Assembly: GCA_022572725.1 (NCBI GenBank)
Contig: JACZVJ010000005.1
Coordinates: 1 to 54,595, forward strand
DNA length: 54,595 nt
Reading direction: 5' to 3'
Source of the DNA: Nitrospinota bacterium
GTDB lineage: Bacteria; Nitrospirota; Nitrospiria; Nitrospirales; UBA8639
The notes beneath the pieces were generated by a model, which worked only from the letters and a program-made list of their open reading frames with translations, did no database searches and was not told the origin of the DNA. Positions within the stretch are counted from its first letter, which is position 1. Each line of letters begins with the position of its first letter. Positions 1-54,595 of this stretch are shown here, piece after piece. A program made the translations under genes and the position numbers.

Positions 1-55
1 TATTGCATTAGGCTGAATAGGACCTGACTGTGAGATTTAGGGGCTCCCATTCCGT

Positions 56-1981
56 ATGAAAATTCTTTTGCTCGCCCTTGCATGGAGTTTAGGGAACATG
101 GCTGTTCCCGTGTATCTCTTTGCTGAACAACAGGAGGTCTCTCCGACCCAAAGTGAAGAGCAGTCGAAAATCCAATGGTTACTCTGGGGGGAGGAGGCCT
201 TTCAACGTGCAGAGGCCGAAGACAAGCTCATACTTATGGACCTCACAGCCCTTTGGTGCCATGCCTGCCATGTGATGGAGGAAACCACCTATACCGATCC
301 GGATATCATCGCCATGCTGAATGACCGTTTTGTCCCTATTCGGGTGGACACCGATCTCCGCCCAGACATCGAGGCGCGCTACAGGAAGGGTGGGTGGCCG
401 ACTACCAGTATTTTGTTGCCCACGGGAGAAATTTTATTTCAGGCTAATTCCCTAGACCCTGAAGATTTAGGTGAGGCACTTCGGGAATCGGATGTTCTCT
501 ATCGGACTCAAAAGCAGGATTTAGTTCGTTATGCCGCGGAGGTGTGGGCCAAGGTCGAAGCGGCCAGGAAAGCGCGCGTGCACCCGAACGGCCCTGTGAA
601 TTTTGAGGTGGTGGAGCAGTCGGTTCTGATCATGACACAAAGTTTTGACGAGGTGAATGGGGGCTTTCGGGAAGCCCCCAAGTTTTTCGAACCTGAGGCC
701 ATAACCTTGGCTTTTCATTTAGGGCACGAGAGATCAGATGACGCTCTCCGGCGAATGGCCTTACTCACGTTGGATAGGCAGGTACGCCTTGTTGATCCGG
801 TATGGGGTGGGTTTTACCGCTATGCCGAGCAGGCGGATTGGACCGATCCTCATTATGAGAAAATGCTCAATATCCAGGCTTTGAATCTTCAGAATTATCT
901 TGAGGCCTACCAAGTAACCGGGGACCATCAATATAGAAAGGTGGTGGAGGGGACTATCCGATATGTCACCCGGTTTCTTTCGGATCAAGTCAATGGTGGT
1001 TTTTATGCCAGCCAAGATGCCGATGCCAGGGCCCCAGGTCTGCCGGGACAGTTTATAGAAGGGGAGCGGTACTTTGTCCTAGGAGAGGCGCAGCGCCTTG
1101 CAGTGGGAGTCCCCCTGGTGGATCATGCGATCTATACCGGATGGAATGGGATCATGGTCACCAGTTACCTTAAGGTCTATCAGGTTCTTGGGGATAGGCA
1201 CGTTCGTGAGTTTGCCCTGAAAACCCTGAACCGGCTTCACAGGGAACGGTACCGTGAGGGGCGGGGCATGGCCCATGTGATGGTCAAGGGCCAGCTTCAG
1301 GGATTTGGATGGCTCGCGGACCAGGTATTCTTTGCTATGGCCCTCATGGAGGCAGCGGTCACCACGGATGAACAGGCGTACCTTCACAAGGCTGAACTCT
1401 TGGCCGCTGACCTGGTGAGGGATCTCGAGGACTCCAAGGGAGGTGGGTTTTATGATCGGATACCCTCTGGGTCAGACCAAGGGTTGCTAAAATTCCCTCA
1501 AAAACCCCTAGAGGAGAATGTGCACACTGCCCGTTTGTTTTGTGACTTGTTTTATTTGACAGGCAAACCTGCCTACAGAAACCTCGCCGAACGGACTCTC
1601 CAATTCGTTCTCGGAACGTCTGCTCCTCACCCGGTGGCTCTCACAGCGGCAGTCGTGATGCGGTTTCTCTCGTATCCAGTGCATATTGTCGTTGTGGGAT
1701 CGAAAGGCAGCGAAACGGCACAAGAACTCTTTACGCAAGGGCTTCGGATTTATGCACCCGGAAAAATTGTGCGGTTCCTTGACCCCAAGGTTGATTCCTT
1801 AACGATAGGGGAGGTGACCTTTCCCAAGATGGATGAGCCACGGGCTTACATTTGCACGGACCGGCTTTGCTCCCAACCTATTGAAAATCCTAAAGACATG
1901 GGTGACAGCCTTGCCTGGCTGCTCGCAGCCCTCTCGGAAATCGAGCGCCCCGTTCCCCAAATGATGCCCGGGCCGTCTTGA
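56..1981 (+). CDS. Exported thioredoxin-domain protein, YyaL/DUF255 group
   Basis: This 641-residue protein belongs to the YyaL/DUF255 group: a thioredoxin-like domain followed by an alpha/alpha-barrel related to six-hairpin glycosidases. Residues 1-23 are a signal peptide, so it should act outside the cytoplasm. The thioredoxin part (about 40-170) has WCHACHVMEE, with C68 and C71, where most relatives have CHWCHVM, and GGWPTT, the usual cis-proline loop. The barrel shows family blocks GGFREAPKF, GGFYRYAEQ, HYEKML and DADARAPG, so it is full length apart from being slightly shorter than typical members (about 680). The biochemical role of the family is not established; a thiol-redox function is an inference from the Cys pair. 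It lies upstream of the respiratory cluster but is separated from it by 260 bases, so co-transcription is not shown. Confidence 0.85.
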   Translation: MKILLLALAWSLGNMAVPVYLFAEQQEVSPTQSEEQSKIQWLLWGEEAFQRAEAEDKLILMDLTALWCHACHVMEETTYTDPDIIAMLNDRFVPIRVDTDLRPDIEARYRKGGWPTTSILLPTGEILFQANSLDPEDLGEALRESDVLYRTQKQDLVRYAAEVWAKVEAARKARVHPNGPVNFEVVEQSVLIMTQSFDEVNGGFREAPKFFEPEAITLAFHLGHERSDDALRRMALLTLDRQVRLVDPVWGGFYRYAEQADWTDPHYEKMLNIQALNLQNYLEAYQVTGDHQYRKVVEGTIRYVTRFLSDQVNGGFYASQDADARAPGLPGQFIEGERYFVLGEAQRLAVGVPLVDHAIYTGWNGIMVTSYLKVYQVLGDRHVREFALKTLNRLHRERYREGRGMAHVMVKGQLQGFGWLADQVFFAMALMEAAVTTDEQAYLHKAELLAADLVRDLEDSKGGGFYDRIPSGSDQGLLKFPQKPLEENVHTARLFCDLFYLTGKPAYRNLAERTLQFVLGTSAPHPVALTAAVVMRFLSYPVHIVVVGSKGSETAQELFTQGLRIYAPGKIVRFLDPKVDSLTIGEVTFPKMDEPRAYICTDRLCSQPIENPKDMGDSLAWLLAALSEIERPVPQMMPGPS

Positions 1982-2070
1982 TGAAAGGCTTGGGAATTCC
2001 CCAGATTCAAAGAGAAAATCTCCAAATGTAATTAGGGATTCAACGCGTAAATCGCACATGGACAGGTCAC

Positions 2071-2100
2071 TTGACACCCCTCAAAGCTTCTTGTTAAAAA
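2071..2100 (+). promoter_or_regulatory. Candidate sigma-70-type promoter upstream of the CxxH protein
   Basis: A perfect TTGACA at 2071-2076 is followed, after 18 bases, by TAAAAA at 2095-2100, which matches four of six positions of the -10 consensus. It would leave a 5' leader of about 140 bases before the gene at 2244. The rest of the 1982-2243 gap shows nothing else recognised. Weak evidence: pattern match only. Confidence 0.3.
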
Positions 2101-2243
2101 ATATTGCTTCTTCAGTGAAGAGTGTGAAGTGATTTCCATTTTCCCGTTTTCAGGGGAGAATGGCGAGGTGAATTAACCGAGAACCGCGAAGTTTTATTCC
2201 CCCTCGATAGGTCAATGATTATTCTCAACTAGGAGGAAGGATC

Positions 2244-3134
2244 ATGAGGAATCGTTATTCTCTTGCTTTGTCTCTTATCCTCGGGAGCGCCTTGTTGGTT
2301 GCTCCCCTGATTGCCCAGGCAGGTGGAACCATCAAGGGCAAAGTGACGTTTAGTGGGAAAGTTCCACCCTTCAAGTCTACTGGTTCTGCAAACAAGGTGT
2401 TTGATATTGGGAAATTTCCAAATTCAGTGTTCTGTAGTAAAAATGCCAAAGCTAGAAACATTAAAATAGTGCCGGATGAAGAAAAGGGCAAGGGGGCAAA
2501 AAAAGCTACGGGCGAGCGTCTCGTACCAGGGATTGAAGTGGATAAGAACAAGGGATTAAAAAGTGTCGTGGTTGCTGTACGGAGCATTAATGACAAGGAT
2601 TGGGTTAAAAAGGGTTACAAACGCACCGAAGTTTTTGCAAAGCTGTGTGAGTTTCATCCCTTCACAGGTGTTGCGGTGAATAGGAAGTCCAAATCATTTT
2701 ATGTCGAGAACACGGACGATGATCCGATGCTACCTGCAGGGAAAAATGGGGTGCTTCATAATCCTGTCACAAAAGCAATGTTAGGGGTGAAACAACAACC
2801 CATTTTTAACATTGCCTTGCCTAGTAAAGGCAAGAGTTTGTTTAAAAAAATAAATAAAAGACCTTTAAGGATTCCTAAAAAAATTAATAAGAAGAAACCA
2901 GTAGGATTTGTCCGACTTCAATGTGACCAACATGAGTTTATGCAGAACTATTTCCTAGTAGTAAATAATCCGTTTTATGCAAAGGTTAATGACGAGGGGA
3001 TGTTTGAAATTAAAGATGTTCCCGGTGGAAAGCATACTGTTTTAGCATGGCACCCGTTAGCTGGGAATGTATATGCTGATGTTGAGGTAAAGGATGGCGA
3101 AACGGTTGAAGTCAATTTTGACATGAAGAAGTAG
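2244..3134 (+). CDS. Exported protein with CxxH motifs and carboxypeptidase-regulatory-like C-terminus
   Basis: A 296-residue exported protein. A clear signal peptide (residues 1-26, ending LIAQA) and a very strong ribosome site (AGGAGGAAGGATC before the ATG) fix the start. The N-terminal strand GGTIKGKVTFSGKVPP and the C-terminal GMFEIKDVPGGKHTVLAWHP are typical of carboxypeptidase-regulatory-like or transthyretin-like beta-sandwich domains, often labelled methylamine-utilisation-protein-like. Between them lie two C-x2-H motifs, CEFHPF and CDQHEFM (C227, H230, M233); the second has the Cys/His/Met set seen at copper sites, but metal binding is inference. The middle is very rich in lysine. 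The gene stands alone between a possible promoter and a strong terminator, next to the oxidase cluster. Function unknown; a periplasmic metal or redox role is possible. Confidence 0.75.
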   Translation: MRNRYSLALSLILGSALLVAPLIAQAGGTIKGKVTFSGKVPPFKSTGSANKVFDIGKFPNSVFCSKNAKARNIKIVPDEEKGKGAKKATGERLVPGIEVDKNKGLKSVVVAVRSINDKDWVKKGYKRTEVFAKLCEFHPFTGVAVNRKSKSFYVENTDDDPMLPAGKNGVLHNPVTKAMLGVKQQPIFNIALPSKGKSLFKKINKRPLRIPKKINKKKPVGFVRLQCDQHEFMQNYFLVVNNPFYAKVNDEGMFEIKDVPGGKHTVLAWHPLAGNVYADVEVKDGETVEVNFDMKK

Positions 3135-3173
3135 TAATCGCAGTTTTTGACCCCATTCCTGATAACCCTTCAC

Positions 3174-3212
3174 ACAAGGGCAGCAGCTTCCAAAAGTTGC
3201 TGCCCTTGTTTT
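3174..3212 (+). terminator. Rho-independent terminator after the CxxH protein
   Basis: ACAAGGGCAGCA at 3174-3185 pairs with TGCTGCCCTTGT at 3198-3209; the stem extends inward to a four-base loop and is followed by four T. It lies 40 bases past the stop of the preceding gene and separates it from the oxidase run. Confidence 0.8.
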
Positions 3213-3319
3213 CGTTGTGCTCATGAGGTCCCCCGCTTCGCTTGCCTTTGGAACGGAGACCTAGATAAGATTCACTTCCGATTCCGATTGGAGAAAATCA
3301 AGGTTTTTGAGGCTTTACG

Positions 3320-4327
3320 ATGCCACGGGAATTATCGCTTGGGGAGATCTTTCAGATTGGTTACTACTGGGAGACCAAGATTCTCTTGACCGCAGTCAAA
3401 TTGGATCTGTTTTCTGATTTACATGAAACTGCCTTCCCGCCTTCGGAAATTGCCACAAGATTACACCTTGATGAACAAGCTCTGACGCTTCTCTTGAACG
3501 CGCTGGTGGCCATGCGAGTGTTAAGCAAGGAAGAAGACCGATTTTCGAATACCGAGGTTTCCCAAAAACACCTGGTGAAATCCAGTAAAGACTACGTGGG
3601 GCATTTGTTAGTGCTCCATGATGCCGAATGGTCGAATTGGGGGCAATTAGAAGAAACGATTCGGACGGGTCGATCCCCTGTGAGTCAGCATGTCTTTGAG
3701 ACCAATCCGGAAATGGGTGCGAATGTCCTTGCTGTTTTGCATCGGATTGGACGGGAAAGTGGGCCCCGCCTGGCGAAGCGGTTAGATCTGAATGGTGCCA
3801 AACGGTTCTTGGATGTGGGAGGGGGGGCTGGGACTAATGCCATTGCCTTTTGCCAGGAATACCCTGAGCTCACTGCTACGGTGTTTGATCTGCCCCAGAC
3901 GCTCACTGTCACTCGCCGAACAATCCAGGAAGTGGGGTTAGAAGGGAGAATCGCCCTCCTGCCTGGGAATTTTCTCTCGGATTCTTTCCAAGGGCCCTAT
4001 GACATTGCCTTAATGTCCGATATCCTCCATTACCAAGATGGCGAAACCAATGCAGCTCTGGTGCAGAAGGTCTGCCACCATCTTGTAGAAGGGGGGCGTC
4101 TGGTGATTAAGGATCGATTCCTCGATCCTTCTCGAACCAGCCCGGCATGGACCACCGCGTTTGCCGTGCATATTCTGGTCAACACTGAACGCGGGCGATG
4201 TTTTACCAGCCAAGACGCTATGGCCTGGATGGAAGAATCCGGATTCCAGCCAGTTCTGGAACTCGAGCCCCATTCCATCATTCAAGGAATAAAACCCGAA
4301 AAAGGAAAGGGAACGACACATGGTTGA
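3320..4327 (+). CDS. SAM-dependent O-methyltransferase
   Basis: A 335-residue methyltransferase of the acetylserotonin/caffeate O-methyltransferase type. The N-terminal part (about 1-90) is the winged-helix dimerisation domain, including FPPSEIATRLHLDEQAL. The SAM-binding Rossmann part has motif I FLDVGGGAGTNAIAF near residues 163-177, an acidic VFDLPQT after strand 2 and ALMSDILHYQ after strand 4. The substrate is not evident from sequence; family members methylate small hydroxylated metabolites, including quinone and pigment precursors. Its stop codon overlaps the start of the following DUF420 gene by 8 bases, so the two are almost certainly co-translated, which makes a role in cofactor or quinone modification for the oxidase cluster a reasonable but unproven inference. 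Confidence 0.85.
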   Translation: MPRELSLGEIFQIGYYWETKILLTAVKLDLFSDLHETAFPPSEIATRLHLDEQALTLLLNALVAMRVLSKEEDRFSNTEVSQKHLVKSSKDYVGHLLVLHDAEWSNWGQLEETIRTGRSPVSQHVFETNPEMGANVLAVLHRIGRESGPRLAKRLDLNGAKRFLDVGGGAGTNAIAFCQEYPELTATVFDLPQTLTVTRRTIQEVGLEGRIALLPGNFLSDSFQGPYDIALMSDILHYQDGETNAALVQKVCHHLVEGGRLVIKDRFLDPSRTSPAWTTAFAVHILVNTERGRCFTSQDAMAWMEESGFQPVLELEPHSIIQGIKPEKGKGTTHG

Positions 4328-5036
4328 GTGGCTCAAAGAGCCTGGATTCGCGGGGACCTATGCGACCATGGGGGCGGATATTAGCCAGTTCATGGCCACA
4401 TTTTTTACCGTGCTTTTTATTGTAGGGTTCGTCCAAGCCAGAAGAGGAAAAGCCGGTGTCCATCATGGGCTTATGTTAGGTGGCATGACCGCCATGCTGG
4501 CCTTCTTCACCAGTTATTATCTTTTTCGGCAATTGGGTGTCTTGGCGTTTGAGGGAAAGGAAGGGTTTGGCGGCCCCAAGGATTTGTATGAAAATGTGTT
4601 TGTCCCCTTGTTGACCTTTCATATCCTGTTGGTGATTATCGGGTTGATCATGGCCATTTACATGATCGTTCTCGGGTTCCGGGCTCAAACCTTTGTGGCT
4701 GGCCGACGTATGCTTAGAGATGCCGTTCTTCAGACCACCTGGAAACGGATTGGAATTGTTTTTGGGATCCTGACCACCGTGGTGCTCCTTCTGTTTCTTT
4801 CCCGGGTCGCCATGGCTGGGTTTTCTCTGGGGAAACTGAGCGTGTACCTGGGCTTGCTGATTTTGGCTGGCCTGGTGTTCGGCTTTGAGATTACCATTCA
4901 ACGCATCTGGCCAAATGGGGAACGCCGACATCGTGTGCTAGGCCGGTTCACCGTGGCGATTTATTGTATTTTGTTCGTCACCGGGAGCATTACGTATACC
5001 ATGCTCTATATCCTTTATCCCGGGAAGATCGGGTAG
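4320..5036 (+). CDS. DUF420 membrane protein, CtaM (YozB)-like
   Basis: A 238-residue integral membrane protein with about six hydrophobic segments and the DUF420 signature: an HH pair after the first span (AGVHHGLMLGG), a His in the third (LLTFHILLV) and a final ERRHRVLGRFTVAIY block. DUF420 includes CtaM (YozB) of Bacillus, needed for maturation of the caa3 heme-copper oxidase, and these histidines are the conserved polar residues of the family. Here it overlaps the methyltransferase and sits 8 bases before the PCP_red-like gene, in the same run as a bd-like oxidase. By context it is probably an assembly factor for that oxidase; the exact cofactor step is unknown. It is somewhat longer than Bacillus CtaM. 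Confidence 0.75.
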   Translation: MVEWLKEPGFAGTYATMGADISQFMATFFTVLFIVGFVQARRGKAGVHHGLMLGGMTAMLAFFTSYYLFRQLGVLAFEGKEGFGGPKDLYENVFVPLLTFHILLVIIGLIMAIYMIVLGFRAQTFVAGRRMLRDAVLQTTWKRIGIVFGILTTVVLLLFLSRVAMAGFSLGKLSVYLGLLILAGLVFGFEITIQRIWPNGERRHRVLGRFTVAIYCILFVTGSITYTMLYILYPGKIG

Positions 5037-5044
5037 GTGGGAGC

Positions 5045-5524
5045 ATGCAGTGCGCATGTGGCCGGACTCTTGAACTGCAAGAGATTGAGGAATTAGACGC
5101 CTCCGCGTGTTTCATTCGTTTTGATTGCGGGGTCTGCGACTTTCGGCTTGGCCTCGAAGTCGAGCCCAAGCAGGCCTCTCCACTCTTTGATTATATTGTG
5201 TTGACTGATGAGGCTCAGCACATTCTTGATCGAATGCCCCCTTACCTTGAACCTTTGGTTCGAGAAGAGGTTGAACACTACGCCCACCAGAAAGGGGTCA
5301 CCGTCGTGACATCGGCCTTTTTGGCGGAAGCCAGAAATCGCGGGGCTGTATCGTGGAATCCCGAAGCGGAGAGCCGGTTGGCAAGAGTGCCGGCGCCGGT
5401 ACGGGCCATGGCCCGGATGGAGCTGGAACGGACCGCGCTGGATCGGGGGATGTCGGAAGTGACGGTCTCGTTGATGGAGGAAGTCAAAGCTCGCTATTTC
5501 GGGATGCGGCGAGATTATGGGTGA
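5045..5524 (+). CDS. Small protein with Zn-ribbon-like start and two PCP_red-like domains
   Basis: A protein of 159 residues counted from the ATG at 5045, chosen because it follows GGTAGGTGGGAG and begins just after the upstream stop; an in-frame upstream ATG at 4964 would overlap that gene deeply. The N-terminus has paired cysteines (CACG then CGVC), a zinc-ribbon-like layout. Two helical repeats follow: LDRMPPYLEPLVREEVEHYA and LARVPAPVRAMARMELERTA, each ending in a G-x-x-V/E-V-T segment. These resemble PCP_red, the short C-terminal domain of protochlorophyllide reductase subunit B. No pigment synthesis genes are near, so the domain is used for something else, perhaps binding a tetrapyrrole or an assembly partner of the oxidase. 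Function unknown. Confidence 0.7.
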   Translation: MQCACGRTLELQEIEELDASACFIRFDCGVCDFRLGLEVEPKQASPLFDYIVLTDEAQHILDRMPPYLEPLVREEVEHYAHQKGVTVVTSAFLAEARNRGAVSWNPEAESRLARVPAPVRAMARMELERTALDRGMSEVTVSLMEEVKARYFGMRRDYG

Positions 5525-5554
5525 GGAATTTATGCGCAGCCAGTTCTTGACTCC

Positions 5555-5580
5555 TCACGCTTCACGCTTCACGCTTCACG
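5555..5580. repeat. Heptanucleotide tandem repeat (TCACGCT)
   Basis: Three complete TCACGCT units and a partial fourth (TCACG) lie between the PCP_red-like gene and the next membrane protein gene. It is non-coding and could change length by slippage; it lies 19 bases before the next start codon. Confidence 0.8.
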
Positions 5581-5598
5581 GAAGTTAATAGGCTGACC

Positions 5599-6681
5599 AT
5601 GCTTCATCGACTCACCCTCAGGGTTCTTCCAAGTCTCAATGCCGCAGTCACCGAGGCTTCGGTAAGGAAGCGTAAGCGGTGGGTCATGCTGGCTCCGGGG
5701 CTGGTGGCCTTTGCCCTGTACCGGCTTTTTAAATTGGTCTTCCCCCTTTCTGATCCTTTCCTTCTCATCGGTGCCTGTGGAGGGTTTTCCGCTCTAGCGG
5801 CGCTTTGGGCCTACCGTATGGGGAGATCAGAACGCCTGGCGACCGTCATTCGGGAGGATGGCTTCAAGCGGGTAGGGTGGTTGATGGGCTGGATTGGCTT
5901 TGTCTATGGCGTGCAACTGTCCCTTTTGGTTTTAACCTTGTTATACCTGTTTGTAGACTACAATTTTCTTGTACACCCGGATGGCCCTGCCATGATGGCT
6001 CTGATTATTTCCTGTACGGCGGTGTCGAGAGATGCGTTTGAAATAGGACATATACGGCGTCTTGAGCATCAAGGTGGCCAGATAGTGACGTTCCCAGATG
6101 GCCAGGCATTCCGACGGATGGCGCGGATGGAGCCTGCGGCTTTGGCCCGGTGGACGATATTTGCCGCCGCGGGAGGGATAGGGGTGTCCCTGGCTTTAGC
6201 TCTGTTTGGGGAATTTGGACGGGGTGAGTTGGTGCAAACGCTTATTGTCAGTGTAGCCGCCGCGTGCCTCGGCTACGCGGCGTATCTCATGGCCAACTCT
6301 CATTCCGGAAATTGGATTCTGCGGCTGAAATCTCTTGGTTGGGTACAGGGGTTGCGCTTCTGGGCCTGGCCCTGCTTCACCTTTGCGATGACCTACTATT
6401 TAGTTCAAGTTGGGATATTCACCTTTCTTTTGAGAGTGAATGTGACGAATGGCTTGGTTCAAACGTTTCTGGCGGGAACCACAGCCGGCTTGATGGCCTG
6501 CTATTGTTATTATTTGGGCAATCGAGCGTTTGTGGAGTCACAGACCCTCCAAGGGATTCCGGATAATCTACGTAGTTGCCCCTTCGTGATGAAAATTCTC
6601 ACTCAAACGGGTATTGTGTCTGACCCTCAGGACAAGTCCCCGGCGAATTTGGAAGCAGGTCAGCCTCAAAAGACCAGCTAA
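5599..6681 (+). CDS. Polytopic membrane protein of unknown function
   Basis: A 360-residue protein with roughly nine or ten hydrophobic segments, a short basic cytoplasmic start (ASVRKRKRW) and a hydrophilic C-terminal tail. I do not recognise a family. There are no obvious heme-binding CxxCH motifs; scattered His residues (HIRRLEHQ) lie in a loop about 150 residues in. The gene ends 8 bases before the bd-like oxidase start and follows the PCP_red-like gene by 74 bases, so it belongs to the same operon by spacing. An accessory or assembly subunit of the oxidase is the simplest reading, but that rests on position only. Confidence 0.7.
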   Translation: MLHRLTLRVLPSLNAAVTEASVRKRKRWVMLAPGLVAFALYRLFKLVFPLSDPFLLIGACGGFSALAALWAYRMGRSERLATVIREDGFKRVGWLMGWIGFVYGVQLSLLVLTLLYLFVDYNFLVHPDGPAMMALIISCTAVSRDAFEIGHIRRLEHQGGQIVTFPDGQAFRRMARMEPAALARWTIFAAAGGIGVSLALALFGEFGRGELVQTLIVSVAAACLGYAAYLMANSHSGNWILRLKSLGWVQGLRFWAWPCFTFAMTYYLVQVGIFTFLLRVNVTNGLVQTFLAGTTAGLMACYCYYLGNRAFVESQTLQGIPDNLRSCPFVMKILTQTGIVSDPQDKSPANLEAGQPQKTS

Positions 6682-6689
6682 ATCATTCC

Positions 6690-8555
6690 ATGCGATTGCC
6701 CCTATACCTGAAGATTGGCTGCTTTTTGGGCTTGGTCCTCCTTGGACCGACCGCCGTTGGGGCCTTTGAAGACCCGCCGGCTCTTTCGCAGGTCTCGAAA
6801 GATTTGTATTACCAGACGGAAGGAGTTCCTCAGGGTCCAGCAGCTCCGGACGTTCGATCCGTCTATCCCCGGATCAGTTATGTCGATAATCGGGTCTTGG
6901 TGTGGGTGGTGACCCAGCAGCATACCTACTTTGGTGGTTTTGTGTTGGCCTTACCGCTATTTTGCGTGCTCCTCGAATTTCTTGGGTTGTTCCGGCGAGA
7001 TCACGAGTCCGCCAAACGGTTCGACGGACTCGCTCGTGACCTCCTGCGAGTGGCCCTCATAGCCCTGTCTATCACGGCCATATTGGGCAGCGTAATGCTC
7101 GCGCTATTTATACTTCTGTACCCCGGTTTTATGGGTTATATGGGCGCGACGTTTAGAAGCATGATGCCGCTGTACGCCGGAGTGTTTCTTGGGGAGTCCC
7201 TCTTGCTCATCCTTTACTATTACAGTTGGGACTGGTTGGCCAGCCGGACGCAAAAGTGGGTGCACATGACCATTGGCGTGGTGGCGAATGGCATGGGGAT
7301 TATCCTCTTGCTGCTTGCCAATTCCTGGGCGTCCTTTATGATGGCCCCGTCTGGGGTGGATGCAGAAGGCCGATTTCTCGGCAATATCTGGCATTTGCTG
7401 CACTCCCCCTTATGGAATCCGTTAAACGCCCATCGGTTTTTGGCGGATATCATGTCTGGGGGCGCGGTGGTCGTGGCGTATGCGGCGTACCGGTTTTTGA
7501 GCGCGCGCTCAGAGAAAGAGCGTGCGTATTATGATTGGGTGGGATACGTGTTTATTGTTGTGGTCGTCTGTGCCCTGTTGCCAATGCCCTTTGCCGGCTA
7601 TTGGTTGATGCGTTCCGTGTTTGAGTTTCGCCAGCAGATGGGGATCACGATGATGGGCGGGTTGCTTTCATGGCTCTTTGTCCTTCAGGCCATTACGGTT
7701 GGGGTCTTGTTCCTGGGCATTAACTATTATATTTGGCAGTCCCTGGGCCGGATTCGCGGTGGGGACCGATTTAATCCGTATTTCAAGGCCATTGTGCTTG
7801 CCCTGATGATTTGTTTTCTCGTGTGGTTTACCCCTCATACCGTTGCGATGAGCCCCAGCGAGATGAAGGCCATGGGTGCGGCGCAGCATCCGGTCATTGG
7901 GCAATTTGGGCTCATGTCGGCTAAAAACGGCGCGATCAATGTCATGATCTGCCTTACCGCCATGAGTTTTTTCTTGTATCGAAGAGCGAATCGGGAGTTG
8001 ACGATTTCCTGGGTTCAGGCTGGGAACATTGCTCTCGCAACCTTGTTTTTCATCGGCATGGTTAATGTCGTGTGGCTGGCGATTTATGGATTTTATATTC
8101 CTGCCCATGTTCGGGTGGGGCTTTCGGTGCCTCAAGGGGCGACGACGGCGACCGTGGTCCTCGGCGGCTTGTGGATTAATCACCTGATGCTCAAAGGTTC
8201 TCGGATCAAGGGACCGATCCAGTGGGGAAAGATCTCGGTTCGAGGGATGGTGGCGTTGTTTGGGGTCGCGGCAGCGTTTACGTGGGTCATGGGGTTGATG
8301 GGCTATATTCGATCGGCGGGGAGGTTAGGCTGGCATGTGAATGAGTTGCTCCCAGATCTCTCTCCTTGGGCCTTTACTCCGACCTTGGCCTTTGCCGCCA
8401 AAATGGTCACGGTCAATATGGTCGTGTTTTGGGCTTCCGTGTTTGTGGTGTTTTGGCTGGCCAACCGTGATCGGCGATTCGTTGAAGAAGGGGTTTCGGC
8501 CCAGGCCAACAGAATACCCCTCGTTCAACCATTGCCCAGAGAGGAATCAGCATGA
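6690..8555 (+). CDS. Cytochrome bd-like oxidase large subunit, paralog A
   Basis: A 621-residue polytopic protein with about 14 spans, related to CydA but longer and distinct, of the kind annotated in Nitrospira as a bd-like terminal oxidase. An N-terminal signal/anchor (to about residue 25) is followed by TQQHTYFGGFVLALP, whose His is placed like the N-terminal heme ligand of CydA, then GNIWHLLHSPLWNPLNAHR, PFAGYWLMR, RQQMGITMMGG and PHTVAMSPSEMKAMG. All of these blocks recur in paralog B at 12287. No CydB partner is encoded here. It is flanked by an 8-base gap to the membrane protein gene and a 4-base overlap with the DUF3047 gene. Oxygen reduction is inferred from family; heme and metal content need experiment. 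Confidence 0.85.
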   Translation: MRLPLYLKIGCFLGLVLLGPTAVGAFEDPPALSQVSKDLYYQTEGVPQGPAAPDVRSVYPRISYVDNRVLVWVVTQQHTYFGGFVLALPLFCVLLEFLGLFRRDHESAKRFDGLARDLLRVALIALSITAILGSVMLALFILLYPGFMGYMGATFRSMMPLYAGVFLGESLLLILYYYSWDWLASRTQKWVHMTIGVVANGMGIILLLLANSWASFMMAPSGVDAEGRFLGNIWHLLHSPLWNPLNAHRFLADIMSGGAVVVAYAAYRFLSARSEKERAYYDWVGYVFIVVVVCALLPMPFAGYWLMRSVFEFRQQMGITMMGGLLSWLFVLQAITVGVLFLGINYYIWQSLGRIRGGDRFNPYFKAIVLALMICFLVWFTPHTVAMSPSEMKAMGAAQHPVIGQFGLMSAKNGAINVMICLTAMSFFLYRRANRELTISWVQAGNIALATLFFIGMVNVVWLAIYGFYIPAHVRVGLSVPQGATTATVVLGGLWINHLMLKGSRIKGPIQWGKISVRGMVALFGVAAAFTWVMGLMGYIRSAGRLGWHVNELLPDLSPWAFTPTLAFAAKMVTVNMVVFWASVFVVFWLANRDRRFVEEGVSAQANRIPLVQPLPREESA

Positions 8556-9232
8556 AACGTCTGTGGTTTCTGGGGAAATCCCGCGGTGGCTTGCTCCTTA
8601 TATTGGCGCTCGGCTTTTGCCTTTTAACCCACTCAACTTTTGGGCTGGCGGGTGAGAGGGCAAGTGGGGAGGGGGCAGGCGCAACGATCCTCGAAGATTT
8701 TGGCCAGCCAGATGGAGACGGATTTCCAGTGGGCTGGGAGGGCTCGAGAAGTACCATAACAGCCAAAGAAACCTATACCATCCAAATAGAAGATGGGACC
8801 CACTTCCTTCAAGCCAAAGGGGCGAACCAAAGGGTTTACACGAAGAAAATCTCATGGGACCCCAAAGTCCAACCTATTTTAAAGTGGCGATGGCGGGTGC
8901 GATCGATCCCCGAAGACGCAGACTTGGTGGCTGCTGTTTTTGCAAATCTCGATACTGACTTAGTGTTTATCCCTGTGTCGACAAAGTACGTTTGGAGTGC
9001 CAGGAAGAATAAAGGAGTGACCACGGATGGGGGGTTTTTTAGTCCTACTGAAGTCGTCATTCGGTCAGGAAGGCAACCGGTTGGAGAATGGATTGAGGAA
9101 GAGGTCAATGCCTACGAGGATTTTAAGCAGATTCATCAACATGAACCTGCTCCTCAGGCCTGGGGGATCTCCCTTCTTGGAGGACCGGGCGTTGAAATCG
9201 ATTTCGGAACTCTAGAAGTCAGTGGACCGTGA
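8552..9232 (+). CDS. Exported DUF3047 protein
   Basis: A 226-residue protein with an N-terminal hydrophobic signal (about 10-33, SRGGLLLILALGFCLL). The body matches DUF3047: the strand LKWRWRVRSIPEDAD near residue 110-125, a central beta-sandwich and a C-terminal GISLLGGPGVEIDFGTLEVS. Proteins of this family are periplasmic and uncharacterised. It overlaps the oxidase A stop by four bases (ATGA), which is strong evidence of translational coupling and of a role with that oxidase. Confidence 0.8.
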   Translation: MKRLWFLGKSRGGLLLILALGFCLLTHSTFGLAGERASGEGAGATILEDFGQPDGDGFPVGWEGSRSTITAKETYTIQIEDGTHFLQAKGANQRVYTKKISWDPKVQPILKWRWRVRSIPEDADLVAAVFANLDTDLVFIPVSTKYVWSARKNKGVTTDGGFFSPTEVVIRSGRQPVGEWIEEEVNAYEDFKQIHQHEPAPQAWGISLLGGPGVEIDFGTLEVSGP

Positions 9233-9288
9233 CACCAATCCTATGACCAGAAGACGCGATTTCCTCTCATATCCGATACTGTAATCCT

Positions 9289-9648
9289 ATGGCCTCCCCC
9301 CAAAAGATATTTGATATGGGATTGGGGGCCCTGGTGATGGGGACGGTTGGGACCCTGATTGGGATCCTGATGGGAGGGGGATATCTTTTTGTCGCGGCGG
9401 GACTTGGTGTGTTATTGGGTATGGGTGTTGGGGTGTTTGGCGGACGCAGGTTTTTTGCAGGCATCTTTGTCGGGACTGTCCTTGGTGGGAGTTTGGCGTG
9501 GGGGGTTTCCGGTCCTGAGAACATAACTGTCGGAGCCGGGGCTGGTGCGGCGATGGGAGGCTTTCTCGGTACGTGGATTTCCATGCTCCTGGATACCTTT
9601 GGTCACCGAACGGCGAAACCCTCAACGTCCACCGACCAGGAGGGATAG
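9289..9648 (+). CDS. Small glycine-rich membrane protein
   Basis: A 119-residue protein made almost wholly of four glycine-rich hydrophobic segments with GxxxG-like packing ([38 protein letters not shown]), ending in a short polar tail. No family recognised and no strong ribosome site before the ATG, so the start is tentative. It lies between the DUF3047 gene and the first FGE-like gene on the same strand. The composition suggests a membrane scaffold or a small pore-like protein; that is speculation. Confidence 0.55.
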
Positions 9649-9713
9649 ACCAAACTCAGGAAGGGTGCCCATTAAGGGCTAAAAAACCAGCCTGGAGGTA
9701 GCGGCGGAACACC

Positions 9714-10616
9714 ATGGAAAATCGAAGGGTTTTAATCGGGTCAATTGTGTTCGTCTTTGCGTCCTTCATTCTGATGGTAGTCATGCTGGTATATGAAACC
9801 TATAGGGGGAGGCAACAGCGTGAACAGCTGATGGCCTCTATTGAAAGGCCTACAACTCGCCTGATCGAACCTGTAGCTGTCCAAGATTTTTCGATGTACA
9901 GAACGATTGTGGGAAATGAGGGGCGTGAGATGGTTGAGATTCCAGAAGGGCCTTTTACCATGGGGAGTGATGATGGCGATCCTGATGAAGGCCCGGCTCA
10001 CCCGGTGTATCTCCAGGGCTATTATATCGATCTGAATGAGGTAACCCAGGCCGAATACGAGCGGTTTGCCAAAATGACCAAGCGGGAAAGGCCAAGGGTG
10101 CCTGTCTTTGAGGAGGATATTTCCAAATTGATGGATCCGGATTATCCAGTTGTGGGTATCACTTGGAATGATGGTTTTGCCTATTGTCGGTGGGCGGGAA
10201 AGCGGTTGCCCACCGAGGCGGAATGGGAAAAGGCGGCGCGAGGGGAAGGCCGTCGTCGTTATCCCTGGGGAAATGATTTCAATTACCCCTATGCGAATAT
10301 TGATGGGGAGGAAGACGGGTATCCCTATTTGGGGATAACGGGTTCCTCCGAGGCTGGCCGTAGCCCATTCGGGTTGTATGACACCGCTGGGAATGCATCC
10401 GAATGGGTTGCGGATTCATATCACCCCGAGTATTACCAGAATACCCCCTACCGGGACCCGCCTGGCCCTAGCGAATCCGAGTTTAAGGTGATTCGTGGCG
10501 GGTCGTGGCGTGATTCGAAGTTGAGTGCTCGCCTGACGAAACGGTTTTCTGCCAAGATGTGGAGAACGGATTCAACGGTGGGGTTTCGTTGTGCCAAAGG
10601 TGTAAAACCTGATTAA
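9714..10616 (+). CDS. Membrane-anchored FGE/SUMF1-like protein lacking catalytic Cys, copy 1
   Basis: A 300-residue protein with one N-terminal anchor (about 6-26) and a formylglycine-generating-enzyme-sulfatase domain from about residue 75: MVEIPEGPFTMGSDDGDPDE, YYIDLNEVTQAEYERFA, CRWAGKRLPTEAEWEKAARG, FGLYDTAGNASEWVAD and RGGSWRDS...VGFRCAKG. In true FGE a pair of cysteines sits between RGGS and GFRC; here that stretch has none. It is therefore unlikely to make formylglycine and may act as a binding or structural domain, as in SUMF2-like proteins. A GGAGG lies 15 bases upstream of the ATG. The neighbour at 10715 is a related copy. Both lie inside the oxidase cluster, suggesting an envelope assembly or accessory role. 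Confidence 0.85.
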   Translation: MENRRVLIGSIVFVFASFILMVVMLVYETYRGRQQREQLMASIERPTTRLIEPVAVQDFSMYRTIVGNEGREMVEIPEGPFTMGSDDGDPDEGPAHPVYLQGYYIDLNEVTQAEYERFAKMTKRERPRVPVFEEDISKLMDPDYPVVGITWNDGFAYCRWAGKRLPTEAEWEKAARGEGRRRYPWGNDFNYPYANIDGEEDGYPYLGITGSSEAGRSPFGLYDTAGNASEWVADSYHPEYYQNTPYRDPPGPSESEFKVIRGGSWRDSKLSARLTKRFSAKMWRTDSTVGFRCAKGVKPD

Positions 10617-10714
10617 GAGCGATCATAAAGCCGTGTTGGGTTGGGAAATCCGTGTGGCAAAGCCTGTACTTAAAGACAGGTGAGCGTAGGTTATTCACAC
10701 AGTGCTGAAACAGG

Positions 10715-11719
10715 ATGGATACCCAATTTAAACTGATCTTTCTTTTTGCGGTTTTGTTTATGACTAGTTTGCCTATTGTCGGAATTCTCAAAGGTACTGA
10801 CCCTCCTCCCTCAGATCCAGGGGGTGTAAAGGTTCGCTCCTCCCAAATGGAAAAAGTCTCCCGGTTGAACGTAACAACGGCGCTCAGTCCAATAAAAGAG
10901 GAAATGGTTTTGATCCCAGGAGGGAACTTTGTTCAGGGGACACATCACGGGGGATATAACGAAGGGCCTGAGCGAACGATAGCCCTTGAGGCCTTCTGGA
11001 TTAACCGTTTTGAAGTGACAAATCATCAGTACTTCGAGTTTGTAAGGGCGACGGGACATCGAAAACCGAGCCCCCCTTCACGATACGCTAAGCGCTTGAC
11101 TCAATTACGTGGACCCAACCAGCCGGTTACCTATGTCTCCTGGTATGACGCCGATGCCTATTGTCGATGGAAAGGGAAACGTCTGCCCACCGAGGCCGAG
11201 TGGGAAAAGGCGATGCGTGGAGCCGATGGCCGGCTGTGGCCATGGGGTAACCAGTCCGATCGCTATGCTGCGAATCTCGGAGAGGCTGAGGATGGGTTTG
11301 AATCGAGTGCACCCGTTGGGTCCTTCCCCCAGGATAAAAGCGTCTTTGGCGTGTATGATGGTTTTGGAAATTTAATGGAATGGGCGGCTGATTGGTATGT
11401 GGAGCAGGCGTATCGGTTGCCGTTGTCTCACACTGCCAAAGTAGCCGATCGAGGCGGCTATAAGACCCTTCGAGGCGCAGGCTATAACAGCAGGGGTATT
11501 GATTTGAGGATTACGAATCGAAGTTTTATGGTGCCGAATTTTCGGGACGAAACGATTGGGTTTCGATGTGCTTCGTCCGATAATTCTGACGCTAGGGAAG
11601 AAGTGGTGTCAGGCCCAATCGCCAGTGGGGACCTAGAGAAAATCGAAGTAGTAGAGAATGAGAAAGACGGCCAAGAGAATATTGACAACCATACCAGCCA
11701 GCACTATAATGTCGAATAA
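10715..11719 (+). CDS. Membrane-anchored FGE/SUMF1-like protein lacking catalytic Cys, copy 2
   Basis: A 334-residue relative of the preceding gene. An N-terminal hydrophobic segment (about 5-23) anchors or exports it. The FGE fold follows from about residue 62: MVLIPGGNFVQGTHHGGYNE, FWINRFEVTNHQYFEFV, CRWKGKRLPTEAEWEKAMRG, FGVYDGFGNLMEWAADW, then LRGAGYNSRG...IGFRCASS. Again the two catalytic cysteines of FGE between RGG/RGA and GFRC are absent. The C-terminal 45 residues are acidic and low in complexity. No clear ribosome site precedes the ATG. Tandem divergent copies suggest a heteromeric pair; the function is unknown. Confidence 0.8.
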   Translation: MDTQFKLIFLFAVLFMTSLPIVGILKGTDPPPSDPGGVKVRSSQMEKVSRLNVTTALSPIKEEMVLIPGGNFVQGTHHGGYNEGPERTIALEAFWINRFEVTNHQYFEFVRATGHRKPSPPSRYAKRLTQLRGPNQPVTYVSWYDADAYCRWKGKRLPTEAEWEKAMRGADGRLWPWGNQSDRYAANLGEAEDGFESSAPVGSFPQDKSVFGVYDGFGNLMEWAADWYVEQAYRLPLSHTAKVADRGGYKTLRGAGYNSRGIDLRITNRSFMVPNFRDETIGFRCASSDNSDAREEVVSGPIASGDLEKIEVVENEKDGQENIDNHTSQHYNVE

Positions 11720-11789
11720 TTTTGCATTTGCACGCATAGGTCTGGGTTCTTTGAAAAAACAAAATATCCGTAACATATCCTAATTGAAG

Positions 11790-11819
11790 TTGTCAAGAGT
11801 GAAATCAATTAGGTGTAAC
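11790..11819 (+). promoter_or_regulatory. Candidate promoter before the two small membrane protein genes
   Basis: TTGTCA at 11790-11795 (five of six matches to the -35 consensus), an 18-base spacer, then TGTAAC at 11814-11819 (four of six). Transcription would start about 20 bases before the 40-residue gene at 11845 and could drive it, the second small gene and oxidase paralog B. Confidence 0.4.
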
Positions 11820-11844
11820 TATCTATGTTATTAGGAGAATCCGG

Positions 11845-11967
11845 ATGGATCAGGTTCAGGACGATGATGTAAAAATAAAAATCGGGAAAGGCATTTTTTA
11901 TTTAACCTGTGCGGCCGCCATTCTGTTTTTTTACTGGTTTGCTGGTATTCAATGCCCCTGTAATTGA
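11845..11967 (+). CDS. Small single-span membrane protein (40 aa)
   Basis: A 40-residue open reading frame preceded by TTAGGAGAATCCGG. The product starts with an acidic then lysine-rich segment (MDQVQDDDVKIKIGK), has one hydrophobic span of about 18 residues (GIFYLTCAAAILFFYWFAG) and ends in IQCPCN with two cysteines. The ribosome site, charge-then-span layout and position before a second such gene and oxidase B argue that it is real. Small single-span subunits such as CydX are known for cytochrome bd oxidases; this is similar in size and context, but I see no sequence identity that proves it. Best described as a candidate small oxidase subunit. Confidence 0.6.
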   Translation: MDQVQDDDVKIKIGKGIFYLTCAAAILFFYWFAGIQCPCN

Positions 11968-12064
11968 CCGCTCTTGCCTCTCAGATATAAATGTTCTGTA
12001 AGGCGTTGCTTAAAATCCGTTTAAACCCTACTGGCGAGAAGTTTAATTTAAGAGAGGGACGACT

Positions 12065-12181
12065 ATGCAGACTGTTGTCTATGTTATAATTTCGCTTGTC
12101 ATCTGTTTGTCCTATTTCACTTTTGTGGATTGGCTTATGATGGATATGCAGGGCTTGGATTACTTCTATATATTCCGGTAG
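12065..12181 (+). CDS. Small single-span membrane protein (38 aa), CydX-like in size
   Basis: A 38-residue open reading frame with a purine-rich ribosome site (AAGAGAGGGACGACT). The product is a hydrophobic span at the extreme N-terminus (VVYVIISLVICLSYFTFV) followed by an aromatic, Met-rich tail ending YFYIFR. The architecture, N-terminal span then a short tail, is that of CydX and similar oxidase peptides. It lies 97 bases downstream of the 40-residue gene and 105 bases before oxidase B. Assignment as an oxidase subunit is an inference from size and location. The 12182-12286 gap holds only the strong ribosome site AAGGAGGTAGGTC of the next gene. Confidence 0.6.
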   Translation: MQTVVYVIISLVICLSYFTFVDWLMMDMQGLDYFYIFR

Positions 12182-12286
12182 ATGAAACATCTCGTAAAAG
12201 TGAGGGAGACTCGACAAGACATTTTGGCGCTAACAGAAAATTAGGTCTCGGTTCTCTTGGATTTAAAGAAAACAAGGAGGTAGGTC

Positions 12287-14224
12287 ATGGGTGGCCTCAT
12301 AGTTAAAACAGCCCGAAAAAAAATTCTGGCAGTCACGGGCCTTTTTGCAATGGGAGCAATGCTTCTTCTCCCCATAGTCGTGGCACTACCGGCTTTGGGA
12401 GCCGAAGAATTTCCTGCGGCGGCAGGTGTCGTTGAGGGGCAGAGTGACGAAGAGAAAATTGAAATGGGACGAGATGTTTATTACAAAATCGAAGGCCCTG
12501 CGATCGGCCGCCCGGCTCCAAAGACAGAGGACACCACTGAATTCTATCCTCGATATAATTTTGAAAGCCGGATTCTTCTGTGGGTCGCCAATCAGCAGCA
12601 CCTCTATTACGGCAGCTTCGTGTTGGCCGTTCCGATTTTCTGCATGTGCATTGAGCTTGCAGGAATGATGACCAAAGATAAAGCGATGGCCAAAAGGTAC
12701 GATCAGTTGGCTTATGACTTTATTAAAATTAGCATAACGGCTTACTCCATAACCGCCATCCTGGGTGGAATTTTAATTTTCACCTTCCTCACGCTCTATC
12801 CCGCCTTCTTTGGGTACCTTTCAAGCGTTTTCCGCCCGGTTATGCATATTTATGCTCTCATGTTCGTGGCGGAAAGTGCCACAATTTATATTTACTACTA
12901 TGGGTGGGACATGATGAAGGAGGGATTGCTGAAATGGCTCCACCTGAGCATGTCCGTTGTTTTGAATGTCATTGGGACGACCCTGATGATGCTCGCCAAT
13001 TCCTGGATTGGGTTCATGATGTCTCCTTCGGGAGTAGACGAAAAGGGCCAGTACTTAGGCAACATTTGGCATGTCATCCATACGGCTCTTTGGAATCCCC
13101 TCAATATCCATAGAATTTTAGGGAACATGGCATTTGGTGGTGGTGTGGTCGCGGCTTATGCAGCCTACCGATTCTTGTCTGCCAAAAATGATGAAGAGCG
13201 CGCCCATTACGACTGGATGGGGTATGTCGCCATGACGCTTGGGGTGGCTTTCCTCATTCCGTTGCCTTTCGCCGGGTATTGGTTGATGAGGGAAGTGTAT
13301 GCGTACCGCCAGCAGATGGGTATTACGTTAATGGGCGGTTTGTTGGCTTGGTTGTTTATCATTCAGGCGACGATGATCGGAATCCTTTTCCTCACGACCA
13401 ACTATTATCTCTGGCAGGCACTAGGAAGGATGACTGGGGCTGAGCGGTTCCAGCGGTACATCAAATACCTGGTGTTCATCTTGGTTGTGGGGCTTTTAGT
13501 CTTTATCACTCCCCACACTATCGTGATGTCCCCGGCCGAGTTGAAGGCGATGGGTGGCCAGCAACACCCAGTCCTGGGAAATTATGGGGTGATGTCCGCC
13601 AAAAACGGTGGAATTAATGCGATTATTATGACGACCATTTTGAGTTTTATTTGGTATCAGCGTGGGAACCGGGTGCCAACTGTCTCGTGGACCAGGTTTG
13701 GGAACACGTTTATGATCGTGTTCTTCGTCGTGGCGGGAATAAATAATATTTGGCTCGCGACATATGGTTATTTCATCCCAGCAAACGTCCGTATTGGGCT
13801 TTCCGTTGCCCAGGTGGTGGGGACCTTGTCTTGCCTGTTTATAATGGTCCCCTTTAACTTGGTCATGTTGAAAGGGGCGAGACAATTAGGGCCAATTCGG
13901 TGGGGGAAAATTCCTGTTCGCTCCCAATATGCTCTCATCATGCTGGCAACGGCCTTTACCTGGATGATGGGGTTGATGGGGTATATTCGGTCATCGGTGC
14001 GATTGTACTGGCATGTCAATGAGATCATGCGGGATAACTCTCCCTGGGCATACACCCATACCATCGGGTTTGCAGCCAACGTGATTTCCTTTAACGTGCT
14101 CTTTTTCTGGTTTACCATTTTATTTGTGTTCTGGCTGGGGACCCTTGGGGTGAAGAAGGCCCCCGTGCCAGCGGCCGAACCTGTTCCTGCCACTCCAGTT
14201 CCACAGCCGGCAACAGGACATTGA
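12287..14224 (+). CDS. Cytochrome bd-like oxidase large subunit, paralog B
   Basis: A 645-residue polytopic protein with about 14 spans, paralogous to the gene at 6690. A strong ribosome site (AAGGAGGTAGGTC) fixes the start; residues 1-38 are a signal-like span. Conserved blocks are NQQHLYYGSFVLAVP (H105), GNIWHVIHTALWNPLNIHR, PFAGYWLMREV, RQQMGITLMGG and PHTIVMSPAELKAMGGQQHP, rich in His and suitable for heme or metal ligands. The C-terminus is a Pro/Ala-rich tail. It is followed by two membrane-anchored cytochromes c and a dihaem fusion protein, so electrons probably arrive from cytochrome c rather than directly from quinol, unlike classical bd oxidase. Catalysis of oxygen reduction is inferred from Nitrospira relatives, not shown. 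Confidence 0.85.
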   Translation: MGGLIVKTARKKILAVTGLFAMGAMLLLPIVVALPALGAEEFPAAAGVVEGQSDEEKIEMGRDVYYKIEGPAIGRPAPKTEDTTEFYPRYNFESRILLWVANQQHLYYGSFVLAVPIFCMCIELAGMMTKDKAMAKRYDQLAYDFIKISITAYSITAILGGILIFTFLTLYPAFFGYLSSVFRPVMHIYALMFVAESATIYIYYYGWDMMKEGLLKWLHLSMSVVLNVIGTTLMMLANSWIGFMMSPSGVDEKGQYLGNIWHVIHTALWNPLNIHRILGNMAFGGGVVAAYAAYRFLSAKNDEERAHYDWMGYVAMTLGVAFLIPLPFAGYWLMREVYAYRQQMGITLMGGLLAWLFIIQATMIGILFLTTNYYLWQALGRMTGAERFQRYIKYLVFILVVGLLVFITPHTIVMSPAELKAMGGQQHPVLGNYGVMSAKNGGINAIIMTTILSFIWYQRGNRVPTVSWTRFGNTFMIVFFVVAGINNIWLATYGYFIPANVRIGLSVAQVVGTLSCLFIMVPFNLVMLKGARQLGPIRWGKIPVRSQYALIMLATAFTWMMGLMGYIRSSVRLYWHVNEIMRDNSPWAYTHTIGFAANVISFNVLFFWFTILFVFWLGTLGVKKAPVPAAEPVPATPVPQPATGH

Positions 14225-14264
14225 GGATATTCCAATTAAAATAAATGGGAAACTCGTAAGTGCG

Positions 14265-14295
14265 CATAGCCCCCAGTAATTTTCTGGGGGCTATG
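14265..14295 (+). other. Strong intercistronic hairpin
   Basis: CATAGCCCCCAG at 14265-14276 and CTGGGGGCTATG at 14284-14295 form a perfect 12-base stem with a seven-base loop. No T-run follows, so it is not a classical terminator; it may set the 3' end of the oxidase B message, protect it, or attenuate the downstream cytochrome gene, whose GTG start lies 20 bases beyond. Confidence 0.8.
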
Positions 14296-14315
14296 GGTAA
14301 AGGGAGGGGAGTAAG

Positions 14316-15641
14316 GTGCTGGAGTTAATGGGTGGAGCGTTAGGTATTGGCTGGCCGATTTTTGTGTCCCTGATTGGGTTGCTCATTTATTTTCAGGTGT
14401 CCATTCCTGATGCGGCAAAGAAAAAGCGGTTATCGTTTAAAACTCTGATTGGAATGCTTGCGGCCTTTATGGCCTTCATGGCGATTTCCAACTACGGAAC
14501 GAATTTTGACACGGGCACAAAGGGTTTTGTCGGCGATTCGGGTCTGTTGCCTGTTTCATTGGTCATGGGCACCATTCTGGCCTATATGATGGGACTCTAT
14601 TTCACGAGTCTCACAGCTCTCTTTAAAATCGCCTCGTCGATGTTTCTTGTCGCCGCGATTTTATCGGGATATGGCAATTGGCTTCCCCAAGTGGAGGGAG
14701 GCTTCCCCCCACCTGAGGTCAAGCTCGATTTCCAGAGCATGACTCCTCAACAGCTTGGGGATGAGGGAGAAAAAATAATTTTCGGGGGCCTTGGGCAAAG
14801 CAGGGTCCAGGGGGCTATTGGCAAGGGCCAGTGCCCACTATGCCATGGATTCCAACAAGGGTTTTTGAGCGAACGGGCCCCTAATTTATTTAATATTCCT
14901 GCTCGAGCTTTAACACAACTTGACCATGAAAAATACTATAGGGGGAATCCTGAGGCACGCGACACCGTCCAAAAAGAGGCGTTTCCTGGATCTGGAACGG
15001 CGGAGACGGCGCAAGAATATATCGCTGAATCTCACGCTTGCCCAAGCTGCTTTGTGGTCCCGGAGTTCGGGGTGCAGGGGACGAATGACACGGAGAGTCC
15101 AATGCCGAAAATTCACAAGCCCCCTATTTCCCTGACCTTGGGAGAATTGGCTGCCGTTGATACCTGGATGTATGTGAGGGAAGGTGCAGAAGCCCCTACC
15201 TATGAAGAAATTATTGCGTCCTATGAGAAATTTATTCCTGAGGGGGACCGCCCGCAAGCGTCGAGTGAGGAAGGGCCGGCCGGGGGCGTCATTGCCACTG
15301 GGGAAGAGCCCATCACTGACCTCTTTATGAAGGCAGGGTGTCCCGCTTGCCATACCATTCCCGGGATTGAGGGTGCCACAGGGAAGGTGGGGCCAATGTT
15401 GGTGGAGGGGACAAGTGCCCCCATGCGTTTAAAGGATCCAAGCTACCAGGGAAAGGCCAAATCAGTTCGGGAATATGTAACGGAATCGATCCTAGATCCA
15501 AGCGCTTTTGTGGTAAAGCCTTTTCCAGATAATCAAATGCCCAAGGACTTTGGACTAAAGCTGAGTGCCGGTGCTGTGAATAAAATTGTAGATTATCTGT
15601 CCCAATTAAAAGAGGGACAGCCTCCACCACAAGTCGATTAA
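14316..15641 (+). CDS. Membrane-anchored dihaem cytochrome c
   Basis: A 441-residue protein starting at GTG (after AGGGAGGGGAG). The first 120 residues contain about four membrane spans; two class I cytochrome c domains follow. Haem sites are CPLCH (173-177) with a likely Met ligand in SPMPKIH, and CPACH (342-346) with NQMPKDF. A third Cys pair, CPSCF (242-245), is not a haem site: it falls where the second domain reads DPSAFVV, in the loop after the YxxES helix, so it is an added Cys pair in domain 1. The gene follows oxidase B by 91 bases. It is probably the immediate electron donor or an integral subunit of the oxidase, with haem domains in the periplasm. Confidence 0.85.
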   Translation: MLELMGGALGIGWPIFVSLIGLLIYFQVSIPDAAKKKRLSFKTLIGMLAAFMAFMAISNYGTNFDTGTKGFVGDSGLLPVSLVMGTILAYMMGLYFTSLTALFKIASSMFLVAAILSGYGNWLPQVEGGFPPPEVKLDFQSMTPQQLGDEGEKIIFGGLGQSRVQGAIGKGQCPLCHGFQQGFLSERAPNLFNIPARALTQLDHEKYYRGNPEARDTVQKEAFPGSGTAETAQEYIAESHACPSCFVVPEFGVQGTNDTESPMPKIHKPPISLTLGELAAVDTWMYVREGAEAPTYEEIIASYEKFIPEGDRPQASSEEGPAGGVIATGEEPITDLFMKAGCPACHTIPGIEGATGKVGPMLVEGTSAPMRLKDPSYQGKAKSVREYVTESILDPSAFVVKPFPDNQMPKDFGLKLSAGAVNKIVDYLSQLKEGQPPPQVD

Positions 15642-15709
15642 AAAGAATGATTAAAATAATGACTAAGGGTGTTTTTACCTTTTGTACTAATAACGAGGAG
15701 CACTAGGCG

Positions 15710-16675
15710 ATGACCTGGTTAAAATTAGTAGAAGGCTACATGCCGGGGCAGATGATCGGTGAGTTGGCGCTGAGTATTTTGTTGTTTGCATTGCTCAATT
15801 GGTCGTTGAAGCGGGCCGGGATGGGGATCCCAAAATTCTGGGCGGGAATCGGGGTCTGGGTGTTTATTTGGTTGTATATAACATACCGCATTTATCCCCC
15901 CATTCCGTTTAGTGTCCGAGCCATATACGGCACGGTGACGATGTGTGGGATCTTCATGTGGGTATCGGGGTCGGAGGCGGATTGGCAGGAGTTTAAAAAG
16001 CCGATTTTCAATGTCATGGATGGGATTACGCCCAGGCACAGATTCCTTCGGACCGTGGCCTTGATTCTGATTCCCTTGGGGATTGGGGGGTTCGCATACC
16101 AATCTTACCTGCCCAGTTTTGATGAGCCGATCGAGCTGCGGACAGTGCATCCGGCGCCTCCTGCGACGACCAAGCTCCATGGGAAGACTTTTGTCCTGCA
16201 GATCGCAGAGAATCCCTTCAGGGTGGGTAGCGAGGGGAAATACGACCAGGAATACACCAATGAACGGAGTGTGGTGCAGGCGATGGGGCGGTTGGTAAAG
16301 GATGTGAATGATCCCAACTACAATCCCTGGGACCCGAATGCGGAAGGGTATATGAAATATGTGCGGGAAGGTGGAGAGGTGTTTTTTCAGAACTGCCATT
16401 TCTGCCATGGGGATAACCTGAATGGGCGGGGGTTGTGGGCCTACGCGTTCAACCCGATTCCGGCGAACTTCACCGATGCGGGAACGATAGCCCAATTACA
16501 AGAAACCTTTGTGTTCTGGCGGGTGGCGAAGGGCGGGCCTGGCCTCCCGGGCGAAGCATTCCCCTGGGCATCTGTCATGCCGCCCTGGGAGCAGCACTTG
16601 ACCACGGATGAAATATGGAAAGTCGTGATGTTTGAGTACTGGCACACGGGGTACTATCCCCGCACGTGGGATTAA
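15710..16675 (+). CDS. Membrane-anchored monohaem cytochrome c
   Basis: A 321-residue protein with about four N-terminal spans (residues 12-130) and one periplasmic cytochrome c domain carrying CHFCH near residues 229-233 followed by GDNLNGRGLW; the Met ligand is probably in WASVMPPWE. The start has an AGGAG ten bases upstream. It sits 68 bases after the dihaem cytochrome and 64 before the dihaem-NxrC fusion. It may relay electrons within the composite oxidase. The fold resembles anchored subunits such as CcoP but the sequence is not close enough to name. Confidence 0.8.
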   Translation: MTWLKLVEGYMPGQMIGELALSILLFALLNWSLKRAGMGIPKFWAGIGVWVFIWLYITYRIYPPIPFSVRAIYGTVTMCGIFMWVSGSEADWQEFKKPIFNVMDGITPRHRFLRTVALILIPLGIGGFAYQSYLPSFDEPIELRTVHPAPPATTKLHGKTFVLQIAENPFRVGSEGKYDQEYTNERSVVQAMGRLVKDVNDPNYNPWDPNAEGYMKYVREGGEVFFQNCHFCHGDNLNGRGLWAYAFNPIPANFTDAGTIAQLQETFVFWRVAKGGPGLPGEAFPWASVMPPWEQHLTTDEIWKVVMFEYWHTGYYPRTWD

Positions 16676-16739
16676 GGGTTGAGAAGTCCGTACTCCTCGG
16701 AACATGAAATTATCATTGGAGTGAATAACGAGGGAACCG

Positions 16740-18593
16740 ATGAACATTCCAACGAGAACGAACAAGTCGCTACGGACCGGCCTGGGGCTAGCGGTGGGTC
16801 TCAGTCTCTTGCTGTGGGGTGGGCTGCCGCTCACTGGATTGGCGCAAGAAGACGAAGACATTCCGGAAGGGTTTAAAGCTGAAGACAGACCTGCTCCCCC
16901 TTCGGCCGAGCAGATTGAAGCGGGCAAGCGTGTGTATTTCACCAAATGCGTCTGGTGTCATGGGGTGAAGGGCTCGGGGGATGGTCCTGCGGCGGATCGG
17001 TTGTGGCCGCGGCCGAGGAATTTCAACCAAGGCACATTTAAGATTCGGCATACGGTGAGTGGGGAACTTCCTCTGTTGGAGGAGGACCTGCTCCAGACGG
17101 TGACGCATGGGCTCCCGGGCTCGGCCATGCCTTCGTGGGAAGGTATTCTCACGGAGGAGCAGCGGCGCGACGTCCTGTCCTTTGTGACCACGCAATTGGT
17201 CGAGGATCGGGACTGGCAAGATGAAGAATTTGAGACTTTCACTGTGCTGCAATTGGACCAGCTTACGCCCATTGAACCGACCGCTGAGTCCATCAAGCGG
17301 GGGTCGGAGCTCGTGGTGTCGCTGAAATGTATTGAGTGTCACGGACTAGAAGGGCGGGGAGATGGCAATGCCTTCAACCTCAAGGATGACTGGGGCTTCT
17401 CGATACAGCCGGCGGACTGGCACAAGTGCTGGAATTTCCGTGGAACCCGGCAAGATGCGTACAATGTGAAGAACATCTTCCGAACGTTTTCGACTGGGAT
17501 CAATGGGACCCCCATGCCCTCGTTCGCGGACAACACCACGATTGAGCAGCGGTGGGATATTGCGAACTATGTCGGTTCCCTGTGTGAGCGAACGATGGAT
17601 ATTGACATTGCCGGAGGCGAAGTCACCGACGAGATTGCCCAAACGTTAGCCCAAGGCGAGCCCTTCCCCATTGACCCGCTGACGGACAAACCGAAGAGCA
17701 GTTTCGTGGTGCCCTCGATTCCCGTCAGGGAACTTGGGGAATCCTTGGAATTGCCCGTGGACGAATATGATGAGCGTTGGGCCCAAGTGCCTAGGCGGTG
17801 GATTGGCATGGGGGGCCAGATCACGCACAAGCCCCGGAATTTTGTCAACCGGATTGATGACCTGTGGGTACGGTCGGTGTACAACGACACGCATATTGCG
17901 TTTCTGTTCCAGTGGAACGACCGGACCAAGAGCGTTCAGGAAGACGAGGTGGATTGGGACCCGACGGAGGTGAACCTGGCGGACTATGGGGTGGAAGAGA
18001 CGCTGCCAGGGGGCTCGCAGTTTGCTGATGATCCCGGGCACCCGGGCTCCATTGCCTGGAATCAGAATAAATATGCGGTGTACAACGACGGGGTGGCATT
18101 CGAGTTTCCGATTAAATGGCAGGAGTTGCCCGCGCCACGAAAGCCGCGGTATTTCTGGGGGGATGAGTCATTTCCCATGGAAATCACCAAATGGACGGCG
18201 GACGGGACCCTGGCGGTGTATGAAGGGACGGGATGGGATCAAGACTTCACCGAGCTGGATGATTTCGCCGAGGAAGTTGAAGTGAAGAAGGCACAGTGGA
18301 AGAATGGGCGATGGACTGTGCTTGTTCATCGGCCGCTGAAGGGGGATTACGAGGAAGTGGCCAGCCTCGAGCCAGGCCAGTACATCCCAATGGTGTTTTT
18401 TGCGTGGGATGGCCACAATGGAGATGTGGGGCGGAAAATGGCAGTGTCCGCATTCTATTACCTGGTGTTGAAGCCGGCAATGCCCGTGGAGGCCTTCATT
18501 TATCCGATCCTAATGGGCGTGGGTATTGTGTTCGTGGAAGGGTGGATCGTGATCCGGCGGGCTAATCGCCGCAAGGGGAAGATCTTTACGTAA
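16740..18593 (+). CDS. Dihaem cytochrome c fused to an ethylbenzene-dehydrogenase-gamma/NxrC-like domain
   Basis: A 617-residue exported protein: signal peptide (about 1-35), two cytochrome c domains with CVWCH (70-74) and CIECH (197-201), then a beta-sandwich (about 325-575) like the gamma subunit of ethylbenzene dehydrogenase and NxrC, and a C-terminal span (about 580-602) with a basic tail that fixes it to the membrane. In the gamma family heme b is bound by Met and Lys. By eye, the Lys region VVMKRPL of the other copies reads VLVHRPLKG here (H530) and the Met region FxCMGQ reads YFWGDES (W473, with M480 nearby), so the b-heme ligands are changed or heme b may be absent. It ends the oxidase operon just before a terminator. 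It may dock a soluble donor. Confidence 0.85.
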   Translation: MNIPTRTNKSLRTGLGLAVGLSLLLWGGLPLTGLAQEDEDIPEGFKAEDRPAPPSAEQIEAGKRVYFTKCVWCHGVKGSGDGPAADRLWPRPRNFNQGTFKIRHTVSGELPLLEEDLLQTVTHGLPGSAMPSWEGILTEEQRRDVLSFVTTQLVEDRDWQDEEFETFTVLQLDQLTPIEPTAESIKRGSELVVSLKCIECHGLEGRGDGNAFNLKDDWGFSIQPADWHKCWNFRGTRQDAYNVKNIFRTFSTGINGTPMPSFADNTTIEQRWDIANYVGSLCERTMDIDIAGGEVTDEIAQTLAQGEPFPIDPLTDKPKSSFVVPSIPVRELGESLELPVDEYDERWAQVPRRWIGMGGQITHKPRNFVNRIDDLWVRSVYNDTHIAFLFQWNDRTKSVQEDEVDWDPTEVNLADYGVEETLPGGSQFADDPGHPGSIAWNQNKYAVYNDGVAFEFPIKWQELPAPRKPRYFWGDESFPMEITKWTADGTLAVYEGTGWDQDFTELDDFAEEVEVKKAQWKNGRWTVLVHRPLKGDYEEVASLEPGQYIPMVFFAWDGHNGDVGRKMAVSAFYYLVLKPAMPVEAFIYPILMGVGIVFVEGWIVIRRANRRKGKIFT

Positions 18594-18634
18594 GGGGAGA
18601 AGCTGGGGCAAGGACCCGGCTTGGACCGAGCGTC

Positions 18635-18666
18635 AGGGGGTGGGGGTAGCCCACCCCCTTTTTTTT
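18635..18666 (+). terminator. Rho-independent terminator closing the oxidase cluster
   Basis: AGGGGGTGGG (18635-18644) pairs with CCCACCCCCT (18650-18659) across a five-base loop and is followed by eight T. It ends the run that begins with oxidase B and its cytochromes, 41 bases after the last stop. Confidence 0.9.
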
Positions 18667-18688
18667 GGTTTAAAACGGACGAATCGCC

Positions 18689-19303
18689 ATGCGAAACGAT
18701 GTGACTGGTGTAGTGCTGGCTGGGGGCCAGAGCCGCCGCATGGGTCAGGATAAACGGTGGATTACCCTCGAGGGGCGCACACTTTTTGATCGGGCTTTGT
18801 CCGTGTTGGAAGAACTTTTTTCAGAAGTGCTGGTTGTCGTGGCAAAGCCGAATGATGAAATGATTCAGGGTAAGTCTCGGGTGGTGGCGGATCTCATACC
18901 CAATTGTGCTATGGCTGGTGGTCTGTACACCGGACTTTCTTGTGCGTCCTGCTCCAGAATATTTGTCGTTGCTTGCGATATGCCGTTTTTAAATCCTGAA
19001 GTTATTGCCTGCCTAGGTTCTATTGACCCTTCCTCGGACGTGGTGATGGTCAAGTTAACACATGGGTTGCAACCTCTGCATGCCTATTATTCAAAAAGGT
19101 GTCTTCCCCTCTTGGAAGGGATGCTGAAATCCCAACAATTTCGCGTTCAGGGGCTTGCAGAACAGCCAGAATTGGCGGTGCGCATTGTGGATGAACAGGA
19201 GATACAAGAACTTGATCCGCACTTTTTGTCTTTTTATAACCTGAACACCCCGTCCGACCTAGAGTTGGCCAAAAAATTTTTCCTTCATAGAGAAGTCTCT
19301 TGA
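18689..19303 (+). CDS. mobA: Molybdenum cofactor guanylyltransferase MobA
   Basis: A 204-residue MobA, which attaches GMP from GTP to molybdopterin to make the guanine dinucleotide form used by DMSO-reductase-family enzymes. The signature LAGGQSRRMGQDKRW lies at residues 10-24 (loop that binds GTP), with VACDMPFLNPEV around residue 92 carrying the metal-binding Asp. It is slightly longer than the Escherichia coli protein (194). The gene starts 23 bases after the terminator and its TGA overlaps the ATG of the next gene by one base. It supplies the cofactor needed by molybdoenzymes such as nitrite oxidoreductase, whose accessory genes lie 13 kb away. Confidence 0.9.
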   Translation: MRNDVTGVVLAGGQSRRMGQDKRWITLEGRTLFDRALSVLEELFSEVLVVVAKPNDEMIQGKSRVVADLIPNCAMAGGLYTGLSCASCSRIFVVACDMPFLNPEVIACLGSIDPSSDVVMVKLTHGLQPLHAYYSKRCLPLLEGMLKSQQFRVQGLAEQPELAVRIVDEQEIQELDPHFLSFYNLNTPSDLELAKKFFLHREVS

Positions 19304-20391
19304 TGGTGCGAACCGGAAGCGATAGACCCAATCTTTTGATCATCCATCCGGGAACCTTGGGGGATGTTGTGCTATCGATTGAGGCGATTCGTTCCCTCAG
19401 GCAGGGGTTCCCCACCCATACATTCCTTTTGGTGTCCCAATCCGAAGTGGGAAGGCTTTTGCTTGAGTGTGGTGAGGTTGATGTTGTGTGGGCACTGGAA
19501 GGGCCATTTCTTGGTGATCTGCAGGCAGGGTTCCATCCAGCCACCCCTTGTGTGGAGTCGGTTCTTCGCCTGTGTACCCATGCGGTCTGTTGGATCAGCG
19601 ACCAGAATGGCTGTTTGGCCGAAGGGCTGAAAATGGCCGGGGTGGGGGAATTTCTCATCTGTTCTGCCAAAGCAGGCCACTTGAAGTCTACCCATATGTC
19701 AGACCGGTTCTCCGAAGTTCTCCAGGCGTGGGGCGTTTCACCTCTACAAGAACACAGGCCTTTGTCTTTATCGTTGAGCAATAGAGAGGGATCCTCCGTA
19801 TCAGCCCATAACGTGGCGGTTGCCAATAGAAGAGAGACGACTATCGTGGTTCACCCAGGGAGTGGGAGTCCGCATAAATGTTGTTCCGCGAAGTGGCTTG
19901 GGCAAGTAGTCCGACGGCTCAGAAGCGTTCCTGGAAGGAAAATACTATTATGTGGTGGGCCGGCCGACGAAATCGCTTTGAGGAATTTGCAAGGTGAACT
20001 CTACGGCATACCATGTGAAGTTGTATGTGGAAAGGACTTACTTTCTCTTGCCCAACGTTTGGTGCAAGTTGATCTGTTCCTCGGCCATGACTCTGGGTTG
20101 ACGCATGTCGCGGCTGCCTTGGGTGTCCACACTGTGGCCTTATTCGGACCCACTGACCCTGCCCGTTGGGGACCGAGAGGTCCTCATGTTTCCATTCTTC
20201 AAGGGCCGCAGTGCCGTTGTGAGACCTGGGAAAAGGTTCAACGGTGTGGCTCAAAAATCTGTTTAGATTTTTCGGTTGATCAGGTGGTTCAGGCTATTGA
20301 GCAGCAATTGGCTAGGGCAGGATCCGACTCTGCTGAGTCTCCACATCATCACAGTCAAGAAAGAGTTTCCTCGCTTGCCTTGTCAAAATAG
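19303..20391 (+). CDS. Family 9 glycosyltransferase (heptosyltransferase-like)
   Basis: A 362-residue protein from the ATG at 19303, which overlaps the mobA stop as TGATG; a TTG one codon earlier is possible. It has the GT9 layout: IHPGTLGDVVLSIEAIRSLR at the start, HPGSGSPHKCCSAKW at the beginning of the second Rossmann domain, and GHDSGLTHVAAALGVHTVAL with FGPTDPARWGP, which bind the ADP-heptose donor in WaaC/WaaF. It probably acts on the lipopolysaccharide core at the inner face of the cytoplasmic membrane. Which core sugar it adds cannot be told. Confidence 0.85.
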   Translation: MVRTGSDRPNLLIIHPGTLGDVVLSIEAIRSLRQGFPTHTFLLVSQSEVGRLLLECGEVDVVWALEGPFLGDLQAGFHPATPCVESVLRLCTHAVCWISDQNGCLAEGLKMAGVGEFLICSAKAGHLKSTHMSDRFSEVLQAWGVSPLQEHRPLSLSLSNREGSSVSAHNVAVANRRETTIVVHPGSGSPHKCCSAKWLGQVVRRLRSVPGRKILLCGGPADEIALRNLQGELYGIPCEVVCGKDLLSLAQRLVQVDLFLGHDSGLTHVAAALGVHTVALFGPTDPARWGPRGPHVSILQGPQCRCETWEKVQRCGSKICLDFSVDQVVQAIEQQLARAGSDSAESPHHHSQERVSSLALSK

Positions 20392-20458
20392 GCTATGCTA
20401 AATTCCGACCCCGTTCGCGCGGTTTTTCCTGATTATAAGCAGAGATAAAAGGCTTGAG

Positions 20459-22222
20459 ATGCCGGAAGGTATTGTCCAGGAACAGGTCACAGCTGCGATC
20501 GCTGATGCCGTAGCAGAAGCCAAGCGGAAGGGTTTGCTGCACTCATCCTCCCCCCCGGTTTGTACCGTGGAATTTCCTAAGAGGGAGGAGTGGGGAGATT
20601 TATCTTCCAGTGTGGCCATGACGATTGCCAAGATGGAGAAGCGGCCGCCTCGCGAGGTTGCTGATCTCCTTGCTAAACAACTCGAAGAGTCGTGTCCCTT
20701 CGTTGACCAAGTCGAGGTAGCCCCTCCTGGTTTTCTCAACCTGACGCTTCGACGTGATTTCTGGTTTTCCGTCCTACACGAAATTGAGAGCAAGGGCGAA
20801 ACCTATGGGCACAGTGAGTTAGTGCGGGGAAAACGGGTGTTGCTCGAATACGTCAGTGCAAACCCCACCGGGCCGTTACATATCGGCCATGGTCGAGGGG
20901 CTGCACTGGGAGATGCCATGGCAAGGGTATTACGGGCTGTGGGGTATTCAGTGGAGCGGGAATTTTATATTAACGACGCTGGCAGACAAATGAACCTCCT
21001 GGCGGCCTCGGTGTATGCCCGGTACCAAGAATACCATGGTAGTGCGGTGTCGTTTCCTGAAGATGGGTACCAGGGAGCCTACATCCGGACTGTTGCGGAA
21101 CACATTGCACATACGGTAGGGACCCAGTTGCTCGATCTCCCCCTCTCGGAAGCACTGGAACAGTGTAAAGTCATGGCTTGTGAAGAGCTTCTTGAAGCGA
21201 TAAAACAGGACCTCCTCTCATTTGGTGTTGGGTTCGACTCCTGGTATCCCGAAACCCGGCTTTTTTCTTCCGGAACGATTCGCGAAACGCTTGAAACTCT
21301 TAAGCAACGCGACCTCGTGTTTGAGAAAGATGGGGCGTTGTGGTTTCGTTCTTCTCGTTTCCAGGATGAGAAAGATCGTGTGGTCTGCAAGCAGGATGGT
21401 GATTATACGTATCTGGCTTCCGACATTGCGTACCATCATGACAAATTGAAGCGAGATTTTGATCAGCTCATCAATATCTGGGGCGCAGATCATCATGGAT
21501 ACGTTCCTCGGATGCAAGGAGTGATGCAAGCTTTTGGATACTCAAAGGATCGGCTTCAGGTCGTTTTGGTTCAAATGGTGAGCCTGCTGCGTGGTGGACG
21601 AAAGGTGGAGATGTCCAAGCGGGCTGGCGAGTTCGTCACTTTGCGTGAAGTGGTTGATGAAGTGGGGGCTGATGCAGCCAAGTTTTTTTTTCTCATGCGA
21701 CGGCCCGACTCCCACCTCGAATTCGATCTGGAACTGGCCAAAAAGCAATCTGCCGAAAATCCGGTCTACTATGTCCAATACGCTCACGCTCGACTCGCCA
21801 GTTTGTTCCGGGTCGCTCAGAATCGCGGCATCCTCGTTCCTCCCGCTGGAGATGCCAACCTTACCGTGTTGGTTCAACCCGAGGAGTTTCGGTTAATCAA
21901 GCATCTGTCCAGTTTCCCAGGTTTGGTCGAAGGGTGTGCCAGAGCCCTGGAACCTCATCGTTTGACCTTTTATCTGCAGGAACTTGCTGGACATCTTCAT
22001 GCCTTTTATTACAAGCACCGGGTCTTACCTTCCAGAGAGGAGGGGACAACCGGTCCGGAACTGGATTTGGGCGGGATGAATGCCGACCGGGGGGGGGTGC
22101 GAGCCCAGGAATCCCCTTCACACGAACTCACGACTGCGCGACTGGTTCTTCTCCGACAAGTGCAAACTGTGATTCGAAATGGTTTAACCCTTCTTGGCGT
22201 GACAGCCCCTGAACAGATGTGA
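20459..22222 (+). CDS. argS: Arginyl-tRNA synthetase
   Basis: A 587-residue class I synthetase charging tRNA-Arg. An N-terminal Add-1-type domain (1-110) is followed by SANPTGPLHIGHGRGAALGD, the HIGH motif, and later VEMSKRAGEFV in the KMSK position. WGADHHGY and the DALR-type anticodon-binding helix bundle (about 460-587) complete the usual layout; length is normal (550-600). A proline- and glycine-rich insertion near residues 525-555 (GGMNADRGGVRAQE) is not typical. The gene follows the glycosyltransferase by 67 bases. Confidence 0.95.
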   Translation: MPEGIVQEQVTAAIADAVAEAKRKGLLHSSSPPVCTVEFPKREEWGDLSSSVAMTIAKMEKRPPREVADLLAKQLEESCPFVDQVEVAPPGFLNLTLRRDFWFSVLHEIESKGETYGHSELVRGKRVLLEYVSANPTGPLHIGHGRGAALGDAMARVLRAVGYSVEREFYINDAGRQMNLLAASVYARYQEYHGSAVSFPEDGYQGAYIRTVAEHIAHTVGTQLLDLPLSEALEQCKVMACEELLEAIKQDLLSFGVGFDSWYPETRLFSSGTIRETLETLKQRDLVFEKDGALWFRSSRFQDEKDRVVCKQDGDYTYLASDIAYHHDKLKRDFDQLINIWGADHHGYVPRMQGVMQAFGYSKDRLQVVLVQMVSLLRGGRKVEMSKRAGEFVTLREVVDEVGADAAKFFFLMRRPDSHLEFDLELAKKQSAENPVYYVQYAHARLASLFRVAQNRGILVPPAGDANLTVLVQPEEFRLIKHLSSFPGLVEGCARALEPHRLTFYLQELAGHLHAFYYKHRVLPSREEGTTGPELDLGGMNADRGGVRAQESPSHELTTARLVLLRQVQTVIRNGLTLLGVTAPEQM

Positions 22223-22287
22223 GGGTTTGGCCGGACTCAATGGGGAGAGGAATTCAGCGGGCTTTGGCTGGGTCTGAGTCCTGAAAC

Positions 22288-23484
22288 ATGATCACTTTTT
22301 CAGTCACCCATAAGGCCCATTCGTGTAACGCCAGAGTGGGAGTGCTCCACACAGCCCATGGTGTGATCGACACTCCAGCCTTTATGCCGGTTGGCTCCCT
22401 AGGCACGGTGAAGGGAATCGAATGTCAAGAGTTACAGGAATGTGGGTTTGGCCTGATGCTCACCAATGCCTATCATGTGTATCTACGGCCGGGCCACCGG
22501 TTGATTGAAGACCAAGGGGGGCTGCATCGTTTTACTGGGTGGTCGGGGGCGATTTTAACCGACAGTGGCGGCTTTCAACTGGTGAGCCTTGCGGAGTTTT
22601 GCCAGGTCACTGACCAGGGGGTGATCTTTAAGTCGCATTTGGATGGATCCCGGCACGAATTGACGCCGGAGCTTTGCGTGGAAATTCAGATAGCCTTAGG
22701 CTCCGATATTATGATGGCCCTTGACGAATGTCCTCCCCACCCCTGCTCTTCCGGACAAGCCCAGCAGGCCGTTCGTCGGACCACCCAGTGGGCCCGACGC
22801 TGCCTTTTGGCCTCTCAAGCCAGCGGGCAAGCCCTCTTTGGAATCGTTCAGGGAGCTCTTGATGTGGACCTCCGACGCCAGGCAGCCCGCGAATTGGGAG
22901 AGATGGGGTTCGATGGGTACGCCCTGGGTGGCTTGTCTCTTGGGGAAGATAAGGCGACGATGTTTGAATTGGTGGAAGCGGTGGTGGCTGAGGTGCCCGA
23001 AAACCGTCCACGGTACCTGATGGGTGTTGGATTGCCGGAGGATCTCTTTGAAGGGGTGGTGCGTGGTGTTGATCTGTTTGATTGTGTTATTCCCTCTCGG
23101 CATGGGCGGACTGGGTGGCTCTTCACGTCAACAGGGCGGGTCCTCATTAAAAATGCCCAATATGCCCGCGATGAGGGGCCTATCGATCCCCTGTGCGGTT
23201 GCCCAGTGTGTCATCGGTATTCGCGGGCCTATCTTCGGCACCTCTTTGTGTCGAATGAAATGCTGGGTTCGCGCCTGAATACTCTCCATAACCTTTGGTA
23301 CTATGGCCATCTCATGGCGGACCTCCGCTCGGCGATTCGAGAGAATCGTTTCCTGGAGTTTCGGGCTCAATTCCATGAACAGAGAAAGGAATGTCCTCGT
23401 TACATCGAATACGCGGCAATGATGGGGGTGAGTGACGATCAGCCTGGTGGTTTGTTATCCAGGGGAAAGGGGAAGGGAGCATGA
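22288..23484 (+). CDS. tgt: tRNA-guanine transglycosylase (queuosine synthesis)
   Basis: A 398-residue Tgt, which replaces guanine 34 with preQ1 in tRNAs for Tyr, His, Asn and Asp. Seen: TPAFMPVGSLGTVKG, LTDSGGFQLVSL with the general-base Asp, YALGGLSLGE, LFDCVIPSRHGRTG with the nucleophilic Asp, and the zinc site CGCPVCHRYSRAYLRHLF. Length is normal. Its stop overlaps the yajC start (ATGA), so tgt-yajC-secD-secF form the common conserved gene order of many bacteria. Confidence 0.95.
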   Translation: MITFSVTHKAHSCNARVGVLHTAHGVIDTPAFMPVGSLGTVKGIECQELQECGFGLMLTNAYHVYLRPGHRLIEDQGGLHRFTGWSGAILTDSGGFQLVSLAEFCQVTDQGVIFKSHLDGSRHELTPELCVEIQIALGSDIMMALDECPPHPCSSGQAQQAVRRTTQWARRCLLASQASGQALFGIVQGALDVDLRRQAARELGEMGFDGYALGGLSLGEDKATMFELVEAVVAEVPENRPRYLMGVGLPEDLFEGVVRGVDLFDCVIPSRHGRTGWLFTSTGRVLIKNAQYARDEGPIDPLCGCPVCHRYSRAYLRHLFVSNEMLGSRLNTLHNLWYYGHLMADLRSAIRENRFLEFRAQFHEQRKECPRYIEYAAMMGVSDDQPGGLLSRGKGKGA

Positions 23485-23810
23485 TGGTCTTGGCGTCAGT
23501 GGCTTGGGCGCAAGATGGGGCAGGAAATGGGGAAGATGGTCCAGGGACTTTTCTCTCGCTCATTCCCTTCCTTCTTATTTTTGTCGTCTTTTATTTTCTT
23601 CTTATTCGGCCTCAGCAGAAGCTAAAAAAGCAGCAACAGCAGATGAAGGAGGCTCTTAAAAAAGGGGACAAAATCGTCACCTCAGCGGGTATCTGGGGCA
23701 CAATCACCAACCTGGATAAGGAAACAGCCACCGTGCAAATTGCGGACAATACCAAAATTAAACTGCAGCGTGACAATATCGCCCGGCTACGGGCCACGGA
23801 TGAATCATAG
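23481..23810 (+). CDS. yajC: Preprotein translocase subunit YajC
   Basis: A 109-residue single-span protein: periplasmic start, one hydrophobic segment (about 26-44, LIPFLLIFVVFYFLLIRPQQ) with the YajC hallmark RPQQKLKKQQQQM, then KGDKIVTSAGIWGTI and a small beta domain. YajC associates with SecDF. Its start may be either of two adjacent ATG codons; the first overlaps the tgt stop. Confidence 0.95.
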   Translation: MMVLASVAWAQDGAGNGEDGPGTFLSLIPFLLIFVVFYFLLIRPQQKLKKQQQQMKEALKKGDKIVTSAGIWGTITNLDKETATVQIADNTKIKLQRDNIARLRATDES

Positions 23811-23828
23811 GTAAGAGAGAAAAGTTAC

Positions 23829-25466
23829 ATGAAGAAAGTTCGTGCCAGGCTCATTCTCCTTCTGACTGTCATTGTCGTTTCGTGTGTTTTATCCATCCCT
23901 TCCTGGCCAGGATTTTACGCTCAGCTTCCTGATGGACTAAAAACGATCTTGCCTGAACGTGGAGTTTCCCTTGGACTGGATCTTCAAGGGGGGATTCATA
24001 TGGTCCTTGAGGTGGAGGAGGATCGGGCGGTGGAAATTGTGGTGGACCGGTCTGTGAGGGCTATTCAAGATCTCCTCACGGAGAAGGCCATTCCCGTGCA
24101 AGTCGTCGAACGAGATCAGTCTACCCAGGTGCGCATCGAGGTCTCCGACGAAGAAAATGTGGACCAGGTTGAGAAGCTCATGAATGAGACCTTCCCCTCT
24201 TTCATCCTGAGATCCCAGGAGGGGAAGACGCTTGTGTATGATTTTCGTGAGGCGGATGCAGCCCGGATTAAAAACTCGGCGATCAACCAGGCATTGGAAA
24301 CCATTCGCAATCGAATCGACCAATTTGGTGTTGCCGAACCCTTGATTCAACGGCAGGGTCGCAAGCAAATTGTGATCCAGTTGCCAGGGATCAAAGACCC
24401 CCAACGGGCAAAAGACTTAATTAAAGGAACCGCTCTCCTTGAGTTTAAAATGCTGGATGAGTCCAGCAAGGTTGGGTTGGAACTCCCCCCTCAGGTCGAG
24501 AGGGGGAAATACGCTGAGCTACGGAAGGAATTTGAAGGGCGAATCCCCGAAGGGTCGGAGATTCTGTTTGAAAATGTTTCGGGAGAGCCAGGTTCACCAT
24601 CCTATAGTGTTCCATACCTAGTCAGGAAAGGTGCCGTCCTTACCGGCGATGTGCTGCGGGACGCCCGGGTTTCCATTGGAGATTTCAATGAACCCTTTGT
24701 CTCGATCACTTTTGATAGTAAAGGAGCCCAGGAGTTCGACCGGATTACCAAAGCCAATATTGGGAAGCGTATGGCCATTGTTCTGGATGGCACTGTCTAT
24801 TCGGCTCCAGTCATTCAGGACCGCATTAGGGGGGGGCGGGCCCAGATCACCGGGGCCTTTACGACCAACGAAGCGAACGACCTGGCTATCATCCTGAGGG
24901 CCGGTGCCCTCCCGGCACCGATGAAGACCCTTCAGGACCTGACCGTGGGGCCTTCACTGGGAAGAGATTCGATTGAAAAAGGACTTCGGTCTATGTTGAT
25001 CGCTGGGGCGCTCGTGTTGCTCTTTATGGTGGTGTATTACCAATTGTCCGGGGTGCTTGCGAATGCAGCTCTGGCTCTCAATTTGCTATGCCTGATAGGG
25101 GCGCTGTCGGGACTGAATGCCACGCTCACCCTACCTGGGATCGCGGGCATTATTCTGACGATTGGGATGGGCGTGGACACGAACGTGTTGATTTTTGAAC
25201 GAATTCGTGAGGAGCTACGCCAAGGTCGACCTGTGCGGTTAGCAGTGGACGCGGGGTATGACAAGGCTATCATAACCATTGTGGACTCCCATGTGACCAC
25301 CCTGATTACGGGGTTAGCCTTATTTGTATTCGGGACCGGGCCCATTAAAGGGTTTGCAGTGACCCTCTGTTTGGGCATTGGGATTAATTTATTCACGGCG
25401 CTGATCGGGACCAAAGTGGTGTTTGATATTGTCAATCGGCGAAAGCTTCAATGGCTCAGTATTTGA
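23829..25466 (+). CDS. secD: Protein translocase subunit SecD
   Basis: A 545-residue SecD, the RND-like partner of SecF that uses proton flow to help pull proteins across the membrane. One N-terminal span (8-26), LGLDLQGGIHMVLEVEED (D1 motif), a large periplasmic P1 domain, then five C-terminal spans from about residue 385, with GIAGIILTIGMGVDTNVLIFER carrying the conserved Asp in D4 and SHVTTLITGLALFVFGTGP. Length is normal. It starts 18 bases after yajC. Confidence 0.97.
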   Translation: MKKVRARLILLLTVIVVSCVLSIPSWPGFYAQLPDGLKTILPERGVSLGLDLQGGIHMVLEVEEDRAVEIVVDRSVRAIQDLLTEKAIPVQVVERDQSTQVRIEVSDEENVDQVEKLMNETFPSFILRSQEGKTLVYDFREADAARIKNSAINQALETIRNRIDQFGVAEPLIQRQGRKQIVIQLPGIKDPQRAKDLIKGTALLEFKMLDESSKVGLELPPQVERGKYAELRKEFEGRIPEGSEILFENVSGEPGSPSYSVPYLVRKGAVLTGDVLRDARVSIGDFNEPFVSITFDSKGAQEFDRITKANIGKRMAIVLDGTVYSAPVIQDRIRGGRAQITGAFTTNEANDLAIILRAGALPAPMKTLQDLTVGPSLGRDSIEKGLRSMLIAGALVLLFMVVYYQLSGVLANAALALNLLCLIGALSGLNATLTLPGIAGIILTIGMGVDTNVLIFERIREELRQGRPVRLAVDAGYDKAIITIVDSHVTTLITGLALFVFGTGPIKGFAVTLCLGIGINLFTALIGTKVVFDIVNRRKLQWLSI

Positions 25467-25525
25467 TGAGTGCCTCGGTGGTCAAGGTGGGTAGAATTTG
25501 CGTTATAGAGGATTGAGGGCGGGCG

Positions 25526-26446
25526 ATGCTTGAAATTATTGGGAAGACCAACATTGATTTCATGGGAAAACGTCGCGTGGCGTTTGTCGTCTCGGGTTGT
25601 ATGGTTGCTCTTGGGATGGTCGCCCTCATCCAAATTGGATGGGGATCGGCTAACTTGGGAATTGACTTCGCCGGAGGGACGGCCGTTCAGTTGAAATTTG
25701 ATAAACCTATTCAGATCGAAAGGGCTCGTCGTGTCTTAGGGAGTCACGGACTTCAAGATGCGGAACTTCAGGAATTTACCCAGGATAATAAGCTCTTGAT
25801 TAGGGTGAAGACGGGAACGACCATCGAGGAGGAGGTCTCGGATCATATCGTGCGGGTATTTGAACAGGAATTTTCCGACAACCATTTCGTCGTTGATTCG
25901 AGCACCTCCATTGGACCGACGATCGGGAAGAGGCTCCAACAGGATGCGCTTCTGGCCATTACGATTTCCCTTATTGGGATAATAATATATGTCGCCTCAC
26001 GGTTTGAGTTCCGGTTTGGGGTGGCAGCGGCTGTGGCTACCTTTCATGACGTGCTGGCTGTCCTTGGGATTTATTATATCCTGGATAAGGAGATCACGCT
26101 TTTGGTGGTGACCGCCTTGCTCACCCTTGCGGGGTATTCCCTGACGGATACGGTCGTGGTGTTTGATCGAATTCGGGAGAATCTTCGTGCCCGCCGACGT
26201 GATCCTATTTCGACCATAATCAATAACGGCATCAATCAAGTGTTGAGTCGAACTCTCATCACGACTTTAACGATGGTGCTCGTGCTGGTTCCGTTGACGC
26301 TGTTTGGGGGAGAGGTGCTTCATGATTTTGCCCTCGCGCTCTTGCTTGGAGTTATCGTCGGCACGTATTCTTCTGTCTTTGTGGCAAGCCCTCTCTTACT
26401 GGTTTGGCCAGGCGGGGAAGGGCGCCTCCTCAGCCGAGGGCGCTGA
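25526..26446 (+). CDS. secF: Protein translocase subunit SecF
   Basis: A 306-residue SecF. One span (about 16-37), LGIDFAGGTAVQLKFDKP, a small periplasmic domain, then five spans including YSLTDTVVVFDRIRENL with the conserved Asp, and SRTLITTLTMVLVLVPLTLFG. Follows secD by 59 bases with a GAGGGCGGG ribosome site. It completes the tgt-yajC-secD-secF block. Confidence 0.97.
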   Translation: MLEIIGKTNIDFMGKRRVAFVVSGCMVALGMVALIQIGWGSANLGIDFAGGTAVQLKFDKPIQIERARRVLGSHGLQDAELQEFTQDNKLLIRVKTGTTIEEEVSDHIVRVFEQEFSDNHFVVDSSTSIGPTIGKRLQQDALLAITISLIGIIIYVASRFEFRFGVAAAVATFHDVLAVLGIYYILDKEITLLVVTALLTLAGYSLTDTVVVFDRIRENLRARRRDPISTIINNGINQVLSRTLITTLTMVLVLVPLTLFGGEVLHDFALALLLGVIVGTYSSVFVASPLLLVWPGGEGRLLSRGR

Positions 26447-26556
26447 AAACCCTCCTTTCATGTTACCCCTTCTTGACAATGGAAAGACGATGAATGAAAA
26501 TATCGTGGAAAATTAACAGGTTATAATGAACAACGGATTATTGCCCTGTTACCTGA

Positions 26557-28875
26557 ATGAAACAGTGGAAGTGGCCACACAGCCTCCAGCACAAGGTCAT
26601 TCTCGGGATTGTGCTGGTTGGCCTCCTGCCCGTACTCCTCTCTCTTGTTCTTGCTTACCTTGAAGGGCGGCGAGCTCTCCGGGAAACCAGCGGGTCCAAT
26701 TTTAAGGGGATCGCGGTTGAAGCTGCCCGGAAGATCGAAACCCAGATCACCCGTGGGATCAATGAAGCCCAACAGTTAGCCACCATCCCTTTTCTCCGTG
26801 GCGCAGTCACTGATGCCAATCGGAGCTATGAAGGGCGAGAGCCTGAAAAAATTAAGGCTTTCATCGAGGAATGGGAGCAGCGGTGGCGTGATCGAAAACA
26901 TCCCAACGAGTTTCCGATTTTTATCAATCGCATCGTCACGAATTACCTTCTTGACTGGCATGCGGTGAGGGAGGCTGATTACCTGGCTATCCTCGTGACG
27001 GATAACCAAGGGGCCTTGGTACTGAGTTCCTTTCCGCAGGTCAAATTCTTCCATGGCAACCGCCAATGGTGGCGCGCGGCCTTTCATGAGGGGCAGGGTC
27101 AAATCTATGTCAGCGATCTCTCTTTTGATCCTACCTTTGGGACTCACGTCCTGACGGTTGCGGTTCCCATCTTCAATGAAGGTCGGGATCAGGCCGTGGG
27201 GGCCATCGGTATTCTGTTGCGAAGAGATTCGTTGTTCCGATCTATTTCGGAAGTCACAGCCGGGGTGACAGGCCATGCGATGCTGATGGACTCGGATGGG
27301 AATGCCCTGATTTGTCCTGTTCTCTCCCTGGAGCAACATACCATCAGGCCAGACCTCGTGAAGGCCTTTCAGACCTCTCAGGCTGGGTGGGTCCAAGCCG
27401 CTCAGGATACCCACGGAGCCAAGAACTCGATAGTTGGCTTTTCCCGATTACGATTTGAGGAGAATCTCGCCCCCGAAAGTTTCGGGGGCAGGCCCTGGGT
27501 AACCTTTGTCCGACAGGACCCTGAGGAAACCTATGCCCCGCTCAATGAGTTGCTGGTCAAGGTCGCGGCGTATGGGGTGATCGTCTTTGCTCTTCTGTGG
27601 CTGGCGGGAATCCTCGTGGCCCGCCGAATCATCAGTCCGATTCAATCCCTCCATGATGGAGTCCAACGGATCGGCAGTGGAAACCTGGACTACCATTTGG
27701 CTCTTCCCACCGGAGACGAGATCGAGGGATTGGCCAACGCATTTAACAAAATGGCAGGGAACCTCAAACGGTCGTTTGCTCAGCTCAAGGACCAAACACG
27801 GGAGATTCAGGAAACGAAACAGTACCTCGAGAGCCTTTTAGAGAATGCGAACGATGTGATTTTCACGTTAGACCTTGACCAGCAGTTCACCTATGTGAAC
27901 AGCAAAGTGGAAATTTGGGGCTACCGCAAGGAGGATTTAATTGGCCGTCCCTATTTGACTCTCCTGTCCAAACGGCGTCGGGGGCGCCGACTCAAAGATA
28001 TCCTGGATATTGGGGCCGCACAGGAATATGAGGTGGAATTCATGAGTCGGACCGGGGAAGCGCGGTCGGTCATGGTCAGTGTCTCTCCCCTGCAAAATGA
28101 CCAAGGTGCTGCCATAGGAGTCCTCGGCATCGCTCGTGATATTACGGATCGAAAGAATATGGAACAACAGATCCGGAATGCGGAACGATTGGCGTCGGTG
28201 GGGAAACTGGCGGCGGGCGTGGCTCATGAAATTAACAATCCCCTGGGGGGAATCTTGAATTGCCTGTATAACATTCGGAAAGGCACCCTGAGCCCAGACA
28301 GGCAAGAAGAATACTTAATGTACATGGAAGATGGTTTGCGTCGTGCTCAAAAAATTGTCCGGCAGCTTCTTGATTTTTCCCAGCAACGTGACCCCGAGTT
28401 TTCCTTGAGTGACCTCAATGCCATTGTGGATCGGGTCCTGGTCCTGACCAACCATAGTATCGCCGAGAAAAATCTCACCCTTCGAAAACAGTTTAGCACG
28501 GATTTGCCGCCCTTATTCGTTGATCCTCACATGATCGAGCAGGTCTTGATGAACCTCATTCTCAATGCGATTCAGGCGACGCAAAAGGGTGGAATGATCA
28601 GCCTCCTCACCACAAGAGCTGGTGAGATGTGTGAGGTTGAAGTGGCCGATACCGGGATGGGGATTCCCCCGGAAGTTCAGCCTCATATCTTTGACCCATT
28701 TTTTACGACCAAGCGAACCGGGGAAGGGACCGGGTTGGGTCTCTCTGTGAGCCTCGGCATTGTTGAGCGTCACGGCGGGCAACTTTTGGTGGAGAGTGAA
28801 GAAGGGAAGGGGACGGTGTTTACCATGCGGCTTCCCATCACCTCCAAACGCATGGCCGTTGCGAGGGTTTCATGA
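26557..28875 (+). CDS. Membrane sensor histidine kinase (Cache-HAMP-PAS-HisKA-HATPase)
   Basis: A 772-residue sensor kinase. Span 1 at about 12-33, a periplasmic double-Cache-type sensor domain to about 325 (YVSDLSFDPTFGTHVLTVAVPI is typical), span 2 at about 330-355, HAMP to about 408, a short coiled linker, PAS (about 420-535, ITDRKNMEQQ end), HisKA with the phospho-acceptor His in GVAHEINNPLGG (about 557), and the ATPase with LMNLILNAIQAT, DTGMGIPPE and GTGLGLSVS. No clear ribosome site precedes the ATG. Its stop overlaps the regulator gene by four bases, so the two form one signalling pair. The ligand is unknown; Cache domains commonly bind small organic molecules. Confidence 0.93.
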   Translation: MKQWKWPHSLQHKVILGIVLVGLLPVLLSLVLAYLEGRRALRETSGSNFKGIAVEAARKIETQITRGINEAQQLATIPFLRGAVTDANRSYEGREPEKIKAFIEEWEQRWRDRKHPNEFPIFINRIVTNYLLDWHAVREADYLAILVTDNQGALVLSSFPQVKFFHGNRQWWRAAFHEGQGQIYVSDLSFDPTFGTHVLTVAVPIFNEGRDQAVGAIGILLRRDSLFRSISEVTAGVTGHAMLMDSDGNALICPVLSLEQHTIRPDLVKAFQTSQAGWVQAAQDTHGAKNSIVGFSRLRFEENLAPESFGGRPWVTFVRQDPEETYAPLNELLVKVAAYGVIVFALLWLAGILVARRIISPIQSLHDGVQRIGSGNLDYHLALPTGDEIEGLANAFNKMAGNLKRSFAQLKDQTREIQETKQYLESLLENANDVIFTLDLDQQFTYVNSKVEIWGYRKEDLIGRPYLTLLSKRRRGRRLKDILDIGAAQEYEVEFMSRTGEARSVMVSVSPLQNDQGAAIGVLGIARDITDRKNMEQQIRNAERLASVGKLAAGVAHEINNPLGGILNCLYNIRKGTLSPDRQEEYLMYMEDGLRRAQKIVRQLLDFSQQRDPEFSLSDLNAIVDRVLVLTNHSIAEKNLTLRKQFSTDLPPLFVDPHMIEQVLMNLILNAIQATQKGGMISLLTTRAGEMCEVEVADTGMGIPPEVQPHIFDPFFTTKRTGEGTGLGLSVSLGIVERHGGQLLVESEEGKGTVFTMRLPITSKRMAVARVS

Positions 28876-30314
28876 AAACACGGTCCGTGTTGATTATTGA
28901 TGATGAACCCCTCATGCGCCTGTCTATGCTGGATGCCTTGAAAGCGGTCGGGTATGAGGTTCGGGAAGCCTCAACCGGGACTGAAGGCATTAAGAAGACC
29001 AAGGATCAGCAGTTTGATCTGGTCATTACCGATCTTCGACTGCCCGGGAGTGATGGACTTCAGGTGGTCCAGGCGTGTAAGGAGGTCTCTCCCCGAACCG
29101 AAGTCATCGTCATTACGGCCCATGGGTCGGTCGATAGTGCCGTCCAGGCGATGAAATTGGGCGCTCATGACTATATCACGAAACCGTTTTCCATGGATGA
29201 ACTGTTGTTGATTGTGGACCGTGCAACTACGGTGATTGCCTTACGGCAAGAGAATGAGGAGCTCCGTCAAGAGCTGGAGGGCAAATTTAGCTTTGAGGGA
29301 ATCGTTGGAAAAAATGACCGCATGCGCGAGGTGTTGAAAAAAATCAAACTGGTTTCGGCGACCAATGCCACGGTGTTGATTATTGGAGAAAGCGGGACCG
29401 GGAAGGAAATTGTCGCCAACGCCATCCACCGGAATAGTCCGCGCCGCGATCACGCCTTAATCAAAGTCAGTTGTGCGGCTCTTCCGGAAACCCTCCTGGA
29501 AGCTGAGCTGTTTGGCCATGAAAAAGGTGCCTTTACGGGTGCCCTGAAGCAGCGACGGGGACGATTTGAGCTGGCGCATAAGGGAACCCTGTTCCTCGAT
29601 GAGATTGGTGAAATTTCCCCTGTGGTCCAAATCAAGCTCCTCCGCGTCATCCAGGAACGACAGTTTGAGCGTGTTGGAGGAAATGAAACCATTGAGAGTG
29701 ATATCCGGTTGGTCTGTGCAACCCAAAAGGACCTCAGACGGGAAGTAGAAGAAGGTCGTTTCCGGGAGGATCTCTTCTATCGGCTGAATGTCGTGCCCGT
29801 GATATTGCCGCCTTTACGAGAGCGGAAAGAGGATATTTTGATGCTGGCTGAACATTTGCTTGAAGCCTGTGCCAGGCGCATCAACCATCGGATAAAGGGA
29901 TTTACACAACAAGCGCGGGAGGTCCTATTACGGTATTCCTATCCAGGGAATGTCCGCGAGTTGGAAAATACCATTGAGCGTGCAGTGACCCTGGCCCAAA
30001 ACCGTGACGAGATTCAGGTTTGGGACCTTTGTGGCCACAGTGGCTGTCCTTTTGTAGGGGGAACCTGGCAGGAAGGGTGTGGTTTTTGCCAGGAAGGCCT
30101 TTCTGGACAGAAAGGCCGGGCCGTGCAGGGGGGAACCCTCGCTGAGGCTCGGGAACGATTTGAGCGGGAATATATCATTGATGTCTTGAACCGGGCTGGT
30201 TGGAGCAAAACCATGGCATCCAGATTGTTAGGAATGTCGCGGAAGGCACTGTGGGAGAAATGTAAACGGTTTCAGATATCGACTCCTCGTGATTCTGATG
30301 AGGAAATCGGATGA
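28872..30314 (+). CDS. Sigma-54-dependent response regulator with Cys-rich linker
   Basis: A 480-residue NtrC-family activator: receiver domain (1-120; acidic pair D10/D11 and phospho-acceptor D54 in VITDLRLPG), AAA+ domain (about 142-375) with GESGTGKEI Walker A, ELFGHEKGAFTGAL containing the sigma-54 contact loop, LFLDEIGEISP Walker B, and a Fis-type DNA-binding helix pair at the end (SKTMASRLLGMSRKALWEKC). Between AAA+ and DNA-binding domains is an unusual stretch with four cysteines, C-x4-C-x10-C-x2-C (codons at about 30030-30091), that could bind zinc or an Fe-S cluster. It overlaps the kinase gene (ATGA). Targets are not visible; sigma-54 promoters could not be identified with confidence. 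Confidence 0.93.
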   Translation: MKTRSVLIIDDEPLMRLSMLDALKAVGYEVREASTGTEGIKKTKDQQFDLVITDLRLPGSDGLQVVQACKEVSPRTEVIVITAHGSVDSAVQAMKLGAHDYITKPFSMDELLLIVDRATTVIALRQENEELRQELEGKFSFEGIVGKNDRMREVLKKIKLVSATNATVLIIGESGTGKEIVANAIHRNSPRRDHALIKVSCAALPETLLEAELFGHEKGAFTGALKQRRGRFELAHKGTLFLDEIGEISPVVQIKLLRVIQERQFERVGGNETIESDIRLVCATQKDLRREVEEGRFREDLFYRLNVVPVILPPLRERKEDILMLAEHLLEACARRINHRIKGFTQQAREVLLRYSYPGNVRELENTIERAVTLAQNRDEIQVWDLCGHSGCPFVGGTWQEGCGFCQEGLSGQKGRAVQGGTLAEARERFEREYIIDVLNRAGWSKTMASRLLGMSRKALWEKCKRFQISTPRDSDEEIG

Positions 30315-30446
30315 CAAAAGCTGGCTAACCAATTGAAGGGTGAGAAGCGTGAGCAGGATAGGTCGGTTGAGGGTTTTATGGTGGCCCGGCTGTCCGTGAG
30401 AAGGGGTAGCTCTAGTCTTGCCTGCGCTGGGGTGACGGTTTGTCTC

Positions 30447-31544
30447 CTACCCTCCTCCTTGCCAGAGTTTGATGGTTCGGTCCCACGAGGCACTGGCTAG
30501 GAACTGGCCGTCGGGGGAAAAGGCCACCCCTCGGACGGGAGCCTCATGACTTTTGAGCGTTCGTATTTGTCGGCCGGTCTGAAGATCCCACATTTTTATG
30601 GTATGGTCGTCGCTTGCACTGACAAGTACTTTTCCATCCTGAGAGATTGCCAAGGATCGGATCCATTCTGAATGGCCTTTTAGCGTCCTGAATTCCTTCA
30701 TCTCTGGCATTTCAAAATATTTAATGGTGGCGTCCCGGCTTGCGGTGATCAGCGTTTTCCCATCAGGGGTAAAGATCATTGCCCCAATCCAATATTCCAT
30801 GGGTTTCTGGAATCCCGACGCTTGATCGTCAATAAAGTAGCCACGGACTTCCGTATCATCCTCGTCTGGTTCCTCCCGCCAATGTCCATCGTGGACCATT
30901 TTCTCTTCTCCACTGGGAAGCACCTCATACAGCTTTAGCTTTCCAATGTCACTGCCGCCAACCAGATGCACCCCGTCAGGGGAAAACACCGCACACACGG
31001 TCCAGTGATGGTCGTATTGGTCTTTCCCGAGAAGGGTAATCAACTCCGTCCCTGTGGCCACTTCCCAAATTTTAATATCCTTATTTTGGCCAGCCCGAGC
31101 TAACATCAGGCCATCAGGGGAAAAGGAAATGCTGCACACGGAGTGGTCATACCGTGTAAATAACAGCCGGGTGGTTTCACCGGTTTGAGGGTTCCACAGG
31201 CGGATGGTTCGATCCTCACTGGCGGTAGCCAGTGTTTGGCCGTCTGGGCTGAATGCCACCTGGCGAATGTCATGGGTGTGACCCCGTAATGATTTAAGCA
31301 CCCGACCGGTTTCAATGTCCCAAAGCCGGACGTACCGGTCACTCCCTCCACTTGCCAAGGTTAGCCCATCCGGAGCAAAGGCAACGGTCCAGACTCCATG
31401 AGTATGCCCCCTAAAGGTTTTGACTTCATGGGCACCACCCTTCCAATATTGGAGGTAGTCAATCGGCGGCTTCTCTTGGAGAGAGGCCTCGGGGAGAAAA
31501 CTGGCCGGGTCTAAATTTAGGGATGGTGGAGAAATCTGTTCCAT
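30447..31544 (-). CDS. WD40-repeat beta-propeller protein
   Basis: A 365-residue protein without a signal peptide, made of seven WD40 repeats from about residue 38: units such as GVWTVAFAPDGLTLASGGSD followed by RYVRLWD recur about every 42 residues, with a polar insertion of about 40 residues after the fourth. Seven blades would close one propeller. It should be a cytoplasmic protein-interaction scaffold; no enzymatic part is present. AAGGAACAG precedes the ATG. It is one of only two confident minus-strand genes and is convergent with the two-component genes and divergent from the HELTH-motif gene. Confidence 0.9.
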   Translation of the reverse strand: MEQISPPSLNLDPASFLPEASLQEKPPIDYLQYWKGGAHEVKTFRGHTHGVWTVAFAPDGLTLASGGSDRYVRLWDIETGRVLKSLRGHTHDIRQVAFSPDGQTLATASEDRTIRLWNPQTGETTRLLFTRYDHSVCSISFSPDGLMLARAGQNKDIKIWEVATGTELITLLGKDQYDHHWTVCAVFSPDGVHLVGGSDIGKLKLYEVLPSGEEKMVHDGHWREEPDEDDTEVRGYFIDDQASGFQKPMEYWIGAMIFTPDGKTLITASRDATIKYFEMPEMKEFRTLKGHSEWIRSLAISQDGKVLVSASDDHTIKMWDLQTGRQIRTLKSHEAPVRGVAFSPDGQFLASASWDRTIKLWQGGG

Positions 31545-31586
31545 TTGGGCCCTGTTCCTTTCAAAAATTTGTACACAAGAGTATTC

Positions 31587-31616
31587 TTGCTAAGCAATTT
31601 CCCAAACGACTATAAT
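31587..31616 (+). promoter_or_regulatory. Candidate sigma-70 promoter with overlapping inverted repeat
   Basis: TTGCTA (31587-31592), an 18-base spacer and a perfect TATAAT (31611-31616) face the HELTH-motif gene at 31765. The inverted repeat CAAGA-GTAT-TCTTG (31576-31589) overlaps the -35 element and could be an operator. Farther down, CGGTGAG (31683-31689) and CTCACCG (31714-31720) could pair in the leader. Confidence 0.5.
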
Positions 31617-31764
31617 AACCTATACTTTTTTCCCAAGTGGTGATACTAGCGGGCGATTAAGCGTCGAGTCAAGTCGATCATCCGGTGAGAAAATGACTGG
31701 GGCGGGGTTATAACTCACCGAAAAAAGGCCACTCTTTTGGAATCCCCCCCTAAAGGAGCACGTG

Positions 31765-32763
31765 ATGGAAATCAGATTTCAGCCGGCTCTGCTTCAAGAG
31801 GTCATTGACTCCTTTGCGGAAAAAACCGAGCGTGAGGGAGACCCGACCTATTACAACGAATTTCATGAGTTTGCGGATCCGATTTATGAGAAATTTTCCC
31901 TAGATGATCGTGAGCCAGAGTTTAAAAAATTGTATCAGCATTTGTTTGCGAAATGGGGGTTTACGGATATTCTCACGGACGCTTTTGTTGAGTTTCCTGA
32001 TCTCAGGGAAAAGGTCGGGATTGTCCTTGTACGGGGAGTGCTGAAGGAAGACGGAGAGGGGGTCGATGTTCTCCGAAGGTGGGGAATAGTCGAGGAAAAA
32101 CTGGCCAAGAAGTTTGAAGAAAAAGGGTTGAAAGGCGTTGGGATCAAATTGATCCCTCGTCGGTTTTATGATCCTGCCATTAACCGGTATCTCCGCCATG
32201 AATTGACACACATTTCGGATATGCTGAACCCGGCTTTTGGATATGATCCGGATACCAAGGTGGGGGTTAGTCCAGGTGAGGAGCACCTCATTATGAATCG
32301 CTATCGGGTCTTATGGAGCCTAATTGTTGATAGTCGCATCGCACGGGGCGGCAAGGACCCGATGTTTTCCCGTGAATACCGTCTGAGAGAGTTCCGTTCC
32401 TGGTACAGAAAGATTTCTCCCACCCAGGTGGAATCCGTCTTCGAAGGGTTGTGGCAAACCGATTATCTCACCCATGCTGAATTAGCAGAAATGGCCCAGG
32501 ACACCATACGGGTCATGGAAAGGGCTGTGGAGGTTGAGGATGGTGAAGTTCCTCAAGTCCCCACCAAACCGATGTTAATGCCTGGGTTTCCCTGTCCTCT
32601 TTGCCGTTTCCCCACCTATGCCTGGGTCGAAGACCTTGACGAGAAAGTTGAGAAGTTCGTCCTTGATTATATTCGGGAAAATCATCCGGGGTGGGATGTG
32701 GAATATGGGGCTTGTGACCGTTGTGTGGAGGTTTATTTGCTTCGAGCTGCAGGGGTTGTCTGA
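31765..32763 (+). CDS. Unknown protein with HELTH zincin-like motif and C-terminal zinc-ribbon cysteines
   Basis: A 332-residue soluble protein; the ATG at 31765 is chosen because AAGGAG lies six bases upstream (a GTG one codon earlier is possible). I do not recognise the family. The sequence NRYLRHELTHISDML (about residue 150) contains HExxH, the zinc site of many metallopeptidases, inside a predicted helix. Near the C-terminus CPLCRFPT and GACDRCVEV form a C-x2-C...C-x2-C zinc ribbon. No signal peptide, so cytoplasmic. It is the first gene after the divergent promoter and lies 140 bases before the ferredoxin and TorD-like genes, suggesting a role in maturation of the same molybdoenzyme system. 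Protease activity is only a possibility. Confidence 0.65.
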   Translation: MEIRFQPALLQEVIDSFAEKTEREGDPTYYNEFHEFADPIYEKFSLDDREPEFKKLYQHLFAKWGFTDILTDAFVEFPDLREKVGIVLVRGVLKEDGEGVDVLRRWGIVEEKLAKKFEEKGLKGVGIKLIPRRFYDPAINRYLRHELTHISDMLNPAFGYDPDTKVGVSPGEEHLIMNRYRVLWSLIVDSRIARGGKDPMFSREYRLREFRSWYRKISPTQVESVFEGLWQTDYLTHAELAEMAQDTIRVMERAVEVEDGEVPQVPTKPMLMPGFPCPLCRFPTYAWVEDLDEKVEKFVLDYIRENHPGWDVEYGACDRCVEVYLLRAAGVV

Positions 32764-32903
32764 ATGAATCGCATCAATCTGGGGAAGTGGTCATTCCTAG
32801 TTGTTGGGTTTCCCTTTTGGGGGAAGATCTCTCTTAGGCCCTTTCGCCTATTTCCCTTTGTTGGTTATCTGACTAGAATTTAAGCTTTTTAATAGGGCCG
32901 ACT

Positions 32904-33533
32904 TTGAGTCAAACTTCTCAAAATTCAGCTGGTGAGCCTAAATCCTCTTATGGGCGGCGGAGCTTTATTAAACAGTCAGTTGTTTCTCTGGGGGTGACTG
33001 TTAAGGAATATGTGAAGCACCGTGATGCTTCTCCTCCCAAGAAGGAGGAAACAGTGGCGGTCCGTTCGGACTGGTTGCGTCCGCCTGGAGCCGTCGAAGA
33101 ATCTCTTTTTCTTGACCGGTGTACGAGCTGTGGGGATTGTGTAAGTGCTTGCCCCTATGGAAGTATCCGAAATCGAGAAGTGGATGAAACCCCAGTGATT
33201 TTTTCCAATGAAATCCCGTGTTATCTTTGCGGGGATTTTCCCTGTATTGCCGCTTGTGAAACTGAGGCCCTTTTGCCTGTAGGAGAGCTGGGGCAAGTCA
33301 AGATGGGACTTGCCGTTGTATCCTTTAAGGTTTGTACTGCAGAGCAGGGCTGCAATGCCTGTGTTTCCCAATGCCCAACGCAAGCGTTGACCATGGATTT
33401 TTCTTCGTTTCGGATAAGGGTCAATACGGAGCTCTGTGTAGGGTGTGGAATCTGTGAGCAAACCTGTAAAACGGTTAATGATCGTATTGCTATTAAGGTG
33501 GTTCCTACCCGCCTTTTGGAGGTTTCTCCCTAA
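32904..33533 (+). CDS. Ferredoxin-type protein with four [4Fe-4S] motifs (NapF/NapG-like)
   Basis: A 209-residue iron-sulfur protein starting at TTG; no in-frame ATG exists before the first cluster. The N-terminus has GRRSFIKQS, a twin-arginine-like motif, followed by only a weak hydrophobic stretch, so export is uncertain. Four cluster motifs follow: CTSCGDCVSACP, CYLCGDFPCIAAC, CNACVSQCP with the upstream Cys of KVCTAEQG, and CVGCGICEQTC. The layout resembles NapF/NapG and MauM-type ferredoxins that serve periplasmic nitrate reductases. Its neighbour is a TorD-like chaperone, so it may pass electrons to or help mature a molybdoenzyme. Confidence 0.85.
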   Translation: MSQTSQNSAGEPKSSYGRRSFIKQSVVSLGVTVKEYVKHRDASPPKKEETVAVRSDWLRPPGAVEESLFLDRCTSCGDCVSACPYGSIRNREVDETPVIFSNEIPCYLCGDFPCIAACETEALLPVGELGQVKMGLAVVSFKVCTAEQGCNACVSQCPTQALTMDFSSFRIRVNTELCVGCGICEQTCKTVNDRIAIKVVPTRLLEVSP

Positions 33534-33589
33534 AAGTATAAAGTATGTGTAAGGCATCAAGAGCAGGGGATTGGGGTGAGGGGAAGGGG

Positions 33590-33620
33590 GCCCAAAGGGA
33601 GAGGGGGTAATCCCTTGGGC
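33590..33620. other. Intergenic hairpin between ferredoxin and TorD-like genes
   Basis: GCCCAAAGGGA (33590-33600) can pair with TCCCTTGGGC (33611-33620) with one bulged A and a ten-base loop. No T-run follows on either strand. The surrounding 33534-33759 gap is purine-rich on the plus strand and shows nothing else recognised. Confidence 0.5.
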
Positions 33621-33759
33621 TCGTCGGATGAGATTTAGACCTTGACTTGGTGGTCCAATTAGCCTACGATCCGCCTCCCATTTGGTGATAAAGACAAAGG
33701 CGAAGGGGGCCTTAGGTGAGTCGGAAAGATAAAGGGCTCCCGGAAAAAAGGAAGTTCTT

Positions 33760-34716
33760 ATGGTTCCGAATGTAAAAGAGGGTCGAAAGGCAACCCCAGA
33801 AAAAACCACCAGCCAAGGTGCCGTCCCACTGAAAGATTCTCCCGCTGTTGAACGCGCACTGTCCCGAAGCAAGCTCTACCTTCTTTTGTCCTGGATTTAT
33901 TTGTATCCCGAAGATGATGAGTTTCTTGATTATTTACAAAGCGGAGAATTTGTCGAGGATGGAAAAGCGGCCCTGGTGAGTCTTGAAGGAGCCCTGGAAG
34001 GACATGGCGGGGAAGAGGGTCGAGAAAATTTACAGTCGACATTCAAGCATTTTGATGCTATTGAAGATTGGGTATCTTCTGAAGGGGTGAATTGGAATAT
34101 TCAAGATCTTCGGGACGACCATAGACGGGTATTCAGTAATGTCATTGCCCTTGATTGTCCACCCTATGAAACGCTCTTTGGAAACGATCATGTGTTCGGG
34201 CAATCTTATACCATGGGAGATATCGCAGGGTTTTACAATGCCTTTGGTCTTCAGCTTGCCCAAGATATCCATGAACGCCTGGATCATTTAAGCGTTGAGC
34301 TTGAGTTTCTTCATTTCCTTGCCTACAAAGAATCCTATGCGCGGTGCCATGATGGACCCGAAAAACTCCAAACGGTGGTGGATGCAGAAAAGAAATTTGT
34401 AAAGGAGCATATCGGTCGTTGGGTTCCCCTGTTTTCGGGGATGCTGAAGAAAAAAGCTGATTATGGGTTTTACAAAATCATGGCTGAATTAACGGCTGAT
34501 TGGGTTGCATTTGACGTGGCATTTTTGGGTGTCACTCCTCAGCCCTATTCTGAAACGGATTACCGTCCGGCAAACCTTATTGCCCCCGAAGGCAATCAAT
34601 TTGAATGTGGGGCACAAGATAAAGGGAACGAATTGAGTTTGCTGATGAATGAGGTCGGTGCTCAAGCGTATCTTGATACGGGAAAACAAGATGAAAGTCC
34701 TTCCGAACCTGCTTGA
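33760..34716 (+). CDS. TorD-family molybdoenzyme chaperone
   Basis: A 318-residue all-helical cytoplasmic chaperone of the TorD/DmsD/NarJ superfamily, longer than most (about 200). After a 35-residue polar extension come RSKLYLLLSWIYLYPEDDEF, DHRRVFSNVIALDCPPYETL (the PPYE signature), YTMGDIAGFYNAFGLQL and DHLSVELEFLHFLAYKE, the hallmark helix. Such proteins bind the signal sequence of a specific molybdoenzyme and hold it until cofactor insertion and Tat export. It lies between the ferredoxin and an NxrC-like gene, and the likely client is the NXR-type catalytic subunit, which is not in the window. AAGGAAG ribosome site. Confidence 0.9.
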   Translation: MVPNVKEGRKATPEKTTSQGAVPLKDSPAVERALSRSKLYLLLSWIYLYPEDDEFLDYLQSGEFVEDGKAALVSLEGALEGHGGEEGRENLQSTFKHFDAIEDWVSSEGVNWNIQDLRDDHRRVFSNVIALDCPPYETLFGNDHVFGQSYTMGDIAGFYNAFGLQLAQDIHERLDHLSVELEFLHFLAYKESYARCHDGPEKLQTVVDAEKKFVKEHIGRWVPLFSGMLKKKADYGFYKIMAELTADWVAFDVAFLGVTPQPYSETDYRPANLIAPEGNQFECGAQDKGNELSLLMNEVGAQAYLDTGKQDESPSEPA

Positions 34717-34844
34717 TCGGTTATAATTCAGTTGATTTTTAAATGTGGCTTAGAAAAATAGTAGATTAGGAGGAGGCTTGAAGGGAGAGGTTGTTGGTTC
34801 GCAGTCATTTGAATTAATCTTTTATCAAAGGAGGATGCGTCAAT

Positions 34845-35798
34845 ATGAGAGTAGTGCAGACGCGTAACAAAAGCCTAGTGTTCGGCATTCTTCTCTCTGT
34901 CCTTGTGGTCGGCGTAATGCTGACGTTAGGGCAGGTACCTCTTGCAGTCAGCCAACCGGTTACCATTCCGGTCGGCACGATGAAGGGGGCTATTCCCATG
35001 GACGGTGCCAATCCACTTTGGGAATCGATCCCCGGTGTTCTCATCCCCTTGAGTGGCCAAACCATCACAACCCCCATGCATCCTAATATTTCGGTAAAAA
35101 CCGTGATGGTAAGGATGGCGACCAATGGGAAAGAAATCGCAATATGGGCCAATTGGGGAGATCAAACCTTGAATAACACCGTCATTGGCCCGCAGGACTT
35201 CCGGGACCAGATGGCGGTTCAGTTCCCTGTTCAGACTTCAGGCGCGCCCCCGTTCCAGTGTATGGGCCAGTCGGGCGGTACAGTGAACATTTGGCGCTGG
35301 AATGCGGAGTGGCAGAAGGACCTGGGGGCAGGGGTGGCTGGTATGTGGGACGTGGATCAACAGTATCCATCCATCGCCTGGGACTTCTATTATGAAGAGC
35401 CGTCCGCGGGGGTGACGTACATGGACCGGATTGGGCGGAGCCTGGGGCCGTTCAACCCTGGAATTTGGTCCGGGAACATTCTGTCGGACCCGGATATGCG
35501 GAATAGTTCGGTGGAGGACCTGAGTGCGACTGGGTTTAGCACGCTGACCACGCAGGCCTCGCAGGATGTCTTTGGTCTGGGGCTGTGGGAGCCGTATGGA
35601 GCGCTGAAGGGCGGTTGCTGCAGTGGACCCACCTGGCTAGTGGTGATGAAGCGGGCGCTGAAGACAAATGACCCGAATGATGTGCAGTTCAGCGGCGGGG
35701 CCTCTATTCCGATTGCATTTGCGGTCTGGGATGGCCAGAACGTGGAGCGGAACGGACAGAAGGGAATCTCGACCTGGTTCACGGCCAAGATGCCCTGA
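34845..35798 (+). CDS. NxrC-like heme-b gamma subunit, copy 1
   Basis: A 317-residue exported protein similar to the gamma subunit of ethylbenzene dehydrogenase and candidate NxrC of Nitrospira. Signal peptide at about 1-37 (VLVVGVMLTLGQVPLAVS), strong ribosome site (AAAGGAGGATGCGTCAAT). In the family heme b is held by a Met and a Lys; here FQCMGQSGG supplies M140 and VVMKRALK supplies K269. NIWRWNAEW and AFAVWDGQNVERNGQKGIS are family blocks. It would hand electrons from the Fe-S beta subunit to a cytochrome c in the periplasm. A TorD-like gene is immediately upstream; a terminator follows. Confidence 0.85.
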   Translation: MRVVQTRNKSLVFGILLSVLVVGVMLTLGQVPLAVSQPVTIPVGTMKGAIPMDGANPLWESIPGVLIPLSGQTITTPMHPNISVKTVMVRMATNGKEIAIWANWGDQTLNNTVIGPQDFRDQMAVQFPVQTSGAPPFQCMGQSGGTVNIWRWNAEWQKDLGAGVAGMWDVDQQYPSIAWDFYYEEPSAGVTYMDRIGRSLGPFNPGIWSGNILSDPDMRNSSVEDLSATGFSTLTTQASQDVFGLGLWEPYGALKGGCCSGPTWLVVMKRALKTNDPNDVQFSGGASIPIAFAVWDGQNVERNGQKGISTWFTAKMP

Positions 35799-35858
35799 TC
35801 TTGACTTCTCGGCTTTGAGAATAAGCGGATTTTGTAGGTAAGTTCACCAGTAAACAGG

Positions 35859-35913
35859 AACCCCGGGAAATCCCCACGATATGCAACAGTGGGGGTTGAC
35901 CGGGGTTTTTTTT
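35859..35913 (+). terminator. Rho-independent terminator after NxrC-like copy 1
   Basis: AACCCCGG (35859-35866) pairs with CCGGGGTT (35900-35907); an inner arm CCCCAC/GTGGGG (35872-35877 with 35889-35894) extends the hairpin, and eight T follow from 35906. Confidence 0.9.
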
Positions 35914-36005
35914 ATGGTTATTTTTCTTCAATTTTTTCAGCCTTGGGGAAGTCCTGGTCCGGCAATAAGTCGTTAAATACTGGATGTCGATATGAGATTG
36001 ATGAA

Positions 36006-36051
36006 AAGCATTCATCAGGACCCAGTAGGAAAGGAGGCCCAATGAATGCTT
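36006..36051 (+). other. Leader hairpin with Shine-Dalgarno-like loop upstream of the radical SAM gene
   Basis: AAGCATTCAT (36006-36015) is the inverse of ATGAATGCTT (36042-36051). The loop holds AAAGGAGGCCCA and the 3' arm contains an ATG of a five-codon frame (MNASL), which overlaps a 31-codon frame starting at 36056. It could be a leader-peptide or ribosome-site-masking structure. The rest of the 35914-36320 gap is AT-rich and shows no recognised promoter or cobalamin riboswitch. Confidence 0.4.
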
Positions 36052-36320
36052 CTTTATGAGATGGAATGGGCCTGTAGGCGAAACAGTGGCTGGTGGGAGG
36101 GGAAGGCTTGTGAAAATGCCTAGGTGTTTAGCCGTGTACAACACGTGGTGAGGTTGCATTCGTAACCAGAGGCCGTGTATAAAGATAAGAGGAATTTTTG
36201 GTCATTTTTTAGTGAATTAGGATTTCTAAATTATTTAAAGTAAAAGGCAAATTATTTTTCCGACCTTGATCTTTACGATCTTCATAGTTCCTTGAACCTT
36301 AAATTCCATGGGGGTGGATT

Positions 36321-38093
36321 GTGAAAATTTCACTCTTGTTCCCGCCTAGCTGGCATCCTTCCCAGCCGTATTTGAGTTTACCCTGCCTTACAGCCTTTCT
36401 TGATCAGGCGGGGGTGAAACAGATAAGTCAGCGAGATCTCAACATTGAGTTACTGGATACTATTCTTACGCATTCTTATGCCTTGGAAGTCTATGAAATG
36501 CTTGTGGATAAGCTCAAACGACTTGAGTGTTCAAGGACCGGGGAGACGGGCCCCGGAAGTAATGAGCACTATGCCCGTCTTGTAGAAGCGTTGGACAGGT
36601 TTCCCCATCTCATTGATGAAATCGAGCCAGCGAAAGCCTCACTGCGGGGGGAGCAGTTTTATGGTATGGAGAGATATCGGGAATGTCTATTCCTAATCGA
36701 TCGCTGGCTGGAGGTGGTTTCAGCCGTGTACTTTCCTACCAGGCTCACGGTGGTGGACAACCAGTTAAGTTATTCCATTTATTCATCGCGTGACATCCTC
36801 AAAGCCATTAAAGATGAGCAACAAAATCCTTATATTCACTTGTACTGTAATCACTTCCTGCAGTCTATCCTGCAGGACGGGCCGGACTTAATTGGTGTCT
36901 CGATTACCGCCACTTCACAAATTATTCCAGGGCTTACTCTGTGTCGGCTTATTAAGGAAGCCGATCCTCATATCCACATAACCATTGGAGGGAGTATCTT
37001 TACCCGGCTGGTTGATAACTTGCGTCGGTGTGAAAGGCTCTTCCAAGTAGCTGATGACTTTATCGTATTTGAAGGGGAGACCGCCCTCTTAGAGCTCGTG
37101 AACCAATTAGAGGGGAATAAGAATTTTGCCAAGGTCCCTAATCTGATCTATCGCCAGAATGGGAAAGTCATGGTCAATCAGCCATTTTATTCGGAGAATT
37201 TGGCTCAGCACCCCGCTCCCAATTACGATGGATTCCCATTTGACAAATACCTGGCTCCCCAAACCGTTCTGCCCGTTCAATTTTCACGGGGATGCTATTA
37301 CAAGGACTGCGCTTTTTGTGCCCTTACCCTTGACCATCAAAATTTTCGACAAAAAGATCCCATGAAGGTGGTTGACGAACTGCAATCTCTTTCTGCGAAA
37401 TATCAGACTCCCTTTTTCTTTTTTACCGATGAGTGTTTGGCCTTATCCCCCACCCGTCGGCTTTGTAAGGAAATCCTGTCACGAAAGTTTGACATCCAAT
37501 GGACGGCCGAGCTCAGATTTGAGAAGAACCTCTCGCGTGAGTTATTGACGCTCATGAGGGACGCGGGATGCCACAAAATCGTGTTTGGCCTTGAGACCTA
37601 CAATAAGCGGATGATGGATTTCATGAAGAAAGGAATCACCCAGGAAAGCATACAGCGTATTTGTTCGGATTCTGTGGATCTGGGTATTGCTGTCCATTGT
37701 TACATTATTGTCGGATTCCCGACTGAAACCGAGGAAGAGGCTTTGGAAACCCTGAATTTTATTGTGAACAATACCAAGCTCAATTCCTCTTATGGGTTCT
37801 CTTGCCAGCCATGCCTCTTTGACTTGGAAAAGGAAGCCCCGATCATGAGCGATCCGAGCGGGTATGGGGTACAGCGGATTATGCGTCCGGCTTCGGAGGA
37901 CCTCAGCCTAGGCTTCTTCTACGAGGTTCGGGAAGGCCTGACCCCGGAACAAGCCGAGAAACTCTATCAATTCGTGTATGAAAGGATCAGCGAGGTCGTC
38001 TGTGAATTGCCCTTCAATTATTCCATGGCCGATGGCCTCTTGTATATTGCTCGGCATAAAAAGCAACACGCACCGGAATTTACAACTGTCTAG
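36321..38093 (+). CDS. B12-binding-domain radical SAM protein
   Basis: A 590-residue protein starting at GTG (MKISLLFPPSWHPSQPYLSL if read as Met). The first 300 residues hold a cobalamin-binding-type Rossmann domain (GVSITATSQIIPG, ITIGGSIFTR) without the DxHxxG His ligand. The radical SAM core starts at FSRGCYYKDCAFC, with C325, C330 and C333, spaced C-x4-C-x2-C instead of the usual C-x3-C-x2-C, followed by FFFTDECLALSP and KIVFGLETYNKRMM. Such variants occur in B12-radical SAM enzymes of the CYWGxC type. The substrate is unknown; the family includes methylases and ring-forming enzymes. It begins the second half of the accessory cluster, before membrane, TPR and TatA genes. Confidence 0.85.
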   Translation: MKISLLFPPSWHPSQPYLSLPCLTAFLDQAGVKQISQRDLNIELLDTILTHSYALEVYEMLVDKLKRLECSRTGETGPGSNEHYARLVEALDRFPHLIDEIEPAKASLRGEQFYGMERYRECLFLIDRWLEVVSAVYFPTRLTVVDNQLSYSIYSSRDILKAIKDEQQNPYIHLYCNHFLQSILQDGPDLIGVSITATSQIIPGLTLCRLIKEADPHIHITIGGSIFTRLVDNLRRCERLFQVADDFIVFEGETALLELVNQLEGNKNFAKVPNLIYRQNGKVMVNQPFYSENLAQHPAPNYDGFPFDKYLAPQTVLPVQFSRGCYYKDCAFCALTLDHQNFRQKDPMKVVDELQSLSAKYQTPFFFFTDECLALSPTRRLCKEILSRKFDIQWTAELRFEKNLSRELLTLMRDAGCHKIVFGLETYNKRMMDFMKKGITQESIQRICSDSVDLGIAVHCYIIVGFPTETEEEALETLNFIVNNTKLNSSYGFSCQPCLFDLEKEAPIMSDPSGYGVQRIMRPASEDLSLGFFYEVREGLTPEQAEKLYQFVYERISEVVCELPFNYSMADGLLYIARHKKQHAPEFTTV

Positions 38094-38145
38094 AGGGGGA
38101 AGGCGGGGTGGGTCACAGCCCAAAATCAAATTTATTTAAAAGGAT

Positions 38146-39294
38146 ATGGCAGGGCAGGTGCGAGAGAATATGAATTCTGGGAACACACCTCTTGTAGAGA
38201 AAAGCCGCCACAAGTTAGAGGGACCCGGGCTGCTGTTCGAATATGCCCTGAAGTTCCTGCTCCTCGCGGGATTTTTGGAGCTGATCTTGTACCGTCTTGT
38301 TTCCCGGTTAGGGATGCATCTCTCTAAATTGGCTGAAAAGTCCGAGGCTGTTCGGGTCACTTTTAAAACCTTGTCCTCGCTGGGGTTCGTGCTGTTAAAC
38401 CTCACCTCGCTCCTCCTGTTTTTGGTGATCTTTATTCTTTTAGTCCAAAAACTGAGACAGACAATCTGGACCGGAACGTTCGATAAATTGTTAGTGCCAG
38501 CGTTGTCTTTGTTGGTTGCTCTCACGCTGGTGTACTTGGTGTTTCCCCCGGCGATGATAGGGTCGGTCATCTATAATGTCGTGACCTTTGCCGTCCTGCT
38601 GATTCTTGCAGCGGAATATATGGTCACGAACCGATTATGGACCCAACGAATCGCCATTGGCTGCTTTCTTCTGGGAATAAGTGGGTGGATCTATTACCAA
38701 ACCTTGTCGACGAGTTACGGGCTCCTTGGTTTGACAAGTGCTCCTCCACTCGTCCATGAAGTTGTCAGGTCTGGTGAAGCCTTACTGGTGCTGGCGAGTA
38801 TTTTGGTGTTTTGGGCGTACGGAACCACTTCGTTGTTTACCAAGAACAAAGATCAGCGGCGGTGGGCCATCATTCTGTTGGGAAGTGGAGGCGTGGCGTT
38901 TTTCTGTCTGTTGTTTATAGATTATTTCCTTTCCCTTTACAGTGTGGCTGCTGCGGAGGAGTTGAGGCAAGCTGGTCAGGGCATCGGTTGGATATTCCAA
39001 ATGGGTATGGGATATACCTTCTACTTGCCGTTTGCCTTTTATCTGGCTGGTCTCATTTGCTGGTCTTACACCGTCATCAAACTGGTCCTGATTGGAAGAT
39101 TAGCGGGGTATGGCCTGGGGTTGATGTTTATGGCCGGTTACGCCCTTCAACTCTCGCATCTAACCCTGATGGTGGTGGTAGGGTTAATTCTCCTCACCAT
39201 AGATAAACGTGGAACTTTGGGAAAACTGCGGGCAAGGGCAGGAGAGAGGGTGGCATTCTCCCCCTTGGCCCCGGTACTAGGGGAGGTCCGCTAA
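38146..39294 (+). CDS. Polytopic membrane protein
   Basis: A 382-residue protein with about nine hydrophobic segments, a 25-residue polar start and a basic C-terminal tail (KLRARAGERV). AAAAGGAT lies just before the ATG; a second ATG eight codons on (38170) is possible. I do not recognise a family; there is no heme-binding or transporter signature that I can point to. It lies between the radical SAM and TPR genes, 52 and 44 bases away, so it is probably part of one transcript. A membrane anchor or quinone-linked subunit are possibilities only. Confidence 0.65.
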   Translation: MAGQVRENMNSGNTPLVEKSRHKLEGPGLLFEYALKFLLLAGFLELILYRLVSRLGMHLSKLAEKSEAVRVTFKTLSSLGFVLLNLTSLLLFLVIFILLVQKLRQTIWTGTFDKLLVPALSLLVALTLVYLVFPPAMIGSVIYNVVTFAVLLILAAEYMVTNRLWTQRIAIGCFLLGISGWIYYQTLSTSYGLLGLTSAPPLVHEVVRSGEALLVLASILVFWAYGTTSLFTKNKDQRRWAIILLGSGGVAFFCLLFIDYFLSLYSVAAAEELRQAGQGIGWIFQMGMGYTFYLPFAFYLAGLICWSYTVIKLVLIGRLAGYGLGLMFMAGYALQLSHLTLMVVVGLILLTIDKRGTLGKLRARAGERVAFSPLAPVLGEVR

Positions 39295-39338
39295 AACCGG
39301 TGAAACAAGGTAATAATGGAAAGGTAATGGGAAGGTAA

Positions 39339-40151
39339 ATGGAAGAGCAAAAGGTCATGAGTGAAACCGGGGGAGGAGCCCCTGAGGTGGAAACTGAGGA
39401 GCGCCAATTAAGCCCTGATGAGGAAATTGCCGGGCTGGAGAAGTTACTCAGCGAAGAACCTGATGACTTCCAAGCTCGGTGCCGCTTGGGTGAACTGTAT
39501 TTTGGCAAAGGACGGTTGGATGATGCTCTGACCGAAGTCAAAAAGGCTGTTGAAATGGCCGAGGGCCTCCGGACAGAAATGGATCGTTCTCTGGCTATGT
39601 ATTATTCCAATCTGGGTACGATTTATGGGACAAAGGGAATGATGGACGATGCGCGTCCGCAATTCGAGAGGGCTCTTGACCTAAATCGATACGATATTCT
39701 TTCGCTCTTTAATCTTGGACGGCTGCACCGTGACAAAAAAGAATACATGCAAGCCAAGGATTACTTTGAACGGCTGATTGAGTTGACCCCAGAAGATCCT
39801 ATTGCCTGGTATAATATTGCCGCTGTGTACGAGGAGCTGGATAACCCTCAAATTTCCGACTACAACACCTTAGATATGGCCACGCAGGCCTATATGAAGG
39901 TATTGGAATTTGATCCCACCCACATGGAGTCCAGTTTTAAACTGATGGATATTGCTTTTATTCTCAAGAAACCGGATATGGCAGTGAAAGTCATGGAGGA
40001 GGCCGTCGAGCACAACCCTGATGAGCCGCTTGCCTATTACAATCTCATCAACACCTACGAAAAATGTAAAATGTTTGAACAGGCGGAGGCGACACGGCAA
40101 CGATTGAAGCAGCGGTTCGCTAAGCGCACGCGGGAAGGTAGCAAGGCCTAA
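39339..40151 (+). CDS. TPR-repeat protein
   Basis: A 270-residue cytoplasmic protein with an acidic start and about five to six tetratricopeptide repeats from residue 45: CRLGELYFGKGRLDDALTEV, YSNLGTIYGTKGMMDDARPQ, FNLGRLHRDKKEYMQAKDYF, YNIAAVYEELDN and YYNLINTYEKCKMFEQAEAT. TPR proteins act as protein-binding scaffolds. It is followed 27 bases later by tatA, so it may help assemble or export the cluster's protein complex; the function is not otherwise evident. Confidence 0.88.
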   Translation: MEEQKVMSETGGGAPEVETEERQLSPDEEIAGLEKLLSEEPDDFQARCRLGELYFGKGRLDDALTEVKKAVEMAEGLRTEMDRSLAMYYSNLGTIYGTKGMMDDARPQFERALDLNRYDILSLFNLGRLHRDKKEYMQAKDYFERLIELTPEDPIAWYNIAAVYEELDNPQISDYNTLDMATQAYMKVLEFDPTHMESSFKLMDIAFILKKPDMAVKVMEEAVEHNPDEPLAYYNLINTYEKCKMFEQAEATRQRLKQRFAKRTREGSKA

Positions 40152-40178
40152 TCCTCTTTTGCGGAAAAAGGAGGTCCT

Positions 40179-40517
40179 ATGTTTGGCAGTCTTGGATTTA
40201 CGGAGCTCATACTCATTCTTGTCATTGTGATGATTATTTTCGGGGCAGGGAAGCTTCCCCAGTTGGGCGAAGGAATTGGGAAAGCCATTAAAGGGTTCAA
40301 AAAATCCGTTCAGGAGGCGAATGCGATTGAGGCAGAAGCCCAGACAGTGGCCCAGCAACCTCAAACAGCTCCGGCTGCATCTTTGGCGGAGGGTGGGCAG
40401 GTCCCTAGCCCTGGCCAGGCCACCACCCCACAAGCTGTGGCTCCGGCACCTGATCAGGTGGCGCAATCGACAGTGCAAACGACACAGCCTGAACCGGTTC
40501 CTTCGTCAAAGGGGTGA
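40179..40517 (+). CDS. tatA: Twin-arginine translocase subunit TatA
   Basis: A 112-residue TatA/E with the family layout: a short periplasmic N-terminus, a span [20 protein letters not shown] ending in the FGxxKLP motif, and an amphipathic helix ([16 protein letters not shown]) with Gly and Lys. The long Gln/Pro/Ala tail is variable in the family. Ribosome site AAAAAGGAGGTCCT is strong. TatA forms the pore for folded proteins such as molybdoenzymes. Only TatA, not TatB/TatC, is here; the complete translocase must be elsewhere. Confidence 0.95.
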
Positions 40518-40601
40518 ATCGGGGTCCGTTCTTTTTAGGCCAGGATGTCAATAATTTGATAATGAGGCAAGCGTTCAGCCTCAGGGAATGAGAGGTGACA
40601 T

Positions 40602-41855
40602 ATGGAAACCGGTGTAGACTTTGTTATTGGCAAAATTGAAACCTTTGCAGGGAATGGGAAATCCAGGAGTACTGGAGATGGCAAGCGGGCCGTGAAAGCT
40701 GGAATTCCCCTGCCCAATCAGATTTGCCTTGATAAGGAAGAGGCTTGGCTTTATGTGGCCGAAAATGGGTCTGATCGTATTCGGCGGGTCGATCTCCAGG
40801 CGGGGACCCTTCATAACTATGCTGGAATTGGGGAAACCTGTTATAGCGGGGATTATGGTCCTTGTGGGGAAGCCGGGTTGTATTTACCCTTGGATGTGAC
40901 CGTAGACTCCAAGAATGACCTGTTTATCTGTGATTCGGGAAGTAACCGAATCAGGAAAATCGATCATGAAACCGGCATTATTACAACGGTAGTCGGGACC
41001 GGTCAGTGGGGGTACCATGGTGATGGACCGGCACTGGAAACAAACCTGACTTATCCGGGGGCTATTGCCATTGATTCCAATGATATCATGTACATTGCCG
41101 ATACTCAGGCCCACCGCATTCGAAGGTATGACCCAGAGACGGGAATGCTGACCACCATTGCCGGTATGTGGACGAAGGAGGATGACAATTGGGTGAGTCC
41201 CTTGACCGCCCAAAATCTCATTGTTCTCTCCGGCGATGCTATTGGCATAGACTTCAGTGATGACCAGGGGTGGCTTCGCCCCCAATGCTCAGATGGTTTG
41301 GATCTTTCTCCATATTTGGACGATGGGCGCCCTGCGCTGGAAGCCAAACTCTTGGATATTGTAGACATTACGGTAGACAGCAAGGGAGATTTATATTTAA
41401 CGGACAAAGGCAGTAACCGCATTCGAAAAATCGATATGCGAACTGGTATTATTTCCACTGTGGCTGGAGCTTGTCGCTACGGATACGATGGCGATAACAA
41501 ACTAGCCGTCATGGCCATGTTAAATGTTCCCGAAGGGGTGGTCGTTGATCAAGAAGGGAATGTGTATATCGCCGATTCTATGAACAACCGTGTGCGAAGG
41601 GTGGATGCCAAGACAGGAAATATTACGACCATTGCGGGGAATGGAGACAGCGGCTACGATGATAAAAATATGGGTGGCTGTGGTGCCGCGAGATATGTTG
41701 CAAAAGAAGAAACGGGGATGGTGAAGCACGGCGATGGCAGTTTGGCTGTGGAAGCGGTGGTGAATGGACCGTCGGGCCTCGCCCTTGATTCTCAAGGCTA
41801 TTTGTACATCTGTGAGCGGAATGAGAATAAAATTCGACGGGTCAAACTTTGGTAG
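40602..41855 (+). CDS. NHL-repeat beta-propeller protein
   Basis: A 417-residue protein of NHL repeats without a signal peptide. Repeat cores include PLDVTVDSKNDLFICDSGSN, RIRKIDHETGIITTVVG, DITVDSKGDLYLTDKGSNRI, GVVVDQEGNVYIADSMNN and GLALDSQGYLYICERNENK, with the linker YxGDG between blades; about six blades. The ATG follows GAGAGGTGACAT. NHL propellers bind proteins or ligands and often sit in secreted proteins; this one seems cytoplasmic unless exported by another route. It lies between tatA and an NxrC-like gene, so a role as a scaffold in the same system is likely. Confidence 0.88.
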   Translation: METGVDFVIGKIETFAGNGKSRSTGDGKRAVKAGIPLPNQICLDKEEAWLYVAENGSDRIRRVDLQAGTLHNYAGIGETCYSGDYGPCGEAGLYLPLDVTVDSKNDLFICDSGSNRIRKIDHETGIITTVVGTGQWGYHGDGPALETNLTYPGAIAIDSNDIMYIADTQAHRIRRYDPETGMLTTIAGMWTKEDDNWVSPLTAQNLIVLSGDAIGIDFSDDQGWLRPQCSDGLDLSPYLDDGRPALEAKLLDIVDITVDSKGDLYLTDKGSNRIRKIDMRTGIISTVAGACRYGYDGDNKLAVMAMLNVPEGVVVDQEGNVYIADSMNNRVRRVDAKTGNITTIAGNGDSGYDDKNMGGCGAARYVAKEETGMVKHGDGSLAVEAVVNGPSGLALDSQGYLYICERNENKIRRVKLW

Positions 41856-41914
41856 TACCTCGACTGATGTGATACGTGAGCAGGATCTTGCCTTGTAAAT
41901 AGAACCCCCCGGGG

Positions 41915-42835
41915 GTGGTGATTACACCAGCCTTCATTTACTCGTCATTTCAAAGTCTGAGAGAAAAAACCTTGAGGCGAATGGTACGAAGGCCAGGCAC
42001 ACCGCTTGTCTTCGTCCTCGGTATTGTGGGGTGTGCCTTGGTGCTCGGCTGGTTTGGCATTCCAGTGGTGAGCTCGCAGGGCATTGTCCTCCGCTCGCAT
42101 TGGGTGGCGGGGAAAATTTCGTCTAATCCATCTGACTCGGCATGGGAAGCCATTCCGCCGATTCCAATTCCTCTTAGTGGTCAAATCATCACCAGGCCGG
42201 TTTGGCCTGCACCCAGTGCAAAGGTCATATCCGTTCGGTCACTTCACAACGGAGAGGATATCGCTTTTTTGCTTGAATGGCGGGATGTGACCAGGAATGA
42301 GCGATTGACCCCAGGGGTCTTTCGAGATGGAGTGGCTGTGGCCCTTCCGCTAGGAGATGCCCCAGCCTTCTTTTGTATGGGACAACTCGATCACTACGTG
42401 AATATTTGGCATTGGAAGGCTGATTGGCAAAGCGACGTAGACCGCCGGGCGGCAAGGGCGAAGGAGAAAAAACGCAAACGCGGGGGCATTCGTCGGTTCG
42501 AGGTAATTCCTCGCCGTCCTTCCTCAGTGGAAGACTTGATTGGTGGGGGGTTCAGCACTCTTACCAGCAAACGGCATCAGGGGAGAATCCAGGGGCAGGC
42601 CGAATGGAAACAGGGGTATTGGCGGGTCGTGATGAAGAGGCCGCTTACCCACGATGGCGATGCTCAGGAAAATGAAGCGATTCTGGTGCCTGGTCGCATG
42701 CAGGCCGTCGCCTTTGCGGTGTGGAATGGGGAGAATATGGAGCGCAACGGGCAGAAGGCAGTGGCGTCTTGGCTACAACTGATGATGGATCCCGTGCAAG
42801 ATTCACCAAAACCCGCACGGGACGAGGGGCAATAG
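41915..42835 (+). CDS. NxrC-like heme-b gamma subunit, copy 2 (shortened)
   Basis: A 306-residue exported protein counted from the GTG at 41915; an ATG at 41978 (MVRRPGTP) is an alternative start and gives a more usual signal peptide. A hydrophobic span (VFVLGIVGCALVLGWFGI) is followed by the same beta-sandwich as copy 1: IPIPLSGQIITRPVWP, FFCMGQ with the putative Met ligand (M155), NIWHWKADW, VVMKRPLT with the Lys ligand (K241) and AFAVWNGENMERNGQKA. In the middle, a 40-odd-residue loop of copy 1 is replaced by a short, very basic stretch (REFVIPRR-like, rich in K and R). It is probably a membrane-bound or exported electron-transfer subunit paired with a different partner. Confidence 0.8.
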   Translation: MVITPAFIYSSFQSLREKTLRRMVRRPGTPLVFVLGIVGCALVLGWFGIPVVSSQGIVLRSHWVAGKISSNPSDSAWEAIPPIPIPLSGQIITRPVWPAPSAKVISVRSLHNGEDIAFLLEWRDVTRNERLTPGVFRDGVAVALPLGDAPAFFCMGQLDHYVNIWHWKADWQSDVDRRAARAKEKKRKRGGIRRFEVIPRRPSSVEDLIGGGFSTLTSKRHQGRIQGQAEWKQGYWRVVMKRPLTHDGDAQENEAILVPGRMQAVAFAVWNGENMERNGQKAVASWLQLMMDPVQDSPKPARDEGQ

Positions 42836-42849
42836 GGGGACCCGAGTTC

Positions 42850-43347
42850 ATGGTTTCTTGGTTCGTTACCCAAAAAATTGGAAGGTCGAGCAAAAGGAGG
42901 CAGTGGGCATTCATTCCAGGGTTCGCCCATATTCTGATGGTGCTGCTTTTGTGGTGTTGGATATTGGGTGGGGTCGCTTTCCCTCAATCAAAAAACGGTG
43001 GAATGACTCAGGAAAAGGCTCTAGAGCTTGCAGAGGAGTTTGGCCTGGACGTGGGCGAAGTGGATGAAGAAATCCGGGAGATTTTGGGGCTGACCCGAGC
43101 AGAAGGCGTGGTGGTGTATGCGGTGATTGGAGCAACGCCTGCAGATCGAGCGGGGATAAGAGTGAAGGCTATTCTTACAGAAGTTGATGGGAAAGAAATC
43201 AGAAACCTCCTGGATTTGGGGCGAGCCCTACAAGCTGCCATGCCAACTGAGAATTTTACGGTGGCGACCTTTGAACCGGCGAGTCCAGACGACCAAGGTG
43301 TTGGGGGAGGGTTGAACTTTCACTTTGTCCGAATCGACAAGGATTGA
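42850..43347 (+). CDS. Membrane-anchored PDZ-domain protein
   Basis: A 165-residue protein from the ATG at 42850 (GGGGGA upstream), 14 bases after the NxrC-like stop; frames starting farther upstream would overlap that gene. A basic start, one hydrophobic span (about 22-45, ILMVLLLWCWILGGVAF) and a PDZ domain: EILGLTRAEGVVVYAVIGA, PADRAGIRVKAILTEVDGKE and LLDLGRALQAAM. PDZ domains bind C-terminal tails or act in envelope proteases, but no protease part is present. It probably tethers partners in the periplasm. It precedes two multihaem cytochromes. Confidence 0.82.
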   Translation: MVSWFVTQKIGRSSKRRQWAFIPGFAHILMVLLLWCWILGGVAFPQSKNGGMTQEKALELAEEFGLDVGEVDEEIREILGLTRAEGVVVYAVIGATPADRAGIRVKAILTEVDGKEIRNLLDLGRALQAAMPTENFTVATFEPASPDDQGVGGGLNFHFVRIDKD

Positions 43348-43356
43348 AGTGCGGTG

Positions 43357-44688
43357 ATGACCAACCCTGGGAAGCAGAAGGGCGTATCCCTCATCAGAGC
43401 CGTATCCATCGGGTTTCTTGCCCTCCTGATTTTGAGTATCACTGCTGTGAGTCTAAGGCCGGTCGTTGCACAACAAACAAAGGACCCCTCGTCCGATGAG
43501 GCCTGGATTGAGGAAATTGAAGAGATATTCATCCCCTCCGAGCATTGCAAGCAATGCCATGATCGGCATTATGAAGAGTGGAAAGGTATGCGGGAGCAAA
43601 CCCCCGACCTCAAAACCTTTGGCCGGGTGGATGGGGCGTTGCTGCACGGGATGGCGTTAACCTCTCCGGTCTTTCGGACTATCTTGGGCCTTTGGCTGCA
43701 AACCAATCCTACTCAAGAAGAACGGACCCGCTGTTTGTCCTGCCATGCGCCCTCCGTCACGGTGTTTCCACAGCACACTGATCGGATCATTGAGCAGGTC
43801 ATGGCTGGGCCCAAAAAGGTGAAGGTGGAAGGCATTGGGTGTGCCGCCTGCCACCTGATTGATGGAATCCAAGAGAATCCGGCTTCGTACCCCACCTTTA
43901 GAATCAACCCAGGGAAAACACTCTATGGTCCTTATTCAGAGCCGGATGAGAATCTCGTCCACCCTTCGGCTCAAGCCGATGTGTACCGGGGGGCTCATTA
44001 TTGTACCTCCTGTCACTTCAGTAAGGTCAAGGATGTCACCAGGCCTGATTTGCCTGGGGAGATTTTAAAGGGGACCATCTGTCAAGATTGCCACATGGAA
44101 CAGTCCACCGGCAGTTCAACCTCACAGCGGGGGGCACTGACGCGTCCTATTGGGCGGCACTGGTTCCAAGGGATTGTCATACCCGGAATTATGTTGAGTA
44201 ATCGCAATCTCCAGGCGGAATGGTTCCCCCGGCTGGACATTGAGGCCAAGAAAAAACCGGGCATGGTGGAAGGAAAAGTTTTGATCAGAAACGGAAGCCT
44301 TCCGCACATGTTCCCAGGGGGTGACCCGGTGCTGAAACAATTTTTCATCACGGTCATGGTCAAGGATGCCAAGGGTGAAGTGCTTGGTACCGACGAAAAA
44401 CGGTTTGGCCTGCTGTTTGACCAAATTCTCCGTGGTCCCATTCCCCGTCCGCTCGTCAATGGAGGGGTCACGCGGCGGGTGCCATTTACCATCCAACTGC
44501 CGGAAAACACTGAGCCGGTGTCGGTGGAGGCCATGTTGAGCTACGCGTTGATTCCTGAACCGGGCCAGGAAATCAAGGACCGGTTTCTGGCGACGTTGAC
44601 AAAAAAGAGGGATAAGAAGAAAGCCCAAAAAATCATAGAGGATTATGCTTCACCTCGTCTGCTGACATTCCGGATCCAGGCTTTATAA
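43357..44688 (+). CDS. Pentahaem cytochrome c, copy 1
   Basis: A 443-residue exported cytochrome with a signal span (about 12-32) and five CxxCH sites in order: CKQCH, CLSCH, CAACH, CTSCH and CQDCH, all in the first 250 residues. HYEEWKG and LHGMALTSP after the first site and RPIGRHWFQG after the fifth resemble cytochrome c554-like proteins. The C-terminal 190 residues form a beta-rich domain without haem. No CxxCK site exists, so it is not a classical NrfA nitrite reductase. It is probably a periplasmic electron carrier or an N-oxide-active protein; the next gene is a divergent copy. Confidence 0.85.
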   Translation: MTNPGKQKGVSLIRAVSIGFLALLILSITAVSLRPVVAQQTKDPSSDEAWIEEIEEIFIPSEHCKQCHDRHYEEWKGMREQTPDLKTFGRVDGALLHGMALTSPVFRTILGLWLQTNPTQEERTRCLSCHAPSVTVFPQHTDRIIEQVMAGPKKVKVEGIGCAACHLIDGIQENPASYPTFRINPGKTLYGPYSEPDENLVHPSAQADVYRGAHYCTSCHFSKVKDVTRPDLPGEILKGTICQDCHMEQSTGSSTSQRGALTRPIGRHWFQGIVIPGIMLSNRNLQAEWFPRLDIEAKKKPGMVEGKVLIRNGSLPHMFPGGDPVLKQFFITVMVKDAKGEVLGTDEKRFGLLFDQILRGPIPRPLVNGGVTRRVPFTIQLPENTEPVSVEAMLSYALIPEPGQEIKDRFLATLTKKRDKKKAQKIIEDYASPRLLTFRIQAL

Positions 44689-44740
44689 CCCATTCATTCA
44701 TTTCCTGTCCCAGGAAAGCATTCCATCCCCAGAGGTCGGC

Positions 44741-45991
44741 ATGAGTCAGAAAATCATCCCCATAGTATGTTCGATAACCGGGTTGGCCGTCATTGGTAGT
44801 CTCTTGTTCGTCATGGCCGGGGCACCTCCCCAAGAATTACTCGCCGCAAAGGGTGGGGGAAAGGCTGTGAAGCCCTTGGAAAAAGCTTTTCCCCATTCTC
44901 AAAAATGCAAGCGCTGTCATTTGCGAGTCTTTGAAGAATGGGAGGCGTCCGCCCAATCACGATCGATTGAAACAGCCGCGTTTCGTGTCTCATTGGAACG
45001 CTTTATGGCGTCGCCCAAGGGGAAAGATGGGGCCATGTGCTTTCGGTGCCATGCCCCCCATATTTTAGAATACCCGGACCACGTGTCCATGTTTATCAAA
45101 GAAGTCCAATCAAGAGATCCCCAAATTGACGGAGTGGGGTGCAGCCAATGTCATTTAATTGAGAAAATCGATTCCGAAAAACGTCCTCCACATCCAACCT
45201 TTACCTTGGGAAAAACGGTGTACGGCGGCTATAAAAAACCGGTGGATAATCTCGCTCATCAATCGGTGGCCCTCAAACTATACCGAAGCTCCCAATACTG
45301 TGTGACATGCCATGATGTTCTCCCCGGTGTGTGGAAAAAAGGCCAAATTCCCGACTTGTTGGGGGCGTGGCAAAAAACCAAGGCTGAAAAAAGGGGGAAG
45401 ACCTGCCAGTCCTGCCACATGCCAGAGCAGTTTGGAGAGTCTGCGAATGGGGAGAGAAATCGAAAAGTGGCCAACCACAGTTTTCCCGGGCGCTTTGGAA
45501 AAGTTCGTGCTGACGCCGTCACGTTGACCGTCAAGACGCAAGTGAAAGGGGAGACATCACAAGTTGAGGTCACGGTTCAAAGCCTGGTGCCGCATAATCT
45601 CCCGCTCCCACACCCTGGGTGGTCGAGAGTGGTGCTGGATTTAACGATCCTGGGAAAGAATTTAAAAAAATCCTATGGCGAGCAACGCCACTATGAACGG
45701 GTGTTTGGGGATCAGAAGGGAAAAGAAACCATTTATGACTTTGAAGCGGTGAAAGTCCTCAAAGACACGGTGCTCAAGCCCGAGGAAAAAAGGGTGGAGA
45801 TTTTCACCTTCCCCACCCCCAAGGATGCACCCTCCATGGATGTGATCGTGAGCATGCACTATGCGGAAATCCACGGGCCAAAAGATTTCATCAAGGCCGT
45901 GGAAGAACAAGCCACCCTTGGCCGGAAGGACCGGGCATTTCGGCCGGTGCAGATCATCAAGTACAAAGAAAACATTCCCCTAAAAAAATAA
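44741..45991 (+). CDS. Pentahaem cytochrome c, copy 2
   Basis: A 416-residue relative of the previous gene: signal span (about 6-28), five CxxCH sites (CKRCH, CFRCH, CSQCH, CVTCH, CQSCH) with the same order and spacing, FEEWEASAQS after the first and VANHSFPGRFG after the fifth, then a beta-rich C-terminal domain rich in Lys. The paralogs share TLYGPYSEP/TVYGGYKKP between sites 3 and 4. They lie 52 bases apart and look like an ancient tandem duplication with later divergence. It is likely exported and used in electron transfer with the cluster's gamma-type subunits. Confidence 0.85.
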   Translation: MSQKIIPIVCSITGLAVIGSLLFVMAGAPPQELLAAKGGGKAVKPLEKAFPHSQKCKRCHLRVFEEWEASAQSRSIETAAFRVSLERFMASPKGKDGAMCFRCHAPHILEYPDHVSMFIKEVQSRDPQIDGVGCSQCHLIEKIDSEKRPPHPTFTLGKTVYGGYKKPVDNLAHQSVALKLYRSSQYCVTCHDVLPGVWKKGQIPDLLGAWQKTKAEKRGKTCQSCHMPEQFGESANGERNRKVANHSFPGRFGKVRADAVTLTVKTQVKGETSQVEVTVQSLVPHNLPLPHPGWSRVVLDLTILGKNLKKSYGEQRHYERVFGDQKGKETIYDFEAVKVLKDTVLKPEEKRVEIFTFPTPKDAPSMDVIVSMHYAEIHGPKDFIKAVEEQATLGRKDRAFRPVQIIKYKENIPLKK

Positions 45992-46101
45992 GCCCCCGAA
46001 CCTTCCCTATGGCTTGACTGCTACTTGTTAACTGGGAACATAGGTAACACGCTAATTTAGCGAGAACTCTCCGCCCGGAAGAACGTGCGGTATCTAAACC
46101 C

Positions 46102-46122
46102 TCTCCCCCCAAATGGGGGAGA
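46102..46122. terminator. Bidirectional hairpin between cytochrome and ilvD genes
   Basis: TCTCCCCC (46102-46109) and GGGGGAGA (46115-46122) make an eight-base stem with a five-base loop. It sits between the convergent cytochrome and ilvD genes. There is no strong T-run, so termination is inferred from position. Confidence 0.45.
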
Positions 46123-46188
46123 TAGCAAGGGTGAGGGGGGAATCATTTTACTACTCAGATGTTCCCTCCAATATGTATACCCCCGGAC

Positions 46189-47862
46189 CTATGCCGTCAC
46201 CGCCCCCTGTGAAGCCGAGGAGACCGTTCTCGCATACTTTGCCATCACTCCAGTTTTGTATCGAGGAGCCGGGGCCGTCCAGCCCCTGAGGCGGGTATTC
46301 AGCTCCTCGGCTGACAGCTCCACCTCCAACCGACGGGCCTCCACGTCAAAATTGATAATGTCCCCATTTTGAACGGCGGCAATGGGCCCGCCCTTGGCCG
46401 CCTCAGGGGCCACATGACCGGCCATGAGGCCGTGGGTAGCTCCGGAAAACCGGCCATCGGTAAGAAGGGCGACCGATTCACCCAGCCCGGCCCCCACAAT
46501 CGCTCCGGTCACCCCTAACATCTCCCGCATTCCCGGCCCGCCTTGTGGACCTTCATACCGAATCACGATGACGTCGCCCTCTCCGATATTCCCTTGCTGG
46601 ACAGCCTGAAACGCCGCCTCCTCACAATCAAATACTTTGGCCGGACCCCGGTGGGTGAATTTCTTGTGTCCGGCGACTTTCACCACGCAACCCTCGGGAG
46701 CCAAATTGCCTTTCAGGACCACCAACCCCCCTGTTGGGGTGATGGGCTGGGAGACCGGAGACAACACTTGTTGCCCTGCCGTTTCGGTGGCGCTTGCGGC
46801 TTCATCCTGAAGCGTCCGGCCGGTCACCGTCAGACAATGGCCCTTAAGAAGCCCGCCCTCGAGGAGCCATTTGGCCACCAGGCGGGTCCCGCCCGCTTGG
46901 TACAGATCCACGGCCATGAATTGGCCACTAGGCTTGAGGTTGGCAAGAAGGGGAACCCGCCGGTTAATGGCGTCAAAATCATCAAGACTCAACGGCACCC
47001 CGGCTTCATGCGCGACGGCCAAAAGGTGCAGCACCGCATTTGTGGAGCCGCCCGTCGTGGCCACGGCAGCAATGGCGTTCTCCAACGCCTCCCGCGTGAT
47101 GATGTGTTGAGGCCGAAGATCTTTCTTGAGCAACTCCATCACGAGGTGCCCGCATTGGGTGGACACTGAATTTTTTTTGGGGTCCAAGGCCGGAACGCCA
47201 TTAAAGCCCATAGGGGAAATGCCTAAGAATTCAAAGGCAATGGCCATGGTATTGGCCGTAAACTGCCCGCCGCACGCGCCAGCCCCTGGGCAGGCATGGC
47301 GTTCCAGGTCATGCAACTCCTCGGTGGTCATCTTTCCACGGCCATGAGCCCCGACCGCCTCAAACACATCTTGAATGCTGACATCATGGCCCTGGAACTG
47401 ACCCGGCATAATGGAGCCTCCGTAAAGCATCAACGAGGGAAGGTTGAGCCGGGCAAGGGCCATCACCGTGCCGGGAATCGTTTTATCGCATCCGGACAAG
47501 GCCACCACGGCGTCGAATAGATGTCCTCGAACCACGAGCTCAATCGAATCCGCCACCACCTCCCGGCTGATCAACGAAGCCTTCATTCCCTCGGTGCCCA
47601 TGCTAATGCCGTCGGAGATGACAATCGTGTTGAACTCAATCGGAGTCCCACCCGCCTCGCGAATTCCCGCCTTGACCTTTTCCGCCAATTGCCGAAGATG
47701 GAAGTTGCAGGGGGTCACCTCCGACCAGGTATTGGCCACAGCAACCAGCGGGCGTGAAAGATCCTCATCCGTCAGCCCGACAGCCCGCAGCATGGCCCGG
47801 GCCGGTGCCCGACCAGGCCCTTCCGTCAACTCACGGCTCTTGTGCTTTAAGTCCGATGGCAT
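46189..47862 (-). CDS. ilvD: Dihydroxy-acid dehydratase
   Basis: A 557-residue IlvD, which dehydrates dihydroxy-acids in valine and isoleucine synthesis. The start at 47862 is preceded on the minus strand by GGGGAGGAATCGT; an in-frame ATG six codons earlier is less likely. Seen: [38 protein letters not shown] with a cluster Cys, [17 protein letters not shown] with another, and [20 protein letters not shown]. Length is normal. It has no functional link to the respiratory genes beside it. Confidence 0.95.
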
Positions 47863-48060
47863 TACGATTCCTCCCCACATAGGTTTACTTCTTTTTTCGG
47901 TGTGTCAGTTGCATGATATTTTGGAGCAGAGCTTTCTTGGAGGAAAGGGAATGTTGCACAAAGGAAGGGAATGGGTCAATGAGGAGGGGGCAATAAGCGA
48001 CGGCTCCGGGTTTCCAAGCCGGCTTGTTAGATTCAAACCACCATGTGGAAGAAAAAAGGA

Positions 48061-48381
48061 ATGATGAACGATCCGGACCCAGAGATCCTACGTAGTGCCT
48101 TTTTTGAAGTGATTGAAAATCAGATCCAGAACAGAACTCCTCCAAAAACCAAGGACACCTACGATCGATTAAGGGTGGAGGGATACTTTGAAGAGGAGGC
48201 CATGAAGCTCATCGGGTACCCGTTCTCCGCAGTAGCCTGCTACGGAGGATGGATAAAGTCGTGGGGCTCCACCACCGAGCCACCGGTCCGTAAGGCTCTG
48301 GACAAGAAAAAGGGCAAGGTATATTCTCCTTTGCAGAATCTGTTTGAAGACGTGAGACTACCAAGGGCCTCGGTTCGATAG
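48061..48381 (+). CDS. Small conserved-looking protein of unknown function
   Basis: A 106-residue protein with AAAAAAGGA just before tandem ATG codons (48061 and 48064; either may be used). The first 60 residues, SAFFEVIENQIQNRTPPKTK and DTYDRLRVEGYFEEEAMKLI, recall a family of small helical proteins where a Pro-Pro-x-T segment precedes a helix reading RL...EGY.EEEA; the C-terminal half has no recognisable pattern and may be divergent or disrupted. Function unknown. It stands between ilvD (opposite strand) and the transaldolase. Confidence 0.5.
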   Translation: MMNDPDPEILRSAFFEVIENQIQNRTPPKTKDTYDRLRVEGYFEEEAMKLIGYPFSAVACYGGWIKSWGSTTEPPVRKALDKKKGKVYSPLQNLFEDVRLPRASVR

Positions 48382-48462
48382 CCGTTTGACGGCCGTGCCT
48401 TGCTGAGAGTGGGGAGTTTGCCTTTACGCGAAAACCTTTACCCAAAATAGGGGGAAACGACC

Positions 48463-49632
48463 ATGGCCAGTTTGCTCGATCAGCTCAAGCAGTGGACTGT
48501 CACCGTCGCCGACACCGGCGACATCAACTCGATCAAAAAGTATTTGCCTCGCGACGCCACCACCAATCCCTCTCTGATCACAGCCGCGGCCCAGATGCCG
48601 GAATACGCCGAAGTGGTCGACGGGGGATTGAAGTGGGCGGAAAAACATGCGGGTTCCGGTGCGTCTGAAGAGCAAGTGGTGAAAATTGCCCTGGACCATT
48701 TGGCTGTGGAGTTCGGCCTCCGCATTCTAGCGGTGGTACCCAGGCGCGTGTCCACGGAGGTCGATGCCCGGCTGTCCTTTGACACGAAGGCCACCATTGA
48801 GAAGGGACGATATCTCATCTCGCAGTATGAGGAGGGGGGCCAGTCAAGGGAGCGGATCCTCATCAAGATCGCCGCGACTTGGGAGGGCATCCGAGCTGCG
48901 GAAATCCTCGAAAAGGAGGGCATCCATTGCAATCTGACCCTGATCTTTGGCATGCATCAGGCTGTTGCCTGCGCCGAAGCCGGGGTGACGCTGATTTCCC
49001 CGTTCGTGGGGCGCATCCTCGACTGGTACAAGAAGGCGGAAGGACGAGACAGCTATCCTCCAGCGGAAGACCCCGGCGTGGTGTCCGTGGCCCAGATTTA
49101 TAACTATTACAAGAAGTTTGGGTACAAGACAGAGGTGATGGGTGCAAGTTTCCGCAATACTGACGAGATCATTGAGCTCGCGGGCAACGATCTGCTGACG
49201 ATAGCCCCGAAGCTGTTGGACAAGCTGCAAAACGCCAGCGGTACCCTGGAGCGAAAGCTCGATCCCGAGAAAGCCAAGTCGATGAACATCGAGAAGATCA
49301 ACAGCGACGAAACGACGTTCCGGGCCATGCACGAAAAGGACCTCATGGCCAAGGAAAAGCTGGCCGAGGGCATCCAAGGCTTCTCCAAGGCGATGGTGGT
49401 GCTCGAGCACCTGCTGCAAGAGCGCTACCACGTGATGCATGGCAGAGTCGAAGCTGGAAAGGCCGCCAAGAAGTTCTTCCAAGTCTATGACCTGGATGGC
49501 GATGGCATCATCACGCGCGAGGAGTGGGCCGGGACCCACGAGGTCTTCGATGCCCTGGATGTCAACGGAGACGGCCAGATCTCGGCTGAGGAGATGGCGG
49601 CCGGACTGGGAGCCGCGTTCCGACTGAGTTAG
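48463..49632 (+). CDS. tal: Transaldolase with C-terminal EF-hand pair
   Basis: A 389-residue protein. Residues 1-320 are a TalB-type transaldolase of the pentose phosphate pathway, transferring a dihydroxyacetone unit between sugar phosphates: DATTNPSLI at the active site, [10 protein letters not shown], and [16 protein letters not shown] with the Schiff-base lysine K135, matching K132 of the E. coli enzyme. The last 60 residues carry two canonical calcium-binding loops, [12 protein letters not shown] (343-354) and [12 protein letters not shown] (366-377). Such fusions are known in cyanobacteria and some other groups. Calcium control of activity is inference. A GGGGGAAACGACC ribosome site precedes the ATG. 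Confidence 0.92.
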
Positions 49633-49696
49633 CGTTCCGCGCACAAACGGCGTACGAATGTATGGGAGTGAGGCGGACAATATCCCTAACGGGTTA

Positions 49697-49858
49697 TTGA
49701 AAAGCCATTTTGGCACAGGGGCAACACAGCGCTCTTAGGAGGTCAGGGATGGCGTCGGAACAGCCCGCAGGATGGTCAAAAAGGCCCGCTCGCCTGCGCG
49801 AAGCCGCTCCGGCGGAGGCAGGGAACACCGCTGGCGGACTTTTTCAACAGGCCCCTGT
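49697..49858. repeat. REP/BIME-like palindromic intergenic element
   Basis: TTGAAAAG (49697-49704) and CTTTTTCAA (49839-49847) are near inverse copies, as are ACAGGGGC (49715-49722) and GCCCCTGT (49851-49858); their order is not nested, so the structure is a mosaic. The GC-rich interior has further short inversions (CCTGC...GCAGG). It resembles dispersed intergenic repeats found in many bacterial genomes. No coding sequence is supported between 49633 and 50286. Confidence 0.4.
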
Positions 49859-50011
49859 AAATCACACAGATGAAGCTTGATCTGATTTAAGGGGTTGCCA
49901 GTTAAAGAATAACTCAATACTCATGCCTAACCACATCTTTTTGACCCCATGACCCCATCTTTTTCATCTGGATGACCGTATTCCCAATGATTTTTCAACC
50001 CTCTCACCCTT

Positions 50012-50047
50012 CCCCTCTCCCACTTGAAGTGGCAAAAAGGGGAGGGG
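50012..50047. other. C/G-rich hairpin in the same gap
   Basis: CCCCTCTCCC pairs imperfectly with GGGGAGGGG, enclosing a perfect palindrome CCACTTGAAGTGG at 50020-50032. It may be a terminator-like or dispersed-repeat unit; similar C-rich stretches occur near 46102 and 33566. Function is not shown. Confidence 0.35.
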
Positions 50048-50286
50048 ATTTCACAAAGGGGGGACCTCAAGAGTCACCCCGTCGCAGAGCACCGGGGAAT
50101 AACAAGGGTTAAGAGAATTTTGAACCACTCCACGAGCAGACTGTTAACTTCTCGGCCTTTTCAGTGATCTGTTTCCACTGATCATTGCTCCAGTTTGGCG
50201 TTTCCCTATTCCCGAACTTGTCCATGAATACAACCGGACTCACTCCCCAACTCTGCATGGGTGGGAGTCAAACCTCCTAAATCCAA

Positions 50287-53115
50287 TTGGGACCCCCAAG
50301 AACCCAAAGAACGCGATCGTCCAAAAGACTCTGGTGGTTTGGGGCAGGGCTCCTGGTTATCCTTGCTGTGCCCATCGCCGGGTATGCTCTCTTTCCTACG
50401 CTGGCATCTGGTTTTCTGGAACAACAACTCGAGGCGCTCGGCTATGAGAACCCTCACATCTCGATCGGCTATCCGGGCTGGGAGTCCACCACAATTCACC
50501 AGCTCTCTTTCCAAAAGATCTTGTTAGGCGAAAGGATGACTCTGTCCCTCGAGGACACCCGAATCCACTATCATCTTCCGAAACTTTTGGAAGGCACCGT
50601 TCACCAAATTCATATTCCCAACGCGACCTTAGAAATTCATCCCTCTACCCCGGCCGATCTTCCCCTTTCCCAACGTGACCAATCCGAAGTCACAGGACCT
50701 GCTCCTGACCAGAAAGTTCTCACAGCCGGAGAGCTCACCCAGTCGCTTCCTTTTATCCCTTTTGAGCAGCTTCTCCTTGACCATCTCTCCATCTCTCGAA
50801 CAGCCGCCACCGATCCTTTGCAAGAGACCACAATCGGGGGATCCATTGAAACTAAAAACGGGTTGCTGTGGGGAGACTTCACGTTTCAAGGGACAAACCT
50901 CTCTCCTTATCAATTGGTCTTTTCGGGACGGAAAATTGGGGACATGGACCTCGTGCTGCGCTCGTTGCTTCAAACCGAAACACCGGTGGTGAGCCTGACA
51001 TCAACGCTCACTCCTACAGAGGATCGGCTCCGTCTTCGAGGAACCCTCGATGCCGATTTCGGAAAGCTTTTTCTCTTTTTGAGGCAGGTGTTTCCTCTGG
51101 GAACTCTTGAGACGGCGTTCCAAGAGATCGCGGGAAACGTCACCGCTACCTGGCAAGGATCCTTACCCAAAAACGCTTCCCTTGCCTCGATCATGGATGA
51201 GGACGGGACGACTATTGGGGGATCCTTTCAGTTGAATCTTGACCTCCCGAACATTTCCCTATTTGGGAAATCCTTAACCGGTCTCTCAACCGTCTCCCGT
51301 GGGGATTTCACCGCCAACAGGGGTGCCATCACCTGGTCCCTTGCAGAACACACGCACCTGTCTGCTCAGGTTGATATGACTGATTTCCCTGTCCCGGAAC
51401 ACTTGGGTTTCCTTCTTCAACATGAACACGCTCGGGTGACCATTGACCTCCCCCATCCCGTGAAAGGTGTCCTTTCCCTCGCCGACAAGGACTCTCACTT
51501 AACGGTTGATGGAACCATCCACGTGCGATTGGACACCACCGACCCCCCGCTGAACGTTGAGGTGTCCCTGAAACATTTCTCAGGCTGGCCACCTGAACGA
51601 ATTACCGGCGAAGGAAATTTTTCTATTTCCGGGTCGATACCAAGGTTTCCCCATCCAGACGTTCAGGTGCGCAATGCCAAATGGAACCTGGCGGGAAAGG
51701 CCTCATTGACCAATCAGGCTATTCACCTGCTGCTTGCCCCATCCTCTTTCGTTGAAGCGAGTGGCGTGAAGTTTCAAGAGACGACGATCCCCTTCGCGAG
51801 GATTGAAGGGAAGAATGTCATTCGTCTCTCCTATCAGATGGATACAAAAGCCTGGCAGGTTGACCCGGCTCGCTTGACCATTCATGCACCCCAAATCGAC
51901 TGGAAGGGTCAATCTTTTTCCAATCGCCTCATTCGCGTGGACTTTGACCAGATTCAGGGGGAACCGGAAGTCTCGGTTGCCCAAGGGAAACTCTATCTGC
52001 TGGGTTTTTCAACCCAGGTCGGAGACTTTACTCCGCCAGTCACCAACTGGCAGTTCAATTTCATTGCCAAGCCTTCAACCGTGACCATTGATTTCCTTGG
52101 GCAGACGCCCAATAACACCGTTTCGACGAGAGGACGTGTGCAGCACCAGTTTTCAACGAACCAAGGGGGGATCCGCCTGAGGCTCTCACCGCTCACTATC
52201 TCCCCCTCGGCCCTCACCTTGAGAGAAATTATCAGTCCCTGGCCTTTTCCATTTGACATCACCTCGGGCAAGGTTTCAGCAACCGCCCGGTTTTCCTGGG
52301 TAAGGAAACCTGGGAACTCAGGTCAAGAAATCGCCATAAAAAACCTTGGAATGACCATCGTGTTGGACCACTTGGCAGGCCATTGGGAGAAGGTCATTGT
52401 GAACGACCTGAGTACCACCATCACCATCGTCGGTGTCGAAGAATGGCTCATGCCTCAACCTTCGTCTTTGACTATCAAGACAGTCTCTTCCGGGATCACG
52501 GCGACGAACATCAACCTGAGATATCAGCTTCGTCACAATCCCACCTCCCCAATCCCTTTCGCTGAGATTTGGGACCTGTCCGCCAGCCTGCTTGGTGGAA
52601 CGGTTTCCATCAAACACTTGCCTTGGGATGACTCCCAGGAACGCCACTCGTTTACCGTTGAGTTGCAACACCTGGCCCTGGGGGAAATTTTACAACTCGA
52701 ACAACAAAAGGGTCTTCAGGGAACGGGGCTGTTGGATGGATCCCTGCCGGTCACCTGGTCCCGGTCAGGAGTGGAAATACATACAGGAGAGGTGGCGGCC
52801 CGTCCACCCGGAGGCGTGGTCCGTTTTGAAGCTTCTGAAGAAACGGCCCAATCTTTCTCGGAGACCAACTCCAACCTGAGCCTGGTGTTACAAGCCCTCA
52901 GCAATTTTCACTATGATGTGTTAAAGGTAGGGTTAGAGTATCAGCAAGACGGCACGCTCAACCTGAGCATGCGTTTGGAGGGGAAAAATCCGGATCTGAA
53001 AAAAGGCCAGCCTATCCACTTCAATTTAACTATTGAGGAAAACATCCCGGCTTTATTAAAAAGCTTGCAAGTGGTACAAAGAATTGAGGAGCAAATCGAA
53101 CAGATGCTCAAGTAG
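50287..53115 (+). CDS. ydbH: YdbH-like AsmA-type intermembrane transport protein
   Basis: A 942-residue protein with one N-terminal anchor (about 15-33, WWFGAGLLVILAVPIAGYAL) and a very long periplasmic stretch of short beta strands, as in AsmA-like bridges that carry phospholipids between membranes. The C-terminal 200 residues (about 720-930) resemble the YdbH domain: LTIKTVSSGITATNINLRYQ, GGTVSIKHLPW, LLDGSLPVTW and DVLKVGLEYQQDGTLNLSMR. The identity is firmly supported by the following two genes, which match YnbE and YdbL in order. TTG is the start; no ATG is available near the anchor. In E. coli YdbH works with TamB and YhdP in lipid delivery to the outer membrane. Confidence 0.85.
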   Translation: MGPPRTQRTRSSKRLWWFGAGLLVILAVPIAGYALFPTLASGFLEQQLEALGYENPHISIGYPGWESTTIHQLSFQKILLGERMTLSLEDTRIHYHLPKLLEGTVHQIHIPNATLEIHPSTPADLPLSQRDQSEVTGPAPDQKVLTAGELTQSLPFIPFEQLLLDHLSISRTAATDPLQETTIGGSIETKNGLLWGDFTFQGTNLSPYQLVFSGRKIGDMDLVLRSLLQTETPVVSLTSTLTPTEDRLRLRGTLDADFGKLFLFLRQVFPLGTLETAFQEIAGNVTATWQGSLPKNASLASIMDEDGTTIGGSFQLNLDLPNISLFGKSLTGLSTVSRGDFTANRGAITWSLAEHTHLSAQVDMTDFPVPEHLGFLLQHEHARVTIDLPHPVKGVLSLADKDSHLTVDGTIHVRLDTTDPPLNVEVSLKHFSGWPPERITGEGNFSISGSIPRFPHPDVQVRNAKWNLAGKASLTNQAIHLLLAPSSFVEASGVKFQETTIPFARIEGKNVIRLSYQMDTKAWQVDPARLTIHAPQIDWKGQSFSNRLIRVDFDQIQGEPEVSVAQGKLYLLGFSTQVGDFTPPVTNWQFNFIAKPSTVTIDFLGQTPNNTVSTRGRVQHQFSTNQGGIRLRLSPLTISPSALTLREIISPWPFPFDITSGKVSATARFSWVRKPGNSGQEIAIKNLGMTIVLDHLAGHWEKVIVNDLSTTITIVGVEEWLMPQPSSLTIKTVSSGITATNINLRYQLRHNPTSPIPFAEIWDLSASLLGGTVSIKHLPWDDSQERHSFTVELQHLALGEILQLEQQKGLQGTGLLDGSLPVTWSRSGVEIHTGEVAARPPGGVVRFEASEETAQSFSETNSNLSLVLQALSNFHYDVLKVGLEYQQDGTLNLSMRLEGKNPDLKKGQPIHFNLTIEENIPALLKSLQVVQRIEEQIEQMLK

Positions 53116-53199
53116 AGGGGGGGCTTACATGAGAAATTGTCCTGAAATAGTGGTACACTACGATCCGGTGGACTGTGGAAAAATCAGGAAACAATCCCG

Positions 53200-53412
53200 A
53201 TGATTGATTGCAAGCAAACCGTGACGTGGTTTTTTTTGATGGCATGGGTAGGAATATTTTCTTTAGGAACGGGGTGCACCCCTAGAGTGGAGGTGGTTGC
53301 TCCCGAGAAGCCCATCACGATCAATTTGAATGTGAAAATTGACCATGAAGTGCGAATCAAAGTGGAGAGAGAGATTGGCCAGGTGCTATCAGAAAACCCC
53401 GAGCTGTTCTAG
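53200..53412 (+). CDS. ynbE: YnbE-like outer membrane lipoprotein
   Basis: A 70-residue protein: hydrophobic signal (about 7-25) ending near FSLGTGC, a somewhat atypical lipobox with the Cys at about residue 26, then VEVVAPEKPITINLNVKIDH, which is the YnbE hallmark PITINLNVKI. YnbE is a lipoprotein that docks YdbH at the outer membrane. AGGAAAC lies nine bases before the ATG. Gene order ydbH-ynbE-ydbL is as in E. coli. Confidence 0.88.
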   Translation: MIDCKQTVTWFFLMAWVGIFSLGTGCTPRVEVVAPEKPITINLNVKIDHEVRIKVEREIGQVLSENPELF

Positions 53413-53431
53413 CGAACATGGAGGAGAGGCT

Positions 53432-53782
53432 ATGAGACCCACATGGAAGTGGATTTTAGTTTTTGGGGTTCTGGGGTTAACCCTGGTGGGTTTTGACGGG
53501 CCACAAATCAGTTACGCACTCACACTCCAGGAGGCAAAATCCCAAGGGCTCCTGGGAGAAGCGCCGGATGGATATTTAGGCCTCGTGAGCCCCACTGCCT
53601 CTTCAGAGGTCAAATCTTTGATGAACACAGTCAACCAAAAACGTAAACAAAAGTATCAAGAAACTGCTCAGCGAACTGGAGCCCAACTACGGGACACTGA
53701 AGCCCTCTTTGGGGAAGCCTTAATAAAAAAAACCAAACCTGGCCATTATATCAAGCTGTCTGGAAAATGGGTGAAACGGTAA
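53432..53782 (+). CDS. ydbL: YdbL-like periplasmic protein (DUF1318)
   Basis: A 116-residue exported protein from the ATG at 53432 (GGAGGAGAGGCT upstream). Signal peptide to about residue 30, then LTLQEAKSQGLLGEAPDGYL, VNQKRKQKYQETAQRTG and GHYIKLSGKWVKR, matching YdbL/DUF1318. In E. coli YdbL modulates the YdbH-YnbE complex. It follows ynbE by 19 bases. Confidence 0.88.
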   Translation: MRPTWKWILVFGVLGLTLVGFDGPQISYALTLQEAKSQGLLGEAPDGYLGLVSPTASSEVKSLMNTVNQKRKQKYQETAQRTGAQLRDTEALFGEALIKKTKPGHYIKLSGKWVKR

Positions 53783-53860
53783 GGACGATGGACAGCCTGG
53801 GGTGAGTGGATGGACGATTATCGAACGTATTGAATTAAGAATCCTTCCTCCAAGGCATAG

Positions 53861-53965
53861 GAACTGATCGTTGACTACCTAAGGCACTCCATCCGCCAAA
53901 CCGCTCAAGCCCTCCACATCTCACCGGCCAGTGTTCACAAAACCCTCAGGGTAATGGCGTCATAA
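53861..53965 (+). pseudogene. Remnant of a helix-turn-helix coding segment
   Basis: Between an upstream TAG (53858) and a TAA (53963) the frame reads SIRQTAQALHISPASVHKTL, a convincing helix-turn-helix of the kind in transposases and small regulators, but with no start codon and no partner domain. It may be a decayed fragment. No transposase body or terminal repeats were found nearby. Confidence 0.3.
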
Positions 53966-53999
53966 CTGGCTGATTCTACTCAGGCCGCTTCAGCCAGAT

Positions 54000-54024
54000 T
54001 ACCTGTTCAAAAAACAGGTATTTT
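54000..54024 (+). terminator. Weak terminator-like hairpin
   Basis: TACCTGTT (54000-54007) pairs with AACAGGTA (54013-54020) over a five-base loop, followed by four T. It lies 218 bases after ydbL and may end that transcript. Confidence 0.45.
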
Positions 54025-54427
54025 ATGAACATGCGTCATCGTCCGGGGATCACACTACTCCACGTGAATTGGCCTGCTCCGTTGTTGCACCCCACTCGCT
54101 GTTAGTCCCGGGCAGTGGTGGACCGTTCAGAACATGTAGATCCCTGCACTCATTCCCCATTCTTGTATCTTTCTCTTTGTCACTCCCAGCCTGCCTACCT
54201 CCAAGGAATGGGCCCTGGGCTACAAACCGACGGACCCTGGGGCCAAGGAACCAAAGGCACCCTATCAACCATGCGCATGACTAACATAAAATACGGTAAA
54301 ACTTTCAAGGTGGGATCACTGTGAAAGTGCCTGGGCCATTCGAGAGGGCCATTCAGTGGAGCAAAGAGTTGGCTGGCCGTGGGGGGGGGGACGAGTCGGT
54401 AGGTCCTCAAGGTTGAAGAGGAAAGGC
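54025..54427. other. Intergenic, nothing recognised
   Basis: No gene, repeat or clear promoter is supported here. Short open frames exist on both strands but lack ribosome sites and recognisable domains. A run of eleven or so G near 54383 is the only unusual feature. Confidence 0.6.
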
Positions 54428-54595
54428 ATGAGCATGGGCCACAAAATCCTACTACGTTTTGTGTCCATCACCCTCATGAGTTTGCTCCTGAGTGGTGGTC
54501 TGGCTGTTGGGCAGGAGGATGTCACGGAAAGGGTGGAAAATTTAAACGCGGAGGTTATAGAACTATATCGAGCCGGGAAATACGCCGAAGCGCTG
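54428..54595 (+). CDS. Start of an exported TPR protein (cut by window edge)
   Basis: Partial gene, 56 residues visible. GAGGAAAGGC precedes the ATG. A signal peptide (about 1-28, ITLMSLLLSGGLAVGQ) is followed by VIELYRAGKYAEAL, the first helix pair of a tetratricopeptide repeat. The rest lies beyond the window, so function cannot be judged. Confidence 0.65.
   Translation, partial: MSMGHKILLRFVSITLMSLLLSGGLAVGQEDVTERVENLNAEVIELYRAGKYAEAL

Follow-up and report, generated by a model that had tools for sequence, protein, structure and literature searches.

Three small membrane proteins encoded with the OR-N2 oxidase are candidate accessory subunits of the terminal oxidase complex of Nitrospirota

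Three short genes, p1, p2, and pm, each encoding a small membrane protein, accompany the gene of the OR-N2-type bd-like oxidase in Nitrospirota, and all three are real genes under purifying selection. Their conservation and gene context indicate that the proteins are probably accessory subunits, each crossing the membrane once, of the OR-N2 terminal oxidase complex. The genes were characterized in the window, the 54,595-nucleotide stretch of DNA analyzed here, and in its relatives. A preliminary description of the window had reported frames of 40 and 38 codons, with good ribosome sites and a single hydrophobic span each, directly before the second bd-like oxidase gene. Both frames are present there, preceded by Shine-Dalgarno-like sites and encoding one hydrophobic span apiece. 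These two genes, p1 and p2, are real, but the set comprises three, pm having been overlooked. The features are as follows, with + denoting the oxidase strand.

6690–8555, +: oxidase A, OR-N1-type paralog lacking its own p1/p2 set; proposed partner of OR-N2
11633–11737, −: pm, 34 aa; third small membrane protein, conserved in relatives with low dN/dS
11682–11710, +: putative sigma-70 consensus promoter TTGACA-17-TATAAT for p1-p2-oxidase, antisense inside pm
11767–11796, −: promoter-like site for pm; −35 TTGACA (11796 to 11791) and TG-containing −10 region
11833–11837, +: Shine-Dalgarno-like AGGAG of p1 in the window sequence; similar purine-rich sites in relatives
11845–11967, +: p1, 40 aa; ATG at 11845, stop at 11967; one-span membrane protein
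12054–12058, +: Shine-Dalgarno-like GAGGG of p2 in the window sequence; GGAGG-like sites in relatives
12065–12181, +: p2, 38 aa; ATG at 12065, stop at 12181; one-span membrane protein
12287–14224, +: oxidase B, bd-like subunit assigned to the OR-N2 / NIDE0901 type; Pfam Cyt_bd_oxida_I, CydA-like predicted fold
14316–15641, +: membrane-bound cytochrome c-like protein of the same cluster; conserved gene order
15710–16675, +: membrane-bound cytochrome c of the same cluster; conserved gene order
16740–18593, +: NxrC-like protein (alt_NxrC type) with cytochrome c domains; Pfam Cytochrom_C and EB_dh, TIGR03477; conserved gene order

The translations are MDQVQDDDVKIKIGKGIFYLTCAAAILFFYWFAGIQCPCN for p1 (40 aa), MQTVVYVIISLVICLSYFTFVDWLMMDMQGLDYFYIFR for p2 (38 aa), and MRANAKLFDIIVLAGMVVNILLAVFLILYYFDFL for pm (34 aa). 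All three proteins would insert into the membrane, and their conserved residues extend through the membrane span itself. Positive charges precede the span in 42 of 43 p1 sequences and in all 44 pm sequences, predicting that the N-terminus of each lies inside. In p2, the charges mostly follow the span (32/42 sequences). The C-terminal end of p1 is CPC in most Nitrospirales and is replaced elsewhere by His-bearing tails; Cys or His occurs within the last 8 residues in 41 of 43 distinct members and is missing from two. From the predicted topology, the CPC motif would be periplasmic. The C-terminal half of p2 carries the conserved motif LMDxQGLDYFYxFR, the first part of which is LM(D)xQGL.

To evaluate conservation within the order, each of 60 relatives was searched for its best match to oxidase B, and the DNA upstream of that match was compared; 56 of these matches were OR-N2 loci. 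A second, partly overlapping set comprised 80 OR-N2 loci of named genomes, including that of N. moscoviensis NSP M-1 (L134). In the first set, p1 was present at 53 of the 56 OR-N2 loci, p2 at 55, and pm at 53, the loci without p1 or p2 being contig ends (L019, L021, and L026). Among the named genomes, the corresponding counts were 75, 77, and 73 of 80, with p1 or p2 absent at contig ends and at one stand-alone paralog (L149). Both genes were always upstream of the oxidase and on its strand, in the same order at every intact OR-N2 locus. Only four Nitrospirales genomes in the sample lacked both: two (G005 and G222) had no OR-N2 match in the assembly, and in the other two (G137 and G288) the start of OR-N2 was missing at an apparent contig end. 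As a missing or truncated OR-N2 accounts for all four, co-occurrence within the order is essentially complete.

Selection was evident at the codon level. In close pairs, dN/dS was approximately 0.07 for p1, 0.12 for p2, and 0.06 for pm, making pm the most conserved of the three. In p1 and p2, third codon positions were by far the most variable and no stop codon interrupted either frame, disruption of which had been named as grounds for refutation. For pm read in its own frame, diversity at the three codon positions was 0.10, 0.01, and 0.32. As a control, five other small frames of the interval had no match in any relative; the remaining control frames with matches coincide in part with pm or p2 but are read in a different frame or from the opposite strand. 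The only attraction of regarding p1, p2, and pm as chance open frames is their short length, and this reading has a negligible probability: it is rejected by the dN/dS values, the whole-length conservation, the control frames, and the occurrence of the genes in well over 100 genomes under purifying selection.

Two tandem genes with FGE-sulfatase domains (formylglycine-generating-enzyme-like, PF03781) lie between oxidases A and B, at 9714–10616 and 10715–11719, and FGE-like genes stay beside the oxidase cluster in many relatives. In the window, the 3′ end of the second of these genes overprints pm in antisense and in the same codon phase. The overlap is confined to the window genome, the corresponding frame being closed or unrelated in relatives. 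The FGE-like 3′ tail was considered as the source of the pm signal and was rejected because the tail is not conserved in relatives.

The preliminary description had also placed a plausible promoter ahead of p1 and p2. This promoter is probably the perfect (12/12) sigma-70 consensus at 11682–11710, but it lies beyond the interval then described, inside pm. It is the only exact TTGACA-N15-19-TATAAT in the window, where 0.04 would be expected, and the 3.17-Mb assembly contains five exact consensus sites with a spacing of 16–18. Both hexamers were exact in 98 of 101 distinct pm sequences from Nitrospirales. Moreover, pm codons whose third base falls inside a hexamer are fixed, while most other pm codons vary at third positions. 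Specifically, ATA occurred in 98 of 98 sequences and GTT in 99 of 100, although ATA makes up 4% of the Ile codons and GTT 18% of the Val codons in the oxidase genes; GTC (100/101) and ATT (99/99) were similarly invariant. The promoter hexamers inside pm are under selection, synonymous sites included. In f4 (L062 and L063) and outside the order, the pm protein is retained without the hexamers. Thus, protein and promoter are separate, superimposed constraints.

If this promoter is used, transcription of the oxidase operon would start near 11717. A second TTGACA, facing the first and followed by a TG-containing −10 region, was found between pm and p1 in 99 of 104 distinct sequences. It lies mostly 68–86 nt from the pm core, and its −10 region is weak in the window itself. 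Were both promoters used, they would face each other, the pm transcript would begin near 11760, and the transcripts would overlap by some 40 bases.

The large subunit encoded downstream was characterized using sequence and structure comparisons. Oxidase B matched PF01654, the CydA-type N-terminal domain, with an E-value of 4.3e-18. Its AlphaFold model, of moderate confidence (mean pLDDT 77.6), has approximately 14 helices after the N-terminal one, and the only significant Foldseek matches to this model were CydA chains of solved bd oxidases (best E-value 4.8e-8). Based on 78% identity to the N. moscoviensis protein (L134), the gene context, and the literature description, 12287–14224 most likely encodes an oxidase of the OR-N2 / NIDE0901 type, a class named in PMC12342949. 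OR-N1 and OR-N2 have been proposed to form a CydAA′ terminal oxidase (PMC12342949, PMC10839748), and strong transcription of the corresponding genomic region has been reported for N. moscoviensis (PMC6606698).

The small genes extend well beyond the order. Using an E-value threshold of 0.001, the p1 and p2 profiles matched 105 and 101 of 296 Nitrospirota genomes, respectively; at a threshold of 0.01, the pm profile matched 121, the weakest few of which are probably chance matches. In almost all genomes, each family occurs as a single copy near OR-N2; contig breaks and assemblies lacking OR-N2 account for the exceptions. The class's other orders retain the arrangement p1-p2-oxidase-cytochrome c-cytochrome c-NxrC-like, and pm is divergent there. 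In other classes (L178, L180, L182, and L184), the genes form a single-strand run, pm-p1-p2-oxidase-(cytochrome c-cytochrome c-NxrC-like), the contig of L182 ending after the first cytochrome c. In L185, pm instead follows the NxrC-like gene and closes the run; it likewise follows the NxrC-like gene in L179, where p1 and p2 are cut off at a contig end. Accordingly, both peptides are conserved at the same place not only across the order but also in additional orders of the class and additional classes of the phylum, which was the check named when the frames were first described.

Some copies of these genes are found apart from the cluster. Orphan second copies of p1 (..WFFYWLNGIQCPC) occur in L202 (5677–5925), L203 (3954–4148), L204 (6138–6338), and L205 (5954–6256); they have longer N-termini and no adjoining oxidase gene. 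The window's own genome contained no second copies of the small genes beyond one weak match.

The distribution of the small genes among oxidase paralogs is more restricted. Neither p1, p2, pm, nor any obvious substitute was found next to OR-N1 genes or stand-alone second OR-N2 copies, and bd-like_3-type loci likewise had none of these. The same was true of the f18 (L187 and L188) and f28 (L189 and L190) clusters, in which no p1, p2, or pm was detected and which combine the same cytochromes and NxrC-like gene with a more distant oxidase. The stand-alone OR-N2 copies (L195, 6296–8224; L196, 8820–10796; L200, 7055–8857; and L149) have no cytochrome genes; the identity of such second copies is 77%. 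Downstream of those in L195 and L196 is a conserved small one-span frame starting with MKESEMM(D/E)FWVANPLIEMIFG.

In an oxidase tree of 80 sequences, built by a quick method with SH-aLRT support only, the label "has p1 and p2" required three changes. These are compatible with a single gain at the root of the OR-N1/OR-N2 clade (branch 97) plus two losses, one within OR-N1 (branch 89) and the other among the stand-alone copies (branch 97). This pattern is consistent with the published idea that OR-N1 and OR-N2 form one complex, which would need one set of small subunits.

Taken with this tracking of OR-N2, the phylum-wide conservation supports the earlier proposal that p1 and p2 are small structural subunits of the oxidase, a role that probably extends to pm. 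All three proteins have a single span and fewer than 50 residues, are conserved, and are genetically linked to one oxidase type, as is typical of such subunits. In favor of the same reading, oxidase B is predicted to fold like CydA, and solved structures show CydX and CydH bound to that subunit (PMC8951039). In the proposed arrangement, p1 and p2 would be made from the oxidase mRNA, started at the consensus promoter inside pm on the opposite strand; pm would be expressed from that opposite strand in Nitrospiria and, in other classes, as part of the operon. The small helices would pack against the large membrane subunit and stabilize it, like CydX/CydS and CydH; shielding of heme or oxygen-access sites is a further possible role. 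Several considerations weigh against subunits. First, the linkage would also fit assembly factors or subunits of the cytochrome c / NxrC-like module. Second, as stand-alone OR-N2 copies lack the small genes, not every OR-N2 protein needs them in cis. Finally, orphan p1 copies exist away from any oxidase, and pm is on the other strand in the window genome.

The small proteins might instead serve the oxidase cluster as assembly factors or chaperones, acting in heme or copper insertion or in cytochrome c docking and absent from the finished enzyme. Such factors would account for strict linkage without fixed stoichiometry, the C-terminal Cys/His of p1 would suit metal handling, and the nearby FGE-like genes hint at maturation functions. 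However, soluble domains are usual in the known assembly factors of oxidases, and p1, p2, and pm consist of little beyond one span. Conservation through that span is, moreover, what would be expected of a helix packed in a complex. We therefore consider assembly factors unlikely. Somewhat more doubtful is that the proteins belong to the electron-donor module (the two membrane cytochromes c and the NxrC-like protein), or to a complex III/IV supercomplex, and do not bind the oxidase. The cluster is kept together as a whole, and published work suggests a supercomplex in N. moscoviensis (PMC6606698). Nevertheless, p1 and p2 are directly before the oxidase gene and not among the cytochrome genes, and the f18/f28 clusters keep the cytochromes and the NxrC-like gene, with the more distant oxidase, in the absence of detectable small genes. 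Finally, regulatory leader peptides of the oxidase operon, which the position of small frames between promoter and main gene might suggest, are highly improbable given that the amino acid sequences are conserved over their whole length with low dN/dS, that there are two or three frames, that in certain lineages pm is encoded on the opposite strand or follows the operon, and that no terminator-like structure was detected in the interval.

A more elaborate version of the accessory-subunit reading is also conceivable, if a long shot: the periplasmic Cys/His end of p1 would ligate metal or heme at the cytochrome c docking surface, and oxidase expression would be set by the convergent promoters overlapping inside pm. 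If so, a 40-residue subunit would give OR-N oxidases an additional redox or metal site.

Just as classical bd oxidases suffer from the loss of CydX, OR-N oxidases expressed or purified without p1, p2, and pm could fail for lack of them. Most nitrite-oxidizing and comammox Nitrospira are believed to rely mainly on OR-N oxidases for oxygen reduction; according to PMC10839748, the exact subunit composition of these enzymes is not known and is without experimental confirmation. With p1, p2, and pm as defined candidates that are ancient and lineage-wide, this question can be put directly to the test. It is also unusual for a promoter to be conserved base for base within a gene for a putative partner subunit; such an arrangement would escape annotation and could disturb codon-based analyses.

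Compared with known small oxidase subunits, p1, p2, and pm share more in kind than in sequence. No match to p1, p2, pm, or their divergent members was found in Pfam or NCBIfam, and PDB profile searches with the three returned no bd-oxidase chain up to an E-value of 10. Homology to CydX was rejected on the basis of these family-model and PDB profile searches, which were negative for CydH and CydS as well; a sequence-level relationship with CydX is thus unsupported. Like CydX, CydS, and AppX (PMC8951039), the proteins have approximately 30–40 residues and one span, are linked to a CydA-type oxidase gene, and, by analogy, may have a stabilizing role. Unlike these, whose genes follow cydB, p1 and p2 are upstream of the oxidase, and there are three proteins rather than one. 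Indeed, the cluster in the window consists of the OR-N2 subunit, the cytochromes c, and the NxrC-like gene, with no cydB-type gene among them. CydH / CydY (YnhF) of E. coli bd-I is likewise a tiny single-helix subunit that binds CydA (PMC8951039). It is encoded by an orphan gene, comparable with the orphan p1 copies; it differs in that no sequence similarity was detected and that p1, p2, and pm are linked to oxidase genes. Our search of the open literature found no paper on small OR-N subunits and no OR-N structure. The cytochrome c-oxidizing CydAA′ oxygen reductase OR-N of Nitrospirota and Nitrospinota (PMC12342949, PMC10839748) and TO_1 of Ca. Manganitrophus (PMC9040806) have the same type of large subunit in a known gene cluster. 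Their descriptions in the open literature name no small subunits, and to these p1, p2, and pm add three candidates.
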